The translations under genes and the position numbers were made by a program. Below are positions 1 to 64,000 of a DNA stretch of 64,000 bases, piece after piece. Within the stretch, counting starts at the first letter, position 1. Each line of letters starts with the position of its first letter. The stretch is taken from positions 3,226,264 to 3,290,263 of the forward strand of contig NZ_JAFN01000001.1 in assembly GCF_000526155.1 (NCBI RefSeq), in the 5' to 3' direction. The DNA comes from Deferrisoma camini S3R1 (GTDB lineage: Bacteria; Desulfobacterota; Deferrisomatia; Deferrisomatales; Deferrisomataceae). Under the pieces are notes generated by a model. That model had not been told where the DNA came from and searched no databases. It saw only the letters and a list, made by a program, of their open reading frames with translations.

Positions 1-471
1 CACCACGTACTGGGCCGCGCACGTGCCCACGTCCACCCCCAGCACCTCGTCCACCATCTCGTGCTGCCCGAGGTCGATCTCGGCCTCTCCGAGGGGAACC
101 AGCCAGGCCCGAAAGATCCGGACCGCGGTGCCGTAGTCCCTGGCGAGGAACGCGTTGGAGCCCTCGAGGAGGCACGCGTCCACGTCCGCCGGGTGGGCCC
201 ACCCTGCGTGCGCCGCCCTCTCGCCGCGGGAGACGATCTCCGCGACCCGCGGGGTCGGAGGAGGGGCTGGGGCCCACTCGCCGCCGGCCGTCGCGGCCCG
301 CTCGACCAGTTCGTGAACGATCTGGGAGTGGGTACGCTTGTCGAGGAGCCCGAGCAGCTCGCGGACGAGTTTTCGCAGCTCGTCGGCGCCCATTGCGTCG
401 ATCGCTCCGTCCACGGCGGACGGGCCCGGTCGCGCCGTGGGCCCTCCTTCTGGGATGTCAGAGCCGGCCAC
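1..471 (-). CDS. Hypothetical protein, 3' end outside the window
   Basis: A minus-strand reading frame stays open to the left edge and gives at least 157 residues, so the C-terminus is missing. I chose the GTG at 471 because AGGAG lies 8 nt upstream; an ATG at 393 is the alternative. The product begins with a Gly/Pro-rich stretch, then a helical segment (DELRKLVRELLGLLDKRTHS) and an acidic, TPR-like part with LLEGSNAFLARDYGTAVRIF. I do not recognise the family. It lies beside other accessory genes, all on the same strand. Confidence 0.6.
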   Translation of the reverse strand, partial: MAGSDIPEGGPTARPGPSAVDGAIDAMGADELRKLVRELLGLLDKRTHSQIVHELVERAATAGGEWAPAPPPTPRVAEIVSRGERAAHAGWAHPADVDACLLEGSNAFLARDYGTAVRIFRAWLVPLGEAEIDLGQHEMVDEVLGVDVGTCAAQYVV

Positions 472-639
472 CTGACACTCTCCTGTCCGGGTGCAGCACG
501 CAGACCGCGTGCAGGGAAACCGTTGGGATCACCCCGGGGTCCCCAAGCCAGGGCAGGACCCGGGAGCAAAAAGTCGCGCTTCTTCAGCGAATCGAGGGCG
601 CGTCCGCCGAGAATCCGCCGGAAGCGTCTGCAAGGGGTG

Positions 640-1050
640 CTACGGTTCCGTCGTTTCCTTGTCTCCCGCGAGGAACTCCTCCCACTCCTCCCAGGTCACG
701 CCGTAAGGTGCGCCCCCTGAGGTGTGGCCGGCGATGAAGGCGAACGACGCGTCCGGCTCGGTCTGGAACCCCTGGCCTTCCGGCGGGTTCCCCCTGGAGC
801 GAAGCCCGGCACCGGCCGACAGGGTCGTGCGGATCGCAGCCTCCTGTTCCGCTGGCACCTCCACCCCGAGGAGCCGAAGCTCCCGGATCGCGCACTGCGC
901 GTCCACGCCGAACCGTCGCCGGTATCCCTCCACGATGTTTTTGCCTCGGTACCTGGAGCCCCATCCCGTCGATCGGGCGTGGGCGAGCCGGGCCTTCCGC
1001 CCCATCCGTTTCCGGCGGGGAGTCGACGACGGTCTTCTCTTTCGGGTCAT
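640..1050 (-). CDS. Small hypothetical protein (136 aa)
   Basis: Codes for a basic N-terminus (about residues 1-40, rich in Arg and Lys), a helical middle with VEGYRRRFGVDAQCAIREL, and an acidic Trp-containing end (YGVTWEEWEEFLAGDKE). The ATG at 1050 is preferred because GAGAGG precedes it; an in-frame ATG at 1089 has no ribosome binding site. The basic head and FGVD segment suggest a nucleic-acid-associated accessory protein, but I do not recognise a named family. It lies on the same strand as the truncated gene at the window edge, about 170 bp away. Confidence 0.55.
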   Translation of the reverse strand: MTRKRRPSSTPRRKRMGRKARLAHARSTGWGSRYRGKNIVEGYRRRFGVDAQCAIRELRLLGVEVPAEQEAAIRTTLSAGAGLRSRGNPPEGQGFQTEPDASFAFIAGHTSGGAPYGVTWEEWEEFLAGDKETTEP

Positions 1051-1398
1051 GCCAGGCCTCTCGGAAAGGGGGTCCGCGGTGGGGGACATGGGGTGCCCAC
1101 GCCCTGTTTCCCCGCAGACGAAGGCCGCGCCGCGCGGCCCCAGGGTACCCCACCTGCACGGCTCACCGCCACGGACTCGGACTCATCAGCCGTTCCCCTC
1201 GGCCCGGGCAGGTAGCTGAAGCACGGCGCCTGGATCTTGCGGGAGCGGGTGTTGGTGCCTTGGGTGGAGCGAGACGGTTCAGGACTCCGGCGGTTCCAGC
1301 AGGAACCGCCACGCGGGGATCACATCCACCCGACCGGCGTCGGGGTCCACGCGTTCCTCCTGGGTGCGGGTCACCACCGGACCCCGGGAGATTCCTTG

Positions 1399-1486
1399 TT
1401 CCTTCGACCGGAGCGACGACACCGGAGTGGTCCTGGTGCTTCCAGGCGGCGAAGCAAACCTGGAGTTCGTGCGTCCCGTCACGGAA
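1399..1486 (+). pseudogene. Fragment copied from the AlbA_2/HATPase gene
   Basis: The translation reads [20 protein letters not shown] and continues LEFVRPVTE. This is almost the same as residues encoded near 5797-5880 in the intact gene at 4636-6336 ([29 protein letters not shown]). DNA identity is also high over about 85 bp and then stops abruptly on both sides. It has no start, no domain and no continuation, so it is a dead fragment of a second copy of that gene, about 3.2 kb from the intact copy. Confidence 0.75.
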
Positions 1487-1560
1487 GGACGCCGCCGCAT
1501 CCGGCGGCGAAGGTCGTGGCGCAGTGGATCGCGTCCGGGGTGCGCAGGCCGTACGGCCCC
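1479..1560 (-). pseudogene. Remnant of a PIN-domain (VapC-type) toxin C-terminus
   Basis: Reading the minus strand towards 1479 gives GLRTPDAIHCATTFAAGCGG followed by two residues and a stop. This matches the conserved PIN segment, where TPDA(I/L)H-ATA carries the third catalytic Asp. Nothing recognisable as the PIN N-terminus precedes it. It overlaps on the opposite strand the end of another fragment (1399-1486), so the junction is debris. The match is by eye and the fragment is short. Confidence 0.45.
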
Positions 1561-1701
1561 GGATCGCACCGTTTGTCTGGCGTAGGTCCGCGCCACGGTG
1601 CCGAAGCCCGGCGCGGAGTCAGGGGGACCCTCTCCCCCGGGCGCCCTTGTTGCCGCGGCTGCGGTGCGGCGGTACGGAGTGCGCGTCGAGACAACGGGGC
1701 G

Positions 1702-2073
1702 TCACTTGGCGACGAAGCGCACACCTGGAAGTCCCCGGAGGTCGGCATCCGACGTCACCAGTTCCGCCCCGTGCCGCCGGGCTGTCGCGTACACCATCGC
1801 GCCGGCCATCGCCAATCCGTGCCGGAGGGCGTGGTCTGCGGCTTCCAGGGTCAGGGCTGCATCGAGGGATACCACGGTGCTTTGTTGCATGAAGCCGCTA
1901 CACCGCAGGGCCACCTCTTCCCCCGCCTTTGCGGCGAGCACCTTGTACACCTCGTACAACACCACGGCCGGAACCAAGACGGCCTCGGAGGGTGTGAGGA
2001 GCTCTGCATAGGCGTCGGCGGCGGGCCCGTCGGTGAACACCTCGAGCCACCCGCAGGAGTCAACCACCCTCAT
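1702..2073 (-). CDS. PIN-domain toxin VapC, probably catalytically impaired
   Basis: A 123-residue PIN protein. VapC toxins are metal-dependent RNases that cut tRNA or rRNA and are neutralised by the partner VapB. Visible motifs are the first Asp in [13 protein letters not shown], the Glu in VLYEVYKV and the C-terminal TSDADLRGL. The third acidic position, normally Asp in L-x-x-A-D-A-x-I-x-ATA, reads AMAGAMVYATA here: residue 91 is Gly, encoded at 1801-1803. Loss of that metal ligand normally abolishes activity. The start overlaps the antitoxin stop by 4 nt (ATGA), so the pair is translationally coupled. Length is normal for the family. Confidence 0.85.
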   Translation of the reverse strand: MRVVDSCGWLEVFTDGPAADAYAELLTPSEAVLVPAVVLYEVYKVLAAKAGEEVALRCSGFMQQSTVVSLDAALTLEAADHALRHGLAMAGAMVYATARRHGAELVTSDADLRGLPGVRFVAK

Positions 2074-2279
2074 CCGAGTCTGTCCGTTTTGTCCCGATAG
2101 CCGGAAACGTCGCAGCCCTTCGCAACTCCCCGAAGTTCCTCGAGGGTCTGCAAGGGCACCATGTACACGATGCCCCCCTTCTCGAAGACCTGGAGTTTTT
2201 GGCGGGGCTTGAGGCCGGCCGCCTTCCGGATCGGAGCCGGTATCACCACCTGAAATTTCGAAGAGATCGTGGTCTCCAT
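2070..2279 (-). CDS. AbrB/MazE-fold antitoxin (VapB)
   Basis: A 69-residue protein whose first 45 residues form a swapped-hairpin AbrB-type DNA-binding domain, with [20 protein letters not shown] followed by a Gln-Phe-rich strand. It would bind its own promoter and wrap its C-terminal tail ([15 protein letters not shown]) around the PIN toxin encoded just downstream. A GGAGGG lies before the ATG. The gene order antitoxin-toxin with a 4-nt overlap is standard for vapBC. Confidence 0.85.
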
Positions 2280-2537
2280 TGGCCGCCCTCCGAGGAGACG
2301 TACATCGAGAAGTCGATCGTTGGCAAGAACGTAAAACAGGGCATCCCATCCGTCAACCGGTGGGGGCTATACCGAGTCGGGCCGCTCCCCCCACGCCCGC
2401 GCCCTTGGGGGGCCGCTCTGCGAAGCACAACTGGCAACTTTTCTTTCCGGTTTGTCCGGAAGCCGGAAAGAACCCTTTCCAGCTTCCCGTCGACGGCCTC
2501 GTCGGCCGGCGTTTACCGGCCTTTGGCGTCCGACTCG

Positions 2538-2556
2538 CCGGACAGGATCTGTCCGG
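2538..2556. repeat. Perfect palindrome in the leader of the restriction operon
   Basis: CCGGACAG and CTGTCCGG flank a 3-nt centre. Two other short inverted repeats (a CTTTCCGG/CCGGAAAG pair near 2440-2470 and a GCCGGC-type pair near 2510) lie in the same 490-bp gene-free stretch between the vapBC pair and hsdM. They are possible operator sites for the restriction operon or for VapBC. Apart from these and a promoter, I see nothing else in 2280-2773. Confidence 0.4.
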
Positions 2557-2594
2557 CATGCTTGGTACTCTCGCCCATTCCCCCAGGGGCAACG

Positions 2595-2624
2595 TTGCCG
2601 CTGCGCGGCCTGGCGGGGTACGAT
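2595..2624 (+). promoter_or_regulatory. Candidate sigma-70 promoter for the hsd operon
   Basis: TTGCCG at 2595-2600 and TACGAT at 2619-2624 are separated by 18 nt, about 150 bp before the hsdM start. It lies just downstream of the palindrome at 2538-2556. Confidence 0.4.
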
Positions 2625-2773
2625 GGAGCGGCGACCTACCAGGAGGGGGTTGGGGTGAACGCGATCTCGACCATGTAGCCAACTCGACGGCCTCGCTCGG
2701 CGGAACCATCCGCCGGCGGGGCCGTTGTTGTTTGGATCGCCGGGCCGTTGGCGAGAAGGAGCGGAAGGACACG

Positions 2774-4639
2774 ATGGCCATGGAAGCGCAGGAGAACCGG
2801 TTTCTGGAGGTGTTGCGCGAGCTCGGCGGAAGGGCCGGGAACGAGGCCTTGCGGGCTCGGCTGGGCTGGAGCTCGGGGCAGTACGAGGCCGTACGCCAGA
2901 TGCTCTTGGACGAGGGAGCGATCCAGAAGGGCCGTGGTCGGGGCGGATCGGTGCGGCTGGCCGGAGGGGAGGCCGCGGAGAAAAAGCCTGACGCTTCCGG
3001 CGAGGGGAGCAAGAAGGCCGGAACCCGCGGCTCGGGGGCCCGCGGGGGGCGTTCGGCGGGCCGGGCAAAGCGGTCCGGCACGAAGAACGGCGCGAACAAC
3101 GGCGCCAACCTCGGCTTCGAGAACAAGCTCTGGGAGATGGCCGACAAGCTGCGCGGCCACATGGACGCCTCGGAGTACAAGCACGTGGTGCTGGGTCTCA
3201 TCTTTCTCAAGTACATCTCCGACGCGTTCCAGGAGAAGTACCAGGAGCTCGAGGCCAAGCGGGAGACCGAGTACACCGATCCGGAGGACCGCGACGAGTA
3301 CCTGGCCGAGAACATCTTCTGGGTGCCGCCCGAGGCCCGCTGGGAGAAGATCCAGGCCGCGGCGCCCCAGCCCACCATCGGCCAGACGATCGACGGGGCC
3401 ATGGCCGCGATCGAGCGGGAGAACCCGAGCCTCAAAGGCGTGCTGCCCAAGGACTACTCCCGCCCCACCCTGGACAAGACCCGCCTGGGCGAGCTCGTGA
3501 AGCTCGTCGGCGACATCGACCTCAAGGCCCGGGAGTCGGGCGTCAAGGACCCGCTGGGCCGGGTGTACGAGTACTTCCTGGGCCGGTTCGCCGCGGCCGA
3601 GGGCAAGGGCGGGGGCGAGTTCTACACGCCCCAGTGCGTGGTGCAGCTCCTCGTCGAGATGATCCAGCCCTACCAGGGCCGGGTGTACGACCCATGCTGC
3701 GGCTCCGGCGGCATGTTCGTGCAGTCCGAGAAGTTCGTGGAGGAGCACGGCGGCCGGCGCGGCGACATCGCCATCTACGGCCAGGAGTCCAACCCCACCA
3801 CCTGGCGCCTGGCCAAGATGAACCTGGCCATCCGCCGCATCGACGCCGACCTGGGGCCGCACCACGCCGACACCTTTCACAACGACCTGCACAAGGACCG
3901 CAAGGCCGACTACCTGCTGGCCAACCCGCCATTCAACATGAGCGACTGGGGCGGCGAGCGGCTCCGGGAAGACCCCCGCTGGCGGTACGGCGTGCCGCCG
4001 GCCAACAACGCCAACTACGCCTGGATCCAGCACTTCATCCACCACCTGGCCCCGAACGGGATCGCCGGCTTCGTCATGGCCAACGGCTCCCTGTCCACCT
4101 CGACCAACGCGGAGTTCGCCATCCGCAAAGGAATCATCGAGGACGACCTGGTGGACTGTATCGTGGCCCTGCCGGGCCAGCTCTTCTACACCACCCAGAT
4201 CCCCGTGAGCCTCTGGTTCGTCACCCGCAGCAAGAAGGCCGACCCCAAGCGCGGCTTTCGCGACCGCGCAGGCGAGACCCTCTTCATCGACGCCCGCCGC
4301 ATGGGCCGGCTGGTGGACCGCGTCCACCGGGAGCTCACACCCGACGAGATCCGGCAGATCGCCGAGGTCTACCACGCCTGGAAAAGGGGTGAAGGCTACG
4401 AGGACAAGCCCGGCTGGTGGAAGTCGGCCACCCTTGAGGAGATCCGCGACCACGGCTACGTGCTCACCCCCGGCCGCTACGTGGGCGCCGAGGAGCAGGA
4501 AGACGACGGCGTGCCGTTCGAGCAGAAGATGGCCGAGCTGACGAAGAAGCTCTCCGAGCAGTTCAACGAGGCGCACCGGTTGGAGAAAACGATCGTGAAG
4601 AACCTGACGACCCTCGGCTTCTGGGAGGGGGAACCGTGA
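2774..4639 (+). CDS. hsdM: Type I restriction-modification DNA methylase subunit HsdM
   Basis: Methylates adenine N6 in the recognition site as part of the HsdM2S methylase and the HsdR2M2S nuclease complex. The 621-residue product has three parts. A small winged-helix-like head covers about residues 4-55 ([20 protein letters not shown]). A Gly/Ser/Lys/Arg-rich linker follows to about 110. The HsdM_N helical bundle and N6_Mtase domain make up the rest. The SAM-binding motif [10 protein letters not shown] is near residue 305 and the catalytic NPPF motif ([14 protein letters not shown]) near 385. The ATG at 2774 has GGAAGG upstream; the frame is open further up but nothing there resembles the family. 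The stop overlaps the next gene by 4 nt. The head and linker are additions to the classical HsdM. Confidence 0.95.
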
Positions 4640-6336
4640 CGCCAGAAGGGTTGGAACGGCTGATCTCCGGCGGCGAGAAGCTGAACGTGGAGTTCAAGGG
4701 CGAGGCGAGGGGGACGCTCAGCGATCGGGACCTGGTCGAGACCGTCGTCTGCTTGGCGAACCGAAGGAGCAGCGAGCCGGCCTGGTTGCTCATCGGGGTG
4801 GAGGACGACGGCCGCGTCACGGGTGCAAGGCCCCGGCACGGGTCCCGGGGAACCGATCCGGCACGCTTGGCCTCGCTGATCGCGGGCCGGACGCGGCCTT
4901 CCCTCGCCGTATCGGTGCGTCTGGTTCCGGTCCAGGGGCGAGACGTGCTGGTCATCGAGATTCCGCCCTGCCGGACGCCGGTGGGCACCGCGGACGGTCG
5001 TTATCTGCGCCGCGCCCTGGGCGGCGACGGCCGCCCCGCCTGTGTTCCGATGCAACCCCACGAGTTCCATTCTCTTTTGTCCGACCGGGGCTTGGAGGAC
5101 TACTCCGCCGCCGTGGTCGCCGGGGCTCGCTGGGAGGATCTGGACCCGCTGGAGTTCGAGCGGTTCCGCCGCACCATCCGGGAACGACGCGGCCGGGGCG
5201 ACGAAACCCTGCTGGACCTCTCGGATCTCGAACTGGCCCGGGCCCTGGGGGCGCTGTGGGCCGACGGCGACGGGGAGGCGATCCGTGTTCTGGGCTTGCT
5301 CCTGTTCGGCAAGGAAGAGGCGTTGCGGCGCCACCTCCCCACCCACGAGGTGGCGTTCCAGGTGCTGCGGCAGCAGGCGGTGGAGGTCAACGACTTCTTT
5401 CGGTGGCCGGTGCTTCGCGTGATGGAAGAGCTGGAAACCCGATTCCGCGCCAAGGTCGGGGAGAAGGAGGTCCTCGTCGGCATGCTGCGGGTGGGCGTGC
5501 CCGACTACCCCCCCGCGGCCTTTCGGGAGGCGGTGGCAAATGCGCTGATCCACCGCGACTACACGCGCCTCGGAGCCGTGCACGTCCAGTGGCACGAAGA
5601 CCGGATCGAGATCTCCAACCCCGGCGGGTTCCCGGAGGGGGTTCGCCTCGACAACCTGCTCGTCACGGCGCCCCGGCCGCGCAACCCCCTGCTGGCCGAC
5701 GCCTTCAAGCGCGCCGGGATCGTGGAGCGCACCGCGCGCGGGATCGATACCATCTTCCACGAGCAGCTCCGGAACGGCCGTCCGGCGCCCTCCTACGACC
5801 GGAGCGACGACACCGGAGTGATCCTGGTGCTTCCGGGCGGCGAAGCGAACCTGGACTTCGTGCGCCTCGTCACGGAAGAAAGCCAGTCAGGGCGGATCCT
5901 GGGGCTGGACCAACTGCTCGTGCTCAATGCCTTGTGGCAGGAGCGCTCCCTGACCACGGGCAGGGCGGCCGCCCTCATCCAAAAACCGGAAGCCGAAGCC
6001 CGAGCGGTCCTCCATCGGTTGGTGGAGGCGGGGCTCGCAGAGAGCCGCGGACAGCGTAAGGGGAGAACCTGGCACCTGTCCGCCGCCACCTATCGCCGCC
6101 TCGGCCAGGAGGCCGCCTACGTCCGGCAGCGCGGTTTCGAGCCCTTTCAGCAGGAGCAGATGGTTTTGCAGTACGTGGAAAAGCACGGGCGCATTACCCG
6201 ACGGGAGGCGGCGGAGTTGTGCCGGATTAGCGGCCCCCAGGCTTACCGGCTTCTCAATCGCCTTGTAAGACAGGGCCGAATCGCTCGCGAGGGCCGTCGC
6301 GGGCGAGGTGTCCGTTATCGGAAAATCACGGATTGA
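4636..6336 (+). CDS. AlbA_2 (Schlafen-like) / HATPase_c_4 protein with winged-helix tail
   Basis: A 566-residue protein starting at a GTG that overlaps the hsdM stop (GTGA). The N-terminus (about 1-140) matches the AlbA_2 domain, with the E-x-EFKG segment and [13 protein letters not shown]. The middle (about 295-395) matches HATPase_c_4, with [14 protein letters not shown], then [11 protein letters not shown] and the late [14 protein letters not shown] helix. The tail has one or two winged-helix units ([17 protein letters not shown]). Proteins of this architecture are annotated as ATP-binding transcriptional regulators or helicase-related and recur in type I loci. Here it is embedded between hsdM and hsdS, so a role in controlling or modifying the system is inferred. 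A fragment of a second copy is at 1399-1486 and of its tail at 6618-6695. Confidence 0.85.
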
Positions 6337-6455
6337 ACGAAACAAATGAACGAACCGCGGACATGAATGCACGCGTGCATTTATTTGCACGGCGCGCATT
6401 TTCGGTCGCACGCGGTCTCCCTAACGGAGCCGCGTCTTCACTCGAGCTGCACTGC

Positions 6456-6612
6456 GGGTGCGGAAGAGGTTGAAGACGACGGCGTGCCGTTTGAGCAGAA
6501 GATGGCCGGGCTGACAAAGAAGCTCCCGAGCAGTTCAGCTAGGCGCGCCGGCTGGAGAAAGCGATCGTGAAGAACCTTACGACCCTCGGCTTCTGGAAGG
6601 GGGAACCGCGAG
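6456..6612 (+). pseudogene. Degenerate duplicate of the hsdM 3' end
   Basis: About 155 bp closely match positions 4488-4640, the last 50 codons of hsdM and its junction with the next gene. Shared words include GACGACGGCGTGCCGTT, GAGCAGAAGATGGCC and CTCGGCTTCTGG. A single-base deletion (CTCCCGAGCAG against CTCTCCGAGCAG) shifts the frame, and a TAG replaces a sense codon shortly after. It has no start and cannot make a methylase. It is a footprint of a tandem duplication or recombination inside the operon. Confidence 0.85.
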
Positions 6613-6617
6613 TCGAA

Positions 6618-6695
6618 TGAACGGCCGCATCACCCGCCGCCGCGAGGTGGCGGAGGTGTGTAGGATCGCTTCCCACCAGGCCCGGGCCTACTGGC
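6618..6695 (+). pseudogene. Remnant of the winged-helix tail of the AlbA_2/HATPase gene
   Basis: Translates as MNGRITRRREVAEVCRIASH and resembles [20 protein letters not shown] from the 3' part of the gene ending at 6336. It directly follows the hsdM-tail copy. The two fragments therefore keep the order hsdM, then AlbA_2/HATPase, but most of the second gene has been deleted. No open reading frame survives. Confidence 0.65.
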
Positions 6696-6809
6696 GCGGC
6701 GGGCTTGAGATGCGCGGAGCCAAGAAATGGACGTCTTATGCGCTGCCTCCAAAGAAAATGGAGGACTCCAAATCAATATGGATGGCTCCCAAATGATCGC
6801 CGACCAACG

Positions 6810-6950
6810 GCCACGGGCTCACCTCCAGGAGTTCAACGTTTTGAGATCACAAAATGTGACCTCAAGGGGGGTCGACGCCATCCGCGAGCTGATGACCCAG
6901 CACGAGCCGGAACCCAAGCGGCGAATCGGGTTCGGGGCGGGTGAGGAAAG

Positions 6951-6954
<4 letters not shown>
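6810..6954 (+). pseudogene. Internally deleted ORF6N-domain protein remnant
   Basis: The frame ending at 6954 carries FNVLRSQNVTSRG fused directly to VDAIRELMT and PEPKRRIGFGAGEER. In ORF6N-domain proteins the LRSQ-VTS segment lies in the N-terminal DNA-binding domain, and DAIR-LM...RRxIGF is the extreme C-terminus. Roughly 100 intervening residues are missing here, which suggests an in-frame internal deletion. The upstream part of the frame (from an ATG at 6727) has no recognisable domain. Its stop overlaps the hsdS start (GTGATG). ORF6N genes are frequent passengers in type I loci. The assignment rests on motif memory, not a search. Confidence 0.5.
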
Positions 6955-8341
<1,387 letters not shown>

Positions 8342-8345
<4 letters not shown>

Positions 8346-9090
8346 ACCAGCGCGGGAATGTCCGCGGAGGCCGGCGCGGGGAGGCAACGCGCCCGGGTGC
8401 CGCGGGCGATCCCCTGATCCCGAAGCACGGCGGCTACCGGAAGCTGAAGAGCTTTCAGGTGGCGCAGCTCATCTACGACGTGACCGTCCGGTTCTGCGAT
8501 CTTTACATCGAACGCCGGAGCCGCACGCGCGACCAGATGGTGCAGGCGGCGCGGTCGGGAACCCAGAACATCGCCGAGGGCTCGGTGGCCTCGGGCACCT
8601 CGAAGAAGATGGAGCTGAAGCTCACACAGGTTGCCCGTGCGAGCTTGGAGGAACTGCGGCTCGACTACGAGGACTTTTTGCGCCAGCGGGAGCTGCCCAA
8701 GCTGGAGCCGAACCATCCGGCGCTGGTGCGGTTCAAGGCGTCGAGGCCCCGCACGTTGGACGAGGTGCGGGCGTGGGTGGCGGAGGAGCGGCGAAGGGCG
8801 ATTCAGGCCGACAAAAGCGACACGGACGAGCACGGACGCTCAAGGACCCGCGCCGGCGCGACGACAAGCGGCGAAGGTCCCGGCGGAGCGTCCGTGTCCG
8901 TCCATGAGGGTCCGTGCGGGCCCCTGCCTTCGGCTTGTCTGGTGGCCAATGCCGCGCTGTCGCTGCTGAACCTGGCTTGCCATCTCCTGGACCGGCAGGT
9001 CGAGCGGCTGGCGCGGGATTTCGAGCGGGAGGGCGGTTTTACGGAGCGTCTCTACCGGCACAGGAAGCGGGCGCAACGGCGGAGCAGGCC

Positions 9091-9094
<4 letters not shown>
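8342..9094 (+). CDS. Four-helix-bundle suffix-domain protein inside the hsd operon
   Basis: A 250-residue protein of the four-helix-bundle (S23/IVP-like) group with the longer suffix arrangement. The core has [57 protein letters not shown] and [20 protein letters not shown]. The C-terminal helix pair is [20 protein letters not shown]. The two helical parts are separated by a 35-residue low-complexity linker encoded by an inverted repeat (8818-8912). The protein is coupled to hsdS and hsdR by 4-nt overlaps at both ends. Function is unknown; related bundles occur in rRNA intervening sequences and as the Avd protein of diversity-generating retroelements, but no reverse transcriptase is present here. 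Confidence 0.8.
8831..8896. repeat. In-frame inverted repeat within the four-helix-bundle gene
   Basis: CACGGACGCTC at 8831-8841 pairs perfectly with GAGCGTCCGTG at 8886-8896 across a 44-nt centre. Weaker complementarity continues outward (GGACACGG-like words on both sides, 8818-8912). It keeps the reading frame and encodes the linker between the two helical parts. Confidence 0.75.
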
Positions 9095-12306
<3,212 letters not shown>

Positions 12307-12354
12307 GGCGATTGGCGCGACCGAGTTCGTCGGCCCCCCCGTGCCGTATCTTCG

Positions 12355-12474
12355 TTACCCAATCCGGAGAAGTCTTCGTAGATTCGCCAAAACCTCTTCC
12401 CCGTCAGCGGGCGAAAGCGTTCCCAGTTGGCCCCGGACCAGGCGGTGGTCAAGGGTGGAAAGATCAAAGGTCAC
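12355..12474 (-). pseudogene. Truncated MazF/PemK-type toxin (C-terminal remnant, 39 codons)
   Basis: A GTG frame overlapping the end of the antitoxin gene reads FDLSTLDHRLVRGQLGTLSP and ends with LANLRRLLRIG. This resembles the last third of PemK/MazF endoribonucleases (dimer strand followed by the C-terminal helix). The N-terminal barrel of about 70 residues is absent. The partner antitoxin directly upstream is intact, so a deletion appears to have joined the antitoxin end to the toxin tail. A very short intact protein cannot be excluded. Confidence 0.55.
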
Positions 12475-12694
12475 CGTAGGCCTCCTCGTCCGCCTCGCTG
12501 GCCCACTCGGACAGGGTTCCCTCCACGGCCCGGAGGTACTCGATGTCCACGGGCCCCACGCGGCGCACCCGGGCCGTACCGTCGGGCTCGACCTCCCAAA
12601 GAATGAGATCCCCCGGCGATAACCCTAGGGCCGTGCGCACCTCCTTTGGGACGGTGGCTTGACCCTTTGCCGTGATTTTCGCGATCGCCCCCAT
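12464..12694 (-). CDS. AbrB/MazE-type antitoxin, apparently orphaned
   Basis: A 76-residue protein with the AbrB-fold head (ITAKGQATVPKEVRTALGLS, then GDLILWEV) and an acidic toxin-binding tail (LSEWASEADEEAYGDL). A GGAGG lies just before the ATG. Upstream is a CCGTAAG/CTTACGG inverted repeat that fits an autoregulatory operator. The gene downstream retains only the C-terminal third of a MazF-like toxin, so this antitoxin seems to have lost its partner. Confidence 0.85.
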   Translation of the reverse strand: MGAIAKITAKGQATVPKEVRTALGLSPGDLILWEVEPDGTARVRRVGPVDIEYLRAVEGTLSEWASEADEEAYGDL

Positions 12695-12703
12695 GGCATT
12701 CCT

Positions 12704-12730
12704 CCGTAAGGACGCATTACGTTCTTACGG
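12704..12730. promoter_or_regulatory. Inverted-repeat operator upstream of the orphan antitoxin
   Basis: CCGTAAG at 12704-12710 and CTTACGG at 12724-12730 are perfectly complementary across 13 nt and lie 10-36 bp before the antitoxin ATG. AbrB-fold antitoxins typically bind such repeats. Confidence 0.6.
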
Positions 12731-12832
12731 TACAGCGACGGCTTCTGCTAGCAACCCCCTGCTCGACGTTGACGCTTTTCGCGAGGTTCCGGGGCGGGTC
12801 CACATCGGTCTCTTTGAGCACGGAGTACCCGG

Positions 12833-13249
12833 CTACGCTTCGCTCGCGAGCGGCACCCCTGCCCGTCGGGCAGCCTCGGCGAGCTCTTCGTCAAAGGTGG
12901 CCAGTTCAAGACCCTCTCGAAAGGCTAGATCCAGGTAGCTCGCGTCGTACGCGGTGAGGCCGTATTCCCGAGCCACGGCCCGGCACCGGCTGAGGGTCCC
13001 CCCGTGGGGAGAGTCGATGCGGATGGGGAGTCGTTCGAGGAGCTCCACGGCCCGTTCGGTGTCCGCAGGCGTGATCCGCCCCCGCCGCTCGGCCGTCACG
13101 AGCACGTTGGCCATCTCGGACGGCCAGATCGCTGGCACGAGGGCTCCTTGCCGGATCACCCGTTCCAGGAGGCGCTCGGCAGCCGGGCTGGCCTCGTCCT
13201 GGAGGCACCAGGCCGCCGACACGGAACAGTCCACGACAATGGAGTTCAT
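12833..13249 (-). CDS. PIN-domain ribonuclease toxin VapC
   Basis: A 138-residue PIN protein with all expected acidic positions: VVDCSVSAAWCLQDE, WPSEMANVLV, LTAYDASYLDLAFREGL and TFDEELAEAA. It should be a Mg-dependent RNase held in check by the Phd/YefM-type antitoxin encoded just upstream, with a 4-nt overlap. In contrast to the PIN gene at 1702-2073, the catalytic Asp in AYDASYLDLA is present. Confidence 0.9.
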   Translation of the reverse strand: MNSIVVDCSVSAAWCLQDEASPAAERLLERVIRQGALVPAIWPSEMANVLVTAERRGRITPADTERAVELLERLPIRIDSPHGGTLSRCRAVAREYGLTAYDASYLDLAFREGLELATFDEELAEAARRAGVPLASEA

Positions 13250-13491
13250 CGGTCTCGCCCGTGATCCCGGAGGTCCCGGATCGACTCGGGGCCCGGGCGC
13301 GTGCGCGCACGCAGCGCCGCGAACTCCTGAACCAGTTCCTCCCCGCCCATTTCCCCCGCCGCTTCCGGCGGCACCAGCACGGCCACCGGTTTGCCGCGCC
13401 GGGTGATCGTCACTCTCTCGCCCCGCTCCACCGCGGCAAGCAGCCGGGAAAGATGGGTCTTGGCCTCGAACGCTCCCACTTGCATCGCCAT
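13246..13491 (-). CDS. Phd/YefM-family antitoxin
   Basis: An 81-residue antitoxin with the classic start VGAFEAKTHLSRLLAAVERG and the strand segment ERVTITRRGKPVAVLVP. The N-terminal half binds DNA as a dimer and the basic, flexible C-terminus neutralises the PIN toxin downstream. A perfect 11-bp inverted repeat lies immediately upstream (13498-13534) and probably is its operator. Confidence 0.9.
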   Translation of the reverse strand: MAMQVGAFEAKTHLSRLLAAVERGERVTITRRGKPVAVLVPPEAAGEMGGEELVQEFAALRARTRPGPESIRDLRDHGRDR

Positions 13492-13497
13492 TCCGCT

Positions 13498-13534
13498 ACC
13501 CTGTGAACTGGTTTAGATAACTGGTTCACAGGGT
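13498..13534. promoter_or_regulatory. Operator/promoter of the Phd-PIN module
   Basis: ACCCTGTGAAC and GTTCACAGGGT (11 bp, perfect) flank a 15-nt centre that itself contains the direct repeat AACTGGTT twice. The block starts 7 bp upstream of the antitoxin ATG. The arrangement suggests cooperative autoregulation by the antitoxin-toxin complex. Confidence 0.7.
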
Positions 13535-13573
13535 AGGGCGGGCGCGACAAGAGGTCAAGCGGCCGGTCGGCGG

Positions 13574-15403
<1,830 letters not shown>

Positions 15404-15420
15404 TGGGGAAACTCCCTTGG

Positions 15421-15510
15421 GATCCGTGACGGGTGACTGGAAACCGGTGACGCGTAACGGGTGACGGGTGACTGGAAACCGGTGACGAGTGATCCGTGAC
15501 GGGTGACCGT
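15421..15510. repeat. Short-period tract in the glmS leader
   Basis: About 90 bp built from degenerate 7-nt units such as GGTGACG, GGTGACT and GATCCGTGACG, with the longer word GTGACTGGAAACCGGTGACG used twice. It fills most of the space between the glmU stop and glmS start. It resembles the period-7 and period-8 tracts seen before other start codons in this window. Confidence 0.75.
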
Positions 15511-15522
15511 GGACCGCCCTGC

Positions 15523-16899
15523 CTACCCCTTGCCCGGCTTCCTATCCGACCAGCCCTCCACGTTGCGCTGCTTGCCCCGGGCCACGCCCAGGGCGCCGGA
15601 GGGCACGTCCTTGGTGATGGTGGAGCCCGCGCCCACCACGGCGCCGTCGCCCACCCGCACCGGCGCCACGAGGCTGGTGTTCGAGCCGATGAACGCCCCG
15701 TCGCCGATCACGGTGGGGTGCTTGTTCACGCCGTCGTAGTTGCAGGTGATCGTGCCCGCTCCGATGTTGGCGCCCTGGCCCACGGTGGCGTCGCCCAGGT
15801 AGGTGAGGTGGTTGGCCTTGCTGCCCCGGCCCAGCACGGCCTTTTTCATCTCCACGAAGTTGCCCACCCGGGCCTGGGGGCCCACCACCGCGCCCGGCCG
15901 CAGGTGGGCGAACGGGCCCACCTGGGCCCCGGCCTCGAGCCGGGCCTCGGTGAGCACGCAGTAGGGCTTTAGGTGACAGTCTGGACCCACCTCGGTGTCC
16001 ACCAGCACGCACCCGGTGTCGATGCGGGTGCCCGCGGCCACCCGGGTGGCGCCGGCGAGCCTCACCCCAGGGCCCAGGGTCACGTCGGGCTCGAGCTCCA
16101 CGCCGGGCTCGATCCAGGCGGTGGCCGGGTCCTCCAGGGTCACGCCGGCCTCCATCCAGGCCCGGTTGATCCGGTGGCGCAGCTCCCGGCTGGCCTCGGC
16201 CAGGTGGACCCGGGAGTTCACGCCCAGGGCCTCCATGGGGTCGGGCAGGGCCACGGCCGCGGCCGCCCCCTCCCCGGCGGCCAGGGCCACGGCGTCGGTC
16301 AGGTACACCTCGCCCTGGGCGTTGTCCGAGCCCACCCGGGCCAGGGCCTGCCACAGCCAGGGCAGCTCCACCGCGTAGGTGCCGGTGTTCACCTCGCGGA
16401 TGGCCTTCTCCTCGTCGGTGGCGTCGGCCTCCTCCACGATCCGCTCCACCCACCCGTCCGCGTCGCGCACCAGCCGGCCGTAGCCGGTGGGGTCGTCCGG
16501 CTCCATGGTGAGCACGGTGATCCGGGCGCCGGCGTCCCGGTGGGTGGCCACGAGCCGGCGCAGGGTCTCGGGCCGGATCAGGGGCACGTCGCCGCACAGG
16601 ATCAGGGCGGTGCCGGCAAACCCCTCCAGGGCCTCCCGGGCGCACAGCACGGCGTGGCCCGTGCCCCGCTGCTCGGCCTGCAGGGCGAACTCGATCCCCT
16701 CGGCCCCCAGGCTCCGGCGCACCTCGTCGGCCTGGTGCCCCACCACGGCCACGACCCGGTCCACGCCGGCCCGGCGGCAGGCGTCCAGGGGGTAGGCCAG
16801 GAGGGGGCGGCCGAGCAGGGGGTGGAGCACCTTGGCCGTGCTCGATCGCATCCGGGTGCCCTTGCCGGCGGCAAGGACGATGGCAGCCACGTCGTGCAT
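15523..16899 (-). CDS. glmU: Bifunctional UDP-N-acetylglucosamine pyrophosphorylase / glucosamine-1-phosphate acetyltransferase
   Basis: Catalyses the last two steps to UDP-GlcNAc. The 458-residue protein has an N-terminal nucleotidyltransferase with AAIVLAAGKGTRMRSSTAKV and the GDVPLI metal site, then a left-handed beta-helix acetyltransferase with hexapeptide repeats and NYDGVNKHPTVIGDGAFIGS. The ATG at 16899 matches the family start (MHDVAAIVLAAGKG); the frame is open upstream but without homology. Length is normal. Confidence 0.97.
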   Translation of the reverse strand: MHDVAAIVLAAGKGTRMRSSTAKVLHPLLGRPLLAYPLDACRRAGVDRVVAVVGHQADEVRRSLGAEGIEFALQAEQRGTGHAVLCAREALEGFAGTALILCGDVPLIRPETLRRLVATHRDAGARITVLTMEPDDPTGYGRLVRDADGWVERIVEEADATDEEKAIREVNTGTYAVELPWLWQALARVGSDNAQGEVYLTDAVALAAGEGAAAAVALPDPMEALGVNSRVHLAEASRELRHRINRAWMEAGVTLEDPATAWIEPGVELEPDVTLGPGVRLAGATRVAAGTRIDTGCVLVDTEVGPDCHLKPYCVLTEARLEAGAQVGPFAHLRPGAVVGPQARVGNFVEMKKAVLGRGSKANHLTYLGDATVGQGANIGAGTITCNYDGVNKHPTVIGDGAFIGSNTSLVAPVRVGDGAVVGAGSTITKDVPSGALGVARGKQRNVEGWSDRKPGKG

Positions 16900-16988
16900 G
16901 GGGTCTCCACTCCTCGAAGGGGTCTGCCCGCTCGGGCGCGCATTATCCGCGGGCCGGCCCGCCCGCGGCAACCCGGGCCGGCCCGCGC

Positions 16989-17606
16989 TCATCGCGGTCG
17001 CAAAAGGAGGTACGGGCCGTCGGCCTGGAGCTCCACCCGGAACGCCCCCAAAAAGTCCATGCCCAGGAGCCCGTCGGCGCCGGCCACGGCGTCGTGCACC
17101 ACGACCTTGAGCGGGCCGCGGCGCCGGCCGCCCACCTCCAGGGTCTGCACCTCGGCCCACCCGGCCCGGACCTTCCCCCCGGCCGTGTGGAGCTCCACCG
17201 GCGGGTCCCGACGCACCCTCAGGCCCACCCGCCGGGCCGCGTCGGGGCTCAGCACGGTCGTGGTGGCGCCGGTGTCGAGCACCAGCCGCAGTGGGCCTCG
17301 GCCGTTCACCCGGACCTCGGCCAGGTACCCGGCCCCGGCGTTGGACAACGGGATCCGGTCGGGGGGGCGGGCGGGGGGCAGTCGGTCGTCCAGGGTGCGG
17401 ACCCGGGACCGGAACTCGGGGGGCACCTGCCCCAGGTTGTCGGTGTAGTGGACCGTGCCGTCCGGGCCGGTCCACCGGTAGATCTCGGTCCGGCCGGCGC
17501 CGGCGGCTAGCGCCAGTGACAAAGCGAGCACAGCGCCTGTGCGTCGGCACGCAGCCGCGCGGCGCGGTGCTCGGGGTCCGCGTGGGGGTTGTGGCAGGTG
17601 GCGCAT
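16989..17606 (-). CDS. Retropepsin-like aspartic protease domain protein
   Basis: A secreted or periplasmic protein with an N-terminal hydrophobic segment (VLALSLALAAGAG), a DUF4124-like stretch (IYRWTGPDGTVHYTDNLGQV) and a single-lobe retropepsin fold. The active-site motif is VLDTGATTTVLS, with LLGMDFLGAFRVEL near the end. Single-lobe enzymes act as dimers. The start is uncertain: ATG at 17606 overlaps the cytochrome gene by about 100 bp, while GTG at 17531 overlaps it by about 25 bp and leaves a signal peptide without a basic head. It follows the cytochrome gene on the same strand. Confidence 0.75.
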   Translation of the reverse strand: MRHLPQPPRGPRAPRRAAACRRTGAVLALSLALAAGAGRTEIYRWTGPDGTVHYTDNLGQVPPEFRSRVRTLDDRLPPARPPDRIPLSNAGAGYLAEVRVNGRGPLRLVLDTGATTTVLSPDAARRVGLRVRRDPPVELHTAGGKVRAGWAEVQTLEVGGRRRGPLKVVVHDAVAGADGLLGMDFLGAFRVELQADGPYLLLRPR

Positions 17607-18874
17607 GTGACCTCACCCTGGGGGCCGAGGGGCAGGCTCGGGTCGGGTCGGATCTTGCCCGACGGCACCTTCAGATGATCGGCATTCGCGGGGTGCAAGT
17701 TTACGCTGTGGCACCGCAGGCACACCATCTTCGGCGAGGCCACCAGCTCGTGGCCCTCGGCCGAGCCGGGCACGGGCACGGCCACGTGGCAGGTAGGGCA
17801 GGTCTTGGGGTCGTCCACGTGGGGGCTGGCCTGGGTCAGCACCGACCGGTCGTGGCAGGCCCCGCACAGGTCGCTGGCCCCGCGGCTCCGGTCGTAGTAC
17901 CGCTCGCCCATGCGCTGCTCACCCGAGGCGCAGTGGTTGTCGTGGCAGGTGGTGCACACGATCTCGCCGTCGGGGCCCAAGGGGAGGTCGAGCCCCGAGG
18001 CGGCCAGGCGGGCGGCGGCCGGGGCCGACGGCGGGAACCCGGTGGGGTGGTGGCTGCGGTCGGTCACGTGGCAGCTGATGCACAGCACGTTCACGTCGCC
18101 CCGATACCGCAGGGCGTACCCCGGCGGCCGGATCGCGTCGGGGTCGGAGGTGGTGTGGCAGGCCCGGCAGGCGAAGTACTCGGGCACATGGGGGTTCGCC
18201 TCCCGGCCCCGTTCCAGGTGCCGGGCCACCTCCGTGCGCAGCAGGTGGGTGGTCTGGGTGGTGCCGTGGGGGTCGTGGCAGGTGAAGCAGGTCCAGGCTC
18301 CGCCTGGCCCCATGGGCACGTCCTTGGGCAGGCTCAGGTCCGGGTCCACGTTGCGGGGGTGGCCTTTGGCGAGCACGTCGTGGCAGAAGTTGCACAGCCG
18401 CTTGATCTCCAGCCGGGCCGAGCCCCGGCCGGTCAGGAGCCGGCCGCCCCTGCGCACGTGGCAGAACCCGCACCGGCCCTCGCCCCGGCGGGCCCGGTGG
18501 GGGTTGGCGTGGTCCAGGGACGAGCCGTGGCACTGGATGCAGAACCCCATGCGGGTCATGCCGGGCTCGGCCCGCAGGAACTCCCGGTCGGGGTCCCCGC
18601 CGTGGAGGCGGTGGCAGGTGCGGCACAGCAGGGCGCCGTCGGCGGCCAGGGGGAACCCCTCCGGGATCCGGACGTCCCGGGCCGCGATGCCCACGGGGTG
18701 TGGGTTCTCGGTCGCCTCGTGGCAGTTCCAGCAGTCCGCGATCCGCGGGCCGGAGTGGCAGTCGTCGCAGGCCAGCTCGGCGTGGCTGCCCGCCAGGGGT
18801 GCTGGCGCATCCGGGGTTGCCCCGGACGCCGCGCCCCACAGAACGAGAAGCAGGACCCCGGCGAGCCGCCTCAC
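17507..18874 (-). CDS. Secreted multiheme c-type cytochrome with 15 CXXCH motifs
   Basis: The 455-residue precursor has a signal peptide ([18 protein letters not shown]) and 15 CXXCH heme sites, from CDDCH near residue 35 to CSLCHWR at the very C-terminus. Many sites sit in HDPHGT or NPHADP-type contexts, as in doubled CXXCH cytochromes. It should be a periplasmic or outer-surface electron carrier. The GTG start overlaps the stop of the upstream TPR gene (GTGA). The TPR partner suggests an assembly or docking role for that protein. The terminal electron partner cannot be read from the sequence. Confidence 0.92.
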   Translation of the reverse strand: MRRLAGVLLLVLWGAASGATPDAPAPLAGSHAELACDDCHSGPRIADCWNCHEATENPHPVGIAARDVRIPEGFPLAADGALLCRTCHRLHGGDPDREFLRAEPGMTRMGFCIQCHGSSLDHANPHRARRGEGRCGFCHVRRGGRLLTGRGSARLEIKRLCNFCHDVLAKGHPRNVDPDLSLPKDVPMGPGGAWTCFTCHDPHGTTQTTHLLRTEVARHLERGREANPHVPEYFACRACHTTSDPDAIRPPGYALRYRGDVNVLCISCHVTDRSHHPTGFPPSAPAAARLAASGLDLPLGPDGEIVCTTCHDNHCASGEQRMGERYYDRSRGASDLCGACHDRSVLTQASPHVDDPKTCPTCHVAVPVPGSAEGHELVASPKMVCLRCHSVNLHPANADHLKVPSGKIRPDPSLPLGPQGEVTCATCHNPHADPEHRAARLRADAQALCSLCHWR

Positions 18875-19821
18875 GGCACACCCCCCAGCCGGATCAGCAG
18901 CTTCCGGGTCGCCTCCTTGGCCCGTTCGTCCGCGATGCGGGGGAACCGGTCCAGGTTCTCCCGGAGCAGGGCGAGGGCCTCGACGGTCTGCCCCCGACCG
19001 GCCAGCATCCGGGCCAGGTCGAGGCGCACCCCGTAGGTGAGGGGGTCGTCCGGATCGGTGGCCAGGATCTCCCGAAACACCCGCTCGGCCTCGGCCGTGC
19101 GGCCCAGGCGGGCCAGGGTCTGGGCCTCGAGCCGCCGGCCGGGCAGGTACCGGGGCGCGAACTCCCGCAGCCGCGCCAGCCGCCGCAGGGCGGCCTCGGG
19201 TTGGCCGGACCGGGCCAGGGCCACGGCCTCGTTGTAGGTGGAGAGCCGCGTGTACACGCTGCGGAGGTTGAACCGGGCCTCGGCAAAGTCGGGATCCGCC
19301 TCCAGGGCCTTGCGAAACGCGGCCACGGCCGCGTCGAACCGGTCCAGGGAGTACAGGGCCACCCCCCGGGCGTTGTGCACCCGCTCCACCGCGTAGAAGT
19401 CGGGGGCCACCTCCAGGAACCGGTCGAGAACCCGGAGGGCCTTCTCGTACTCGCCCCCCTTGAGCAGGAGAAGCCCTTGAAAGTAGTAGGCCTGGTACAG
19501 GGCCTGCTCGGTGGGGCCGGGCGGGGTGATCCGCAGGAGCAGCCCCACCCGGTCGTAGGCCAGGGCCGCATCCCGGTAGTGGGTCATGCCCTGCTCGAAC
19601 AGCTGGTGGTAGATGCGGGCCAGGGGCGGGTAGGGGTAGGTGGGGTCGGCGTCCTCCGAGCGCTCGAACCCCTCCAGCGCCTGCTGGATCCGGCCGGCCC
19701 GGTAGGCCCGCATGGCTTTCTTGTACAGCTCGGACGCCTGCTTCCGGTCGGCCTGCGCGGACACCGTGCCCAGGGCGAGCCACACGGCCGCCGCCAGCGC
19801 GGCCCAGGCGAAACGGCCCAT
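18871..19821 (-). CDS. Exported tetratricopeptide-repeat protein
   Basis: A 316-residue protein with a signal peptide ([20 protein letters not shown]) and at least six TPR helix pairs, for example [40 protein letters not shown] and [18 protein letters not shown]. TPRs mediate protein-protein contacts. It is translationally coupled to the 15-heme cytochrome downstream, so it may help assemble or anchor that protein in the periplasm (inference). I start it at 19821, where the signal peptide begins; the longer open frame upstream has no coding character. Confidence 0.85.
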
Positions 19822-19967
19822 CCTCTCTGCCTCCCGCCCCGCCCCGCCCCTCGAAGTCACACCCCACGGGCCCCAAGGATACCCGCCGGACCCGGCCGGC
19901 GCATCCCCCTTTGGGATGAGACCGGGGGATTCCCGCAGATTTTGTGCCGGTTCTGCCGATTTGTTAC

Positions 19968-19995
19968 TTGCGCAGTCCTCGAACGGGTGTAATTC
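19968..19995 (+). promoter_or_regulatory. Promoter of the rubredoxin-flavodiiron operon
   Basis: TTGCGC at 19968 and TAATTC at 19990 are 16 nt apart, about 50 bp before the rubredoxin ATG, which has AAAGGAGG upstream. The intergenic region also serves the divergent TPR-cytochrome operon. Confidence 0.5.
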
Positions 19996-20047
19996 TTGGT
20001 CGCTCTCGGGTATCCGTCTCACCCCGACGACCGAAAGGAGGACCGAC

Positions 20048-20206
20048 ATGAAGAAGTACCAGTGCACCGTGTGCGGCTACGTCTACGACCCCGCCAAGGG
20101 CGACCCGGACCACGGGGTCCAGCCGGGCACGGCGTTCGAGGACCTGCCCGACGACTGGACCTGCCCGGACTGCGGCGCCGAGAAGGACATGTTCGAGGAG
20201 ATGTGA
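20048..20206 (+). CDS. Rubredoxin
   Basis: A 52-residue electron carrier with the two Fe-binding knuckles [10 protein letters not shown] and [13 protein letters not shown] and the usual Trp before the second. It directly precedes, with a one-base stop/start overlap (TGATG), a flavodiiron protein. It is the expected electron donor for O2 or NO reduction, as in the rubredoxin:oxygen oxidoreductase systems of anaerobes. Confidence 0.97.
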
Positions 20207-21387
20207 TGCATCCGGTGGAGATCGCCGACGGCATCCACTGGGTGGGGGTGCTCGACCCGCAGCTTCGCATCTTCGATGTGATCATGCGGGCCGAGCAGGG
20301 CACCACGTACAACGCGTACCTGGTGCAAGGTCGGGACAAGACCGCCCTGATCGAGACGTCCAAGGGCCGGTTCACCGACACCTTCCTGGAGACCCTGGGC
20401 CGGGTCGTGGACCCGGCCCGGATCGACTACGTGGTGCTGAACCACCTGGAGCCGGACCATTCCGGGGCCTTGGGGGCGCTTCTGGAGGTGGCGCCCCGGG
20501 CCCGGGTGGTGGTGACCAAGCCGGGCAGCGTGTTCCTGCGCCAGATCCTCAACCGCGACGTGGATCCGCTGGTGGTCACGGATGGCCAGGAGATCGACCT
20601 GGGGGGCAAGACCCTCCGGTTCCTCCTGGCCCCGTTCCTCCACTGGCCCGACACCATGTTCACCTACGCGGTGGAGGACCAGGTCCTGTTCCCGTGCGAC
20701 TTCCTGGGGGCCCACTACTGCGACGACCGGCTGTTCAACGATCTGGTGGACAACTACGAGTACGCGTTCCGGTACTACTTCCACGTCATCATGCGGCCGT
20801 TCAAGGAGCACGTGCGCAAGGGCCTGGAGAAGATCCAGGACCTGCCGCTGCGGGCGGTGTGCCCGAGCCACGGGCCGATCCTGCGGACCCGGATCGGGGC
20901 GTACCTGGAGAAGTACCGGCGGTGGGCCGCCGAGCCCGACAAGGGGCCGGCCAAGCGGCTGCTGGTGTTCTACGCCAGCTCCTACGGGAACACGGAGAAG
21001 ATGGCCCGGGCCATCGCGGCCGGCGCCCGGCGGGCCGGGGCCGACGTGGCCCTGTTCGACCTGGTGGGCGTGGACTTCGAGGCCGTGCTGGACGAGCTGG
21101 AGGCGGCCGACGGGGTGGCCGTGGGGTCGTGCACCATCAACGGCGACGCCCTGGAGCACGCGTGGCTGCTGCTCGCGTCCATGGCCACGGTGCGGGTCAA
21201 GGGGAAGGTGGGCGCGGCGTTCGGTTCCTACGGCTGGAGCGGCGAGGGGCCCAAGATGCTCGCGGAGCGGATGCGGGGCCTCAGGTTCCGGGTGCCCGAG
21301 GAACCGCTGCGGGTGCAGCTCGTTCCCTCGGACGAGGACCTGGCGGCCTGCGAGGACTACGGCCGGAGGCTGGCCGAGGCCCTGTAG
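20206..21387 (+). CDS. Class A flavodiiron protein (FprA/ROO-type)
   Basis: Reduces O2 to water and/or NO to N2O in the cytoplasm, protecting anaerobic enzymes. The 393-residue protein has an N-terminal beta-lactamase-like domain with the diiron ligands visible: H-x-E-x-D in NHLEPDHSGALG, His in FLHWPDTMF, Asp in FPCDFLGAH and His in CPSHGPI. The C-terminal flavodoxin domain binds FMN (VFYASSYGNTEKMARAIAAG; GSYGWSGEGPKML). It is the standard two-domain class A form, with rubredoxin supplied by the coupled upstream gene. A strong terminator follows. Confidence 0.96.
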   Translation: MHPVEIADGIHWVGVLDPQLRIFDVIMRAEQGTTYNAYLVQGRDKTALIETSKGRFTDTFLETLGRVVDPARIDYVVLNHLEPDHSGALGALLEVAPRARVVVTKPGSVFLRQILNRDVDPLVVTDGQEIDLGGKTLRFLLAPFLHWPDTMFTYAVEDQVLFPCDFLGAHYCDDRLFNDLVDNYEYAFRYYFHVIMRPFKEHVRKGLEKIQDLPLRAVCPSHGPILRTRIGAYLEKYRRWAAEPDKGPAKRLLVFYASSYGNTEKMARAIAAGARRAGADVALFDLVGVDFEAVLDELEAADGVAVGSCTINGDALEHAWLLLASMATVRVKGKVGAAFGSYGWSGEGPKMLAERMRGLRFRVPEEPLRVQLVPSDEDLAACEDYGRRLAEAL

Positions 21388-21411
21388 CTCGCTGGCCCCC
21401 GCGCACCCGAG

Positions 21412-21441
21412 CGGCCCGGCGAAGCGCCGGGCCGTTTTTTT
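21412..21441 (+). terminator. Rho-independent terminator after the flavodiiron gene
   Basis: A 10-bp perfect stem (CGGCCCGGCG/CGCCGGGCCG) with a 3-nt loop is followed by seven T residues. Confidence 0.92.
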
Positions 21442-21476
21442 ACCGAACTTTAATGCGGCGCTAAGGATGCTTTCAT

Positions 21477-21622
21477 ATTGACCGGGTAGGATGTCCACCG
21501 TAGGCGAAGCAAACGGAACGAACCCGGCGGGTGGCAGCGCCGGGGCGCCGCGAGCCTCTCCTCATCTTCCTCCTCCTGCCCGAAGGGGGCCGCCGGAATC
21601 GGTGGCCCCCTTCGGGTTTTTG
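21477..21622 (+). ncRNA. Candidate small RNA with its own promoter and terminator
   Basis: Between the flavodiiron terminator and the repeat block, TTGACC (21479-21484) and TAGGCG lie 17 nt apart. About 110 nt further on is a perfect 16-bp terminator stem (CCCGAAGGGGGCCGCC and its complement, 21579-21616) followed by T residues. The presumed transcript (about 21510-21620) contains a GC-rich hairpin and an unpaired pyrimidine run, TCTTCCTCCTCCTGCCC, that would pair with Shine-Dalgarno sequences. Short open frames run through the terminator and are not convincing. The promoter -10 is weak, and I match no known RNA family. Confidence 0.5.
21579..21622 (+). terminator. Strong intrinsic terminator of the candidate small RNA
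   Basis: CCCGAAGGGGGCCGCC at 21579-21594 pairs with GGTGGCCCCCTTCGGG at 21601-21616 (one G-T pair at most), loop GGAATC, then TTTTTG. There is no coding gene upstream of it other than the already terminated flavodiiron gene. Confidence 0.9.
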
Positions 21623-21657
21623 TTGACCTGGCGACAAAATAGGCGCGTTACCTTGGA

Positions 21658-21709
21658 GGGAAGCCCCGTCAGGCCCCTGTGAAGCCCTACAACGGGAAGG
21701 GTAACTTTC
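21658..21709 (+). repeat. Intergenic repeat module E, copy 1
   Basis: GGGAAGCCCCGTCAGGCCCC, then CCCTACAACGGGAAGGGTAA. The same word order occurs at 41149-41202 (+), 33652-33705 (-) and 62121-62168 (-). It lies downstream of a gene or transcription unit in each case. Confidence 0.8.
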
Positions 21710-21730
21710 TTGGTCCGGGGCTCATTGCCG

Positions 21731-21895
21731 GCGGCGGGGCATGGGATTCAGGAACCAGATTTCAGCGGACAGAAGACAGGAACTCCCGAAAAGCAGTTTG
21801 GGTTCCTGCGGGGATCGTCTCGGGGCACCGAAGAGCCTTCTCCCTGTCCACTGACTTCTGAATTCTGGTCCCTGGTCCCCATGCCCCCCGGACCG
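21731..21895 (+). repeat. Intergenic repeat family A, subtype A2, copy 1
   Basis: An imperfect inverted repeat. The left arm contains CAGGAACCAGATTTCAGCGG, the right arm TCCACTGACTTCTGAATTC, and a 65-bp core carries CCCGAAAAGCAGTTTGGG. A second copy in the opposite orientation is at 61751-61890. The remaining sequence between here and 21957 shows no gene. Confidence 0.8.
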
Positions 21896-21956
21896 TGAGG
21901 TGGAGGCAAAGAGGCATGGTGATTCCTAGAACGCATGGGAATCCGAGAGGTTTTCA

Positions 21957-22014
21957 AGCCTCCTAGCCTCCTAGCCTCCCAGCATCCTAGCGTCCTAGCG
22001 GAAGTTACTGGGAA
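21957..22014 (+). repeat. Short-period tract (module B variant)
   Basis: Period-8 units AGCCTCCT, AGCCTCCC, AGCATCCT and AGCGTCCT, ending GAAGTTACTGGGAAGG. The same terminal word closes B modules at 53821 and 60414. Here it precedes the 3' end of a minus-strand gene, not a start codon. Confidence 0.75.
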
Positions 22015-22045
22015 GGGCAGGTCCCTTGCCCTTCCGGTCAGGGGT

Positions 22046-22534
22046 CTACTCCGTGTGCCTCACGATCAGCACCGGCACCCTGGCGCGCTGGGTCACCCGG
22101 TGGGCCACCGAGCCCAGCAGCACCTCGCCCATGGCCGAGTGGCCGTGGGAGCCCATCACGATCACGTCGGCCCCGCACCGCTGGGCCTCGTCCAGGATGG
22201 CCTGGTAGGGCCGGCCCTCCACCACCCGCACCTCCCGGACCCGGTCCCGGCCGGCCGGGTCGGTGCAGGTCTCCTCCTGGCAGAACAGCTCCAGGCGCTC
22301 GCGGATTTTCTCCACAATGCGCTCGCGTCCCTCGGCGTCGAGCCTCTGCCGGGTCTCCTTGGGCAGGTACAGGTCCACCATGCTCCGGGCCGTGGGGTTC
22401 AGCGGCTCCAAGGCGTGGACCACCACGATCCGGGCGTCGTATCGCTGGGCCAGGCTCATGGCCCACCGGAACGCCCGGGGGGCGTGGGGGGAGAGGTCCG
22501 TGGCGAACAGGATCGTGCGAATCTCGGGCAGCAT
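22046..22534 (-). CDS. Universal stress protein UspA family
   Basis: A 162-residue single-domain Usp with ILFATDLSPHAPRAFRWAMS at the start and the nucleotide-binding signature GSHGHSAMGEVLLGSVAHRV near the C-terminus, so it is likely of the ATP-binding subtype. These cytosolic dimers respond to starvation and oxidative stress. It lies about 50 bp downstream of the FAD-dependent oxidase on the same strand. A second Usp gene is at 34600. Confidence 0.92.
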   Translation of the reverse strand: MLPEIRTILFATDLSPHAPRAFRWAMSLAQRYDARIVVVHALEPLNPTARSMVDLYLPKETRQRLDAEGRERIVEKIRERLELFCQEETCTDPAGRDRVREVRVVEGRPYQAILDEAQRCGADVIVMGSHGHSAMGEVLLGSVAHRVTQRARVPVLIVRHTE

Positions 22535-22586
22535 GGGAAGCTCCTTTCGCTGCGGTGGGAACGGGTCGGTCGGGGATCCCCAGGGA

Positions 22587-23975
22587 TCAGCCCGGCAGCA
22601 TCTTGCCGGGGTTCAGGATGTTCTTGGGGTCCAGGGCCTGCTTGATCCGGCGCATGTATTCCAGGGCCGGGCCGTGCTCGGCCTCCACGAAGGGGAGCTT
22701 GCCGATGCCCACCCCGTGCTCGCCGGTGCAGGTGCCGCCCTTCGCGATGGAGTGCTCCACCACGGCCCGGTTCACCCGCTGGACCCGTTGCTTCTCGTCC
22801 TCGTCGGCCGGGTCGAACAGGAGCCCCAGGTGCAGGTTGCCGTCGCCGGCGTGGCCCCAGAAGAATCCGGTGACCCCTTCCCGCTCCACGGCCGTCTTGG
22901 CCGCGTCCACCATCTCGGCGTACCGGCTGATCGGCACGCAGGTGTCCACCAGCAGCACCGACCGGCCGGGGTGGTTGCGCTTGATGGACTCCAGGGCCCC
23001 GTGGCGGGCCTCCCACAGCCGGACCCGCTCGTCCGCGCCGACGCCCCGGTCGATGCGGCCGGCGCCGTGCTCGCTGAGCACCCCTTCCACCATCTCGTAC
23101 TGGCTCTCTAGGGCGGCGGCGTTCACGTTGTGGAACTCGAGGAACAGCATGGGCCGCTCTTCGAGATCCATCTTGCGGTCTCGGTTGATCTCGACCACCA
23201 CGGCCTCGTCCATGAGCTCGAGGGCCGCCGGGTTTAGCCCGTAGCGGATGGTGTCGCTCACCGCTTCGCACGCCGCGTGCACCGAGGGGAACGTGGCCAC
23301 CACGGTGAGGTATTCGGGCGGAAGCCCCCGGAGCCGCAGGGTGGCCTTGGTCACGATGCCCAGGGTGCCCTCGCTGCCGATCAGGAGGCGCAGCAGGTCG
23401 TACCCCGACGAGCTCTTGATGGCCCGGCTGCCCAGATGGATCACCTGGCCGTCGGCCATGACCACCTCCATGGCCAGCACCGAGTCCCGGGTGGCGCCGT
23501 AGGCCACGGTGCGCACCCCCGAGGCGTTGTTGCCGATCATGCCGCCGATGGAGGCCCAGGCCCCCGGATCCGGAGGGAAGAACAGGCCGTAGTGGCGAAG
23601 CTGGTCGTTCAGGTCGCGGTACTGGATGCCCACCTCCACGTCCACCTGAAGGTCCTTCTCCCGGATCTCCAGGATCCGGTTCATCTCGCTGAAGTCCAGG
23701 ACGATGCCGCCGTGGACGGGGATGGGGTTCCCCTCGAGGCTGGTGCCGGCGCACCAGGGGGTCACGGCGTACCCCTTCTCGCCGGCGAGCCTCACCACGG
23801 CCACCACGTCCTCGGTCTTCTGGGGCCACACCACCACGTCGGGCCGGTAGGGCTCGTGGTAGGACTCGTCCTTGGAGTGGAGGTCCAGGTTGGAGGGGCC
23901 GGTGGACACGTGGGACTCGCCGATGACCCGCTTGAGCAGGGCCACGTTTTCGGGGGTCACCCGGGGGTGGGCCAT
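22587..23975 (-). CDS. GlcD-type FAD-binding 2-hydroxyacid dehydrogenase
   Basis: A 462-residue flavoenzyme of the glycolate oxidase/D-lactate dehydrogenase group, which oxidises 2-hydroxyacids to 2-oxoacids. The FAD_binding_4 domain shows VTPWCAGTSLEGNPIPVHGG and IGNNASGVRTVAYGATRDSV. The C-terminal FAD-oxidase domain ends with FWGHAGDGNLHLGLLFDP and CTGEHGVGIGKLPFVEAEHG. The exact substrate cannot be read. No Fe-S partner (GlcF-like) is adjacent. It lies just downstream of an acyl-CoA synthetase on the same strand. Confidence 0.92.
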   Translation of the reverse strand: MAHPRVTPENVALLKRVIGESHVSTGPSNLDLHSKDESYHEPYRPDVVVWPQKTEDVVAVVRLAGEKGYAVTPWCAGTSLEGNPIPVHGGIVLDFSEMNRILEIREKDLQVDVEVGIQYRDLNDQLRHYGLFFPPDPGAWASIGGMIGNNASGVRTVAYGATRDSVLAMEVVMADGQVIHLGSRAIKSSSGYDLLRLLIGSEGTLGIVTKATLRLRGLPPEYLTVVATFPSVHAACEAVSDTIRYGLNPAALELMDEAVVVEINRDRKMDLEERPMLFLEFHNVNAAALESQYEMVEGVLSEHGAGRIDRGVGADERVRLWEARHGALESIKRNHPGRSVLLVDTCVPISRYAEMVDAAKTAVEREGVTGFFWGHAGDGNLHLGLLFDPADEDEKQRVQRVNRAVVEHSIAKGGTCTGEHGVGIGKLPFVEAEHGPALEYMRRIKQALDPKNILNPGKMLPG

Positions 23976-24009
23976 GGGACGCCTCCTTGGGGGGGTGGGA
24001 AGCTTGCGC

Positions 24010-25629
24010 TCAGCGCCCCTCCCGATCCCACCGGCGCAGCACGTCGCGCTTGATCTTCCCGGTGGCGGTCAGGGGGAGCTCTTCCACGAACGAGATGCGC
24101 CGGGGGTACTCGTGGGCGGCCAGCCGCGAGCGCACGTGCTCCTGGATCTGCCGCTCCAGCTCTGCCGTGGCCTCCCACCCCGGCGCCAGCACCAGGTAGG
24201 CCTTGACCACCTCGCCCCGCACCGGGTCGGGGCTGCCGATCACGGCCGCCCGGGCCACGGCCGGGTGCTGCATCAGGGAGTCCTCGATCTCGGTGGGGCC
24301 GATGCGGTACCCCGCGCTCAGGATCAGGTCGTCGGCCCGGCCCTGGAACCAAAGATACCCGTCCTCGTCGGCCCGGGCCAGGTCCCCGGTGCGGCACCAC
24401 TCGCCCGCGAACTTTCGGCGGGTGGCCTCGGGGTTGCGCCAGTAGCCCAGGAACATGACCGGGTCCGGCCGGCGCACCGCCACCTCGCCCATCTCGCCCG
24501 GGGGCAGGGGGTTGCCGGCGTCGTCGATCACGGCCACGGTGTGCCCCGGTACCGGCCGGCCCATGGAGCCGGGCCGCACCTCCATCACCCCGGCGCAGTT
24601 GGACACCACCAGGTTCACCTCGGTCTGGCCGTAGAACTCGTTGATGGTGACCCCCAGGGCCTCGCGGCCCCAGGCCAGGGTGTCCTCGCCCAGGGACTCG
24701 CCGCCGCTGCCCACGGTGCGCAGCCGCGCCCCGAACCGGCCGGGATCGCCCACCTGGCGCATCATCCGCAGGGCCGTGGGGGGCAGGAAGGCGTTGCGCA
24801 CGGCGTGGCGGCCCATGCGGAAGAACGCCTCCTCCGGGTCGAACTTCCGGGCCCGGTAGGCGAGCACCGGCACCCCGTGGTGCCAGCTGGGCAGGAGCAC
24901 GTCGATCAGGCCCCCGATCCAGGCCCAGTCGGCCGGGGTCCAGAACCGGTCGCCGGGCTGGGGGAAGAACTCGTGGGGAAACTCCACCCCGGGCAGGTGG
25001 CCCAGCAGGGTCCGGTGGGCGTGCAGGGCCCCCTTGGGCGGGCCGGTGGTGCCCGAGGTGTAGATGATGAGGGCGGGATCGTCGGCACCGGTGTCGGCCG
25101 GCTGCCGATCCGGGGCCCCGGCCCGGAGCTCGTCCCAGAACGGCAGGACCCGGCCCGGCGCGTCGGACCCGGTGGTCAGCACGAGCTCCAGCTCGGGCAG
25201 CCGGTCCCGGATCTCCAGCACCTTGGCCAGGCCCGGCCCGTCGGTGACCACCGCCCGGGCGCCGCTGTGGGACAGCCGGTACTCCAGGGCGTCGGGGCCG
25301 AACAGGGAGAACAGGGGCACGGCCACGGCGCCCAGCTTGTACACGGCCAGGTGGGTCAGCGCGGTCTCCGGGCACTGGCCGAGCAGGATGCCCACCCGGT
25401 CACCCCGCCCGACCCCCCGGTGGGCCAGGGCGTTGGCCAGCCGGTTGGACAGCTCGGCCAGGGTGCCGAAGGTGTACCGGGTTTCGGCACCGGCCTCGTC
25501 CACGTAGATCAGGGCCACGGCCTCGGGATCCTGCCGGTCGCACACGTCCACGGCGATGTTGTACCGGTCCGGGATCTTCCATCGGAACCGGGAGACCACC
25601 TCGTCGTAGGTGCGGCCGGGTGCGAGCAT
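24010..25629 (-). CDS. Acyl-CoA synthetase (AMP-forming, acetyl-CoA synthetase-like)
   Basis: The 539-residue enzyme activates a carboxylic acid via an acyl-adenylate. Motifs: LIIYTSGTTGPPKGALHAH (phosphate-binding loop), INEFYGQTEVNLVVSNCAG, GEWCRTGDLARADEDGYLWF and the C-terminal LPLTATGKIKRDVLRRWD with the catalytic Lys. The sequence resembles the short- and medium-chain group more than classical Acs. GGAGGGTCTCCC precedes the ATG. It shares a strand with the GlcD-type oxidase downstream, separated by only about 35 bp, so a common role in organic acid catabolism is likely. Confidence 0.93.
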   Translation of the reverse strand: MLAPGRTYDEVVSRFRWKIPDRYNIAVDVCDRQDPEAVALIYVDEAGAETRYTFGTLAELSNRLANALAHRGVGRGDRVGILLGQCPETALTHLAVYKLGAVAVPLFSLFGPDALEYRLSHSGARAVVTDGPGLAKVLEIRDRLPELELVLTTGSDAPGRVLPFWDELRAGAPDRQPADTGADDPALIIYTSGTTGPPKGALHAHRTLLGHLPGVEFPHEFFPQPGDRFWTPADWAWIGGLIDVLLPSWHHGVPVLAYRARKFDPEEAFFRMGRHAVRNAFLPPTALRMMRQVGDPGRFGARLRTVGSGGESLGEDTLAWGREALGVTINEFYGQTEVNLVVSNCAGVMEVRPGSMGRPVPGHTVAVIDDAGNPLPPGEMGEVAVRRPDPVMFLGYWRNPEATRRKFAGEWCRTGDLARADEDGYLWFQGRADDLILSAGYRIGPTEIEDSLMQHPAVARAAVIGSPDPVRGEVVKAYLVLAPGWEATAELERQIQEHVRSRLAAHEYPRRISFVEELPLTATGKIKRDVLRRWDREGR

Positions 25630-25783
25630 GGGAGACCCTCCGGAGCGGGAAACGTCGGCCCGCCAAAAAGTACCCGTTTCGCTAGGTTTTGCAACCCCTG
25701 CGCTTGACTCGCCCGGCCCGCGCCCTTATGTAGGGGCGGCCCAGCCGCCTAGCGGGCCGAAGGCCCAAACCGGGGCCATTGCC

Positions 25784-25954
25784 GGCGGCGGGGCAGGGGG
25801 TTCAGGAACCGGAATTCAGCGGACAGGAGACAGGGAAGGAACGACAGGCTTGATCCGGCGTCCGACGGCATGCGGTCACAACCTGTCCACTGAAATTCTG
25901 TCTTCTGCCCCCTGATTCGCAGACCCCATGCCCCCGAGCTTTGGTGGGGCCCGG
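25784..25954 (+). repeat. Intergenic repeat family A, subtype A1, copy 1
   Basis: Nearly identical, base for base, to 41222-41392 across about 170 bp, and then onward through module B. The left arm carries CAGGAACCGGAATTCAGCGG and the right arm CCTGTCCACTGAAATTCTG, which are near complements. The core contains GATCCGGCGTCCGACGGCAT. It fills the divergent space between the acyl-CoA synthetase and dnaJ together with module B. 25680-25783 holds only a partial B-like tract. Confidence 0.9.
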
Positions 25955-26030
25955 GAGCCGCCTAGCCGCCTAGCTGCCTAGCGGGCCGAAGGCCCCAGAC
26001 CAACGACCAGCGACCAGCGACCGAAGTTAC
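25955..26030 (+). repeat. Short-period module B before dnaJ
   Basis: Period-8 units (GCCGCCTA, GCCGCCTA, GCTGCCTA), then CGGGCCGAAGGCCCC, then period-7 units (GACCAAC, GACCAGC, GACCAGC) ending CGAAGTTAC, 12 bp before the dnaJ ATG. Confidence 0.85.
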
Positions 26031-26042
26031 AAGGACCGATCC

Positions 26043-27185
26043 ATGGGCAAGGACTACTACGAGATCCTCGGGGTCGCCCGGGGGGCCAGCACCGACGAGA
26101 TCAAGAAGGCCTACCGGAAGATGGCCCTCAAGTACCACCCCGACCGGAACCCGGGGGACAAGGAGGCCGAGGAGCGGTTCAAGCTGTGCGCCGAGGCCTA
26201 CGAGGTCCTGTCCGATCCCGAGAAGCGGCGGCTCTACGACGCCTACGGCGAGGAGGGCCTGAGCTCCCGGGGCGTGCACCACGGGTTCCGGGGGTTCGAG
26301 GACATCTTCTCGGCCTTCCAGGACATCTTCGGCGACCTGGGGTTCGACCTGGGGTTCGGCGGCGGCCGGGGCCGGACGCGGGTGCGTCGGGGCCGGGACC
26401 TGCGCCACGAGATGACCGTGAGCCTGGCCGAGGTGATCCGGGGCGGCACCCGCAAGATCAAGGTGCGCAAGCCCGCCCCCTGCGGGGAGTGCGGGGGCAC
26501 CGGAGCGGCCGCGCCCGAGGACGTGCGGCCGTGTCCCACCTGTCAGGGCCGGGGCATGGTGCTCCAGGTGGTGCGCCAGGGGTTCACCACGATCCAGTCC
26601 ACCACGCCGTGCCCCGACTGCCGGGGCGCCGGCCGGCGGGTGGAGCGGCCCTGCCCCGCGTGCGACGGCGCGGGCACGGCCCAGGTGGAGCGGGTGGTGG
26701 AGGTGCGGATCCCGCCCGGGGTGGAGGACGGGCAGCAGATCCGGGTGGAGGGCGCGGGCGAGGAGGTTCCCGGCGGGGTGCCCGGCGACCTCTACATCCG
26801 GCTGCGCGAGGAGGAGCACCCCCTGTACGAGCGCCGGGGCGCGGACCTGTTCGCCCCCCTGCGCGTGGACCTGCTGACCGCGATCGAGGGGGGCGAAGTG
26901 GAGGTGGAGGGGCCCGACGGCGAGCCGCTTCGGGTACGGATCGACAAGGAGGTGCAGTCCGGCACGGTGAAGGTGCTCCGGGGCGGGGGGGTGCCGGTGC
27001 TCGGCCACCCGGGCATGCGGGGAAACCTGTACTTCCAGGTGTGGGTGGCCACCCCCACCGGGCTCACGAGGGAGCAGAAGGAGGCTCTGCGGGCGGCCCT
27101 GTCCGGCACGGGGTCCGCGGCCGGGCCCGAGCACCACGGTGGGTGGAAGGACTGGGTCCGGGCCTTCTTCGGCGGCGAGAGGTGA
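26043..27185 (+). CDS. dnaJ: Chaperone DnaJ
   Basis: The 380-residue class I J-protein stimulates the DnaK ATPase and delivers unfolded clients. It has a J-domain (1-70) with HPD at 32-34, a Gly/Phe-rich segment, four zinc-binding CXXCXGXG-type repeats ([32 protein letters not shown]), client-binding beta domains and a C-terminal dimerisation tail. All zinc Cys are present. It is not next to dnaK or grpE here, so it may be a second DnaJ. Its leader consists of repeat modules A1 and B. Confidence 0.95.
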
Positions 27186-27189
27186 GGGC

Positions 27190-29952
27190 TCAGGCCGGCT
27201 CGGCCACGACCCGGTCGAGGGCGTCGACCAGACGCTGGAGCCGGTAGGGCTTGGGCAGGAACTCGGCCGCGCCCTGTTCGATCAGCCGCCGGATCCGGGC
27301 CCGGTCGGCATAGCCCGACACCACCACGATGCGGGGCGTCGGGGTCCGGGTGAGCAGCTCCGCCATGCACCGCTCCCCTCCCATGCCGGGCATGCCCAGG
27401 TCGAGCACCACGGCCTTGACCCCGGGATGCCACCGCTCGATGCATTCCTCCCCCGTGGACGCGGCGATCACGTCCCACCCGCGCTCGCTCAGGAAGTCCA
27501 CCACCATCTCCCGGATGGGCTCCTCGTCGTCCACCACCATCACGGTGCCCCGTCGGGCCGGGGCGGGGGCTGCCGCCTCCCGGGGGGGCTCGGGTTCGGG
27601 CTCGTCGGCGTGGTGCCGGCACCGGGGCAGCAGCACCGTGAACGAGGTGCCCTCGCCGGGGCTGCTCCGGCAGGAGATGTGGCCGCCGTGGGCCTGGACG
27701 ATGCCGTAGACCGTGGCCAGGCCCAAGCCGGTACCGGCGCCCACCTCCTTGGTGGTGAAGAACGGGTCGAAGATCTGGGCCAGGGTCTCGTCGTCCATGC
27801 CCCGGCCCGTGTCCGACACGGTCAGACGCACCCAGTCCTCCGGCGGCTCTTCGCCGGGGGCGTGTTCGGCCACGTCCTCCGGCCGGGCCGGGCCGGTCTC
27901 GATGGTGAGGACCCCCCCTCCGGGCATGGCGTCGCTCGCGTTCAGGGCCAGGTTCACGAGCACCTGCTCGATCTGGGCCGGATCGGCGCGCACCGGCGGC
28001 AGATCGCCCCCCAGCATCGTGCGGATCTCGATCATCCGGGGCAGGGTGCCCCGGAGCACCTCCACGATCTGCCGGACCTCGTGGTTCAGGTCCACCGGCC
28101 GCAGGCGGGACTCCACCTCACGGCTGAACGTGAGCAACTGGGAGGTGAGCCGGGTGCCCCGCCGGCAGGCCTGGACGATCCGGGCCACGCGGCGGCCCAG
28201 GGCCGGGTCGGCCCCAAGGGCCGCGTCCAGCAGGTCGGCCTGGCCCTGCACGATCTGGAGCAGGTTGCGGAACTCGTGGGCGATGCCCCCCGCCAGGGTG
28301 CCCACCGCCTCGAGCCGCTGGGCGTGACGGAGCCGCTCCTCCAGCCGGTGGCGCTCGGTGAGATCGTGGAGCACCAGGAGCACGGCGGGCCGTTGGCCCA
28401 GCAGGAGGCGCTGCCCTGCCACCTCCACCGGCACCTCGGCGCCGTCCGGGCGGAGGATGCGGGTCTCGGCAGGGCCGAAACGGGCGGCCCCCTGGAGGGC
28501 CTGGGCCCACAGGGCCTTGCCCTCGGCGTCGGCCCACAGGGGGGCCACCGTGCCGCCGGTGAGGCGGACCTCCGGCCACCCGGTCAGGCGGCTGGCCGCC
28601 GGGTTGGCCTCGCGGATGGTGCCGGTCTCGGCGTCCACCACCAAGATCGCGTCGGGCGCGGCCGCGAACAGGGCCCGGTACCGGGCCTCGCTCTCCCGGA
28701 GGGCCGCCTCGACCCGGCGCCGCTCCTCGATCTCCCTCGACAGCCGCTCGTTGGTCCGCTCCAGCTCTTTGGTGCGCTCCTGCACCAGCTCCTCGAGCCG
28801 GGTGCGGTACCGGGCCAGCTCGGCGTCCCTGCGGCGGTGCTCGGTCACGTCCCGGTAGATCACGATGTCGCCCGCGATGTTGCCGTCCTCGTCCCGCACC
28901 AGGGCGGTGTGGAGCTCGATGTCCAGGACCCGGCCGTCCTTGGTGAACCGGCGGGTGTCCAGGAGCACGCTCTCCCCGGCCAGGGTGCGTGCGACGGCGT
29001 CGCGGGTGCGCTCGGCCTCCTCCGGGGGCACGAAGTCGATGCCCTTGCCCTGGAGCTCCTCCAGGGTCCAGCCGAAGGTCCGGGTGAACGCCGGGTTCAC
29101 GTACACCACCTTGCCGTCGGCCGAGTACACGCTGATGGCGTCGGGCGAGGCGTCCATCAGCAGCCGGTACCGGGCGCGGGTCTCCCTCAGCTCGGCCAGG
29201 GCCCGGCGCTTGGCCGTGAGGTCGCGGTAGATGACGATGTCGGCCGTGATGTTGCCGTCCGGGTCCCGGATCACGGCCGTGCGCAGCTGGATGTCCAGGA
29301 CCCGGCCGTCCTTGGTGAGGCGGCGGGTGTCCAGGAGAACGCTCGCGCCGGCCAGGGTGCGCGCGACGGCGTCGCGGGTGCGCTCGGCCTCCTCCGGGGG
29401 CACGAAGTCGATGCCCCGGCCCCGGAGCTCCTCCAAGGTCCAGCCGAAGGTCTGGGTGAAGGCGGGGTTCACGTACAGCACCCGGCCCTCGGGGGAGTAC
29501 ACGCTGATGGGGTCGGGCGAGGCCTCGAGGAGCTGCTGGTAGCGGTGCTCGCTGCGGGCCGCCTCGCGTTCCCGCTCCCGCAGCTCGCTCAGGTCGCGGT
29601 GGATGACGTAGATGCCCTCCACCCGGCCGTCGGGGGCCCGGGCCGTGACGGCCCGGATCTCCACCTCGAGCACCCTGCCGTCCTTGGTGAGGCGGCGGGT
29701 GGGGAAGGTGACCTCGCCCTCGAGCAGGGTGCGCTGGATGGCCCGCCGGGTCGGGCCCTTTTCCTCGGGCGGCACGAAGTCCACCCGCCTTCCCATCCAC
29801 TCCTCCCGGGACCACCCGTACACCTGCTCGAACGCCCGGTTCAGGAACCGGACCCGGCCCTTGGGGTCGTAGAACACGAACGGGTCCGGGTACCCCTCGA
29901 TCAGGCGGAGCACGTCCGGGTCGTCCGGTTGGAAGGGGCCGGGCGGGGGCAT
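27190..29952 (-). CDS. Multi-PAS hybrid sensor histidine kinase with C-terminal receiver
   Basis: A 920-residue cytoplasmic sensor with no transmembrane segment. Order: PAS1 (about 12-125), PAS2 (140-250), PAS3 (262-375), coiled coil (385-425, [20 protein letters not shown]), PAS4 (430-535), HisKA with the phospho-His in [20 protein letters not shown] (near 554), HATPase ([20 protein letters not shown], then [19 protein letters not shown]) and REC with Asp near 847 ([12 protein letters not shown]). PAS2 and PAS3 are near-duplicates. No response regulator gene is adjacent, so phosphotransfer partners are unlinked. It lies beside pilT on the same strand. Confidence 0.94.
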
Positions 29953-29967
29953 GGCGAAACCTCTGGG

Positions 29968-31065
29968 TCAGTCGGGTAGGGCTCCCCCGGAGTTCAAGAG
30001 GACCGCCCGTTCGAAGTCCGAGGGGTTGGTGGCGGCCGACCGGGCCGTCTCGAACGAGATCACCCCCCGGGCGTACAGGTCCATCAGGTGCTGGTCGAAG
30101 CTCTGGGTGCCGTAGGTGTCGCGGCCGGCCTCGAGCACGTCCTTGATCTCGTGGGTCTTCAACGGATCCTTGATGCACTCTTCGATGTGCTTGGTCATCC
30201 GCAGGATCTCCAGGGCGGCCACCCGGCCCCGGCCGTCCTTGCGGGGCAGGAGCCGCTGGCTCACCGTGGCCTTGAGGTTTTCGGCCAGCCGGATCCGCAC
30301 CATGTTCTGCTCGGCCGAGGGGAACACGCTGATCAGGCGGCCCACGGTCTTGGCGGCGTCGGTGGTGTGGACCGTGCTGAACACCAGGTGCCCCGTCTCG
30401 GCCGCCCTCAGGGCGATGTCGATCGTCTCGGTGTCGCGCATCTCGCCGACCAGGATGATGTCCGGGTCCTGGCGCAGCGCCGCCCGGAGGGCCTTGTTGA
30501 AGTTGGGGGTGTCGAGCCCGATCTCCCGCTGGCTCACCGAGCTCCTCTTGTTCTTGTGGATGAACTCGATGGGATCCTCGATGGTGAGGATGTGGCACCG
30601 CTTGTGCTCGTTGATGTGGTCGATGAGCGCGGCCAGGGTGGAGCTCTTCCCGCTGCCCGTGACCCCGGTGATCAGCACCAGCCCCCGCTCCTCCAGGGCG
30701 ATCTGCTTGAGCACCGGGGGGAGCCCCAGCCCCTCGAGGGTGGGGACCTCGAACGGGATCACCCGCAGGATCACGGCGAAGGTGTTGCGCTGGCGGTACA
30801 CGTTGACCCGGAACCGACCTACGCCGTTCACCGAGTACGATCCGTCCCACTCCCGGATCTTCTCCACGTCCACCGGGGGGTGGGCCCCCCCCACGATGGC
30901 CTCCACCACGGCCCGGGTGTCCTGGGGCGTGAGCAGGGGGCTCTTCACCTCCTGGAGCACCCCGTTCACCCGGAACAGCACCGGGGTGTTCACCTTGAGA
31001 TGGATGTCGCTGGCCCCGGCCTTCATGGCCGCGGCCAACACTTTGTGAAAGGTGTCTCGCTCCAT
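29968..31065 (-). CDS. pilT: Type IV pilus retraction ATPase PilT
   Basis: The 365-residue hexameric ATPase powers pilus retraction in twitching motility. It shows Walker A ITGVTGSGKSSTLAALIDHI, the Asp box ILTIEDPIEFIHKNKRS, Walker B QDPDIILVGEMRDTETI, His box ETGHLVFSTVHTTDAAKTV and the PilT-like tail AATNPSDFERAV. The start at 31065 matches the family N-terminus (MERDTFHKVLAAAMKAGASD). A C-terminal extension of about 15 residues (LLNSGGALPD) is present. The histidine kinase follows 16 bp downstream. Confidence 0.93.
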   Translation of the reverse strand: MERDTFHKVLAAAMKAGASDIHLKVNTPVLFRVNGVLQEVKSPLLTPQDTRAVVEAIVGGAHPPVDVEKIREWDGSYSVNGVGRFRVNVYRQRNTFAVILRVIPFEVPTLEGLGLPPVLKQIALEERGLVLITGVTGSGKSSTLAALIDHINEHKRCHILTIEDPIEFIHKNKRSSVSQREIGLDTPNFNKALRAALRQDPDIILVGEMRDTETIDIALRAAETGHLVFSTVHTTDAAKTVGRLISVFPSAEQNMVRIRLAENLKATVSQRLLPRKDGRGRVAALEILRMTKHIEECIKDPLKTHEIKDVLEAGRDTYGTQSFDQHLMDLYARGVISFETARSAATNPSDFERAVLLNSGGALPD

Positions 31066-31085
31066 AGGGAATGCCGCTCCTCGGC

Positions 31086-31307
31086 TCAGTGGTCTCCAGT
31101 CAAGGGCCGGATCGGCGCCGGCAGGCCCCGCACGAACCACTCCGGAATCGCGGCCTGGTGCTGCAGGGTCCGGCAGGCCGGGCACAGGGTGACCCAGAGC
31201 CGCTCGGTTCCGGAGGGCTGCACGAAGGTGATAAGCTCTCCGTGGCCGCATCGGGGGCAGGAGTTGGGCTGGGGGCTGACGCGGATCCGGGGGGTCAGAG
31301 TGGACAA
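31086..31307 (-). CDS. Small zinc-ribbon protein (73 aa, TTG start)
   Basis: A frame beginning at TTG 31307, with GGAGGAT just upstream, encodes NSCPRCGHGELITFVQPSGT and WVTLCPACRTLQHQAAIP. The two CxxC pairs indicate one zinc ribbon. I do not recognise a family. It ends 20 bp before pilT on the same strand and so may be the first gene of a pilT-kinase operon. No ATG is available in frame near the ribosome binding site. Confidence 0.65.
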   Translation of the reverse strand: MSTLTPRIRVSPQPNSCPRCGHGELITFVQPSGTERLWVTLCPACRTLQHQAAIPEWFVRGLPAPIRPLTGDH

Positions 31308-31383
31308 CGGTATCCTCCGCTGGCGTGGGCACCGGGTGCCCGATCGGCCGGCGGGACGGAAACCTTGAGCGAGGAGGCGGTGG

Positions 31384-31869
31384 ATGGGGCAGACTCCTTG
31401 GCCCGAGGGGCTGGAGGCATGGCTCGGGGCGTTGGCGAACGACCGGCCCACGCCGGCCGGCGGGGCGCTGGCCTGGGTCACCCTGGCTGGAGCCGCGGCG
31501 CTCGCGGCCAAGCTGGCGGAGCTGGACGGCCGGCACGGTGTCGGCCTGCTGGGCGCTGCCCGGAGCTTCGCCGACGCCGCCCGTCACGACGCCGAAGGGT
31601 TCGCCGCGGCCCGCACCCCGGGGGAGCGGGCCGCCTTTCTGGAGAGGTGCGTGGAGGATCTGGAGGGGGTGGACCGGTTCCTGGCCGAGGTGCGGCGGGC
31701 CCGGCAGGCGTGCGGCCGGCCCGGGCTCCGGGCCGACTGGGACGCGGTGGAGCGGCTGGCCGAGGCGGCCTGGGAGGTGCTGTGGGAGAACGCGAGGGCC
31801 AACGAAGAGGCGTGGGGAACCGGCCTGGGAGGCCGGCTCCGGACGGTGCGGCCCCCGGGGGCGGGGTGA
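31384..31869 (+). CDS. Cyclodeaminase/cyclohydrolase (FTCD_C) family protein
   Basis: A 161-residue all-helical protein whose N-terminus, LANDRPTPAGGALAWVTLAG, matches the FTCD_C signature (S-PTPGGGS-A...AGALGAALA). FTCD_C proteins act on one-carbon-loaded tetrahydrofolate. This one is shorter than the usual 200 residues, and whether it is catalytic is unknown. GGAGGCGG precedes the ATG. Its stop overlaps the GTG of a tiny downstream gene (GTGA). Confidence 0.7.
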   Translation: MGQTPWPEGLEAWLGALANDRPTPAGGALAWVTLAGAAALAAKLAELDGRHGVGLLGAARSFADAARHDAEGFAAARTPGERAAFLERCVEDLEGVDRFLAEVRRARQACGRPGLRADWDAVERLAEAAWEVLWENARANEEAWGTGLGGRLRTVRPPGAG

Positions 31870-31988
31870 GCGGGGGATGGGGCTGCTGCCCCCACGAGGA
31901 CCGGGGCTCGTGCCTCCGGAGGAACGCGCCGTGCGAGCCGGGCGCAGAGGGGTGCGTGCTGGAAGAGGCGTTCCGCCGGCGCCGATGA
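31866..31988 (+). CDS. Cys-rich 40-residue protein coupled to the FTCD_C gene
   Basis: The frame from GTG 31866 encodes SGGWGCCPHEDRGSCLRRNA and CEPGAEGCVLEEAFRRRR. Five Cys in 40 residues suggest a metal site or disulfides. It overlaps the preceding stop by 4 nt and ends 16 bp before the pseudouridine synthase, and is therefore positioned like a genuine middle gene. I know no family. Its small size leaves doubt. Confidence 0.5.
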   Translation: MSGGWGCCPHEDRGSCLRRNAPCEPGAEGCVLEEAFRRRR

Positions 31989-32004
31989 GCGCGGGAGGAC
32001 GGCC

Positions 32005-32916
32005 GTGAAGAAGCGCCTGACCCTCACCGGCTGCTCCGGGGAGCGGCTGGACCGGTTCCTGGCCGGGGCGGTGCCGGGCACCAGCCGCCGCCGGGCCAAG
32101 CGGTGGGTGGATGGCCGTCGGGTGTGGGTGGACGGCCGCATCGAACTCATGGCCTCGCGGGTGCTGCGGGGGGGCGAGCGGATCGAGGTGGAGCCGGAGC
32201 CCGAGCCGGACGCCGGAGAACCGCCCGAGATCCCGGTGGTGTGGGAGGACGAGCACCTCCTGGCCGTGGACAAGCCCGCCGGCATCCCCTCGGGTCCCAC
32301 CCGAGACCCCCGCCGGGCCCACGTGCAGAGCGTGCTGGAGACCCGCCTGGGCCGGTCCCTGATGCTGGTGCATCGGCTGGACCTCGACACCACCGGGGTG
32401 CTTCTTCTCGCCAAGGACCCCGAGACCGGGGCGGCGCTGGCCCGGATGTTCCGGGAGCGCACCGTGACCAAGACCTACCTGGCCCTGGTCCGGGGCCGGC
32501 CCCCCAAGGCGTTCCGGGTGATCTCCCACCTCAGGGAGGGCCACGGACGGGTTCACGTGGTCCGGGCGGGGGGCATGCGGTCCGAGACCCGGTTCGAGAC
32601 CCTGGCCTGGGCCCGGGGGATGGCCCTGGTGAAGGCCGTGCCCCGCACGGGACGGATGCACCAGATCCGGGTCCACCTGGCCGGCGAGGGGTTCCCGATC
32701 CTGGGCGACCCGGTCTACGGCGGCCCGTCGCGTCTGGGCTCCCGGGTGGTGGCCCGCCAGATGCTTCACGCGTTCGGGCTGGGGTTCCGCCACCCCGTGT
32801 CGGGCGAGGCGGTTCGGGTGGTGGCCCCGGTTCCTCCGGACTTCCGGGGGCTCGCTCGGTCGCTGCTGGGGCCGGATCGGTGGCGCCTGGCCGTGGCAGG
32901 GGTGAGGCCGGGCTGA
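32005..32916 (+). CDS. RluA-family RNA pseudouridine synthase
   Basis: A 303-residue enzyme converting uridine to pseudouridine in rRNA or tRNA. It has an N-terminal S4-like RNA-binding domain (LDRFLAGAVPGTSRRRAKRW) and a catalytic domain with the Asp motif LVHRLDLDTTGVLLLAKDPE. The downstream RTGRMHQIRVHLAGEGFPIL motif is typical of RluA/RluC/RluD. Start is GTG with GGGAGGACGGCC upstream. The specific target uridine cannot be assigned. Confidence 0.93.
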   Translation: MKKRLTLTGCSGERLDRFLAGAVPGTSRRRAKRWVDGRRVWVDGRIELMASRVLRGGERIEVEPEPEPDAGEPPEIPVVWEDEHLLAVDKPAGIPSGPTRDPRRAHVQSVLETRLGRSLMLVHRLDLDTTGVLLLAKDPETGAALARMFRERTVTKTYLALVRGRPPKAFRVISHLREGHGRVHVVRAGGMRSETRFETLAWARGMALVKAVPRTGRMHQIRVHLAGEGFPILGDPVYGGPSRLGSRVVARQMLHAFGLGFRHPVSGEAVRVVAPVPPDFRGLARSLLGPDRWRLAVAGVRPG

Positions 32917-32933
32917 TAAGGGGGCCCGGGGCC

Positions 32934-33347
32934 TCAGCCCTCGTCCTCGGGCCCGAACACCCGGGCCTCCTCGGCCCGGAACTCCCGGGCCCGGCGATCC
33001 CACCCCGCCCACCCCTCCATGAGCCGGACCATACGGGGGTAGGCGGTCACGAACCCCACCCCCCGCACCCGGTGGGGCAGCCGGCAGTGGTGGCACCGCA
33101 CCAGGACCAGCAGGTCGTTGCCCCGGCGGCAGCACCTGCCGAACACGCAGTCCATCTCCTCCAGCACCCAGGCCGTGCCGCAGGCCGGGCACCGGATCTC
33201 GGCGCCCAGCGTCCGTACCCGGAACTCCACCCGGGGCCAGAACCCCCGGGCGTCGGGTCGCCAGTCGGCCGGACCGATCCGGTCCACGCCGTCACGGCTC
33301 TCCACGACGTACCACCGCCCTTCCGGGGTCTGGCGGGCCTTTCGCAT
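32934..33347 (-). CDS. Zinc-ribbon hypothetical protein (137 aa)
   Basis: Contains IRCPACGTAWVLEEMDCVFG, with further Cys pairs (GRCCRRG, VRCHHCRLPHR), so probably two zinc sites, within a Trp/Arg-rich acidic-ended protein. No family recognised. It is convergent with the pseudouridine synthase gene. Its leader (33367-33412) is a B-type short-period tract, preceded by repeat C and E modules. Confidence 0.75.
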   Translation of the reverse strand: MRKARQTPEGRWYVVESRDGVDRIGPADWRPDARGFWPRVEFRVRTLGAEIRCPACGTAWVLEEMDCVFGRCCRRGNDLLVLVRCHHCRLPHRVRGVGFVTAYPRMVRLMEGWAGWDRRAREFRAEEARVFGPEDEG

Positions 33348-33366
33348 GATGGACCTGCCTGTCAGG

Positions 33367-33412
33367 GGCCCACTTCGGCTAGGCTGCTAGGCCGCTAGGC
33401 AGCCGGGCGGCT
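33367..33412 (-). repeat. Short-period module B before the zinc-ribbon gene
   Basis: On the minus strand it reads GCCTAGCGGCCTAGCAGCCT followed by AGCCGAAGTGGGCCC, 20 bp before the ATG at 33347. It is the same period-8 unit type as at 25955 and 41393. Confidence 0.7.
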
Positions 33413-33435
33413 TCCCCGAACCGCCGCCAAACGCC

Positions 33436-33630
33436 CGGTGGGGCAGGGGGGCTGCTGGAGAGCCGCGTGCGGCTCCTCAGTTCGCCGCGCAGCGCCTCCA
33501 ACGCTCGTACCGTGAGTTCTGTTCGTGCCGCACCGAACGGTCATGAAACCACCGCCCGTGCCCCGTGCCTGGCGGCGAATCTCAATGCCCGGCTTCGCGC
33601 GCGGCCGGAAGCAGGCCCCCTGCCCCACCG
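33436..33630 (+). repeat. Structured intergenic repeat family C, copy 1
   Basis: A 195-bp inverted structure. The left arm GGTGGGGCAGGGGGGCTGCT pairs with the right arm AGCAGGCCCCCTGCCCCACC. Internally TTCGCCGC pairs with GCGGCGAA, and GCGCAGCGCCTCCAACGCTC and GCCCGGCTTCGCGC are shared with the other copies at 36310, 40269, 48836 and 61896. No reading frame is conserved among copies. Confidence 0.88.
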
Positions 33631-33651
33631 CCGGCAACGGCTCCGGACCAA

Positions 33652-33705
33652 CGAAAGTTACCCTTCTCCGTTGTAGGGCCCCGCAGGGGCTTGATGGGGC
33701 TTCCC
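33652..33705 (-). repeat. Intergenic repeat module E, copy 2
   Basis: On the minus strand it reads GGAAGCCCCATCAAGCCCCT then GGGCCCTACAACGGAGAAGG, downstream of the 37-residue gene at 33763-33876. The contained CCCCTGCGGGG hairpin is shared by three of the four copies. Confidence 0.8.
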
Positions 33706-33762
33706 CGCGAAACGTCGGCCCGACAGGCGCTTCGGGGCGGCCTGGATAGGCCGCCCCGGGGC

Positions 33763-33876
33763 TCACTTCTGCTCTTTCTTCGTGAACTGCACCGGCTTAT
33801 CGCAGGTGGGGCACTTCTTGGGCTTGCAGCGGGAGTCGCGCTCGTAACCGCAGTCGGGGCATACCCAGGTCGCCAT
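33763..33876 (-). CDS. RCKP-type rubredoxin-like mini-protein (37 aa)
   Basis: Encodes WVCPDCGYERDSRCKPKKCP, then TCDKPVQFTKKEQK. Two CxxC knuckles in a rubredoxin-like arrangement with the RCKP signature form a single Zn or Fe site. Such mini-rubredoxin domains occur as lone proteins or as rubrerythrin tails. AAGGAGGTGCACC precedes the ATG, a near-perfect ribosome binding site. A GC-rich hairpin (33733-33758) just after the stop may end transcription. Confidence 0.8.
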   Translation of the reverse strand: MATWVCPDCGYERDSRCKPKKCPTCDKPVQFTKKEQK

Positions 33877-33920
33877 GGTGCACCTCCTTCATGGGTCGGG
33901 TTGTCGGAAGGGGCCAGCAG

Positions 33921-33970
33921 GAACTTCGGTCGTTGGTCGCCGGTCGTCGGTCTGGGGCCCTCGGCCCCGA
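33921..33970 (-). repeat. Short-period module B between hpt and the mini-rubredoxin gene
   Basis: On the minus strand: GGGCCGAGGGCCCC, then GACCGAC, GACCGGC, GACCAAC and GACCGAAGTTCC, 45 bp before the mini-rubredoxin ATG. The period is 7 nt. Confidence 0.8.
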
Positions 33971-33974
33971 GCCT

Positions 33975-34496
33975 TCACAGGGCCTCGCCCTCCTCCATCA
34001 CGTAGATCCCGGGCAGGTTGCGGTAGCGCTCGTCCAGGTCCAGCCCGTAGCCGATCAGGAACCCGTCCTTCAGGCGGAACCCCCGGTAGTGGACCGGAAT
34101 CTCCGCCTCGCGCCGGCCGGTCTTGTCCACCAGGGTGCACACCCGCAGGCTCGCCGGCCCCCGGGCCTCCAGGTCTGCGAGGAGCTTCGCCAGGGTGGTG
34201 CCCGAGTCCACGATCTCCTCCACCACGATCACGTGGCGGCCCCCGATGGGGTCCTGCAGGGGGATCTTCTCCTCCACCCGGCCGGTCGACCGGGTGGAGG
34301 CACCGTAGCTCGACAACCGCACGAAGTCCACCGAGCACGGCACCTCGAGGTGGCGGACCAGGTCCGCCAGAAAAATGAAGGCCCCCTTCAGGACGCCGAT
34401 CAGGTGGATTTGCTGACCTTTATAGTCCTTGTTAATCTGTTTCGCAAGGTTCATGGTGGCCTGTTCGATGGCCTCGGGGGAGTACACGAGTCGCAC
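33975..34496 (-). CDS. hpt: Hypoxanthine phosphoribosyltransferase
   Basis: The 173-residue purine salvage enzyme forms IMP/GMP from hypoxanthine/guanine and PRPP. It shows the PRPP motif VIVVEEIVDSGTTLAKLLAD, LIGVLKGAFIFLADLVRHLE early on and the C-terminal GFLIGYGLDLDERYRNLPGI. Start is GTG 34496 with GAGGTGAACC upstream. It is divergent from the stress protein gene at 34600. Confidence 0.95.
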   Translation of the reverse strand: MRLVYSPEAIEQATMNLAKQINKDYKGQQIHLIGVLKGAFIFLADLVRHLEVPCSVDFVRLSSYGASTRSTGRVEEKIPLQDPIGGRHVIVVEEIVDSGTTLAKLLADLEARGPASLRVCTLVDKTGRREAEIPVHYRGFRLKDGFLIGYGLDLDERYRNLPGIYVMEEGEAL

Positions 34497-34509
34497 GGTT
34501 CACCTCGGG

Positions 34510-34537
34510 TTGACACGAAGGGGGGAAGGGATACGTT
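34510..34537 (+). promoter_or_regulatory. Promoter of the universal stress protein gene
   Basis: Consensus TTGACA (34510-34515), a 16-nt spacer, and TACGTT (34532-34537), about 60 bp before the ATG. Confidence 0.6.
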
Positions 34538-34599
34538 CTCGGGCGGCGCCCGGGACGCCGGCGACGGGTTTCTACCACAGCCGAAGGGAGGACTCCACC

Positions 34600-35052
34600 A
34601 TGGATGCGTTCGGCCGGATCGTGGTTCCCGTGGATTTTTCCCCGTTCTCCAAGCGGGCCCTGCGGGCGGCGCTGCGGCTGGGGCGGACCTGCGGGGCCGA
34701 GGTACACCTGGTGCACGTGGTGCCCGAGTACGACCTGCCCAGCGCGTTCCACATCCGTCCGCCCGACCGGGAGGAGCTGGAGGCCCGGGTGTCCCGGTGG
34801 GCCGGCCGGGCGTTCGACGACTACCTGCGCAGCGAGGGCACGAAAGGGGTCCGGCTGATTCGGGTCGTGCGCTACGGCAAGCCGGCCCGGAACATCTGCG
34901 GGTACGCCACCGAGGTGGGGGCCGACCTGATCCTGATCGCGAGCCACGGCCGTTCCGGGTTCCAGCGGGCCGTGTTCGGGAGCGTGGCCGAGAAGGTGCT
35001 CCGGCTGGCCGAACAGCCGGTGATGATCGTGAAGGGGCCGCCCGAGGAGTGA
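34600..35052 (+). CDS. Universal stress protein UspA family
   Basis: A 150-residue Usp beginning MDAFGRIVVPVDFSPFSKRA and ending with the nucleotide-binding segment ASHGRSGFQRAVFGSVAEKV. AAGGGAGG lies 8 nt before the ATG. It is monocistronic as far as can be seen. The last base of its stop codon is also the first base of the D-type inverted repeat element. Confidence 0.93.
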   Translation: MDAFGRIVVPVDFSPFSKRALRAALRLGRTCGAEVHLVHVVPEYDLPSAFHIRPPDREELEARVSRWAGRAFDDYLRSEGTKGVRLIRVVRYGKPARNICGYATEVGADLILIASHGRSGFQRAVFGSVAEKVLRLAEQPVMIVKGPPEE

Positions 35053-35143
35053 TGCCAAGTCGCGTTCCAAGCCGTTGGCCCCGTGAGCAGCGGGGCAAGG
35101 GACCCGCCCTAGGGGGGCTCTCGGTTTGAACGCAACTCGGGAT
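35052..35143. repeat. Inverted-repeat element D, copy 2
   Basis: A 92-bp element with imperfect inverted ends, ATGCCAAGTCGCGTTCC and TTGAACGCAACTCGGGAT. The interior contains GCGGGGCAAGGGACCCGCC, which is also the C-family arm sequence. It begins at the stop codon of the preceding gene. Confidence 0.75.
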
Positions 35144-35176
35144 GCGCCGGCAGCCGGGGGCGAGCAGGAGGGTCCG

Positions 35177-36259
35177 ATGAGACGGTGGGTATCCCTGATG
35201 GCGGTGATGGTCGCCTGCCTGGTCGGCGGGCCGGCGGCGGCCATGGTGGGCGAGCCGCACCTGGAGCACGAGATCGGCGAGGCGTTTCCGGACCTCACCT
35301 TCCCAGGGCTCCTGGAGCCCGGGGACTACCGTGCCCTGGGGCTCGACCGAGACTCGGGGCCGCTGCGGCTCTCCGAGATCCCCGGGGACCTGCTGATCCT
35401 GGAGTTCTTCAACCGGTACTGCATCACCTGCCAGCGGCAGGTGCCGTACCTCGTCGAGGTGTTTCGCCGGGGCCAACGGGGCGACCTGGCGGGCCGCGTG
35501 AGGGTGCTGGCGGTGGGCGTGGGCAACCGGCCGGTGGATCTCCGGCGGTTCCGGCAGGAGACGGGGGCGGTGTACCCCATGACCTCCGACCCCCTGTTCG
35601 AGCGGTGGATGGAGCTGGGCGACCCCGGCGGCACCCCGTTCACCCTGTTCCTGCTCCGACGGGACGGCCGGTGGATCCTGGCCGACTTCCACCTGGGCCT
35701 CCAGGGCGACACCGAGATTCTGGCTCGGGCCCGGGTGATGCTGGAGGGACGGGTCGACCTGTCCCGACGGGCCGGCACCGACTCCCGTCCCGAGCACCAT
35801 CCGCCCCTGGGCCTGACGTCCGACGAGAGGGCGGCCCGGGCCCGATCGTTCCTGAGCCGGGTGGCGGGCCGGCCCGTGGAGGTGGAGCGGCTCGTGGTGG
35901 AGGGGATCGAGGTGTACCGGGCCCGGGAGCCGGGCGGCCCGGCCCTGGACCTGTACGCCCGGATCTCGAGCCGGGACCCGGTGTGCGACGTCTGTCACGC
36001 CGTACACTTCCTGCTCGCGTTCGACCGCCGGGGCCGGGTGCGGGGGTTCGAGCCGATCCACGTGACCAAGTTCGGAAACGAGCCCTGGAGCCGGGAGGAT
36101 GCGGAGCGCATGGACCGCATCCTGGCGGGCCGGCCCATGGCGGGGCTGCGGTTCGACCCCGAGACCGACGCCGTGACCAGCGCCACCATGAGCTCGGCCC
36201 TCATCTTCGACGAGGCCCGCCGCACCGCCGCCCTGGTGGCCAAGCTCCCGGGGTCGTGA
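35177..36259 (+). CDS. Exported thioredoxin-fold protein with a CXXCH motif and FMN-binding-like tail
   Basis: A 360-residue protein with a signal peptide (MRRWVSLMAVMVACLVGGPA). The TlpA-like thioredoxin domain (about 40-200) has active site NRYCITCQRQVPYL. The C-terminal part (about 225-355) contains DPVCDVCHAVHFLLAFDRRG and TDAVTSATMSSALI; the SATMSS segment resembles the flavin-attachment motif of FMN-binding domains (S-A-T-x-[ST]). CDVCH could bind one c-type heme. It is likely periplasmic and redox-active, but its partner is unknown. Start chosen at 35177 for the ribosome binding site AGGAGGGTCCG. Confidence 0.82.
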   Translation: MRRWVSLMAVMVACLVGGPAAAMVGEPHLEHEIGEAFPDLTFPGLLEPGDYRALGLDRDSGPLRLSEIPGDLLILEFFNRYCITCQRQVPYLVEVFRRGQRGDLAGRVRVLAVGVGNRPVDLRRFRQETGAVYPMTSDPLFERWMELGDPGGTPFTLFLLRRDGRWILADFHLGLQGDTEILARARVMLEGRVDLSRRAGTDSRPEHHPPLGLTSDERAARARSFLSRVAGRPVEVERLVVEGIEVYRAREPGGPALDLYARISSRDPVCDVCHAVHFLLAFDRRGRVRGFEPIHVTKFGNEPWSREDAERMDRILAGRPMAGLRFDPETDAVTSATMSSALIFDEARRTAALVAKLPGS

Positions 36260-36309
36260 GGGGGGCTTTATGGAACCGGCGGACAAACAGGCACATCGCT
36301 CCCTGCTCG

Positions 36310-36501
36310 GAGGGACAAGGGACCTGCCGGAGAGCCGGGCGCGGCCCCTTAGCTCGCCGCGCAGCGCCTCTGACGCTCGGACTGCGAAAGGGTGCGGATT
36401 CCAACGAGTTGCCATGAAGCCAGCTCCCCCGCCCCGTGCCTGCGCGGCGAATCTCATGCCCGGCTTCGCGCCCGGCCGGAGGCAGGTCCCTTGCCCCGCC
36501 T
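36310..36501 (+). repeat. Structured intergenic repeat family C, copy 2
   Basis: Left arm GGGACAAGGGACCTGCC, right arm GGCAGGTCCCTTGCCCC. The core has TCGCCGCGCAGCGCCTC and GCGCGGCGAATCTCATGCCC, matching copy 1. It lies between the 3' ends of two convergent genes. Confidence 0.88.
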
Positions 36502-36538
36502 TCCGGGGTGAGGCGGCCATCTTGTCGCCGGGCTGAGC

Positions 36539-37780
36539 CTACTCCCCGTGCACGTCCACGTGGATCACGGCGTCGGCCACGCCGGGAAGGGCCCGCACCG
36601 CCTCTTTGATCCGGTGGGCGATGGCGTGGGCCTCGCGAACCGTGAGATCGGGGTGGACCTCGATGTCCAGGTTCAGCAGGTACCCCGACTCCAGGGGCAC
36701 CACCCGGGTGCCGTGGAGGCCGAGCACGCCAGCCTCGTCCCGGGCCAGGGCCTCGCTCTCCGTCACCACCCGGGACCGGGTGGTGGGATGGAACAGCCCG
36801 CCCTCCCGGGCCCCCACCGGCTCCACGTGGACCATGGCGTCGCGAACCCCCTTGCCGCCGGCCAGCAGGGCCCGGCGCACGGCCCGGGCCACCTCGTGCC
36901 CCTGGACCACGTTGAGCTCGGGGTCCACCTCGATCTCCACGTCCACGAGCACGTCCCGGCCCAGCCGGCGGGCCCGCAGGCCGTGGAGGCCCCGCACCCC
37001 CTCCACCGCCAGCACGGTGTTTCGGAGCCGCTCCAGGGTCGAGACCTCCACGCTGGTGTCCACCAGGTCGCGCAGGGCCTGCCAGGTGAGGTCCCATCCC
37101 ACCTTGGCCACGAGCAGGCTCACCACGCCGGCCGCGGCCGGGTCGGCCCAGCGCCAGCCCCACCGGGCCCCGGCCACGCCGGCCACGGCGGCCACCGACG
37201 ACAGGGCGTCGGAGCGGTGGTGCCAGGCGTTGGCCAGCAGCAGCCGGCTCTCCGTCTCCCGGGCCACCCGGGCGGTCCACCGGTACAGCCCCTCCTTGAC
37301 CACGATGGACACCGCCGCGGCCGCGAGGGCCAGCAGGCCCGGCGGGCCGCCGGCGGCGGGCTCCCACAGGGACTGGGCCGCGTTGCCCGCCATGGACAGC
37401 CCGGCCGCCATCAGGATGACGCCCACCACGCCCGTGGCCAGGGTCTCCACCTTGCCGTGGCCGTAGGGGTGGGAGTCGTCCTCGGGCAGCCGGCCGAACC
37501 GGTAGCCCACCAGCACCACCAGGTCGCTGGCGAGGTCCGACAGGCTGTGGAGCGCATCGGCCACCAGGGCGGAGCTGCGGCCCATGATGCCGGCCGCCAT
37601 CTTCACCAGCACCAGCACCAGGTTCACCAGGCTGCCGCCCAGGGTGACCCCCTCGCCGGTCTGCAGCAGCGACGGCAGGAGGGACGGTTGCCTCGGGCCG
37701 GACCCGGTGTTATAAGATGACGCTCGCCGGGATCCAGGGGATTCCGTATCTTTGTGTGTCGGAGGTGTCGTCATGCCCAT
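36539..37780 (-). CDS. Cation diffusion facilitator family transporter
   Basis: An inner-membrane Zn/Fe/Mn-type efflux pump, with up to 413 residues. Membrane helices carry the metal-site pairs [19 protein letters not shown] and [17 protein letters not shown]. The cytosolic tail is long and seems to hold two dimerisation domains ([40 protein letters not shown]). The start is unclear. The ATG at 37780 lies inside the divergent fmdB-type gene and lacks a ribosome binding site, while the family start should be about 35 codons later, where only rare codons (CTG) are available. Confidence 0.88.
37688..37716 (+). promoter_or_regulatory. Promoter of the FmdB-family gene
   Basis: TTGCCT (37688-37693), 17-nt spacer, TATAAG (37711-37716), about 57 bp before the ATG. 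It lies inside the longest possible frame of the divergent transporter, which argues for a later transporter start. Confidence 0.6.
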
Positions 37781-38048
37781 CTACGAGTACCGCTGCGACC
37801 GGTGCAACGACGAGTTCGAGGTGACCCAGAAGATCAGCGATCCGCCCCTGTCCGAGTGCCCCCGCTGCCAGGGGCCGGTGCACAAGCTGATCTCCCAGAG
37901 CTCGTTCGTGCTCAAGGGCTCGGGGTGGTATCTTACCGACTACGCCCGGAAGAAGGAAAAGTCCGGGTCGAAGAGGTCCGACTCGCCCTCGTGCAGCCAG
38001 GCCGGGTCCAAGTCCTCGTGTTCGTCCTGCGCCGCCTCGGGCGACTGA
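37773..38048 (+). CDS. FmdB-family zinc-ribbon protein
   Basis: A 91-residue protein with the classical FmdB head, [20 protein letters not shown], then [20 protein letters not shown], and a Ser/Cys-rich tail ([18 protein letters not shown]). FmdB was named as a regulator in methylotrophs, but most members are of unknown role. GGAGG lies 7 nt before the ATG. A terminator follows. Confidence 0.93.
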
Positions 38049-38074
38049 GCGGCGCCCCGAGCCGGAAACGAGAG

Positions 38075-38099
38075 GGAGCCTGCGGGCTCCTTTTCTTTT
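38075..38099 (+). terminator. Intrinsic terminator after the FmdB-family gene
   Basis: GGAGCC TGCG GGCTCC followed by TTTTCTTTTT. Confidence 0.8.
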
Positions 38100-38120
38100 T
38101 GCTCTCGGCCCCCGGTTTTT

Positions 38121-38149
38121 TTGACTTGCCCCAGGCCGGTTGGTAGCAT
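38121..38149 (+). promoter_or_regulatory. Promoter of the dapA-dapB operon
   Basis: TTGACT (38121-38126), 17-nt spacer, TAGCAT (38144-38149), 43 bp before dapA. Confidence 0.75.
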
Positions 38150-38191
38150 TCGCGGCCATCGTCGGACGCCACGCGATCAGGAGGTTTTCCC

Positions 38192-39073
38192 ATGTTCCGC
38201 GGGACCATTACCGCCCTCGTGACCCCGTTCCGAAACGGCCAGGTGGACGAAGAGGCCTACCGGAGGCTGATCGACTGGCAGATCTCCCAGGGGGTGGACG
38301 CCATCGTGCCCTGCGGCACCACCGGCGAGTCGGCCACCCTGAGCCACGACGAGCACAACCGGGTGATCGACATCGCCGTGGACGAGGCCCGGGGGCGGGT
38401 ACCGGTGATCGCGGGCACCGGCTCCAACAGCACGGCCGAGGCGGTGCGGCTGACCCGCCACGCCAAGGACGCCGGCGCCGACGCGGCGCTCCTGATCACG
38501 CCCTACTACAACAAGCCAACCCAGGAAGGCCTGTACGAGCACTACAAGAAGGTGTCCGAGGAGGCCAAGTTCCCGATCATCGTGTACAACGTGCCGAGCC
38601 GCACCGGGGTGAACCTGCTCCCCGACACGGTGGCCCGGCTGGCCGGCCTGCCCGACATCGTGGGCATCAAGGAGGCCACGGGCGACCTGCGGCAGGTGAG
38701 CGAGGTACTCGAGAAGTGCGGGGACCGGATCACCGTGCTCTCCGGAGACGACTTCACCGTGCTGCCGCTGCTGGCCCTGGGAGGCCGGGGGGTGATCTCG
38801 GTGGTGTCCAACGTGGCTCCGGCCGACATGGCCGAGATGGTCCGGGCGTTCGAGGCCGGTGACCTGGCCCGGGCCCGGGAGCTGCACTTCAAGATGATGC
38901 CCCTCGTCCGGGCCCTGTTCCTCGAGACGAACCCGGTGCCGGTCAAGACCGCCCTGGCCTGGATGGGCCGCATCGGTCCAGACATCCGGCTTCCGCTGTG
39001 CCCCCTGCGGCCCGAGAACCGGGAGAGGCTGGTGGCCACCCTGCGGGCCTACGGGCTGCGGGAGGGCGCGTGA
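38192..39073 (+). CDS. dapA: 4-hydroxy-tetrahydrodipicolinate synthase
   Basis: Condenses pyruvate with aspartate semialdehyde in lysine/diaminopimelate synthesis. The 293-residue TIM barrel shows PCGTTGESATLSHDEHNRVI, YYNKPTQEGLYEHYKK, the Tyr motif IIVYNVPSRTGVNLLP and the Schiff-base Lys in IVGIKEATGDLRQ. AGGAGG lies before the ATG. The stop overlaps dapB (TGATG), so consecutive pathway steps are coupled. Confidence 0.97.
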   Translation: MFRGTITALVTPFRNGQVDEEAYRRLIDWQISQGVDAIVPCGTTGESATLSHDEHNRVIDIAVDEARGRVPVIAGTGSNSTAEAVRLTRHAKDAGADAALLITPYYNKPTQEGLYEHYKKVSEEAKFPIIVYNVPSRTGVNLLPDTVARLAGLPDIVGIKEATGDLRQVSEVLEKCGDRITVLSGDDFTVLPLLALGGRGVISVVSNVAPADMAEMVRAFEAGDLARARELHFKMMPLVRALFLETNPVPVKTALAWMGRIGPDIRLPLCPLRPENRERLVATLRAYGLREGA

Positions 39074-39873
39074 TGGTGAGGGCGCTGGTCACCGGCGCGG
39101 CCGGCCGGATGGGGACCACCCTGGTGCGGCTGATCGGTGAGACCGAGGGGATCGAGGTGGCCGGCGCGGTGGAGCGGCCGGGCCATCCGGCCGTGGGCCG
39201 GGACGCCGGCGAGGTGGCCGGGGTGGGAGCCCTGGGCGTGGCCATCGGCGACGACCTGGAGGCCGTGCTGCCCCAGGCCGACGTGGTGGTGGACTTCACC
39301 AGCGCCACGGCCTCCATGGGGCACGTGGACGCGGTGTGCCGGGCAGGGAAGGCGATCGTGGTGGGATCCACCGGGTTCAGCCCGGAGGACCGGGCCCGCA
39401 TCGAGGCCCGGGCGGCCGAGGCCCGGATCTTCCTCGCGCCCAACATGAGCATCGGCGTGAACGTGCTCCTGCGGGTCGTGGCCGACGTGGCCCGGGCCCT
39501 GGGGGACGCCTACGACGTGGAGATCGTAGAGACCCACCACCGGTTCAAGAAGGACGCCCCGAGCGGCACGGCCCTGGCCCTGGCCGAGGCGGTGGCCCAG
39601 GCCCTGGGGCGGCGCCTGGAGACCGATGCGGTGTACGGCCGCCGCGGCCTGGGCGGAGGCCGGCCGGCCGGGCAGATCGGCATCCACGCGGTGCGGGCCG
39701 GGGACGTGGTGGGGGACCACACCGTGGTCTTCGGCGGCCTGGGCGAGCGGGTGGAGGTCACCCACCGGGCCACCAGCCGCGAGACCTTCGCCCGCGGCGC
39801 GATCCGGGCGGCCCTGTGGGTGGTGGGGCGGCCCAACGGGTTCTACGGCATGGCCGACCTGTTGGGCGGCTGA
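39073..39873 (+). CDS. dapB: 4-hydroxy-tetrahydrodipicolinate reductase
   Basis: NAD(P)H-dependent second step after DapA. The 266-residue protein has the Rossmann head ALVTGAAGRMGTTLVRLIGE, the FTSATASMGH segment, NMSIGVNVLLRVVADV and the substrate motif ETHHRFKKDAPSGTALALAE. The Arg in the coenzyme loop after the first strand pair (AGAVERPGHPAVGRD) is family-typical. The next gene is convergent. Confidence 0.97.
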   Translation: MVRALVTGAAGRMGTTLVRLIGETEGIEVAGAVERPGHPAVGRDAGEVAGVGALGVAIGDDLEAVLPQADVVVDFTSATASMGHVDAVCRAGKAIVVGSTGFSPEDRARIEARAAEARIFLAPNMSIGVNVLLRVVADVARALGDAYDVEIVETHHRFKKDAPSGTALALAEAVAQALGRRLETDAVYGRRGLGGGRPAGQIGIHAVRAGDVVGDHTVVFGGLGERVEVTHRATSRETFARGAIRAALWVVGRPNGFYGMADLLGG

Positions 39874-39876
39874 CCC

Positions 39877-40122
39877 CTAACGGGTGACCGCGGCCTCGAA
39901 GATCATCTCTTCCTTCTCGAGGATGCCGGAGGGGTGGCCCATCTCGGAGGCCCAGTCCCCCCGCAGCTCGGCCGGGAGCATCGAGGCCACCTCCCGGACC
40001 TCGTCCGGGGTCATGTCGGCCTTCAGCCCGTCCATGACGGTGTGGAGGATCATCTCGGCCCGCTCGACCGAGGCGATCCCTCCGAGGTGACAGATCCTCT
40101 GCAGCAGCTCGGCACGGGTCAT
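39877..40122 (-). CDS. DUF2267-family small protein
   Basis: An 81-residue helical protein beginning MTRAELLQRICHLGGIASVE, with EMILHTVMDGLKADMTPDEV and ELRGDWASEM, the pattern of a single DUF2267 unit. The function of DUF2267 is unknown. AAAGGAGGTGCACC, an almost full anti-16S match, precedes the ATG, so it may be highly translated. It lies divergent from folK across a repeat-filled 430-bp spacer. Confidence 0.8.
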   Translation of the reverse strand: MTRAELLQRICHLGGIASVERAEMILHTVMDGLKADMTPDEVREVASMLPAELRGDWASEMGHPSGILEKEEMIFEAAVTR

Positions 40123-40268
40123 GGTGCACCTCCTTTCCCCCCGGGCTCGGTGGGGTCCTGCCCCTTCAACCTAGCGCGGCGGCAGGGGGTTCGGAAGGTG
40201 GGGGCATGGGTTTTTCCGGCTTCGCACCCGGCGCTCCAGCAGCCCCCCATGCCGCACCGAGCGTTTGG

Positions 40269-40462
40269 CGGCGGGGCATGGGGCCTGCTTCCGGCCGCGC
40301 GCGAAGCCGGACATTGAGATTCGCCGCGCAGGCACGGAGCACCGGCGGTGGTTTCATGGCCGGTCGGTGGGGCACGAACGAGCTCACGGTACGAGCGTTG
40401 GAGGCGCTGCGCGGCGAGCCAAGGAGCCGCACGCGGCGCTCCAGCAGACCCCATGCCCCCCG
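40269..40462 (-). repeat. Structured intergenic repeat family C, copy 3
   Basis: Opposite orientation to copies 1 and 2. Outer arms GGGGCATGGGGCCTGCT and AGCAGACCCCATGCCCC. The core carries the reverse complement of the copy-1 words, for example GAGATTCGCCGCGCAGGCAC and GCGTTGGAGGCGCTGCGCGG. With the B tract it fills the divergent space before folK; 40123-40268 shows no further feature. Confidence 0.88.
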
Positions 40463-40481
40463 GGGGGTGGCGCGGCTCGAG

Positions 40482-40541
40482 AGCCGCCTGGCCGCCCGGC
40501 GGGCCGAAGGCCCCCGACCAACGACCGACGACCGAGGTTAC
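40482..40541 (+). repeat. Short-period module B before folK
   Basis: GCCGCCTGGCCGCCCGGCGG, GCCGAAGGCCCCC, then GACCAAC GACCGAC GACCGAGGTTAC, 13 bp upstream of the folK ATG. Confidence 0.82.
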
Positions 40542-40554
40542 CTGGAGACGTTCC

Positions 40555-41094
40555 ATGGCTAAAGGCCCGGTGCGGGCCCTGGTGGCGTTCGGGGGCAACC
40601 TGGGGCCGGTTGAGGAGAACCTGAGGGCCGCCCTGGAGGCCCTGGCCCGGCTGCCCGGCACCCGGATCCTGCGGATCTCCTCCCTGTACCGGACCGCGCC
40701 GGTGGGCGTCACGGACCAGCCGCCGTTCCTGAACGGGGTCGCGCTGGTGGAGACCGGGCTGGACGCCCCGTCCCTGCTGGACGCCCTGCTGGGCATCGAG
40801 GCCGACCTGGGCCGGGTGCGGCGCCAGCGGTGGGGCCCCCGGACCGTGGACCTGGACCTGATCCTGTACGGAACGGGCGTGGTGGATCGGCCGAACCTGC
40901 GGGTGCCCCACCCCCGGATGCACGAAAGGGGGTTCGTGCTCGTGCCGGCGGCCGAGGTGGCCCCGGACATGGTCCATCCGGAGTTGGGCCGCACCGTGGC
41001 GGAGCTGCGCGACGCGTTGGGCCCCACCCCCGACGTGGCCGACCTGGGCCGGCCCCCGTGGGCTGGGGCCCTGGAGGCCGACCCCCCGGGGTAG
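40555..41094 (+). CDS. folK: 2-amino-4-hydroxy-6-hydroxymethyldihydropteridine diphosphokinase
   Basis: Transfers pyrophosphate from ATP to the pterin in folate synthesis. The 179-residue protein shows VAFGGNLGPVEENLRAALEA, the substrate segment SLYRTAPVGVTDQPPFLNGV and the signature RWGPRTVDLDLILYG with the metal-binding Asp pair. Length is normal. ATG at 40555 fits the family start. The upstream leader is made of repeat modules C and B. Confidence 0.95.
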   Translation: MAKGPVRALVAFGGNLGPVEENLRAALEALARLPGTRILRISSLYRTAPVGVTDQPPFLNGVALVETGLDAPSLLDALLGIEADLGRVRRQRWGPRTVDLDLILYGTGVVDRPNLRVPHPRMHERGFVLVPAAEVAPDMVHPELGRTVAELRDALGPTPDVADLGRPPWAGALEADPPG

Positions 41095-41148
41095 GCGGGA
41101 CCTCCCGGCCGCGACCCCGGGCCGAAAGACCCGGAGGCCGCTCCCAGA

Positions 41149-41202
41149 GGGAAGCCCCCTTCGGCCCCTGCGGGGCCCTACAACGGGGAGGGTAACGTTC
41201 CA
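41149..41202 (+). repeat. Intergenic repeat module E, copy 3
   Basis: GGGAAGCCCCCTTCGGCCCC, a TGCGGGG hairpin half, then CCCTACAACGGGGAGGGTAA, downstream of folK. Confidence 0.82.
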
Positions 41203-41221
41203 TGATCCGGGGGCCACGGCT

Positions 41222-41392
41222 GGCGGCGGGGCAGGGGTTTCAGGAACCGGAATTCAGCGGACAGGAGACAGGGAAGGAACGACAGGCTTGATCCGGCGTC
41301 CGACGGCATGCGGTCACAACCTGTCCACTGAAATTCTGTCTTCTGCCCCCTGATTCGCAGACCCCATGCCCCCGAGCTTTGGTGGGGCCCGG
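41222..41392 (+). repeat. Intergenic repeat family A, subtype A1, copy 2
   Basis: Essentially identical to 25784-25954. The alignment of the two copies, extended into the following B tract, shows one substitution near the left end and one extra 8-nt unit (CTGCCTAG) in this copy. Confidence 0.9.
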
Positions 41393-41476
41393 GAGCCGCC
41401 TAGCCGCCTAGCTGCCTAGCTGCCTAGCGGGCCGAAGACCCCCGACCGACGACCAACGACCAACGACCGAAGTTAC
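41393..41476 (+). repeat. Short-period module B before the PP0621-like gene
   Basis: Four period-8 units ending CTAGCGGGCCGAAGACCCCC, then GACCGAC GACCAAC GACCAAC GACCGAAGTTAC, 14 bp before the TTG start at 41491. Confidence 0.85.
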
Positions 41477-41490
41477 CGGAGGTTCCTCCG

Positions 41491-41748
41491 TTGCTCATCC
41501 GTCTCCTGTTCTACGGCGTCCTGATCTGGCTCGTGGTGAGGCTCGTGAAGGGCCTGAAGCCCAAGCCGCGGGTCCGACCCCGGCCCCGACCCGCTCCGGG
41601 CCGGGCGATCCAGGGCGGCGAGCTGGTCCAGGACCCCCACTGCGGGGTGTACGTGCCCAAGGAGTCGGCGGTCCGGGGGCCCGACGGCACCTACTTCTGC
41701 AGCGAGGCCTGCCGGGACGCCCACGCCAAGGGGGGCGGCCCGGCATGA
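41491..41748 (+). CDS. Small membrane-anchored YHS-like metal-binding protein
   Basis: An 85-residue protein with one N-terminal membrane helix (LIRLLFYGVLIWLVVRLVKG), a basic Pro/Arg linker and a C-terminal Cys site, VQDPHCGVYVPKESA plus TYFCSEACRDAHAK. This matches the PP0621-type/YHS-like pattern that binds a metal ion. The start is TTG at 41491 with CGGAGG 8 nt upstream. The stop overlaps the AOR start by 4 nt (ATGA), so it may deliver metal to, or simply be coupled with, that enzyme (inference). Confidence 0.82.
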   Translation: MLIRLLFYGVLIWLVVRLVKGLKPKPRVRPRPRPAPGRAIQGGELVQDPHCGVYVPKESAVRGPDGTYFCSEACRDAHAKGGGPA

Positions 41749-43535
41749 AGGGGTGGACCGGCCGGCTCCTGCGGGTGGACCTGTCGGCGCGGCGCGCCAG
41801 GGCCGAGGAGATTCCGGCCGGGGTGCTCCGGGACTACCTGGGCGGCCGGGGCCTGGGCGCCCATCTCCTCTACGCCTCGGGCCGGCACCGGCTCGACCCG
41901 CTGGCGGCCGAGGCGGCGTTCGTGGTGGCCACCGGGCCCCTCACCGGCACCCGGGCGCCCACCGCCTCCCGGACCAGCTGCACCGCCCTGTCACCCCTGA
42001 CCGGCACCCTGTTCGACGCTAACTCCGGGGGGTTCTTCGGCATCCGCCTGAAGCGCGCCGGCTACGACGCCCTGTGGGTCGAGGGCGCGGCCGACGCCCC
42101 CGTGGTCGTGGTGGTGGACCCGGACGGGGTCCGGTTCGACCCTGCATCGGATCTCTGGGGCATGGGCAACCGGGCCGTGCGGGCCGCCCTGCGGGACCGG
42201 TACGGGCCGAAGGCCGCCGTGCTCACCGTGGGGCCGGCGGGCGAGACCGGCTCCCGGCTCGCCAACGTGGCCCACGGCGAGCGGTTCTTCGGACGGGGCG
42301 GGCTGGGAGCGGTGCTCGGCGCCAAGCGGGTGAAGGCCCTGGTGGTCCGGGGCGACGGCCCGGTGGAGGTGGCCGACCCCGAGGGGTTCGGGTTCGTGGT
42401 GGGGGAGTGCCGCAAGTGGCTGGCGGCCCACCCGATCACCAGCCGGGGGCTGCCCGGGTTCGGGACCGCGGTGCTGATGAACGTGGTCAACGCCGTCGGT
42501 GCCCTGCCGGCCCGCAACTTCCGGCAGAGCCGGTTCGAGCGGGCCGAGGCGGTGTCCGGCGAGGCCCTGCGGGAGGTGACCACGGGCCGCAAGGCCTGCC
42601 CCGGCTGCCCCATCGCCTGCGGCCGGAGGGTGAGCCTGGACGGCCGGGAGGTGCAGGGGCCGGAGTTCGAGACCCTGTGGTCCTTCGGGGCCGACCTGGG
42701 GCTGGCCGACCTCGAGGCCGTGATCCGGCTCAACCTGCTGTGCAACGACCTGGGGCTCGACACGATCTCGGCCGGGGCCACCCTGGCCGCGGCCCGGGAG
42801 CTGTGGGAGGAGGGAGTCCTGGACTTCGACCCCCTGGAGGGCGGGCCCGCGGACGTGGCCGGGCTCCTCGAGGAGATGGCCCGGGCCGAGGGGCCGGGGG
42901 AGCTGCTGCGCCACGGAAGCGACCACCTGGCCCGCACCCTGGGCCGGCCCGGGGCGGCCATGACCGTGAAGGGCATGGAGCTGCCGGCCTACGACCCCCG
43001 GGGGTGCCAGGGCCAGGGCCTGGCCTACGCCACCTCCAACCGCGGGGGCTGCCACCTGCGCTCCTACATGGTGGCGCCCGAGATCCTGGCCACCCCCAAG
43101 CGGGTGGACCGGTTCGCCTGGTCGGGCAAGGCCGGGCTGGTGATCGTGCAGCAGAACCTGAACGCCGCGGTGGACAGCCTGGTGCTGTGCCGGTTCACGG
43201 GGTTCGCCCTGTCCGAGGGGTACTACGCCCGGCTGGTGCGGGCCGCCACGGGGTGGGACCTGGACGGCCAGGAGCTGCTCACCGTGGGGGAGCGGATCTA
43301 CACGGTGGAGCGGCTCGCCAACCTGGACCGGGGGCTCGGCCGGGACCACGACACCCTGCCCCGCCGGCTCCTGGACGAGCCGGTGCCCGACGGGCCCAGC
43401 GCCGGCCACACGGTGCGGCTGGAGCCGATGCTCGACGAGTACTACCGGTTCCGGGGTTGGGACGAGGGGGGCCGGCCCACGGCCCGGAAGCTGGCTCGGC
43501 TGGGCCTGGCCGAGCCGGAGGCGGCCGATGTTTGA
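41745..43535 (+). CDS. Aldehyde:ferredoxin oxidoreductase family protein (tungsten type)
   Basis: A 596-residue enzyme that oxidises aldehydes to acids with a W-bispterin and a [4Fe-4S] cluster, reducing ferredoxin. The N-terminal AOR domain shows RDYLGGRGLGAHLLYA and ATGPLTGTRAPTASRTSCTA. Cluster ligands are CPGCPIACGR (near residues 286-293) plus a C-terminal Cys in DSLVLCRFTGFALSEGYY. DLGLADLEAVIRLNLLCNDL is typical of the central domain. The subclass (AOR, FOR or other) cannot be decided. It is coupled to a small metal-binding protein upstream and a class II aldolase downstream, which suggests aldehyde handling. Confidence 0.93.
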   Translation: MKGWTGRLLRVDLSARRARAEEIPAGVLRDYLGGRGLGAHLLYASGRHRLDPLAAEAAFVVATGPLTGTRAPTASRTSCTALSPLTGTLFDANSGGFFGIRLKRAGYDALWVEGAADAPVVVVVDPDGVRFDPASDLWGMGNRAVRAALRDRYGPKAAVLTVGPAGETGSRLANVAHGERFFGRGGLGAVLGAKRVKALVVRGDGPVEVADPEGFGFVVGECRKWLAAHPITSRGLPGFGTAVLMNVVNAVGALPARNFRQSRFERAEAVSGEALREVTTGRKACPGCPIACGRRVSLDGREVQGPEFETLWSFGADLGLADLEAVIRLNLLCNDLGLDTISAGATLAAARELWEEGVLDFDPLEGGPADVAGLLEEMARAEGPGELLRHGSDHLARTLGRPGAAMTVKGMELPAYDPRGCQGQGLAYATSNRGGCHLRSYMVAPEILATPKRVDRFAWSGKAGLVIVQQNLNAAVDSLVLCRFTGFALSEGYYARLVRAATGWDLDGQELLTVGERIYTVERLANLDRGLGRDHDTLPRRLLDEPVPDGPSAGHTVRLEPMLDEYYRFRGWDEGGRPTARKLARLGLAEPEAADV

Positions 43536-44127
43536 GCAGTTCCGGGAGATCGGGCGGGACCTGTTCGTGGCGGGGCTCATCACCTCCCACGGCGGCAACA
43601 TGAGCGTGCGGCTGGGCGACCGGATCGTGATCACCCGCCGGGGCGCCATGCTGGGGCGCCTGCGGCCCGAGGACCTGGTGGAGACCGGGCTGGAGGCGGA
43701 CGACGCCATGGTCACCCTGGCCAGCACCGAGCTGGTGGTCCACCGGGCCATCTACCGGGCCACCAGCGCCCTGGCCATCGTCCACACCCACCCCTTGCAC
43801 GCCACGGCCCTGTCGCTGGTGGAGGACGCTATCGTGCCCGTGGACTCGGAGGGGTCGTACCTGCTGCACCGGGTGCCGGTGGTGGCGGCCGCCAAAACCG
43901 TGGGCAGCTCGGAGGTGGCCCGGATCCTGCCCTCGGCCCTGCGCGACCACCCCATCGCCGTGCTCCGGGGCCACGGCGCGTTCGCCGTGGGCGCGCTGCT
44001 GGAGGAGGCCTACATGGTCTCCACCACCCTGGAGGCCTCGGCCCGAATCCTGTGCATCCTGCGTTCGCTGGGAACCGACCGCATCCGCGAGTACCGGGAG
44101 GGCGCCGACCGGTACGACCGGTGGTAG
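43528..44127 (+). CDS. Class II aldolase/adducin-family protein
   Basis: A 199-residue Zn-dependent aldolase-fold protein with SHGGNMSVRLGDRIVITRRG, the His pair in IVHTHPLHATALSLVEDAIV and a third ligand in VLRGHGAFAVGALLEEAY. Family members cleave sugar phosphates such as fuculose- or ribulose-phosphate to aldehydes. It overlaps the AOR gene by 8 bp, so its aldehyde product could feed that enzyme (inference). The substrate is not assignable. Confidence 0.9.
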   Translation: MFEQFREIGRDLFVAGLITSHGGNMSVRLGDRIVITRRGAMLGRLRPEDLVETGLEADDAMVTLASTELVVHRAIYRATSALAIVHTHPLHATALSLVEDAIVPVDSEGSYLLHRVPVVAAAKTVGSSEVARILPSALRDHPIAVLRGHGAFAVGALLEEAYMVSTTLEASARILCILRSLGTDRIREYREGADRYDRW

Positions 44128-44138
44128 GAGGAGATCCG

Positions 44139-44279
44139 ATGGCAAAGACCCCCAAGCCCCGCCGCCCAGAACCCCCGTCCCTGGAGGAGAAGCTGGGCCA
44201 GGTTTGGGGCGGGCTGTTCGTGCTGCTGGTGCTCACATTGGTGGTGGTGCTGGTCGGAAAGGCCTGTCTCTTCGAGTGA
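44139..44279 (+). CDS. Single-span membrane mini-protein (46 aa)
   Basis: From the ATG at 44139 (TAGGAGGAGATCCG upstream) the product has a basic Pro-rich head (MAKTPKPRRPEPPSLEEKLG) and one membrane helix (WGGLFVLLVLTLVVVLVGKA). No family recognised. It follows the aldolase gene by 11 bp and is probably in the same operon. Confidence 0.7.
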   Translation: MAKTPKPRRPEPPSLEEKLGQVWGGLFVLLVLTLVVVLVGKACLFE

Positions 44280-44349
44280 TCCGAGCCCCTGGGAGCCCCC
44301 CTGGGGCCCCTGCGGGACGGAAGAGGGGAGGAGGTCTCTTCCTGACCCC

Positions 44350-44387
44350 GAGCCTCCCAGCCTCGCTAGCTTTCCAGCTTCCCAGCC
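44350..44387 (+). repeat. Short-period tract before the APH/ATPase gene
   Basis: Units AGCCTCCC, AGCCTCGCT, AGCTTTCC and AGCTTCCC run directly into the GTG/ATG of the next gene. It resembles the variant at 21957. Confidence 0.65.
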
Positions 44388-46013
44388 GTGAAGGCCATGG
44401 ACTTCGAAGCCGTGACCGCGGCCCTGTGCCGCCCCGATGCGTACCCCCATCCGTGCCGCGACGTGGTGATGCGGCAGACCCACATTTCGGCCGTGTTCCT
44501 GGCCGGCCCCTACGTCTACAAGATCAAGAAACCCCGGGACCTGGGGTTCCTGGACTTCACCACCCTGGAGCGGCGGCGGCACTTCTGCGAGGAGGAGGTC
44601 CGGCTGAACCGGCGCCTGGCGCCGGGGGTGTACCTGGGCGTGGTCCCGGTCACCGTGCGGGCCGGCCGGGTGCGGGTGGACGGGGAGGGCGAGGTGGTGG
44701 AGTGGGCCGTGTGGATGCGGCGCCTGCCCGAGCGGGCCACCCTTTTGCGGCGGCTGGAGGCCGGGGCCGAGGGGCCCGAGGACCTGGAGGCCTTGGCGGC
44801 GTTCCTGGCACGGTTCCACGCCGGGGCCGATCGGGGTCCCCACACGGCCCGGTACGGCCGAAGCGCGGTGGTGGCCCGCAACGCCCTGGAGAACTTCGAG
44901 CAGACCGGGGGGCACCGGGGCACCACGGTGTCGGACGAGGTGTACGACCGCGTCCTCCGGCGGACCCGGGAGGCGCTGGAGGCCCTGGGGCCGCGGATCG
45001 ACGACCGGGCCCGGCGGGGCGTTCCCTGCGACACCCACGGCGACCTGCACCTGGACCACGTGTACGACTTTCCGCGCCGGCCGCCCGACCGGCGGTGGGT
45101 GGTGGTGGACTGCATCGAGTTCAACGAGCGGTTCCGGTACGCCGACCCCGTGGCGGACGCGGCGTTCCTGGCCATGGACCTGGCGTTCCGGGGCCGCAGG
45201 GACCTGGCCGGCCGGTTCCGACGGGCCTACGCGGCCGCCGCGGCAGACCCGGAGGGCGAGGCCCTGTTCCCGTTCTACGCCGCCTACCGGGCGTGCGTGC
45301 GGGCCAAGGTGGAGGGGTTCGCGGCGCTGGAGCCCGAGGTGCCCGCCGACCAGCGGGCCCAGGCCCTGGCCTCGGCCCGGGCCCACTGGCTGGTGGCCTT
45401 GGACGAGCTGGAGCCGCCGGAGCGGCGGCCCGCCCTGCTGGGGGTGGCCGGCCTGCCGGGGAGCGGGAAGTCCACCCTAGCCCGGGGCCTGGCCGAGCGG
45501 GCGGGGTTCTGGGTCATCGACACGGACCGGGTTCGCAAGGAGCTGGCCGGCCTCGATCCGGAGGAGTCGGCCGCGGCCCCGTTCGGCCGGGGCATCTACA
45601 CGGCCGAGTGGACCGAGCGCACCTACCGGGAGGTGTTCCGGCGGGCCCGCGAGGGCCTGTTTCGGGGCCGGCGGGTGCTGGTGGACGCGTCGTTCCGCGA
45701 GGCCCGGTGGCGCCGGGAGCTGGCGGCCGTGGCCCGGTCGGGGGGGGTGCGGTGCGGCCTGATCGGGTGCCGGGCCTCCGAGGCGGAGATCCGGCGGCGG
45801 CTGTCGAAGCCCCGCAAGGGGCCGTCGGACGCGGGATGGGAGGTGTTCCGCCGGACCCGCCGGGCGTGGGAGCCCCGGGCCGAGGGCGAGCCGGTCCAGA
45901 CCTGGGTGTCCACCGACGGCCCCAAGGGCCGGGCCCTGGAGGAGGCCCTGGGGTTCCTGCGAACCTTGGGGCTCGCAGGGGGGGCCGGGGATCCCCCGGC
46001 TGGAGCGTCTTGA
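44388..46013 (+). CDS. Aminoglycoside-phosphotransferase-like / P-loop ATPase fusion
   Basis: A 541-residue protein found widely as a bifunctional APH-AAA protein. The N-terminal kinase-like domain (about 1-320) has the catalytic loop CDTHGDLHLDHVYDFPRRP and VVVDCIEFNERFRYADPVAD. The C-terminal nucleotide kinase-like domain (about 345-520) has Walker A LGVAGLPGSGKSTLARGLAE. Both active-site motifs look intact, but the substrates are unknown and antibiotic resistance should not be assumed. Start GTG 44388 or ATG 44397; neither has a clear ribosome binding site. Confidence 0.88.
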   Translation: MKAMDFEAVTAALCRPDAYPHPCRDVVMRQTHISAVFLAGPYVYKIKKPRDLGFLDFTTLERRRHFCEEEVRLNRRLAPGVYLGVVPVTVRAGRVRVDGEGEVVEWAVWMRRLPERATLLRRLEAGAEGPEDLEALAAFLARFHAGADRGPHTARYGRSAVVARNALENFEQTGGHRGTTVSDEVYDRVLRRTREALEALGPRIDDRARRGVPCDTHGDLHLDHVYDFPRRPPDRRWVVVDCIEFNERFRYADPVADAAFLAMDLAFRGRRDLAGRFRRAYAAAAADPEGEALFPFYAAYRACVRAKVEGFAALEPEVPADQRAQALASARAHWLVALDELEPPERRPALLGVAGLPGSGKSTLARGLAERAGFWVIDTDRVRKELAGLDPEESAAAPFGRGIYTAEWTERTYREVFRRAREGLFRGRRVLVDASFREARWRRELAAVARSGGVRCGLIGCRASEAEIRRRLSKPRKGPSDAGWEVFRRTRRAWEPRAEGEPVQTWVSTDGPKGRALEEALGFLRTLGLAGGAGDPPAGAS

Positions 46014-46039
46014 CAGGGGGGAAACGGCCGGGGTAATCT
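46010..46039 (+). promoter_or_regulatory. Promoter of tRNA-Phe
   Basis: TTGACA (46010-46015), 18-nt spacer, TAATCT (46034-46039), 17 bp before the tRNA. Confidence 0.75.
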
Positions 46040-46055
46040 CCGCAGCCTCGGAAGG

Positions 46056-46131
46056 GCCCAGGTAGCTCAGTCGGTAGAGCAGGGGACTGAAAATCCCCGT
46101 GTCGGTGGTTCGATTCCGCCCCTGGGCACCA
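46056..46131 (+). tRNA. tRNA-Phe (GAA)
   Basis: A 76-nt cloverleaf: acceptor GCCCAGG/CCTGGGC, D stem GCTC/GAGC, anticodon stem GGGGA/TCCCC with anticodon GAA at 46089-46091, T arm GGTGG/CCGCC with TTCGATT. The 3' CCA is encoded. Confidence 0.98.
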
Positions 46132-46142
46132 TGCGCCGCGAG

Positions 46143-46174
46143 AAGGGCTTGGGTCGCGAACCCAGGCCCTTTTC
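46143..46174 (+). terminator. Terminator after tRNA-Phe
   Basis: AAGGGCTTGGGT and AACCCAGGCCCTT form a long, slightly imperfect stem around TCGCG, followed by TTTCCTTT. It lies 12 bp after the tRNA and 20 bp before ispE. Confidence 0.75.
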
Positions 46175-46196
46175 CTTTGACGGAGCCGCGAGAGCC

Positions 46197-47075
46197 ATGC
46201 CCCAGCTGCCCCTGTGGGCGCCCGCCAAGGTGAACCTCTACCTCGAGGTGCTCGGCCGACGGCCCGACGGGTACCACGACCTGCGCATGCTCATGGCGCC
46301 GGTGTCGTGGTTCGACCGGCTCGTGCTCGAGCCCCTGGCCGAGCCCGGCCGGGTCCAGGTGGAGGGCGGGGGGCCGGAGGGCGACGAGAACCTCTGCGCC
46401 CGGGCCGCGCGGTACTACCTGCGGGCTGCCGGGGTGAGGGCCGGGATCCGGATCTCCCTGGACAAGCGCATCCCGGCCGGGGCGGGGCTGGGGGGCGGGT
46501 CGAGCGATGCGGCGGCCGTCGTGCTGGGCATGGAGCGGTTGTTCGGCCGCACCCTGTCCGAAGCGGCCCGGAGGGAGGCCGCCTTCCGGGTGGGCGCGGA
46601 CGTGCCGTTCTTCTTCGCGGCCGGCCCGGCCTGGGTCGAGGGGGTGGGCGAGCGGGTCCGGCCCGTGGCTCAGGCCGAGCCCCTGTGGCTGGTGGTGGTG
46701 TGGCCCGGCGTAAATCTTTCGACGGCCCGCGTGTTTTCGCGCTTTGCCAGGGGCTTGACTTCCCCGGGGCCGGCCCCTAGGATAGCGCAGTTCAATTTCC
46801 GGGGGGTCCGGGCACAGGTGCGCAACGACCTGGAGCCGCCCGCTCGGGCCGAGTGCCCGGAGGTGGCCGAGGCCGTGGAGGCCCTCCGCGGAGCCGGAGC
46901 GGCAGCGGCCGCCATGACCGGGTCCGGGTCCGCGGCTTTCGGCCTGTACCCTGACCGGGGGGCTGCGGAGGCCGGCCTCGCCCGGCTCGGGCCCCGGGCC
47001 CGGGAGCGGGGGTGGACGGCACGGGTGGTGCGAACCCTGGGCCCGGGGGAGTTCCCGTTCCAGGACAGAAGCTAA
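46197..47075 (+). CDS. ispE: 4-diphosphocytidyl-2-C-methyl-D-erythritol kinase
   Basis: The GHMP kinase of the MEP isoprenoid pathway. The 292-residue protein has APAKVNLYLEVLGRRPDGYH at the N-terminus, the ATP loop IPAGAGLGGGSSDAAAVVLG and the C-terminal AMTGSGSAAFGLYPD. ATG at 46197 matches the family. It heads the common order ispE, tRNA-Gln, prs, rplY, pth. Confidence 0.96.
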   Translation: MPQLPLWAPAKVNLYLEVLGRRPDGYHDLRMLMAPVSWFDRLVLEPLAEPGRVQVEGGGPEGDENLCARAARYYLRAAGVRAGIRISLDKRIPAGAGLGGGSSDAAAVVLGMERLFGRTLSEAARREAAFRVGADVPFFFAAGPAWVEGVGERVRPVAQAEPLWLVVVWPGVNLSTARVFSRFARGLTSPGPAPRIAQFNFRGVRAQVRNDLEPPARAECPEVAEAVEALRGAGAAAAAMTGSGSAAFGLYPDRGAAEAGLARLGPRARERGWTARVVRTLGPGEFPFQDRS

Positions 47076-47086
47076 CCGGTTCGTGT

Positions 47087-47161
47087 TGGGGCGTCGCCAA
47101 GAGGTAAGGCACCGGATTTTGATTCCGGCATTCGCAGGTTCGAATCCTGCCGCCCCAGCCA
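47087..47161 (+). tRNA. tRNA-Gln (TTG)
   Basis: A 75-nt cloverleaf: acceptor TGGGGCG/CGCCCCA, anticodon stem CCGGA/TCCGG with anticodon TTG at 47119-47121, T arm GCAGG/CCTGC with TTCGAAT. CCA is encoded. It starts 12 bp after ispE and probably is cotranscribed with ispE and prs. Confidence 0.98.
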
Positions 47162-47215
47162 GACCCCAGACTCCCGGCGGCTCCCCGGCCGACCGGGTCT
47201 TTCGTCGATATCCCA

Positions 47216-48157
47216 ATGCATAACGTTCGAGTGTTCACAGGCAATGCCAACCGCCCGTTGGCCGAGGCGATCTGCCGCCGGCTGGGCCTGCCCCTGGGCC
47301 GGGCCGTGGTGCGCCGGTTCAGCGACGGCGAGGTGGCGGTGGAGGTGGAGGAGAGCGTCCGGGGGTGGGACGTGTTCGTGGTGCAGCCCACCTGCCCGCC
47401 GGTCAACGACCACCTGATGGAGCTCCTGGTGATGATGGACGCCCTCAAACGGGCGAGCGCCAACTCCATCTCGGTGGTGATGCCCTACTACGGGTACGCC
47501 CGCCAGGACCGGAAGGTGAACCCCCGGGTGCCGATCACGGCCAAGCTGGTGGCCGACCTGGTCACCGTGGCCGGGGCCGACCGGATCCTCACCGTGGACC
47601 TCCACGCCGGCCAGATCCAGGGCTTCTTTGACATCCCCGTGGACAACCTCTACGCCACGCCGGTGCTGCTCGAGGAGTTCCGGCGCCGGCTCCCCGGCGA
47701 CGACTTGGTGGTGGTCAGCCCCGACGCCGGCGGGGTGGAGCGGGCTCGGGCGTTCGCCAAGCGGCTGGATGCGGGCCTGGCCATCATCGACAAACGTCGG
47801 GAGAAGGCCAACGTGAGCGAGGTCATGCACATCATCGGCGACGTGCAGGACCGCGACGCCCTGCTGCTGGACGACATGATCGACACCGCCGGCACCCTGA
47901 CCAACGCGGCCCGGGCCCTGAAGAAGAACGGGGCCCGCCGGGTGTTCGCGGCCGCGACCCATCCGGTGCTGTCGGGCCCGGCGGTGGACCGCATCGTGGA
48001 CTCCCCCCTGGAGCAGGTGGTGGTGACCGACACGATCCCCTTGAGCGCCAAGGCCCGGGAGAGCGGCAAGATCCACGCCGTGACCGTGGCCGGCCTGCTG
48101 GCCGAGGCGATCCGGCGGATCACCGAGTGCGGGTCGGTCAGCTCCCTTTTCGTCTGA
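47216..48157 (+). CDS. prs: Ribose-phosphate pyrophosphokinase
   Basis: Makes PRPP from ribose-5-phosphate and ATP for nucleotides, His and Trp. The 313-residue class I enzyme shows [60 protein letters not shown] and the PRPP loop [20 protein letters not shown]. The [15 protein letters not shown]-like region ([20 protein letters not shown]) is conserved. The start ATG at 47216 has no strong ribosome binding site. Confidence 0.97.
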
Positions 48158-48192
48158 TCCCGAAGACGTTCCCCTGGAAAGGAAGAAGAGCC

Positions 48193-48807
48193 ATGCATGC
48201 CGAATTCGAGTTCTCCGTGGAGATCAAGGAAGGGGTGGGCAAGGGCGCGGCCCGCAAGGCCCGTGCCGCCGGCCGGACCCCCGGGGTGGTGTACGGCCCG
48301 GAGTTCGCCCCCCGGCCGGTGACGTTTCGCGAGCAGGACCTGGTGCGGGCCCTGAACACCCCGGCCCAGCGCAACGTGTTCCTCCGGCTGAAGAGCCCCG
48401 ACCCCGATCTGGACGGGATCCGGGTGATCGTGAAGGACCTGCAGGTGGACCCGGTGAAGCGGCGGTTCATCCACGCCGACTTCTACAAGCTGGACCCGAA
48501 TCGGACCATGCACGCCACCCTCCCGATCCACGTCCAGGGCACGGCCATCGGCGTGAAGCTGGGCGGCATCCTCCAGATCGTGCGGCGGGAGGTGCGGGTG
48601 GCCTGCAAGCCCGACGACCTGCCCGATGCCATCGTGGTGGACGTCACCGAGCTGAAGCCCGGCGAGTCGGTGCACGTGGGTGATCTCGAGCCCCCCGAGG
48701 GCGTGCGCATCCTCACCAGCCCCGAGCTCGCGGTGTGCGTGGTGGTGGCGCCCACCGGGTACGAGGAGGGCGGCGAGGAGGCCGAGGAGGAAGAGGCCGA
48801 GGCCTAG
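48193..48807 (+). CDS. rplY: 50S ribosomal protein L25/general stress protein Ctc
   Basis: The 204-residue two-domain (Ctc/TL5-type) 5S-rRNA-binding protein. The N-terminal L25 domain includes GKGAARKARAAGRTPGVVYG and VDPVKRRFIHADFYKLDPN. The C-terminal domain ends in an acidic tail (EEGGEEAEEEEAEA). GGAAAGGAAGAAG precedes the ATG. It sits in the conserved prs-rplY-pth cluster. Confidence 0.95.
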   Translation: MHAEFEFSVEIKEGVGKGAARKARAAGRTPGVVYGPEFAPRPVTFREQDLVRALNTPAQRNVFLRLKSPDPDLDGIRVIVKDLQVDPVKRRFIHADFYKLDPNRTMHATLPIHVQGTAIGVKLGGILQIVRREVRVACKPDDLPDAIVVDVTELKPGESVHVGDLEPPEGVRILTSPELAVCVVVAPTGYEEGGEEAEEEEAEA

Positions 48808-48835
48808 ACGGCACCCAGAGTGGGCGCGTTCTTTT

Positions 48836-48948
48836 GGAGGCGGGGCAAGGGACCCGCCTCCGGCCGAGCGCGAAGCCGGAAACTGAGATTCGCCGCGCGG
48901 CGAGCGAAGGGGCCGCGCCCGGCTCTCCGGCGGGTGCCTTGCCTCCCG
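48836..48948 (-). repeat. Structured intergenic repeat family C, copy 4 (short form)
   Basis: A 113-bp copy lacking the central part. Outer arms GGGGCAAGGGACCCGCC and GGCGGGTGCCTTGCCTC, inner words CGCGAAGCCGGAAACTGAG and ATTCGCCGCGCGG. It is inserted between rplY and pth. Confidence 0.85.
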
Positions 48949-49002
48949 ATCCCGGAGGGGCGCGCGCCCGTCCGGTCGCCGGGCTGACGGTACGGGGCGG
49001 AT

Positions 49003-49569
49003 ATGGCGCCGTTTCTGGTGGTGGGGCTCGGCAACCCCGGGCCCGAGTACGAGGCCACCCGGCACAACATCGGGTTCCAGGTGGTGGACGAGGTGGCCGG
49101 CCGTGTCCGGGTCGGCCGCTGGCGCGACGCGTGCCGGGCCCGGGTGGCCGAGGGGCGGTGGGCCGGCACCCCGGTGTGGCTGGCCAAGCCCCAGACCTAC
49201 ATGAACCGAAGCGGGGAGGCGGTGGGCCGGCTCCTGGACAAGCTGGGGGTGGAGCCCGACCGTCTCGTGGTGGTGCACGACGACCTGGATCTGCCGTTCG
49301 GCACGATCCGGATCCGGGTGAAGGGGGGCCACGGGGGCCACAACGGCATCCGGTCGATCTTGACCGTGCTGGGCACCGGCGAGTTCATCCGGGTGAAGGT
49401 GGGGATCGGTCGGCCGGAGGGGAAGGGGGGGGTGGTCGACTACGTGTTGAGCCCCTTTACGGCCGACGAGGCCGTGGAGATTCCGGCGATTCGGGAGCGC
49501 GCCGCCGACGCCGTTTGCCATATCGTTGGGGAAGGGCCTGTTCGGGCCATGAACCGGTTTCACACCTAA
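49003..49569 (+). CDS. pth: Peptidyl-tRNA hydrolase
   Basis: Recycles peptidyl-tRNA dropped from ribosomes. The 188-residue protein shows VVGLGNPGPEYEATRHNIGF (catalytic His), LAKPQTYMNRSGEAVGRLL, VVVHDDLDLPFGTIRIRVKG and GGHGGHNGIRSILTVLGTGE. Length is normal. It closes the ispE-pth run before the pyrophosphatase gene. Confidence 0.96.
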   Translation: MAPFLVVGLGNPGPEYEATRHNIGFQVVDEVAGRVRVGRWRDACRARVAEGRWAGTPVWLAKPQTYMNRSGEAVGRLLDKLGVEPDRLVVVHDDLDLPFGTIRIRVKGGHGGHNGIRSILTVLGTGEFIRVKVGIGRPEGKGGVVDYVLSPFTADEAVEIPAIRERAADAVCHIVGEGPVRAMNRFHT

Positions 49570-49593
49570 CTCTTTTTCGGAAGGGAGGGAAAC

Positions 49594-51591
<1,998 letters not shown>

Positions 51592-51623
51592 GGCGGCCGG
51601 GACCCGGTCGAACGACCGACGAG

Positions 51624-51653
51624 AGCCGGCCCCGCGAGGGGCCGGCTTTTTTT
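51624..51653 (+). terminator. Intrinsic terminator after hppA
   Basis: AGCCGGCCCC GCGA GGGGCCGGCT, a 10-bp perfect stem, followed by a run of T. Confidence 0.93.
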
Positions 51654-51685
51654 GCCCCGGCCCGGGAAAAAGTGGCCGAAATCGG

Positions 51686-51714
51686 TTGACGGCTGCATAA
51701 CACGATTTTATTAT
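51686..51714 (+). promoter_or_regulatory. Near-consensus promoter with no adjacent gene
   Basis: TTGACG (51686-51691), 17-nt spacer, TATTAT (51709-51714). The next start codon is 222 bp away, and another promoter lies in between. The intervening transcript contains a perfect GGCGTCC/GGACGCC hairpin near 51770. Confidence 0.65.
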
Positions 51715-51842
51715 TGGGCCCTCCCGTGCCGAACGGAAGACGTGGCCCGGGGCTCGGTTCCGGGCGTCCGGAGGACGCCGCAGGAAAACCGCGGAGAGAA
51801 GCCGATCGAAGTGTTTTGGAAAAGCCGGGGCGTGTTTTGCTC

Positions 51843-51871
51843 TTGACCCTCTGGGGGGTCGTGGGTAGAAT
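51843..51871 (+). promoter_or_regulatory. Promoter of the IclR-family gene
   Basis: TTGACC (51843-51848), 17-nt spacer, TAGAAT (51866-51871). Inside the spacer GACC and GGTC form an inverted pair, as in the promoter at 52836. Confidence 0.75.
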
Positions 51872-51936
51872 GAACGGCCTTTCACAAGCGAGAAACCCTT
51901 TCACGGCCCCTGCGGGGGGCAGGCACAGGGATTCCG

Positions 51937-52731
51937 GTGGCTAGGAGAAAAAAGTCCAGTTACATCATCCAGTCGGTGACCAACGCCCTCGATCTGCTGG
52001 AGGAGTTCCGGGGCGAGGAGACGGAGCTCGGGGTGACCGAGCTGTCCAAGCGGCTCGGCCTCCACAAGAACAACGTGTTTCGGCTGCTCGCCACCCTGGA
52101 GAGCCGGGGGTATATCGAGCAGAACAAGGTCACGGGCAACTACCGCCTGGGTCTGAAGGTTCTCGAGCTGGGGCAGGTGTTCATCAAGCACATGGGGCTG
52201 CTGAAGATGGCCCGGCCCATCCTCGAGGAGATCGTGGAGAAGTGCAACGAGACCTCGTACCTGGGCCTGATCCGGGACGACCGCGTGGTGTACGTGGACG
52301 TGGTGGAGGCCCGGCAGCCGGTGCGGGTGGTCAGCCGGGTGGGGGTGGGGCTTCCCGTGTACTGCTCGGCCGTGGGCAAGGCCCAGATCGCGTTCGAGTC
52401 GGCCGACGAGGTGGAGCGGATCCTGAGCGAGACGCCGATGAAGCGCTACACCCGCAACACCATCACCGACAAGGACGAGCTCCTGCGGCAGCTGGAGGAG
52501 ATCCGGGAGCAGGGCTACGCCATCGACGACGAGGAGTTCGACGAGGGCATCCGGTGCGTGGGCGTGCCGGTGCGGGACTACACCCGCCGGGTCGTGGCCG
52601 GCATCTCGATCTCGGGCCCGGCGTACCGGTTCACGGACGAGCGGCTCCAGGAGGAGTTGATCCCCTTGGCGGTGGACGCCGGCAAGAAGCTCTCGGCCCG
52701 CCTGGGCTTCGACGTGGGCCAGGGCGCGTAG
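51937..52731 (+). CDS. IclR-family transcriptional regulator
   Basis: A 264-residue regulator with an N-terminal winged helix (LGVTELSKRLGLHKNNVFRL, LLATLESRGYIEQNKVTGNY) and a C-terminal GAF-like effector domain (GLPVYCSAVGKAQIAFESAD; VVAGISISGPAYRF). IclR proteins usually control nearby catabolic genes in response to small acids. The GTG start carries a basic head (MARRKKSSYIIQSVTNALDL). It is followed by a terminator and an XRE-cupin regulator, then by the sodium-pump operon, a plausible target. Confidence 0.93.
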   Translation: MARRKKSSYIIQSVTNALDLLEEFRGEETELGVTELSKRLGLHKNNVFRLLATLESRGYIEQNKVTGNYRLGLKVLELGQVFIKHMGLLKMARPILEEIVEKCNETSYLGLIRDDRVVYVDVVEARQPVRVVSRVGVGLPVYCSAVGKAQIAFESADEVERILSETPMKRYTRNTITDKDELLRQLEEIREQGYAIDDEEFDEGIRCVGVPVRDYTRRVVAGISISGPAYRFTDERLQEELIPLAVDAGKKLSARLGFDVGQGA

Positions 52732-52757
52732 CGCGCCCCGGTTTCGGTTCGGATCGG

Positions 52758-52783
52758 ACCCGCCCTGCTCGGGCGGGTTTTTT
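52758..52783 (+). terminator. Intrinsic terminator after the IclR gene
   Basis: ACCCGCCC TGCTC GGGCGGGT followed by TTTTT. Confidence 0.9.
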
Positions 52784-52819
52784 GTGGCCCCCCTGTTTAT
52801 CCGCGCTAAAATTTTTTGA

Positions 52820-52864
52820 GCGGCGCTAAAGACGCTTGACCCGCCTGGGGTCGCCCCATAGAAT
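52820..52864 (+). promoter_or_regulatory. Promoter and upstream motif of the XRE-cupin gene
   Basis: TTGACC (52836-52841), 17-nt spacer, TAGAAT (52859-52864). GACCC and GGGTC form an inverted pair in the spacer. Just upstream is GCGGCGCTAAAGACGCTT, closely matching 21455-21472 before the candidate small RNA; a half site GCGCTAAA also lies at 52803. Confidence 0.75.
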
Positions 52865-52916
52865 GCGGCGACCCTTTGGCCCCCATCCCGTGTCCTGTGG
52901 CAGGAGTCGAACCGCA

Positions 52917-53597
52917 TTGGCCGACGAGACCGCCGACCCCCGACGCACCTCGACCTCGGGTCGGGCTCCCGCTCGGGGCCGGGGCCGGCGGTCCCGCCGC
53001 CGGCCGGCCGGGTCCGACACCGGGGCCGAAGAGTTCAACATCGGCAACAAGATCAAGGCGCTGCGCCTCAGCCGCCGGAAGACCTTGCAGGAGGTGGCCG
53101 ACGAGACGGGGTTCAGCCCGGCCCTGATCTCCCAGATCGAGAACAACAACGTCTCGCCTCCCATCGCCACGCTGTCGCGGATCGCCAAGGTGTTGGGCGT
53201 GTCGATGGGGTACTTCTTCCGGGACGAGGGGCCCGAGCACGCCTACGAGGTCCTGCGGCGGGAGGAGCGGCCGGTGGTCACGCGGGTCATTTCCCGCACC
53301 GGCGGGAGCCACGGGTACGTGTACCAGGCGCTGACCCACCGCAAGCGCGACAAGATCATGGAGCCGTTTCTGCTGTACGTGGACCCGGGGACCCGCGAGG
53401 ACGAGACCCAGTACAGCCACGAGGGGGAGGAGTTCCTGCTCATGCTCGAAGGGGAGGCGGAGCTCCTGCTGGAGGACCAGCGGATCGTGCTGCGGGAGGG
53501 GGACTGCGTGTACTTCGAGTCCCACCTGCGCCACCGCCTGCTGGCTAAGGGCGACCAGGGCGCCCGGGTGCTGGCGGTGCTCGCGAAGCGCCATTGA
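52917..53597 (+). CDS. XRE-family regulator with C-terminal cupin domain
   Basis: A regulator of about 226 residues: a disordered Arg-rich head, a Cro/C1 helix-turn-helix (LRLSRRKTLQEVADETGFSP, then LISQIENNNVSPPIATLSRI) and a cupin sensor (EEFLLMLEGEAELLLEDQRI; ESHLRHRLLAKGDQGARVL). The cupin would bind a small ligand. I start at TTG 52917, preceded by CAGGAG; an ATG at 52863 lies inside the -10 box and is excluded, and GTG 52890 is possible. It lies directly before the biotin/sodium-pump genes and probably regulates them. Confidence 0.88.
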   Translation: MADETADPRRTSTSGRAPARGRGRRSRRRPAGSDTGAEEFNIGNKIKALRLSRRKTLQEVADETGFSPALISQIENNNVSPPIATLSRIAKVLGVSMGYFFRDEGPEHAYEVLRREERPVVTRVISRTGGSHGYVYQALTHRKRDKIMEPFLLYVDPGTREDETQYSHEGEEFLLMLEGEAELLLEDQRIVLREGDCVYFESHLRHRLLAKGDQGARVLAVLAKRH

Positions 53598-53626
53598 CGC
53601 GGTCGGGGAGACGCCTTCAGCCCCGA

Positions 53627-53667
53627 TCTAGAGACTAGAAACTAGAGACCAGAACCTAGAGAAATTC
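53627..53667 (+). repeat. Period-7 tract after the XRE-cupin gene
   Basis: Units CTAGAGA CTAGAAA CTAGAGA CCAGAAC CTAGAGA, 30 bp after the stop. Confidence 0.8.
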
Positions 53668-53738
53668 CTGGGATCTCGGCCCGTTAGGGGACGGGCGCTC
53701 CACCAGGCCCCATGCCCCCGAGCTTTGGCGCGGTTCGA

Positions 53739-53821
53739 GAGCCGCCTAGCTGCCCAGCCGCCCAGGGGGCCGAAGGCCCCGGACCAACGACCGTAGACCG
53801 ACGACCGTAGACCGAAGTTAC
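53739..53821 (+). repeat. Short-period module B before the sodium-pump operon
   Basis: Preceded by a lone right arm of the A/C type (CCAGGCCCCATGCCCCCGAG). Then GCCGCCTAGCTGCCCAGCCG, GGCCGAAGGCCCC and GACCAAC, GACCGTA, GACCGAC, GACCGTA, GACCGAAGTTAC, 16 bp before the ATG at 53838. Confidence 0.82.
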
Positions 53822-53837
53822 TGGGAAGGGGTTTGCG

Positions 53838-54050
53838 ATGGATCCGGCCCGACGGAAACGAATCGCCGCCGCGGTGGCGGGACTGTTTGCGTTTTTCGAG
53901 GAGGCGGCCGCGGCGCAGGCGGCGGCCGCGGTCCCTGCTGAGCCGGCCCCGCCGCTCTCACCGGGCCCGTCCGCCTGGGCGTTGACCGGACGCCACGACG
54001 CGATGCTCCTTCGCACCCTGTGGCAGCGCCGCATCGCCCGGCCCGCCTGA
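53838..54050 (+). CDS. Small Ala-rich protein heading the decarboxylase operon (70 aa)
   Basis: Starts MDPARRKRIAAAVAGLFAFF, an amphipathic or weak membrane helix, followed by an Ala/Pro linker and SAWALTGRHDAMLLRTLWQR. The last part parallels the C-terminus of the OadG-like subunit at 57691 (RSWGLAGRLEAMAGRTARQE), so it may be a docking tail for the same complex. I know no named family. It is the first gene of the operon, 70 bp before oadA. Confidence 0.7.
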   Translation: MDPARRKRIAAAVAGLFAFFEEAAAAQAAAAVPAEPAPPLSPGPSAWALTGRHDAMLLRTLWQRRIARPA

Positions 54051-54120
54051 CCCGCCCGATTCCGTCCGCAGCGAAAACCCAACGACGAACGACTTGGCTT
54101 TCGAGGGGAAGGAGTGCGTC

Positions 54121-56061
54121 ATGGCAAAGAAACCGAACCCGCTGAGGATCACGGACCTGACCTTCCGGGACGGCCACCAGAGCCTGCTGGCCACCCGGAT
54201 GCGCACCGAGGACATCGAGGCCATCGCTGAGGCGGCCGGCAAGGTGGGTTACCATGCCATGGAGGTCTGGGGAGGGGCCACCTTCGACACCATGCACCGG
54301 TTCCTCGGCGAGGATCCCTGGGAGCGGCCGCGGCGCCTGCGGCGCTACGTGCCCAAGGAGGTGAAGTTCCAGATGCTCCTGCGGGGCCAGAACTTGGTGG
54401 GGTACCGGAACTACGCCGACGACGTGGTCGAGGCGTTCGTAGACGAGGCCTGTGACGCGGGCATCGAGATCTTCCGAGTGTTCGACGCCCTCAATGACGA
54501 GCGCAACTTCGAGACCGCGGCCCGGGCGATCAAGCGCAACGGCATGCACTTCCAGGCGGCCCTGAGCTACACCGTGACCGAGCGCAAGATGGGCGGCACC
54601 ATCTTCACCCTGGAGTACTGGGTGGAGAAGGCCAAGACCTTCGCCTCGATGGGCGCCGACTCGATCTGCATCAAGGACATGGCCGGGCTGCTGGCCCCGG
54701 ACGACGCCTACGCCCTGATCAAGGCCATCAAGAAGGCCACCAAGCTGCCGGTGGAGCTTCACTGCCACACCACCTCGGGCCTGGCCGAGTACACCTTCCA
54801 GCGGGCCATCGACGCGGGCGTGGACATCATCGACACCTGCTCGTCGCCGTTCGCGAACCGGTCGAGCCACCCGGCCGTGGAGCCGATCGTGGTGATGCTC
54901 CAGGGCACCGAGCGCGACACCGGGCTGGACCTGGAGCGGCTGAACGAGGTGGCCGAGTACCTGGAGCGGATCGGGCCCAAGTACCGGCACCTGCTCGACA
55001 CCACCCGCATGGCCGTGGTGGACATCGGGGTGCTGATGCACCAGGTGCCCGGCGGCATGCTGTCGAACCTGGTCAACCAGCTGCGCCAGGCCGGGGCCGA
55101 GGACCGGCTGGGCGACGTGTTCCGGGAGCTGCCCCGGGTGCGCAAGGACCTGGGGTACCCGCCGCTCGTGACCCCCACCAGCCAGATCGTGGGCGTGCAG
55201 GCGGTACAGAACGTGCTGTTCGGCAACCCCGACGGCTCCCTGGAGGAGCGCTACAAGATGATCTCGGGCCAGGTGAAGGACTACTGCTACGGGCTGTACG
55301 GCTGCCCGCCGGCCGAGATCAACCCCGAGCTGCGAAAGCTCGCCCTCAAGGGCTACCCCCGGGGCGAGGAGCCGATCTCGTGCCGGCCGGCCGACATCCT
55401 GGAGCCCGAGCTCGAGAAAGCCAAGGCCGAGGTGGGCGACCTGGCCAAGGACCGCAAGGACCTGCTCCTGTACACCCTGTTCCCCACCACGGGCAAGCGG
55501 TTCCTGCGGGTGAAGTACGGCCTCGAGGCCCCGCCCGAGGAGTGGAAGCCCCGCACCCTGGAGGACGCCGAGCGCGAGGCCGAGCTGTGCCGCAAGGCCC
55601 TGGCCGGCGAGCTGGTGGAGAGGCCCAAGGCCGAGCCCCCGGCCGGCGCCCGCACCTACAAGGTATACGTGGACGGCGAGGCGTTCGAGGTGGCGGTGGA
55701 GGCGCCCGAGGGCGCCCCGCCGGTGGTGACCTCGGTGGCGCCGGCCGCCCCGGCCGCGCCCGCGGCCCCGGCGGCGCCGGCCCCTAAGCCGGCCGAGCCC
55801 GCCCCAGCGCCGACGGCGGAGGCCGCCGCCCCTGCTGCCGCGGCGGCCAAGGCGGCCCTCGAGGCCCCCATGCCGGGCATGGTGGTGGACGTGCTGGTGA
55901 GCCCGGGCGACCCGGTCAAGGCCGGGGACGTGGTGGTGATCCTCGAGGCCATGAAGATGGAGAACGCCCTGGAGGCCCCGGCCGACGGGGTGGTCGGCGA
56001 GGTGCGCTGCGCCAAGGGCGACAACGTGGCCAAGGGCGACGTGTTGGTGACCATCAACTGA
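54121..56061 (+). CDS. oadA: Oxaloacetate decarboxylase/pyruvate carboxyltransferase alpha subunit with biotin domain
   Basis: A 646-residue protein transferring CO2 between oxaloacetate/pyruvate and biotin. The HMGL-like TIM barrel starts ITDLTFRDGHQSLLATRMRT; the metal-site and catalytic Lys region is DSICIKDMAGLLAPDDA and ELHCHTTSGLAEYTF. The conserved PYC/OADA domain ends near 480. An Ala/Pro linker (about 525-575) leads to a biotinyl domain with EAMKMEN. This corresponds to the 5S subunit of transcarboxylase or OadA of the sodium pump. GGAAGGAGTGCGTC precedes the ATG. Confidence 0.95.
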   Translation: MAKKPNPLRITDLTFRDGHQSLLATRMRTEDIEAIAEAAGKVGYHAMEVWGGATFDTMHRFLGEDPWERPRRLRRYVPKEVKFQMLLRGQNLVGYRNYADDVVEAFVDEACDAGIEIFRVFDALNDERNFETAARAIKRNGMHFQAALSYTVTERKMGGTIFTLEYWVEKAKTFASMGADSICIKDMAGLLAPDDAYALIKAIKKATKLPVELHCHTTSGLAEYTFQRAIDAGVDIIDTCSSPFANRSSHPAVEPIVVMLQGTERDTGLDLERLNEVAEYLERIGPKYRHLLDTTRMAVVDIGVLMHQVPGGMLSNLVNQLRQAGAEDRLGDVFRELPRVRKDLGYPPLVTPTSQIVGVQAVQNVLFGNPDGSLEERYKMISGQVKDYCYGLYGCPPAEINPELRKLALKGYPRGEEPISCRPADILEPELEKAKAEVGDLAKDRKDLLLYTLFPTTGKRFLRVKYGLEAPPEEWKPRTLEDAEREAELCRKALAGELVERPKAEPPAGARTYKVYVDGEAFEVAVEAPEGAPPVVTSVAPAAPAAPAAPAAPAPKPAEPAPAPTAEAAAPAAAAAKAALEAPMPGMVVDVLVSPGDPVKAGDVVVILEAMKMENALEAPADGVVGEVRCAKGDNVAKGDVLVTIN

Positions 56062-56129
56062 GGGGCACCGGGAGACGGGATCCAGGGCCGGGCCTGCCCG
56101 GCCCTCTGTTCGATTGAGGAGGACCTTCG

Positions 56130-57680
56130 ATGAGCCTGCAAGAGAAGTTCGAACTCCTGGCCCGCATGAACCGCGAGGCCGAGGCCGGCGGCGGTGAGGA
56201 GCGGGTGGCCAAGCACCACGCCCAGGGCAAGCTCACGGCCCGGGAGCGGCTGGACCTGCTCTTCGACCCCGGCACGTTCGTGGAGGTGGACAAGTTCGTG
56301 ACCCACCAGTGCACGAACTTCGGCATGGAGAAGACCAAGATCCCGGGCGACGGGGTGGTCACGGGCTACGGCAAGGTGGACGGCCGGCTGGTCTACGCCT
56401 ACGCCCAGGACTTCACCGTGTTCGGCGGGAGCCTGTCGCTGACCATGTCCAACAAGATCTGCAAGGTCATGGACATGGCCCTGAAGAACGGGGCGCCCAT
56501 GGTGGGGTTGAACGACTCGGGCGGCGCCCGGATCCAGGAGGGGGTCCAGAGCCTGGCCGGCTACGCCAACATCTTCCACCGCAACGTGATGAGCTCCGGG
56601 GTGATCCCCCAGCTGTCGGCCATCATGGGCACCTGCGCCGGCGGGGCCGTGTACAGCCCGGCCCTGACCGACTTCATCTTCATGGTGAACGGCACCAGCC
56701 ACATGTTCATCACCGGGCCGCGGGTGATCAAGTCCGTGACCAACGAGGATGTGACCATGGACGCCCTGGGCGGCGCCATGACCCACAACCAGCGCTCGGG
56801 GGTGGCCCACTTCGCGGCCGAGGACGACCGGGAGTGCATCGCCCAGATCAAGCGGCTCCTGTCGTTCCTGCCCTCCAACAACCTGGAGGACCCGCCGTTC
56901 GCGCCCACCGACGACCCGGTGGACCGCAAGATCCCCGAGCTCAACGAGGTGGTGCCCGACAACCCGAACAAGGGCTACGACATCAAGACGATCATCACCG
57001 CCATGGTGGACAACGGGGACTTCCTGGAGGTCCACGCCCACTACGCCCCGAACATCGTGGTGGGGTTCGCCCGCATGGGCGGCGCGGTGGTGGGCATCGT
57101 GGCCAACCAGCCGGCCCACCTGGCCGGGTGCCTGGACTGCGACGCCTCCATGAAGGGCGCCCGGTTCGTGCGGTTCTGCGACGCGTTCAACATCCCCCTG
57201 GTCACCCTGGAGGACGTGCCCGGGTATCTGCCCGGCACCGACCAGGAGTACCGGGGCATCATCAAGCACGGGGCCAAGCTGATCTACGCCTACTCCGAGG
57301 CCACGGTGCCCAAGATCACGGTGATCACTCGCAAAGCCTACGGCGGCGCCTACTGCGTGATGAGCTCCAAGCACCTCCGGGGCGACGTGAACCTGGCGTT
57401 CCCCACGGCCGAGATCGCGGTCATGGGGCCCCAAGGGGCCGTGGACATCATCTTCCGCAAGGAGATCAAGGCCGCCGACGACCCGAAGAAGGCCCGCGAG
57501 GAGAAGATCGCCGAGTACACCGAGCGGTTCGCCAACCCGTATCGGGCCGCCGAGCTGGGGTACATCGACGAGGTGATCCTGCCCGAGGATATCCGCATCC
57601 GGGTCATTCAGGCCTTGGATGCGTGCCGGAACAAGCGCGACACCAACCCCCCGCGCAAGCACGGCAACATCCCCCTGTGA
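56130..57680 (+). CDS. mmdA: Acyl-CoA carboxyltransferase subunit (methylmalonyl-CoA decarboxylase alpha/12S type)
   Basis: A 516-residue crotonase-fold carboxyltransferase acting on propionyl/methylmalonyl-CoA. It shows [60 protein letters not shown] (oxyanion loop) and [20 protein letters not shown] in the second half. It is equivalent to the 12S subunit of Propionibacterium transcarboxylase. Position between oadA and oadG shows it shares their biotin carriers. Confidence 0.95.
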
Positions 57681-57690
57681 GGAGCCGGCC

Positions 57691-58143
57691 GTGACCGACG
57701 TTTGGACGTTCGCCGCCCAGACCACGATGGTGGGAATGGGGGTCGTGTTCGTGGCCCTGTTCCTGCTGTCGGTGTACATGCACTTCTTCAAAGAGCTGAC
57801 GGCCCGGATCGAGGGCCGGAGCCGAAAGCCGGAAAAGACCCCCGAGCCATCGGCCCCCGCCCCCCGGGTGGCGCCCGTGCCCGACGAGGCCCCGGCCCCC
57901 GGGGACGACGAAGGGGCCCGCACCGCGGCCGCCGTGGCCGTGGCCCTGGCCCTCGAGGGCGTGGCCGCCGGGCCCCCGGCGGAGGTGGCCGCCGCCATCG
58001 CGGCGGCCCTGGCCCTGCACCGTTCGTCCGCCGCCCCGTCGGCCCCACCGGCCGGCCCGGCGGCCGTCCGGTCGTGGGGGCTGGCCGGCCGGCTCGAGGC
58101 CATGGCCGGCCGGACCGCACGACAGGAACGGATTCACCGGTGA
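57691..58143 (+). CDS. oadG: OadG-like gamma/delta subunit of the sodium-pump decarboxylase
   Basis: A 150-residue membrane-anchoring subunit. One N-terminal helix (TTMVGMGVVFVALFLLSVYM), a Pro/Ala/acidic linker, an Ala-rich helix (AAAIAAALALHRS) and the tail RSWGLAGRLEAMAGRTARQE. It holds the cytosolic carboxyltransferase to OadB. GTG start with GAGGAGCC upstream. The tail resembles that of the 70-residue protein at 53838. Confidence 0.9.
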   Translation: MTDVWTFAAQTTMVGMGVVFVALFLLSVYMHFFKELTARIEGRSRKPEKTPEPSAPAPRVAPVPDEAPAPGDDEGARTAAAVAVALALEGVAAGPPAEVAAAIAAALALHRSSAAPSAPPAGPAAVRSWGLAGRLEAMAGRTARQERIHR

Positions 58144-58203
58144 CCGCCCGGCCGAACGAGGCCGCGCAACCCTGCTGATCCTATTGTTTCGGAGGATTTG
58201 CCC

Positions 58204-58677
58204 ATGAGCCGATACGATCTGGTCATCAACGGCCAACCCTACGCGGTGGAGATCCAGAGCCTGGCCGGCGGCCGGGCCAAGGTGGTGGTGAACGGGGTGG
58301 CCTACGACGTGGAGATCCCGTCCGGGGCCGCGGCCCCGGCGCCCGCCGCCGCCGCTCCGGCCGCCCCCGCCGCGCCCAGCCCCGAGCCGGCGCCGGCCCC
58401 TGCCGCCCCGGCCCCCAAGCCGGCCCCGGAGCCGGCTCCGGCCGCTCCCGCAGGGGACGGCGAGGTGATCACGGCCCCCATGCCCGGCCACATCCTGAAC
58501 ATCCTGGTGGACGCCGGAGACACCGTGGACGTGGGGGACACGGTGGTGGTCATGGAGGCCATGAAGATGGAGAACGAGATCAAGGCCCACGTGTCCGGCA
58601 AGGTGGCCGAGGTCAAGGTGACCAAGGGCCAGGACGTGGGCGTGGGTGAGGTGCTGGTGGTGATCGGAGCCGGCTGA
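58204..58677 (+). CDS. Biotin carboxyl carrier protein (1.3S type)
   Basis: A 157-residue carrier with a small N-terminal domain (YDLVINGQPYAVEIQSLAGG, VVVNGVAYDVEI), a long Ala/Pro linker (about 45-88) and a biotinyl domain with VVMEAMKMENEIKAHVSG. It is a stand-alone equivalent of the transcarboxylase 1.3S subunit, in addition to the biotin domain fused to OadA. Its stop overlaps oadB (TGATG). CGGAGG lies upstream. Confidence 0.95.
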   Translation: MSRYDLVINGQPYAVEIQSLAGGRAKVVVNGVAYDVEIPSGAAAPAPAAAAPAAPAAPSPEPAPAPAAPAPKPAPEPAPAAPAGDGEVITAPMPGHILNILVDAGDTVDVGDTVVVMEAMKMENEIKAHVSGKVAEVKVTKGQDVGVGEVLVVIGAG

Positions 58678-59840
58678 TGGAAGGGATGGACGGGTTCCTG
58701 TACAAGTTCCTGGGCGGCACGGGGTTCGTGAACGCCACCCCGGGGCATCTGGTGATGCTCCTGGTGGGGTGCACGTTCATCTACCTGGCGATCCGGAAGC
58801 ACTACGAGCCGCTTCTGCTCATCCCCATCGGGTTCGGCATCCTGATCGCCAACATCCCGCTGCCGCCGGGTTTCCAGCTGATCTCCAAGGAGTTTATGGC
58901 GGGCACGGCCGGGCCGACCACGGTGATGGACTACCTCTACATGGGGGTGCTCAAGGGGTTCTACCCGCCGCTCATCTTCCTGGGCATCGGGGCCCTGACC
59001 GACTTCTCGTCGCTCATCGCCAACCCGCGGCTGGTCCTGCTGGGCGCGGCCGCCCAGTTCGGCATCTTCGCCACCCTGGCCGGCGCCCTGTGGCTGGGGT
59101 TCAGCCCGGCCGAGGCGGCTTCGATCGGGATCATCGGCGGGGCCGACGGGCCCACCTCGATCTTCCTGGCCTCCCGGCTGGCGCCCCACCTGATCGCGCC
59201 GGTGGCCATCGCGGCCTACTCGTACATGGCCCTGGTGCCGGTGATCCAGCCCCCGGTCATGTACCTGCTGACCACCAAGAAGGAGCGGCAGATCAAGATG
59301 CCGCCGGCCAAGAGCGCCTCGCGGCTGGAGCGGATCCTGTTCCCCATCGCGTCGTTCCTGATCTGCACCCTGATCGCGCCGGGCGCCGTGATCCTGCTGG
59401 GCATGCTGTTCTTCGGCAACCTCCTCAAGGAGAGCGGGGTCACCGACCGGCTGTCCAACACGGCCAAGTCGGCGTTCATCGACACCGTGACCATCCTGCT
59501 GGGGGTGAGCGTGGGGGCGAGCGCCTCGGCCGAGACGTTCCTGAACCCCCAGAGCCTCAAGATCTTCGCCCTGGGTGCGGCCAGCTTCGCCGTGGCCACG
59601 GCGGCCGGGGTGCTGTTCGCCAAGGCCATGAACCTGTTCACCAGGAACAAGATCAACCCCCTGATCGGGGCGGCAGGGGTGAGCGCGGTGCCCGACTCGG
59701 CCCGGGTGGCCCAGATGGTGGGCGCCCGGGAGGACCCCACCAACTTCCTGCTGATGCACGCCATGGGGCCCAACGTGGCCGGGGTGATCGGCTCGGCCAT
59801 CGCCGCCGGTGTGCTCTGGTCCCTGCTGGGCGGGGGCTGA
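58677..59840 (+). CDS. oadB: Sodium ion-translocating decarboxylase beta subunit
   Basis: A 387-residue inner-membrane protein with about 10 helices that decarboxylates carboxybiotin and exports Na+. It shows DYLYMGVLKGFYPPLIFLGI, IGALTDFSSLIANPRLVLLG, the Asp motif IGIIGGADGPTSIFLASRLA and SAVPDSARVAQMVGAREDPT, all diagnostic of OadB/MmdB. Length is typical. It ends the operon and is followed by a strong bidirectional terminator. Confidence 0.96.
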   Translation: MEGMDGFLYKFLGGTGFVNATPGHLVMLLVGCTFIYLAIRKHYEPLLLIPIGFGILIANIPLPPGFQLISKEFMAGTAGPTTVMDYLYMGVLKGFYPPLIFLGIGALTDFSSLIANPRLVLLGAAAQFGIFATLAGALWLGFSPAEAASIGIIGGADGPTSIFLASRLAPHLIAPVAIAAYSYMALVPVIQPPVMYLLTTKKERQIKMPPAKSASRLERILFPIASFLICTLIAPGAVILLGMLFFGNLLKESGVTDRLSNTAKSAFIDTVTILLGVSVGASASAETFLNPQSLKIFALGAASFAVATAAGVLFAKAMNLFTRNKINPLIGAAGVSAVPDSARVAQMVGAREDPTNFLLMHAMGPNVAGVIGSAIAAGVLWSLLGGG

Positions 59841-59870
59841 CCTCTCCCACCGCACACACGTGCACGAACA

Positions 59871-59903
59871 AAAGCCCCGGACGGCCCGGCCGTCCGGGGC
59901 TTT
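59871..59903. terminator. Bidirectional terminator between oadB and the DUF1622 gene
   Basis: A 14-bp perfect stem, AAAGCCCCGGACGG and its complement, with a 5-nt loop, between two convergent genes. Confidence 0.85.
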
Positions 59904-59904
59904 G

Positions 59905-60258
59905 TCACGTCTGGGGCCCCCCTTCCCCGCCCGCGGTTCCGCCCAGCTCGTGGTGCAGGAAAAAGTTCAGCACCGTGCGGATGCCCACGATCGCGGCCAG
60001 CTGCCCGATGTCCTGCCACGAGGGGGAGATGGCGGTGTTCATGACGTCGGCCCCGATCAGGAACTCCAGGCTCAGAGACAGGTTGTGGCCCAGCTCCCGG
60101 CGCATGGCCAGCAGCACCCGGTGGCCCCCGCCGGGGCGCAGTCCTTGGCGCACGTACAGCCACAGGGCCTGGACGATGCCCGCCAGGATGAAGTAGACCG
60201 CCATGGCCTCGGAGGCCAGGGCCACGTAGTGGGCCACGATCTTGATCCAAGCTTCCAT
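59905..60258 (-). CDS. DUF1622 family membrane protein
   Basis: A 117-residue protein with three predicted membrane helices (ALASEAMAVYFILAGIVQAL; LSLSLEFLIGADVMNTAISP; IGQLAAIVGIRTVLNFFLHH). The SLEFLIGADVMNTAISP segment is the hallmark of DUF1622. Function unknown. It is convergent with oadB and divergent from the next mini-protein gene. Confidence 0.9.
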   Translation of the reverse strand: MEAWIKIVAHYVALASEAMAVYFILAGIVQALWLYVRQGLRPGGGHRVLLAMRRELGHNLSLSLEFLIGADVMNTAISPSWQDIGQLAAIVGIRTVLNFFLHHELGGTAGGEGGPQT

Positions 60259-60385
60259 GGGGACCTCGCGTACGCCGCGGCAAGGGGGTTGTGTTCCGGG
60301 CCGAACGGGCTAGCCTTGTATCGTGCGTGAGCGCCCGGCGCTCCAGCAGGCCCCATCCCCCCCGACTCCGAAGTCGAGACGGGCT

Positions 60386-60414
60386 TTCGACCGACGACCA
60401 ACGACCGAAGTTAC
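60386..60414 (+). repeat. Short-period module B (short copy)
   Basis: TTCGACC GACGACC AACGACC GAAGTTAC, following a lone arm CCAGCAGGCCCCAT near 60342. It lies 40 bp before the ATG at 60456. Confidence 0.75.
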
Positions 60415-60455
60415 TGGGAAGGCGGGGGCCTCGGGCCCCGCCGGGAGGAAGCGCC

Positions 60456-60662
60456 ATGGGATTCTGGGAGTCGAAACCGTGCCGCGTGTTCTCCGGCCTG
60501 GCCCTCCTCGTGGCCGTGGCCATGGTGGTGTCGGGGTGGGCGTTCGGTTACACCCCGGACCGGTGGACCCCCCTGACCTGGGTGGCCCTGGGGGTCACGG
60601 CCGCGTGCCTGGCCGTGTGCTGCTGCGTGGGCGGCCGCCGGCACGAGGCGCGCCGGGCGTGA
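60456..60662 (+). CDS. Two-span membrane mini-protein (68 aa)
   Basis: GGGAGGAAGCGCC precedes an ATG giving MGFWESKPCRVFSGLALLVA, with helix 1 about 12-30 and helix 2 about 41-58 (WVALGVTAACLAVCCCVGG). No family recognised. It stands alone between a B-type repeat and a D-type element. Confidence 0.65.
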   Translation: MGFWESKPCRVFSGLALLVAVAMVVSGWAFGYTPDRWTPLTWVALGVTAACLAVCCCVGGRRHEARRA

Positions 60663-60674
60663 GCCCGGCGCCTC

Positions 60675-60772
60675 ATACCAAGTTGCATTCAGAGCTATCG
60701 GACCCCTGAAGCGGGGGGCAAGGGGCCTGGTTCCGGCCCTCGATGGATCTTTGTTTGAACGCAACTTGGTAT
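60675..60772. repeat. Inverted-repeat element D, copy 1
   Basis: A 98-bp element. ATACCAAGTTGCATTCA at the left and TTGAACGCAACTTGGTAT at the right are near-perfect inverted ends. The interior has GGGGGGCAAGGGGCCTGGTT, again a C-type arm. Its right end coincides with the stop codon of the minus-strand radical SAM gene. Confidence 0.85.
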
Positions 60773-61674
60773 CAGCGGTCGAGGCGCGTGATCCCGGCAG
60801 TCCGGGCGATGCGGACCGCCTCGGCCACCTCGTCCCGGGTGACCCGGCGGTCCAGGGGCGGCAGGGCGTGGGCCTCGCCCACCGGCCGGTACTGGCCCAT
60901 CACGTTCACATAGGTGCGGGGCGAGATCCTGTCGGCCAGAAAGGTCATCACCTCCTGGGTGCCGGCCAGCCCGCCGGGCAGGACCAAGTGCCGCACCAAA
61001 AGGCCCCGCACGGCCAGGCCCCGGTCGTCGATCTCCAGGTCCCCCACCTGCCGGTGCATCTCGGCCACGGCCTCCCGGGCCACCTCCCAGTAGTCGGGCG
61101 CGTCGGCCAGGCGGGCCCCCACCTCCGGGTCGGTCCACTTCAGGTCGGGCATGTACACGTCCACCACCCCGTCCAGGAGCTCCAGGGTGGCCCTGGCGTC
61201 GTAGGCCCCGGTGTTGTACACCACGGGGATCCGGAGCCCCCGGGCCGCGGCCAGGCTCAGGGCGGCGAGGATCTGGGGCACCACGTGGGAGGGGGTGACC
61301 AGATTCAGGTTGTGGCACCCGCGGCCCTGGATCCACAGGAAGATCCGGGCCAAGCGGTGGACCGGGGTCTCCGAGCCCTCGCCCTGCTGGGAGATGTCCC
61401 AGTTCTGGCAAAACCGGCAGCGCAGGTTGCACTCGGCGAAGAACACCGTGCCGGAGCCGCCGTGGCCCACCAAGGGCCGTTCCTCCCCGAAGTGGGGCCC
61501 TGCCGAGGCCACCTTGGCGTGGAGCCCGGTTCGGCAGGCGCCCCGCTCGTTGCGCAGCCGGTTCACCCCGCACCGGCGGGGGCACAGGTCGCAGGCCGCG
61601 AGCCGGCGGTACGCGGCCCGGACCGCGGCCTTCAGCCTGCCGGTCCTCCATGCGGTCACATAGGAGGCTTCCAT
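60772..61674 (-). CDS. Radical SAM protein (PflA/AmmeMemoRadiSam-like)
   Basis: A 300-residue radical SAM enzyme with the cluster motif FFAECNLRCRFCQNWDISQQ. An N-terminal Cys-rich segment (LAACDLCPRRCGVNRLRNER) may hold a further cluster. The barrel continues GRGCHNLNLVTPSHVVPQIL and VVYNTGAYDARATLELLDGV. These proteins resemble pyruvate formate-lyase activating enzymes, but most have no proven substrate. The start at 61674 is preferred; upstream DNA is repeat module B. No glycyl-radical enzyme gene is adjacent. Confidence 0.9.
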   Translation of the reverse strand: MEASYVTAWRTGRLKAAVRAAYRRLAACDLCPRRCGVNRLRNERGACRTGLHAKVASAGPHFGEERPLVGHGGSGTVFFAECNLRCRFCQNWDISQQGEGSETPVHRLARIFLWIQGRGCHNLNLVTPSHVVPQILAALSLAAARGLRIPVVYNTGAYDARATLELLDGVVDVYMPDLKWTDPEVGARLADAPDYWEVAREAVAEMHRQVGDLEIDDRGLAVRGLLVRHLVLPGGLAGTQEVMTFLADRISPRTYVNVMGQYRPVGEAHALPPLDRRVTRDEVAEAVRIARTAGITRLDR

Positions 61675-61730
61675 ATAACTTCGGTCGTCGGTCAACGGTC
61701 GACGGTCTTCGGTCTCCTGGCCCCTAGGCC
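61675..61730 (-). repeat. Short-period module B directly at the radical SAM start
   Basis: On the minus strand: GACCGAAGACCGTCGACCGT, TGACCGACGACCGAAGTTAT, then the ATG at once. This is the tightest case of a B tract running into a start codon. Confidence 0.82.
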
Positions 61731-61750
61731 AAGTGGCTCTCACCACAGCC

Positions 61751-61890
61751 TGGGGGGCAGGGGTTTCAGGGGCCAGAATTCAGAAGTCGGTGGACAGAAA
61801 AAAGGCTCTCCGGTGCCCCGAGAGGATCCCCCCGGGAACTCACACTGCTTTTCGGGATTTCCCGTCTTCCGTCCCGTGCCCCTTCCCCTT
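61751..61890 (-). repeat. Intergenic repeat family A, subtype A2, copy 2 (inverted)
   Basis: Reverse complement of the 21731-21895 type. It shares CCAGAATTCAGAAGTC, CGGTGCCCCGAGA and CTGCTTTTCGGGA. Confidence 0.8.
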
Positions 61891-61895
61891 GGGGA

Positions 61896-62089
61896 GTGCG
61901 GGGTGGGGGTCTGGTGGAGCGCCGGGTGCGGCCCCTTAGCTCGCCGCGCCCCCCGAACGCCCGGATCCCCTCCGGATTCCGAGAGTTCCGCTATCGTGGC
62001 CTGGATCGACGCGTAAGCGGCGGCATGAGAAGGCGCGGCGATCGGATGCCGCACTCGCGCCCGGCCGGAACCAGGCCCCCACCCCGCAC
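61896..62089 (+). repeat. Structured intergenic repeat family C, copy 5
   Basis: Outer arms GTGCGGGGTGGGGGTCTGGT and ACCAGGCCCCCACCCCGCAC. Conserved core words are GCGGCCCCTTAGCTCGCCGC and CTCGCGCCCGGCCGGAA. The centre is diverged from copies 1-3. Confidence 0.82.
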
Positions 62090-62120
62090 CCCGCACCCTG
62101 GCAATACGTTTGCAGGTCTT

Positions 62121-62168
62121 AGTACCTTCCCCGTTGTAGGGCCCCGCAGGGGCCTGATGGAGCTTCCC
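62121..62168 (-). repeat. Intergenic repeat module E, copy 4
   Basis: On the minus strand GGGAAGCTCCATCAGGCCCC, TGCGGGG, CCCTACAACGGGGAAGGTAC. It begins 9 bp after the CoA-transferase beta stop. Confidence 0.82.
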
Positions 62169-62176
62169 GGCCGCTG

Positions 62177-62935
62177 TCACCGGCTCCAGAACCCCTCGGG
62201 GTCGTAGCGCCGGATCACGGCCAGGTCCTCCGCGGTGGGCTCGGGGGTCCGGGGCACGGGGCTCGGGATCACCACGGGCCACCCCGTGAGGGCGCGGACC
62301 TCGTCCGGGTCCACCCCTGGGTGGACCGAGGCCACCACCATCTCCCGGGTGCGGGGGTGGAATGTGAACACGCATTTGTCCGTGATCACGGCCGCCGGGC
62401 CGCCCCCGGGCAGCCCGTTCTCCTCCCGCCAGGTTCGGCCGGTGCCGTGGCCCGGGCTCGTCACGTAGCGCACCCGCTCCACGAACCGCCGGCGCTCGTG
62501 CTTCATCACGATCACGAGCCGGCCGGCCATGCACGCGATGTCGCACGCCCCGCCGCTGCCGGGCAGCCGGATTCCGGCGCCGTCGGGCCCAACCTCGGTG
62601 GTGTTCAGGTTTCCGTACCGGTCGATCTCGGCCCCACCGATGAACCCCAGGTCCACCCGGCCGGCCTGCAGCAGGCCCATGGCCAGCTCCATGCCCATGC
62701 ACATGCGCGCGCCCCTGAGGTTGGGGGGGTCGCTCATGGTGATCAGGGGGTCCGGGGTGGGCGAGTCCCGCAGCACCCCGTTCTCGAACAGCCCCACGGC
62801 CTGGGGCGCGTGGGTGGACCGGGCCAGCAGGAACGCCAGAAGGGGCAGGCGCATCCCCACGAACACGAGCTCCCGGTCGCCGATCTCCCGGGCGGCCCGG
62901 GCGATCATCAGCTCCCCGGGGGTGTAGGCGGCCAT
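62177..62935 (-). CDS. CoA-transferase beta subunit (glutaconate CoA-transferase-like)
   Basis: A 252-residue subunit with GELMIARAAREIGDRELVFV at the start, GLFENGVLRDSPTPDPLITM, QAGRVDLGFIGGAEIDRYGN and GIRLPGSGGACDIACMAGRL. The SGGACDIA segment is typical of class I CoA-transferase beta chains. With the alpha subunit it swaps CoA between carboxylic acids. Substrate unknown. It follows the alpha gene by 17 bp. Confidence 0.92.
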   Translation of the reverse strand: MAAYTPGELMIARAAREIGDRELVFVGMRLPLLAFLLARSTHAPQAVGLFENGVLRDSPTPDPLITMSDPPNLRGARMCMGMELAMGLLQAGRVDLGFIGGAEIDRYGNLNTTEVGPDGAGIRLPGSGGACDIACMAGRLVIVMKHERRRFVERVRYVTSPGHGTGRTWREENGLPGGGPAAVITDKCVFTFHPRTREMVVASVHPGVDPDEVRALTGWPVVIPSPVPRTPEPTAEDLAVIRRYDPEGFWSR

Positions 62936-62952
62936 GGTTCGTCCTCCCCGGC

Positions 62953-63879
62953 TCAGTACCCGAAGTCCGCGGCCACGGTGTACGCGTGGTCCCGCACGGC
63001 CAGGGCCTCGAGCCGTCCCGCGGCCCGCAGCCGCTCCACGTACTCGGTGTGGTCGGCCAGGCCGGTGACCCACTCGTCCAGCCAGGCCTCAAACCCCTCC
63101 CGGGTCCGGCTGGCCCGGTGGTACTCCCGGTAGAACCCGTGGTCCCGGTTGGTGTACCCCTGGCAGGGGGAGGGGTGGCTGCCCCACCGGGCCTCCACCA
63201 CGGCGCTCACCCGGAACCCCGGGATCAGGGTGCGGTTGGGGTCGCTGGCGATCACCCAGGGCGGCACGATCTCCTCGGCCACCACGAGCACCCGGTCGGC
63301 CGCGAACGCGGCCTCCTGGGTCACCCCCAGGTTGCCCCAGGCGTGGGCGTTGCCCCGGGCGTCGGCCCGCTGCACGTGGAGTACGGCCACGTCGGGCTCG
63401 ATGGCCCGCACCGCCACCAGGGGCTCGCCCGTGAACGGGCAGCGGGTCGGGACGAGACCTGGGTTGCGCTCGAGCAGGCTGCTCCCCAGGGCCGTGCGGG
63501 TGGGCAGGTACGGCAGGCCCTGACTGGCGGCCTTGAGCCCGGTCTGGATCGTGAAGTTGGTGTGATCCACCACCTCCAGGGGCCGGGGCTCCCCCCGCTC
63601 CACGGCCCGCCGGAAGTTGTACCCCGACCCCATCATCACGTTGCCCACCCAGGCCGCCTCCACCCGGGCCACGGCCCCGGCCCCGATCAGCACGTCGAAC
63701 AGCATGTCCGAGATGGGGCCGATCAGGGTGAGATCTCCGATGCCCTGGCGCACCATCTCGTAGCCCACCGCGAACGGGATCAGGGACTCCAGGGCCGCGC
63801 CCATGACCACCCGGTCCCCCGGGTGGACGAACAGCCCCACCGCTTCCTTCAGGGTGTAGATCTTCGTCTCCATGCTCAT
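62953..63879 (-). CDS. CoA-transferase alpha subunit (glutaconate CoA-transferase-like)
   Basis: A 308-residue subunit: IYTLKEAVGLFVHPGDRVVM, GLPYLPTRTALGSSLLERNP, RCPFTGEPLVAVRAIEPDVA and VLHVQRADARGNAHAWGNLG are family segments. It forms an alpha/beta pair with the downstream gene. The start (ATG 63879, or 63873) lies at the very end of an inverted-repeat D element, so its leader is repeat DNA and no clear ribosome binding site is visible. Confidence 0.92.
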   Translation of the reverse strand: MSMETKIYTLKEAVGLFVHPGDRVVMGAALESLIPFAVGYEMVRQGIGDLTLIGPISDMLFDVLIGAGAVARVEAAWVGNVMMGSGYNFRRAVERGEPRPLEVVDHTNFTIQTGLKAASQGLPYLPTRTALGSSLLERNPGLVPTRCPFTGEPLVAVRAIEPDVAVLHVQRADARGNAHAWGNLGVTQEAAFAADRVLVVAEEIVPPWVIASDPNRTLIPGFRVSAVVEARWGSHPSPCQGYTNRDHGFYREYHRASRTREGFEAWLDEWVTGLADHTEYVERLRAAGRLEALAVRDHAYTVAADFGY

Positions 63880-64000
63880 ACCAGGTCGCATTCGAAGCCA
63901 GCGATTTGGGGGCCGTTGGACCGGAGCGCTACGGCCGAGCCGTTCAAGCCGCTCGGCGCAGGGGGGCGCCCGCGGCGCGTGCTCTCACGCGCCGCAGCGG
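63877..64000. repeat. Element D, copy 3 (left half; right end outside the window)
   Basis: ATACCAGGTCGCATTCGAAG matches the D end sequence at 60675 and 35052. The remainder of the window (to 64000) is GC-rich and shows no gene. Confidence 0.65.

Follow-up and report, generated by a model that had tools for sequence, protein, structure and literature searches.

Some integrative elements restore the 3′ end of the gene that they target, and the rlo and mlo genes of Campylobacter sit within hsd loci. In EcoKI, hsdM overlaps hsdS and the two genes are translationally coupled, and a tail duplication has been postulated for the evolution of type IB systems, according to the excerpt of the EcoKI study considered here (PMC3510504). 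The corresponding excerpt on DarTG2 places this system between hsdS and hsdR of a type I restriction-modification operon, together with a repressor, RptR (PMC12255303). Defence operons are known to gather extra genes, and the entry of a gene between overlapping and coupled genes without breaking either of them is rarely visible. Here, we describe an hsd operon of Deferrisoma camini S3R1 in which an accessory gene and the remains of others lie between hsdM and hsdS.

Results

Organization of the operon and of the alb–hsdS gap

The window, that is the whole 64,000-nt stretch analysed, carries on its plus strand hsdM (2774–4639; Pfam N6_Mtase and HsdM_N), an intact accessory gene named here as alb (4636–6336), a gap, hsdS (6987–8345), a gene for a four-helix-bundle protein with a 4helix_suffix domain (8342–9094) and hsdR (9091–12306). 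The presence of hsdM, hsdS and hsdR in a single operon identifies a type I restriction-modification system. The alb gene starts with a GTG codon, overlaps the hsdM stop and encodes SLFN_AlbA_2 and HATPase_c_4 domains followed by a C-terminal winged helix (Pfam PF04326, 1.5e-13; PF13749, 2.2e-18; PF09339, 9.5e-6). From 5′ to 3′, the gap contains an operator-like palindrome, a copy of the hsdM 3′ end (tail A), a winged-helix remnant with operator-like repeats (alb2), an ORF6N remnant and a second trace of an hsdM end (tail B), after which hsdS begins. An earlier sequence-only reading had named the hsdM copy and the winged-helix remnant as the contents of the gap; both were found, but the palindrome, the repeats, the ORF6N remnant and the probable tail B had escaped it. 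The promoter scan of the gap returned no promoter, Rfam reported only two tRNAs over the window, both outside the gap, and Pfam showed no recombinase among the operon proteins, alb being the only gene in the inserted unit of the window. We consider it fairly probable, at roughly 0.7, that the gap is a stack of decayed insertions, and that genes entering between hsdM and hsdS, which overlap, persist when the hsdM 3′ end is retained in duplicate.

Several other features of the window were noticed. The hsdM gene has an N-terminal extension of ~110 residues (2774–3100) with a weak winged-helix match to DUF7343 (E 0.013, below the cut-off). Its leader (2613–2733) is 89% identical to positions 14557–14678 of locus L024 of the same-genus genome G001, where it immediately precedes an hsdM of a very different kind (30% protein identity); the operon body thus seems to have been exchanged behind a leader common to both. 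A second alb fragment lies 5′ of the operon (1385–1492; best at 1400–1487, 92% identical over 88 nt to 5791–5878) and sits within a block (1275–2489) that is 98.2% identical in L024 of G001, and because of this identity the fragment probably predates the species split. Dispersed repeats of ~50–270 nt, up to 94% identical and on both strands, occur between 21658 and 62168 (for example, 25772–26030 and 41210–41476), and no Rfam family was reported at these positions.

A disrupted copy of the hsdM tail precedes a remnant of another accessory gene

Tail A (6456–6611) repeats the last 52 codons of hsdM in broken form. When aligned with its source at 4483–4639, 139 of the 157 aligned positions were identical (~89%), with 17 substitutions and one 1-nt deletion, and the alignment score was 222 against a maximum of 30 in 50 shuffles, confirming the frameshifted hsdM end that had been proposed from the sequence. 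The deletion shifts the frame, a TAG stands in the hsdM frame at 6540–6542, the hsdM stop has changed to CGA, and the copy in the window precedes no working gene. Tail A might still recombine with the intact hsdM, as the earlier reading had it, but the longest run that the two share is only 20 nt, which is short for RecA-dependent exchange. The changes fall on first, second and third codon positions as 6:4:7, a distribution that neither separates coding from non-coding divergence nor dates the event. Tail A is the sole other match to the hsdM 3′ stretch in the 4.24-Mb one-contig genome. Among 26 hsdM genes, that of its own operon ranked first as the closest, which agrees with the claim that a second pair of hsdM end and accessory gene once stood in the gap and decayed. 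A strain with an intact second copy, which the same reading had proposed to look for, was not found among the close relatives: at E ≤ 1e-100, no hsdM of this kind was detected in G001, which lacks this operon and carries only the upstream alb fragment, the contig of G002 ends inside hsdM, and G003 gave weak matches only.

The accessory half of this pair, alb2, is an open frame of 59 aa (6617–6793) that retains the winged-helix end only. Its nucleotide score with the intact alb was 42 (maximum 30 in 500 Markov-shuffled sequences), and a profile of the C-terminal ends of the family detected it with 21 bits; the AlbA_2/HATPase remnant recognised earlier behind the hsdM copy is therefore real. It has diverged much more than the hsdM half (~89% identical), and it matched L073, a gene of another bacterium, with a score of 76 (maximum null 28 in 200). 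The operator-like repeats ATGGAGGACTCC / ATGGATGGCTCC (6756–6789) lie inside the last codons of the remnant; its helix IASHQAR goes with a site of the form ATGGAG..CTCC, and L073, with the same IASHQAR, carries the same type of site.

These relations bear on the simplest alternative, in which the operon's own hsdM end and alb were duplicated in tandem, as had been supposed, and most of the second alb was then lost. Although the gene order is the same and tail A is nearest to its own hsdM, plain tandem duplication is not supported because the accessory half is closer to L073 than to its intact neighbour (76 against 42), with an operator of the L073 type and not that of the present alb, and the scar recurs in many operons. 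Such a mixture could still arise if the winged helix of the present alb had been swapped after the duplication, a course that is possible and needs more steps; we regard tandem duplication as unlikely on the whole.

Behind alb2 lies an internally deleted remnant of an ORF6N-domain gene (about 6829–6953; LRSQNVTS ... IRELM..EPKRRIGF). It resembles the C-terminal ends of ORF6N-type proteins (L106, E 1.8e-4, 74% over 23 residues), and matches to these ends and to an inner motif were found in the ORF6N-like proteins of L098, L106, L108 and L110, both motifs occurring there in the same order. The remnant itself has no Pfam match; a match to PF10543 was obtained with an L098 protein whose sequence was put together partly across frames. 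The plasmid search with the remnant gave chance matches only. Tail B (6959–7003) is a weak trace of an hsdM-tail/hsdS-start junction (6.8 bits), with E 0.39 over the whole 64-kb window, and its score was reached in none of 5000 shuffles of the 115 nt around it; the hsdS start thus probably bears a further remnant of an hsdM tail. The likely start of hsdS is the ATG at 6987 (MGGEWR, compared with MAGEWR elsewhere) rather than that at 6951.

Displaced hsdM tails recur in related operons

A scan of GTDB genomes yielded 47 loci with alb relatives from many phyla, 25 of which have a recognisable hsdM directly upstream and, with the window, make a set of 26 operons. A nucleotide model that was trained only on seven operons where hsdM runs straight into hsdS, and scanned over 561 kb, detected a displaced hsdM-tail copy 3′ of alb in 19 of these 26 (E ≤ 0.1). 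A protein model of hsdM ends, applied to the 1200 nt after alb at a threshold of 6.0 bits, the maximum among 268 control stretches, found copies in 14/26 including the window. Either model detected a copy in 22 of the 26, a count that is not of independent events, L041, L044 and L048 being near relatives, as are L039 and L042. The hsdM-tail scar is not a one-off, as the same scar occurs in most related operons. Neither model found a copy in L039, L044, L059 or L068, the contig of L068 ending 258 nt after alb. Since alb in L059 follows an intact hsdM end (LGYGE and stop) with no copy, tail duplication is not obligatory. Three of the 21 loci without a recognised hsdM had matches (18 had none); that of L034 lies at its hsdM end, while those of L055 and L073 are displaced copies with no hsdM recognised upstream.

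The hsdM genes proper usually matched only model positions 1 to ~61, ending where operons without alb continue into the hsdS start, and the copies downstream of alb mostly matched on through the hsdS ATG. The left edge of the insertion was near the LG(F/Y) codon of hsdM in most loci, and the start of the displaced copy varied. Among 38 loci without alb, seven of which form the training set of the nucleotide model, an extra tail copy was present in six at E ≤ 0.01 (L111, L119, L121, L125, L135 and L141); therefore, in many cases an accessory gene has entered and left no copy that can be detected. Neither plasmids nor viral contigs supplied alb relatives for a held-out set, and a scan by phylum gave L163–L174, of which L163 and L164 repeat earlier loci and the others have no hsdM upstream. 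As a separate observation, the hsdM of L030 (227–3274) is broken near residue 492 by ~540 nt; a further 3′ fragment of hsdM lies upstream of it, and sequence around 732–918 of this locus recurs at 5289–5475.

Copies were also found stacked. L117 has three, preceding a nucleotidyltransferase gene, another nucleotidyltransferase gene and hsdS, in the order hsdM, alb, two operator types, tail, nucleotidyltransferase, HepT-like, tail, nucleotidyltransferase, HepT-like, tail and hsdS; the first nucleotidyltransferase/HepT-like pair was confirmed by Pfam and the second was named by its likeness to the first. Two copies each occur in L046, L066 and L121, the last having no alb. In operons of another, unrelated type, in which alb comes after the helicase gene and whose genes we take from sequence motifs to encode a helicase and a methyltransferase, the 3′ end of the helicase gene is copied downstream of alb, with 98.9% identity over 88 nt in L036, where the copy runs into the start of a new gene, and 91.8% over 110 nt in L057.

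Most displaced copies contain a Shine-Dalgarno motif and an ATG for the gene that follows

In most cases, the ATG of the next gene sits within the copy after a Shine-Dalgarno motif, and such a motif was found just 5′ of the ATG in 17 of 18 displaced copies; the ATG itself, present in 18/18, is no evidence because the copies were picked partly for an ORF start there. Among these 18 copies, conservation is 0.72 far upstream and peaks at 0.95 in the Shine-Dalgarno zone, whereas in hsdM proper it drops from 0.85 upstream to 0.78 in that zone. In the relatives without alb, the hsdM 3′ end also carries a Shine-Dalgarno motif and the overlapping ATG of hsdS. From this pattern, and from the overlap and coupling of the two genes in EcoKI, we infer that the following gene retains the displaced copy as its start region.

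The pattern also bears on a second alternative, that a piece of a foreign hsdM–alb2 operon recombined into the gap with no relation to start signals, the tail being debris only. The foreign affinity of alb2 and the broken state of tail A, which starts no gene, would fit this, but tail A ranks its own hsdM first, and in relatives the copies run up to the start codon of the following gene, with conservation at the start signals; we hold it to be somewhat less likely still than tandem duplication. That the tails are gene-converted or convergent coding ends, alike through similar hsdS starts and not duplicates, is very improbable: in many loci the displaced copy is indeed closer to the tail of another locus than to its own, but the similarity spans some 55 nt 5′ of the hsdS ATG, where hsdM codons would have no reason to be, and every nucleotide-model match at E ≤ 1 in the 561 kb lies on the plus strand, either at an hsdM end or further 3′ of hsdM.

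Operator-like palindromes behind alb vary with the recognition helix

Just after the alb stop of the window is the operator-like palindrome AATGCACGCGTGCATT (6366–6381), of the ATGCAC type, the half-site of which recurs to about 6401. Palindromes at this place were enriched, with a score of at least 8 in 25 of 47 loci against 3 of 423 control windows inside alb; in this set of 47, L061 (alb cut by the contig end) and L074 (weak match) had been dropped and the window and L026 added. The type of palindrome tracked the recognition helix but not the remainder of the protein (Mantel r 0.61, partial r 0.60, p 0.0002, n = 41, half-sites chosen by eye); half-sites had been entered for 42/47 loci, leaving out L036, L053, L064, L072 and L073, and L068 was dropped. 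Because these half-sites were picked by eye, the test was repeated blind with k-mers, which gave a partial r of 0.436 (p 0.0005, n = 39; 39 of 43 listed loci, the rest being without 400 nt downstream or a 10-residue helix). The blind signal dropped to 0.13 at +80 to +172, and nothing was seen in two regions tested past +200. As the palindrome varies with the recognition helix, alb is predicted to be a winged-helix autoregulator with a candidate operator at the 3′ end of its own gene.

Operators of a second type were found behind the present one in L039, L042, L043, L117 and L165, with two types each in L043 and L117. These other-type operators therefore suggest serial replacement, in which the winged helix would have been exchanged together with its putative operator. 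L165, a helicase-type operon, has a run of three distinct operator types after a single alb gene (3186–3320).

Discussion

The observed parts of our explanation are the recurring scar, the directly joined junctions of operons without alb, the stacking of copies, their altered conservation and the foreign affinity of alb2. We propose that an entering gene would be tolerated between hsdM and hsdS provided that two copies of the hsdM 3′ end result, one of which completes hsdM while the other stays before the next gene. In the simplest order that the sequences allow, alb2 with its own operator and the ORF6N gene would have arrived first; the present alb would have entered later at the hsdM end and pushed alb2 downstream, leaving tail A before it. 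The alb2 gene, the ORF6N gene and tail A would then have decayed, making tail A a dead layer presumably older than the present alb, while displaced tails elsewhere may have been kept because they start hsdS translation. Insertion may have occurred by a homologous exchange on one side, within hsdM, and an illegitimate joining at the right end, or alternatively by unequal exchange between tail copies.

More tentatively, and with somewhat less than even confidence, the hsdM/hsdS junction may be a layered gene-acceptance slot in which hsdM 3′-end copies lie between each incoming gene and the next and act as portable translation starts, so that the order of layers is the order of acquisition, and in which alb genes exchange their winged helix together with the operator that fits it, older operators staying in place. 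The question of how a gene enters between coupled genes would have a simple answer in these scars, namely that the end of the upstream gene is kept twice, and past occupants of the slot could be read through them from sequence alone. The pairing of winged-helix recognition helices with candidate operators across phyla would make a protein–DNA code testable. Our literature searches among open-licence papers turned up no title or abstract beginning that describes copied hsdM ends before hsdS or operators at the 3′ end of AlbA_2 genes.

As in the operon described here, the Campylobacter rlo and mlo genes are extra genes inside hsd loci, and we know of no tail copies in them. The 3′-restoring integrative elements likewise have the 3′ end of the target gene on both sides of the insert, but no integrase and no clearly fixed attachment site were seen here. 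The DarTG2/RptR operon shares with the present one an extra defence gene inside the operon and small palindromic regulator sites, whereas its RptR sites are in the promoter and its insert lies between hsdS and hsdR, and the excerpt of that paper does not mention copied gene ends (PMC12255303). In EcoKI, as described in the excerpt, the hsdM 3′ end overlaps the hsdS start as it does here; that account treats one uninterrupted hsdM/hsdS pair (PMC3510504), whereas in the operons described here tail copying accompanies the insertion of genes between hsdM and hsdS.

Follow-up and report, generated by a model that had tools for sequence, protein, structure and literature searches.

The dispersed repeat named family C forms the core of MITE-like units, each ~265 bp long, which carry it within at least four outer shells. 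Our preferred explanation, to which we assign a probability of about 60%, is that these units are RUP-like MITEs of IS630 type that are mobilised in trans and have in common a structured core, exchangeable and strand-specific. Elements of this kind are already known; what is new is a covarying core common to several chassis, together with its one-strand bias. An earlier note, made from the window (the whole 64,000-nucleotide stretch of DNA analysed here), had described an element of 110-195 bp; as a dispersed, covarying family this element stands, but as a mobile unit it is incomplete, being the core of larger MITE-like units.

With a covariance model derived from 31 copies, five matches to family C appear in the window (E ≤ 1e-21), just where five dispersed copies had been proposed, and all five are real. 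They measure ~190 bp each, except for copy 4, which is shortened to 108 bp. Copies 1 and 3 have shells of type A: copy 1 (33439-33629, plus strand), with the stem1 arms TGGGGCAGGGGGGCTGCT and AGCAGGCCCCCTGCCCCA, lies at a site whose intergenic content differs in genome G001, and copy 3 (40270-40460, minus strand) is common to the genome of the window and to G001, another repeat taking its place in G002. Beside copy 3, also on the minus strand, the sequence contains a minimal, internally deleted relative consisting of stem1 and stem2 only (40197-40258), to which the covariance model gives a weak match at 40145-40255. Copy 2 belongs to a full MITE-like unit with shell B1 (36271-36536, plus strand; core match at 36311-36500), the TIR of which is degenerate (ACCGGCGGACAAACAGGC ... 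TTGTCGCCGGGCTGA); the syntenic sites in G001 and G002 are without this copy, but the empty-site junction is imperfect, so that a loss is possible. Copy 4 (48839-48946, minus strand), in a degenerate B1 shell, owes its length to an internal deletion, since the orthologous copy in G001 has the full length. Copy 5 (61898-62089, plus strand) has shell C5, of the first IS630 type, and the right TIR of its unit (CTGGCAATACGTTTGCAGGTCTTAGTA, 62098-62124, plus strand) resembles the end of a resident IS630-family insertion sequence (IS). Two B2-shell mini-elements, listed without strand, are also present: in the one at 35053-35142 (TIRs 35053-35072 and 35123-35142) the core is almost gone, and in the one at 60676-60771 (TIRs 60676-60695 and 60752-60771; flanks TCA/TCA) it is truncated.

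The window holds further repeats. At 63876-64000, a B2-like left end is followed by a different interior (CCAGCGATTTGGGGGCCGTTGG...), which suggests that the B2 shell has more than one cargo. The TTGCCGGCGGCGGGGCANGGG end of shell A recurs in another dispersed repeat (25772-25982, 41210-41420, and 21718-21780), whose interior, TTCAGGAACC ... GACAGG, is unrelated to family C; this repeat is the occupant of the copy 3 site in G002. Elsewhere, a unit of ~372 bp is present in three tandem copies (28832-29875) within a long open frame (27139-29979), and an HsdR-like gene of type I restriction lies at 8914-12306.

Five copies per 64 kb would fit a few hundred genome-wide, and the element is far commoner than the five copies noted at first: the genome of the window (4.24 Mb, one contig) holds at least 150, with 150/150 scored candidates matching. 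In related genomes the family is present in two congeners, with at least 147 and at least 142 matches, and in one sister genus, with 59-60, the absolute copy numbers being lower bounds throughout. No copy of family C was found in the 8 other genomes of the same order that were searched, and in a DNA pattern scan of genome contigs the matches listed all came from three MAGs, one of them of the Deferrisomatales. As far as searched, family C is confined to a Deferrisoma-like genus and its sister genus. The Rfam 15 covariance models gave no match to it at gathering or permissive thresholds, in line with the earlier note, which knew of no described family with these words.

From the outside inward, the core consists of stem1, an internal loop with a one-base bulge, stem2, stem3, and an apical part. 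Stem1 comprises 18 bp, in which pairing is kept while the sequence varies, and is followed by a 3x3 internal loop, GGA/GGA, whose bases are invariant in the alignment of 31 copies on which this statement rests, counts among copies filtered on GGA/GGA being circular. Stem2 reads GCCGSGYGC and stem3 CTCGCCGCGC/GCGCGGCGA, and the apical part is variable, spanning 0-100 nt and differing wholly between subfamilies. In G003, minimal forms of 72-86 nt retain stem1, the loop and stem2 alone and are predicted to fold as one hairpin. The arm words that had been said to change together in each copy of the window do so, as does the variable base with its matching partner; the inner pair that had been thought to be kept is a looser affair: in copies 2-5 its left side reads CTCGCCGC, and in copy 5 its right side reads GCGGCGAT.

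Covariation was measured over stem1 positions 3-18 in 238 distinct copies from four genomes, against a null in which the same substitutions were redistributed over an unchanged tree, each column keeping its rate. At the tips, Watson-Crick pairing of stem1 reaches 91.3%, versus 51-58% in the null (maximum 69%), and double changes from one Watson-Crick pair to another on the same branch number 44-58, versus ~3 in the null (maximum 11), event counts that lean on trees of recombining repeats, which are rough. Within subfamilies, 57 double changes are paired and 5 unpaired, with ~1.3 paired expected by chance. Shuffling the partners gave 0/500 trials that equalled the observed measures, in one genus as in the other, and sliding the structure by 1-3 columns abolishes the signal in both. 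Pairing itself is therefore preserved, as had been claimed, and it is so beyond the phylogenetic background. The R-scape-like check pair by pair, by G tests with the tree null, leaves only 1-2 individually significant pairs; this test is weak because a few deep subfamilies dominate and inflate the null. For the whole stem, covariation above background is established; for the individual pairs it is less so.

Matching arms could in principle be produced by mutation and not by selection, if template switching (quasipalindrome correction) copied changes from one arm across to the other. The great excess of paired over unpaired double changes is what such a process would give, and hairpin-type internal deletions exist in copy 4 and in the minimal forms of G003; however, the mismatched GGA/GGA loop is never perfected in the aligned copies. 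A second observation bears on this process. A mismatch that reads as G.T on one strand of an inverted repeat reads as A.C on its complement, and the two arms present mutation with identical sequence contexts, so a process acting on the double strand should yield the two in equal numbers. In the core stem, read on the element strand, the single changes from the subfamily consensus comprise 136 G.T and 38 A.C (3.6:1), against an expected ratio of ~1.15:1 that we calculated from the rates seen in the apical parts of the copies themselves. When positions are counted instead, 10 commonly show G.T and 1 commonly shows A.C (sign test), the copy counts not being independent events. The TIRs of the same B1 and B2 units, 20-60 nt away, lack the bias (G.T:A.C = 41:53), which argues against a mutation bias linked to transcription. 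Template switching is blind to the distinction between G.T and A.C, yet the core and the TIRs of the same units differ in exactly this respect, and we regard it as an unlikely source of the matched arms.

The excess of G.T over A.C on one strand, absent in the TIRs, favours one folded single strand over a double-strand cruciform, and thus narrows the choice between RNA and a DNA hairpin that the earlier note had left. Internal branches have a G.T:A.C ratio of ~27:2 and terminal branches one of 74:36 (Fisher p = 0.005). We read this as a need for propagating lineages to keep one strand foldable, inserted copies decaying nearly freely. A comparison of predicted RNA folding energy between the two strands showed no difference. 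One strand of the core seems to be selected to fold, probably as RNA, which is the simplest such molecule. Gene context gave little information: near the copies, where flanks are repeat-filled and gene calls few, copies tend to sit 5' of genes, but too weakly for us to build on; in the flanks of loci L001-L192, where calls are likewise few, coding calls oriented away from the element outnumber those facing it and convergent pairs are absent among the calls, which is no more than a hint.

The folded strand might instead be single-stranded DNA, its hairpin being selected because it is recognised by a Y1/RAYT-like transposase or in lagging-strand replication, as in REPINs. Strand-specific folding is compatible with this view too, G.T being likewise the better-tolerated mismatch in single-stranded DNA, and Y1 transposase genes (PF01797) are present in 4/4 carrier genomes; such genes, however, also occur in 5/8 of the genomes of the order without the element. 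The RAYT genes examined in the window's own genome are in no case flanked by the element. In the units, TIRs are paired, the duplications are TA or TNA, and matches to IS630 occur; Y1 enzymes are not known to make such units. REPIN hairpins are palindromic and dispersed and have compensatory changes on both sides (PMC3116915). The hairpins of family C are likewise dispersed and compensatory, with a GGAG adjoining the palindrome that recalls REP anatomy, but the units are longer and, unlike REPINs, have TIRs and target duplications. Identity with REPINs or RAYT elements was rejected: the TIR-borne target duplications (3-bp TNA, TA) are of another kind, the RAYT-like genes are not flanked, and the sole arm match lies inside a coding frame (locus L036). 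A selected hairpin of single-stranded DNA consequently seems to us rather improbable.

Another conceivable origin is retrotransposition, in which a reverse transcriptase would have spread the core as a selfish or functional RNA. The RNA-like covariation and the strand bias would agree with such an origin; against it, genes with the RVT_1 domain (PF00078) are absent from G000, G001 and G003, that is, from three of the four carrier genomes, and the TIRs and duplications are of DNA-transposon type. We therefore consider retrotransposition extremely improbable, and identification of family C as a retroelement was rejected.

Two of the outer shells point instead to IS630-type transposition. Shell B1 ends in TTAACCCGGCGGATAAACAGGCGC ... 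GCGCCTATTTTGTCGCCGGGTTAA, shell B2 in TACCAAGTTGCRTTCAAA ... TTTGAACGCAACTTGGTA, and shell C5, which lies at TA, in CTAATACCAACG ... GGTCTTAG; shells A and A2 have other flanks, with approximate boundaries. Identical 3-bp flanks, mostly TNA, border 13/18 B2 units. In the case of C5, comparison of two units with the empty sites in G001 reveals clean insertions with TA at both ends, whereas at B1 units the duplications are frequently indistinct (4/14 have exact TA/TA when the TIR start is set at ACCCGG). B1 and B2 have one core subfamily in common, and chimeric units with mixed left and right shells occur, from which we infer that cores and shells recombine and that cores are exchanged. Mapped on the core tree, the B1/B2 label switches 6-11 times, less often than shuffled labels do, so this exchange appears to be occasional and not free. 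As a separate observation, at locus L380 (G000:C1:714500-717500) a frame of 319 aa seems to interrupt the stem of a B2-type element and is, by eye, a candidate IS110-type transposase; insertion sequences of this type are described as targeting REP palindromes (PMC1525189).

Two resident IS630-family ISs match shells C5 and B1. The first, of 1.1 kb, has C5-type ends and is present in 3 intact copies, each bordered by TA left and right; its 346-aa frame encodes a transposase of the IS630 family (NCBIfam NF033545, 279 bits; Pfam DDE_3). The second transposase, 39% identical to the first, belongs to 3 intact IS copies at TA, with the ends TTAACCCGGYG...TAAATAGGCGC, which are B1-type (TTAACCCGG). 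The TIRs of both C5 and B1 shells thus resemble those of a resident IS, and mobilisation of C5 and B1 units in trans is suggested by this match. For shells B2 and A, the search turned up no autonomous partner. At L397 / L007 (G000:C1:4028623-4029645), the TA of CTTAGCTC within one family C core is occupied by a copy of the second IS630.

Among the known systems closest to family C is RUP of Streptococcus pneumoniae, a MITE of IS630-Spn1, which is a short non-coding repeat of ~100+ copies with TIRs like those of the resident IS630-family IS, a TA target duplication, and a highly paired transcript (PMC2229807, PMC3049150). Judged by sequence, the C5 and B1 forms of family C qualify as an IS630-family MITE such as RUP. 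Unlike RUP, family C places one core in four or more shells, of which two match two different IS630s, and this core shows a strand bias along with compensatory changes; in the sequence comparison, which covered Rfam, no relation between the two emerged. The Correia/NEMIS elements of Neisseria also have TIRs with TA, occur in full-length and internally deleted forms, and give a long stem-loop transcript that RNase III cuts (PMC2229807). Family C is like them in its TIRs with TA and in having both full-length and internally deleted forms. We know of no sequence common to the two and, as far as we know, neither an internal loop nor sharing between several shells has been described for Correia/NEMIS. 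BOX/SPRITE and ERIC are intergenic repeats, modular or palindromic, with structured transcripts; their anatomy and hosts differ from those of family C, and we are aware of no common core spanning shells among them.

All together, these results allow us to propose that C5 or B1 units would be cut and pasted in trans by the two resident IS630-family transposases, which would recognise their TIRs, and that recombination would transfer cores between shells. While a lineage propagates, selection would act on its core to fold on one strand, the folded form being most likely an RNA hairpin formed upon transcription, and copies would decay once inserted. A more tentative possibility, which we put forward with considerable doubt, is that the core is a strand-specific structured RNA module in its own right, transferred by recombination between chassis that differ in their ends and transposases, and that its fold and not its sequence determines which copies spread.

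Bacterial MITEs are usually viewed as passive deletion relics of insertion sequences. In family C, one folded core, with compensatory changes on one strand, recurs across differing ends and in two genera. Because the terminal repeats of these units are without the bias, the copies amount to a natural experiment that supplies its own control, and they make testable the long-standing question of whether a repeat hairpin is selected as RNA, selected as DNA, or a by-product of repair.
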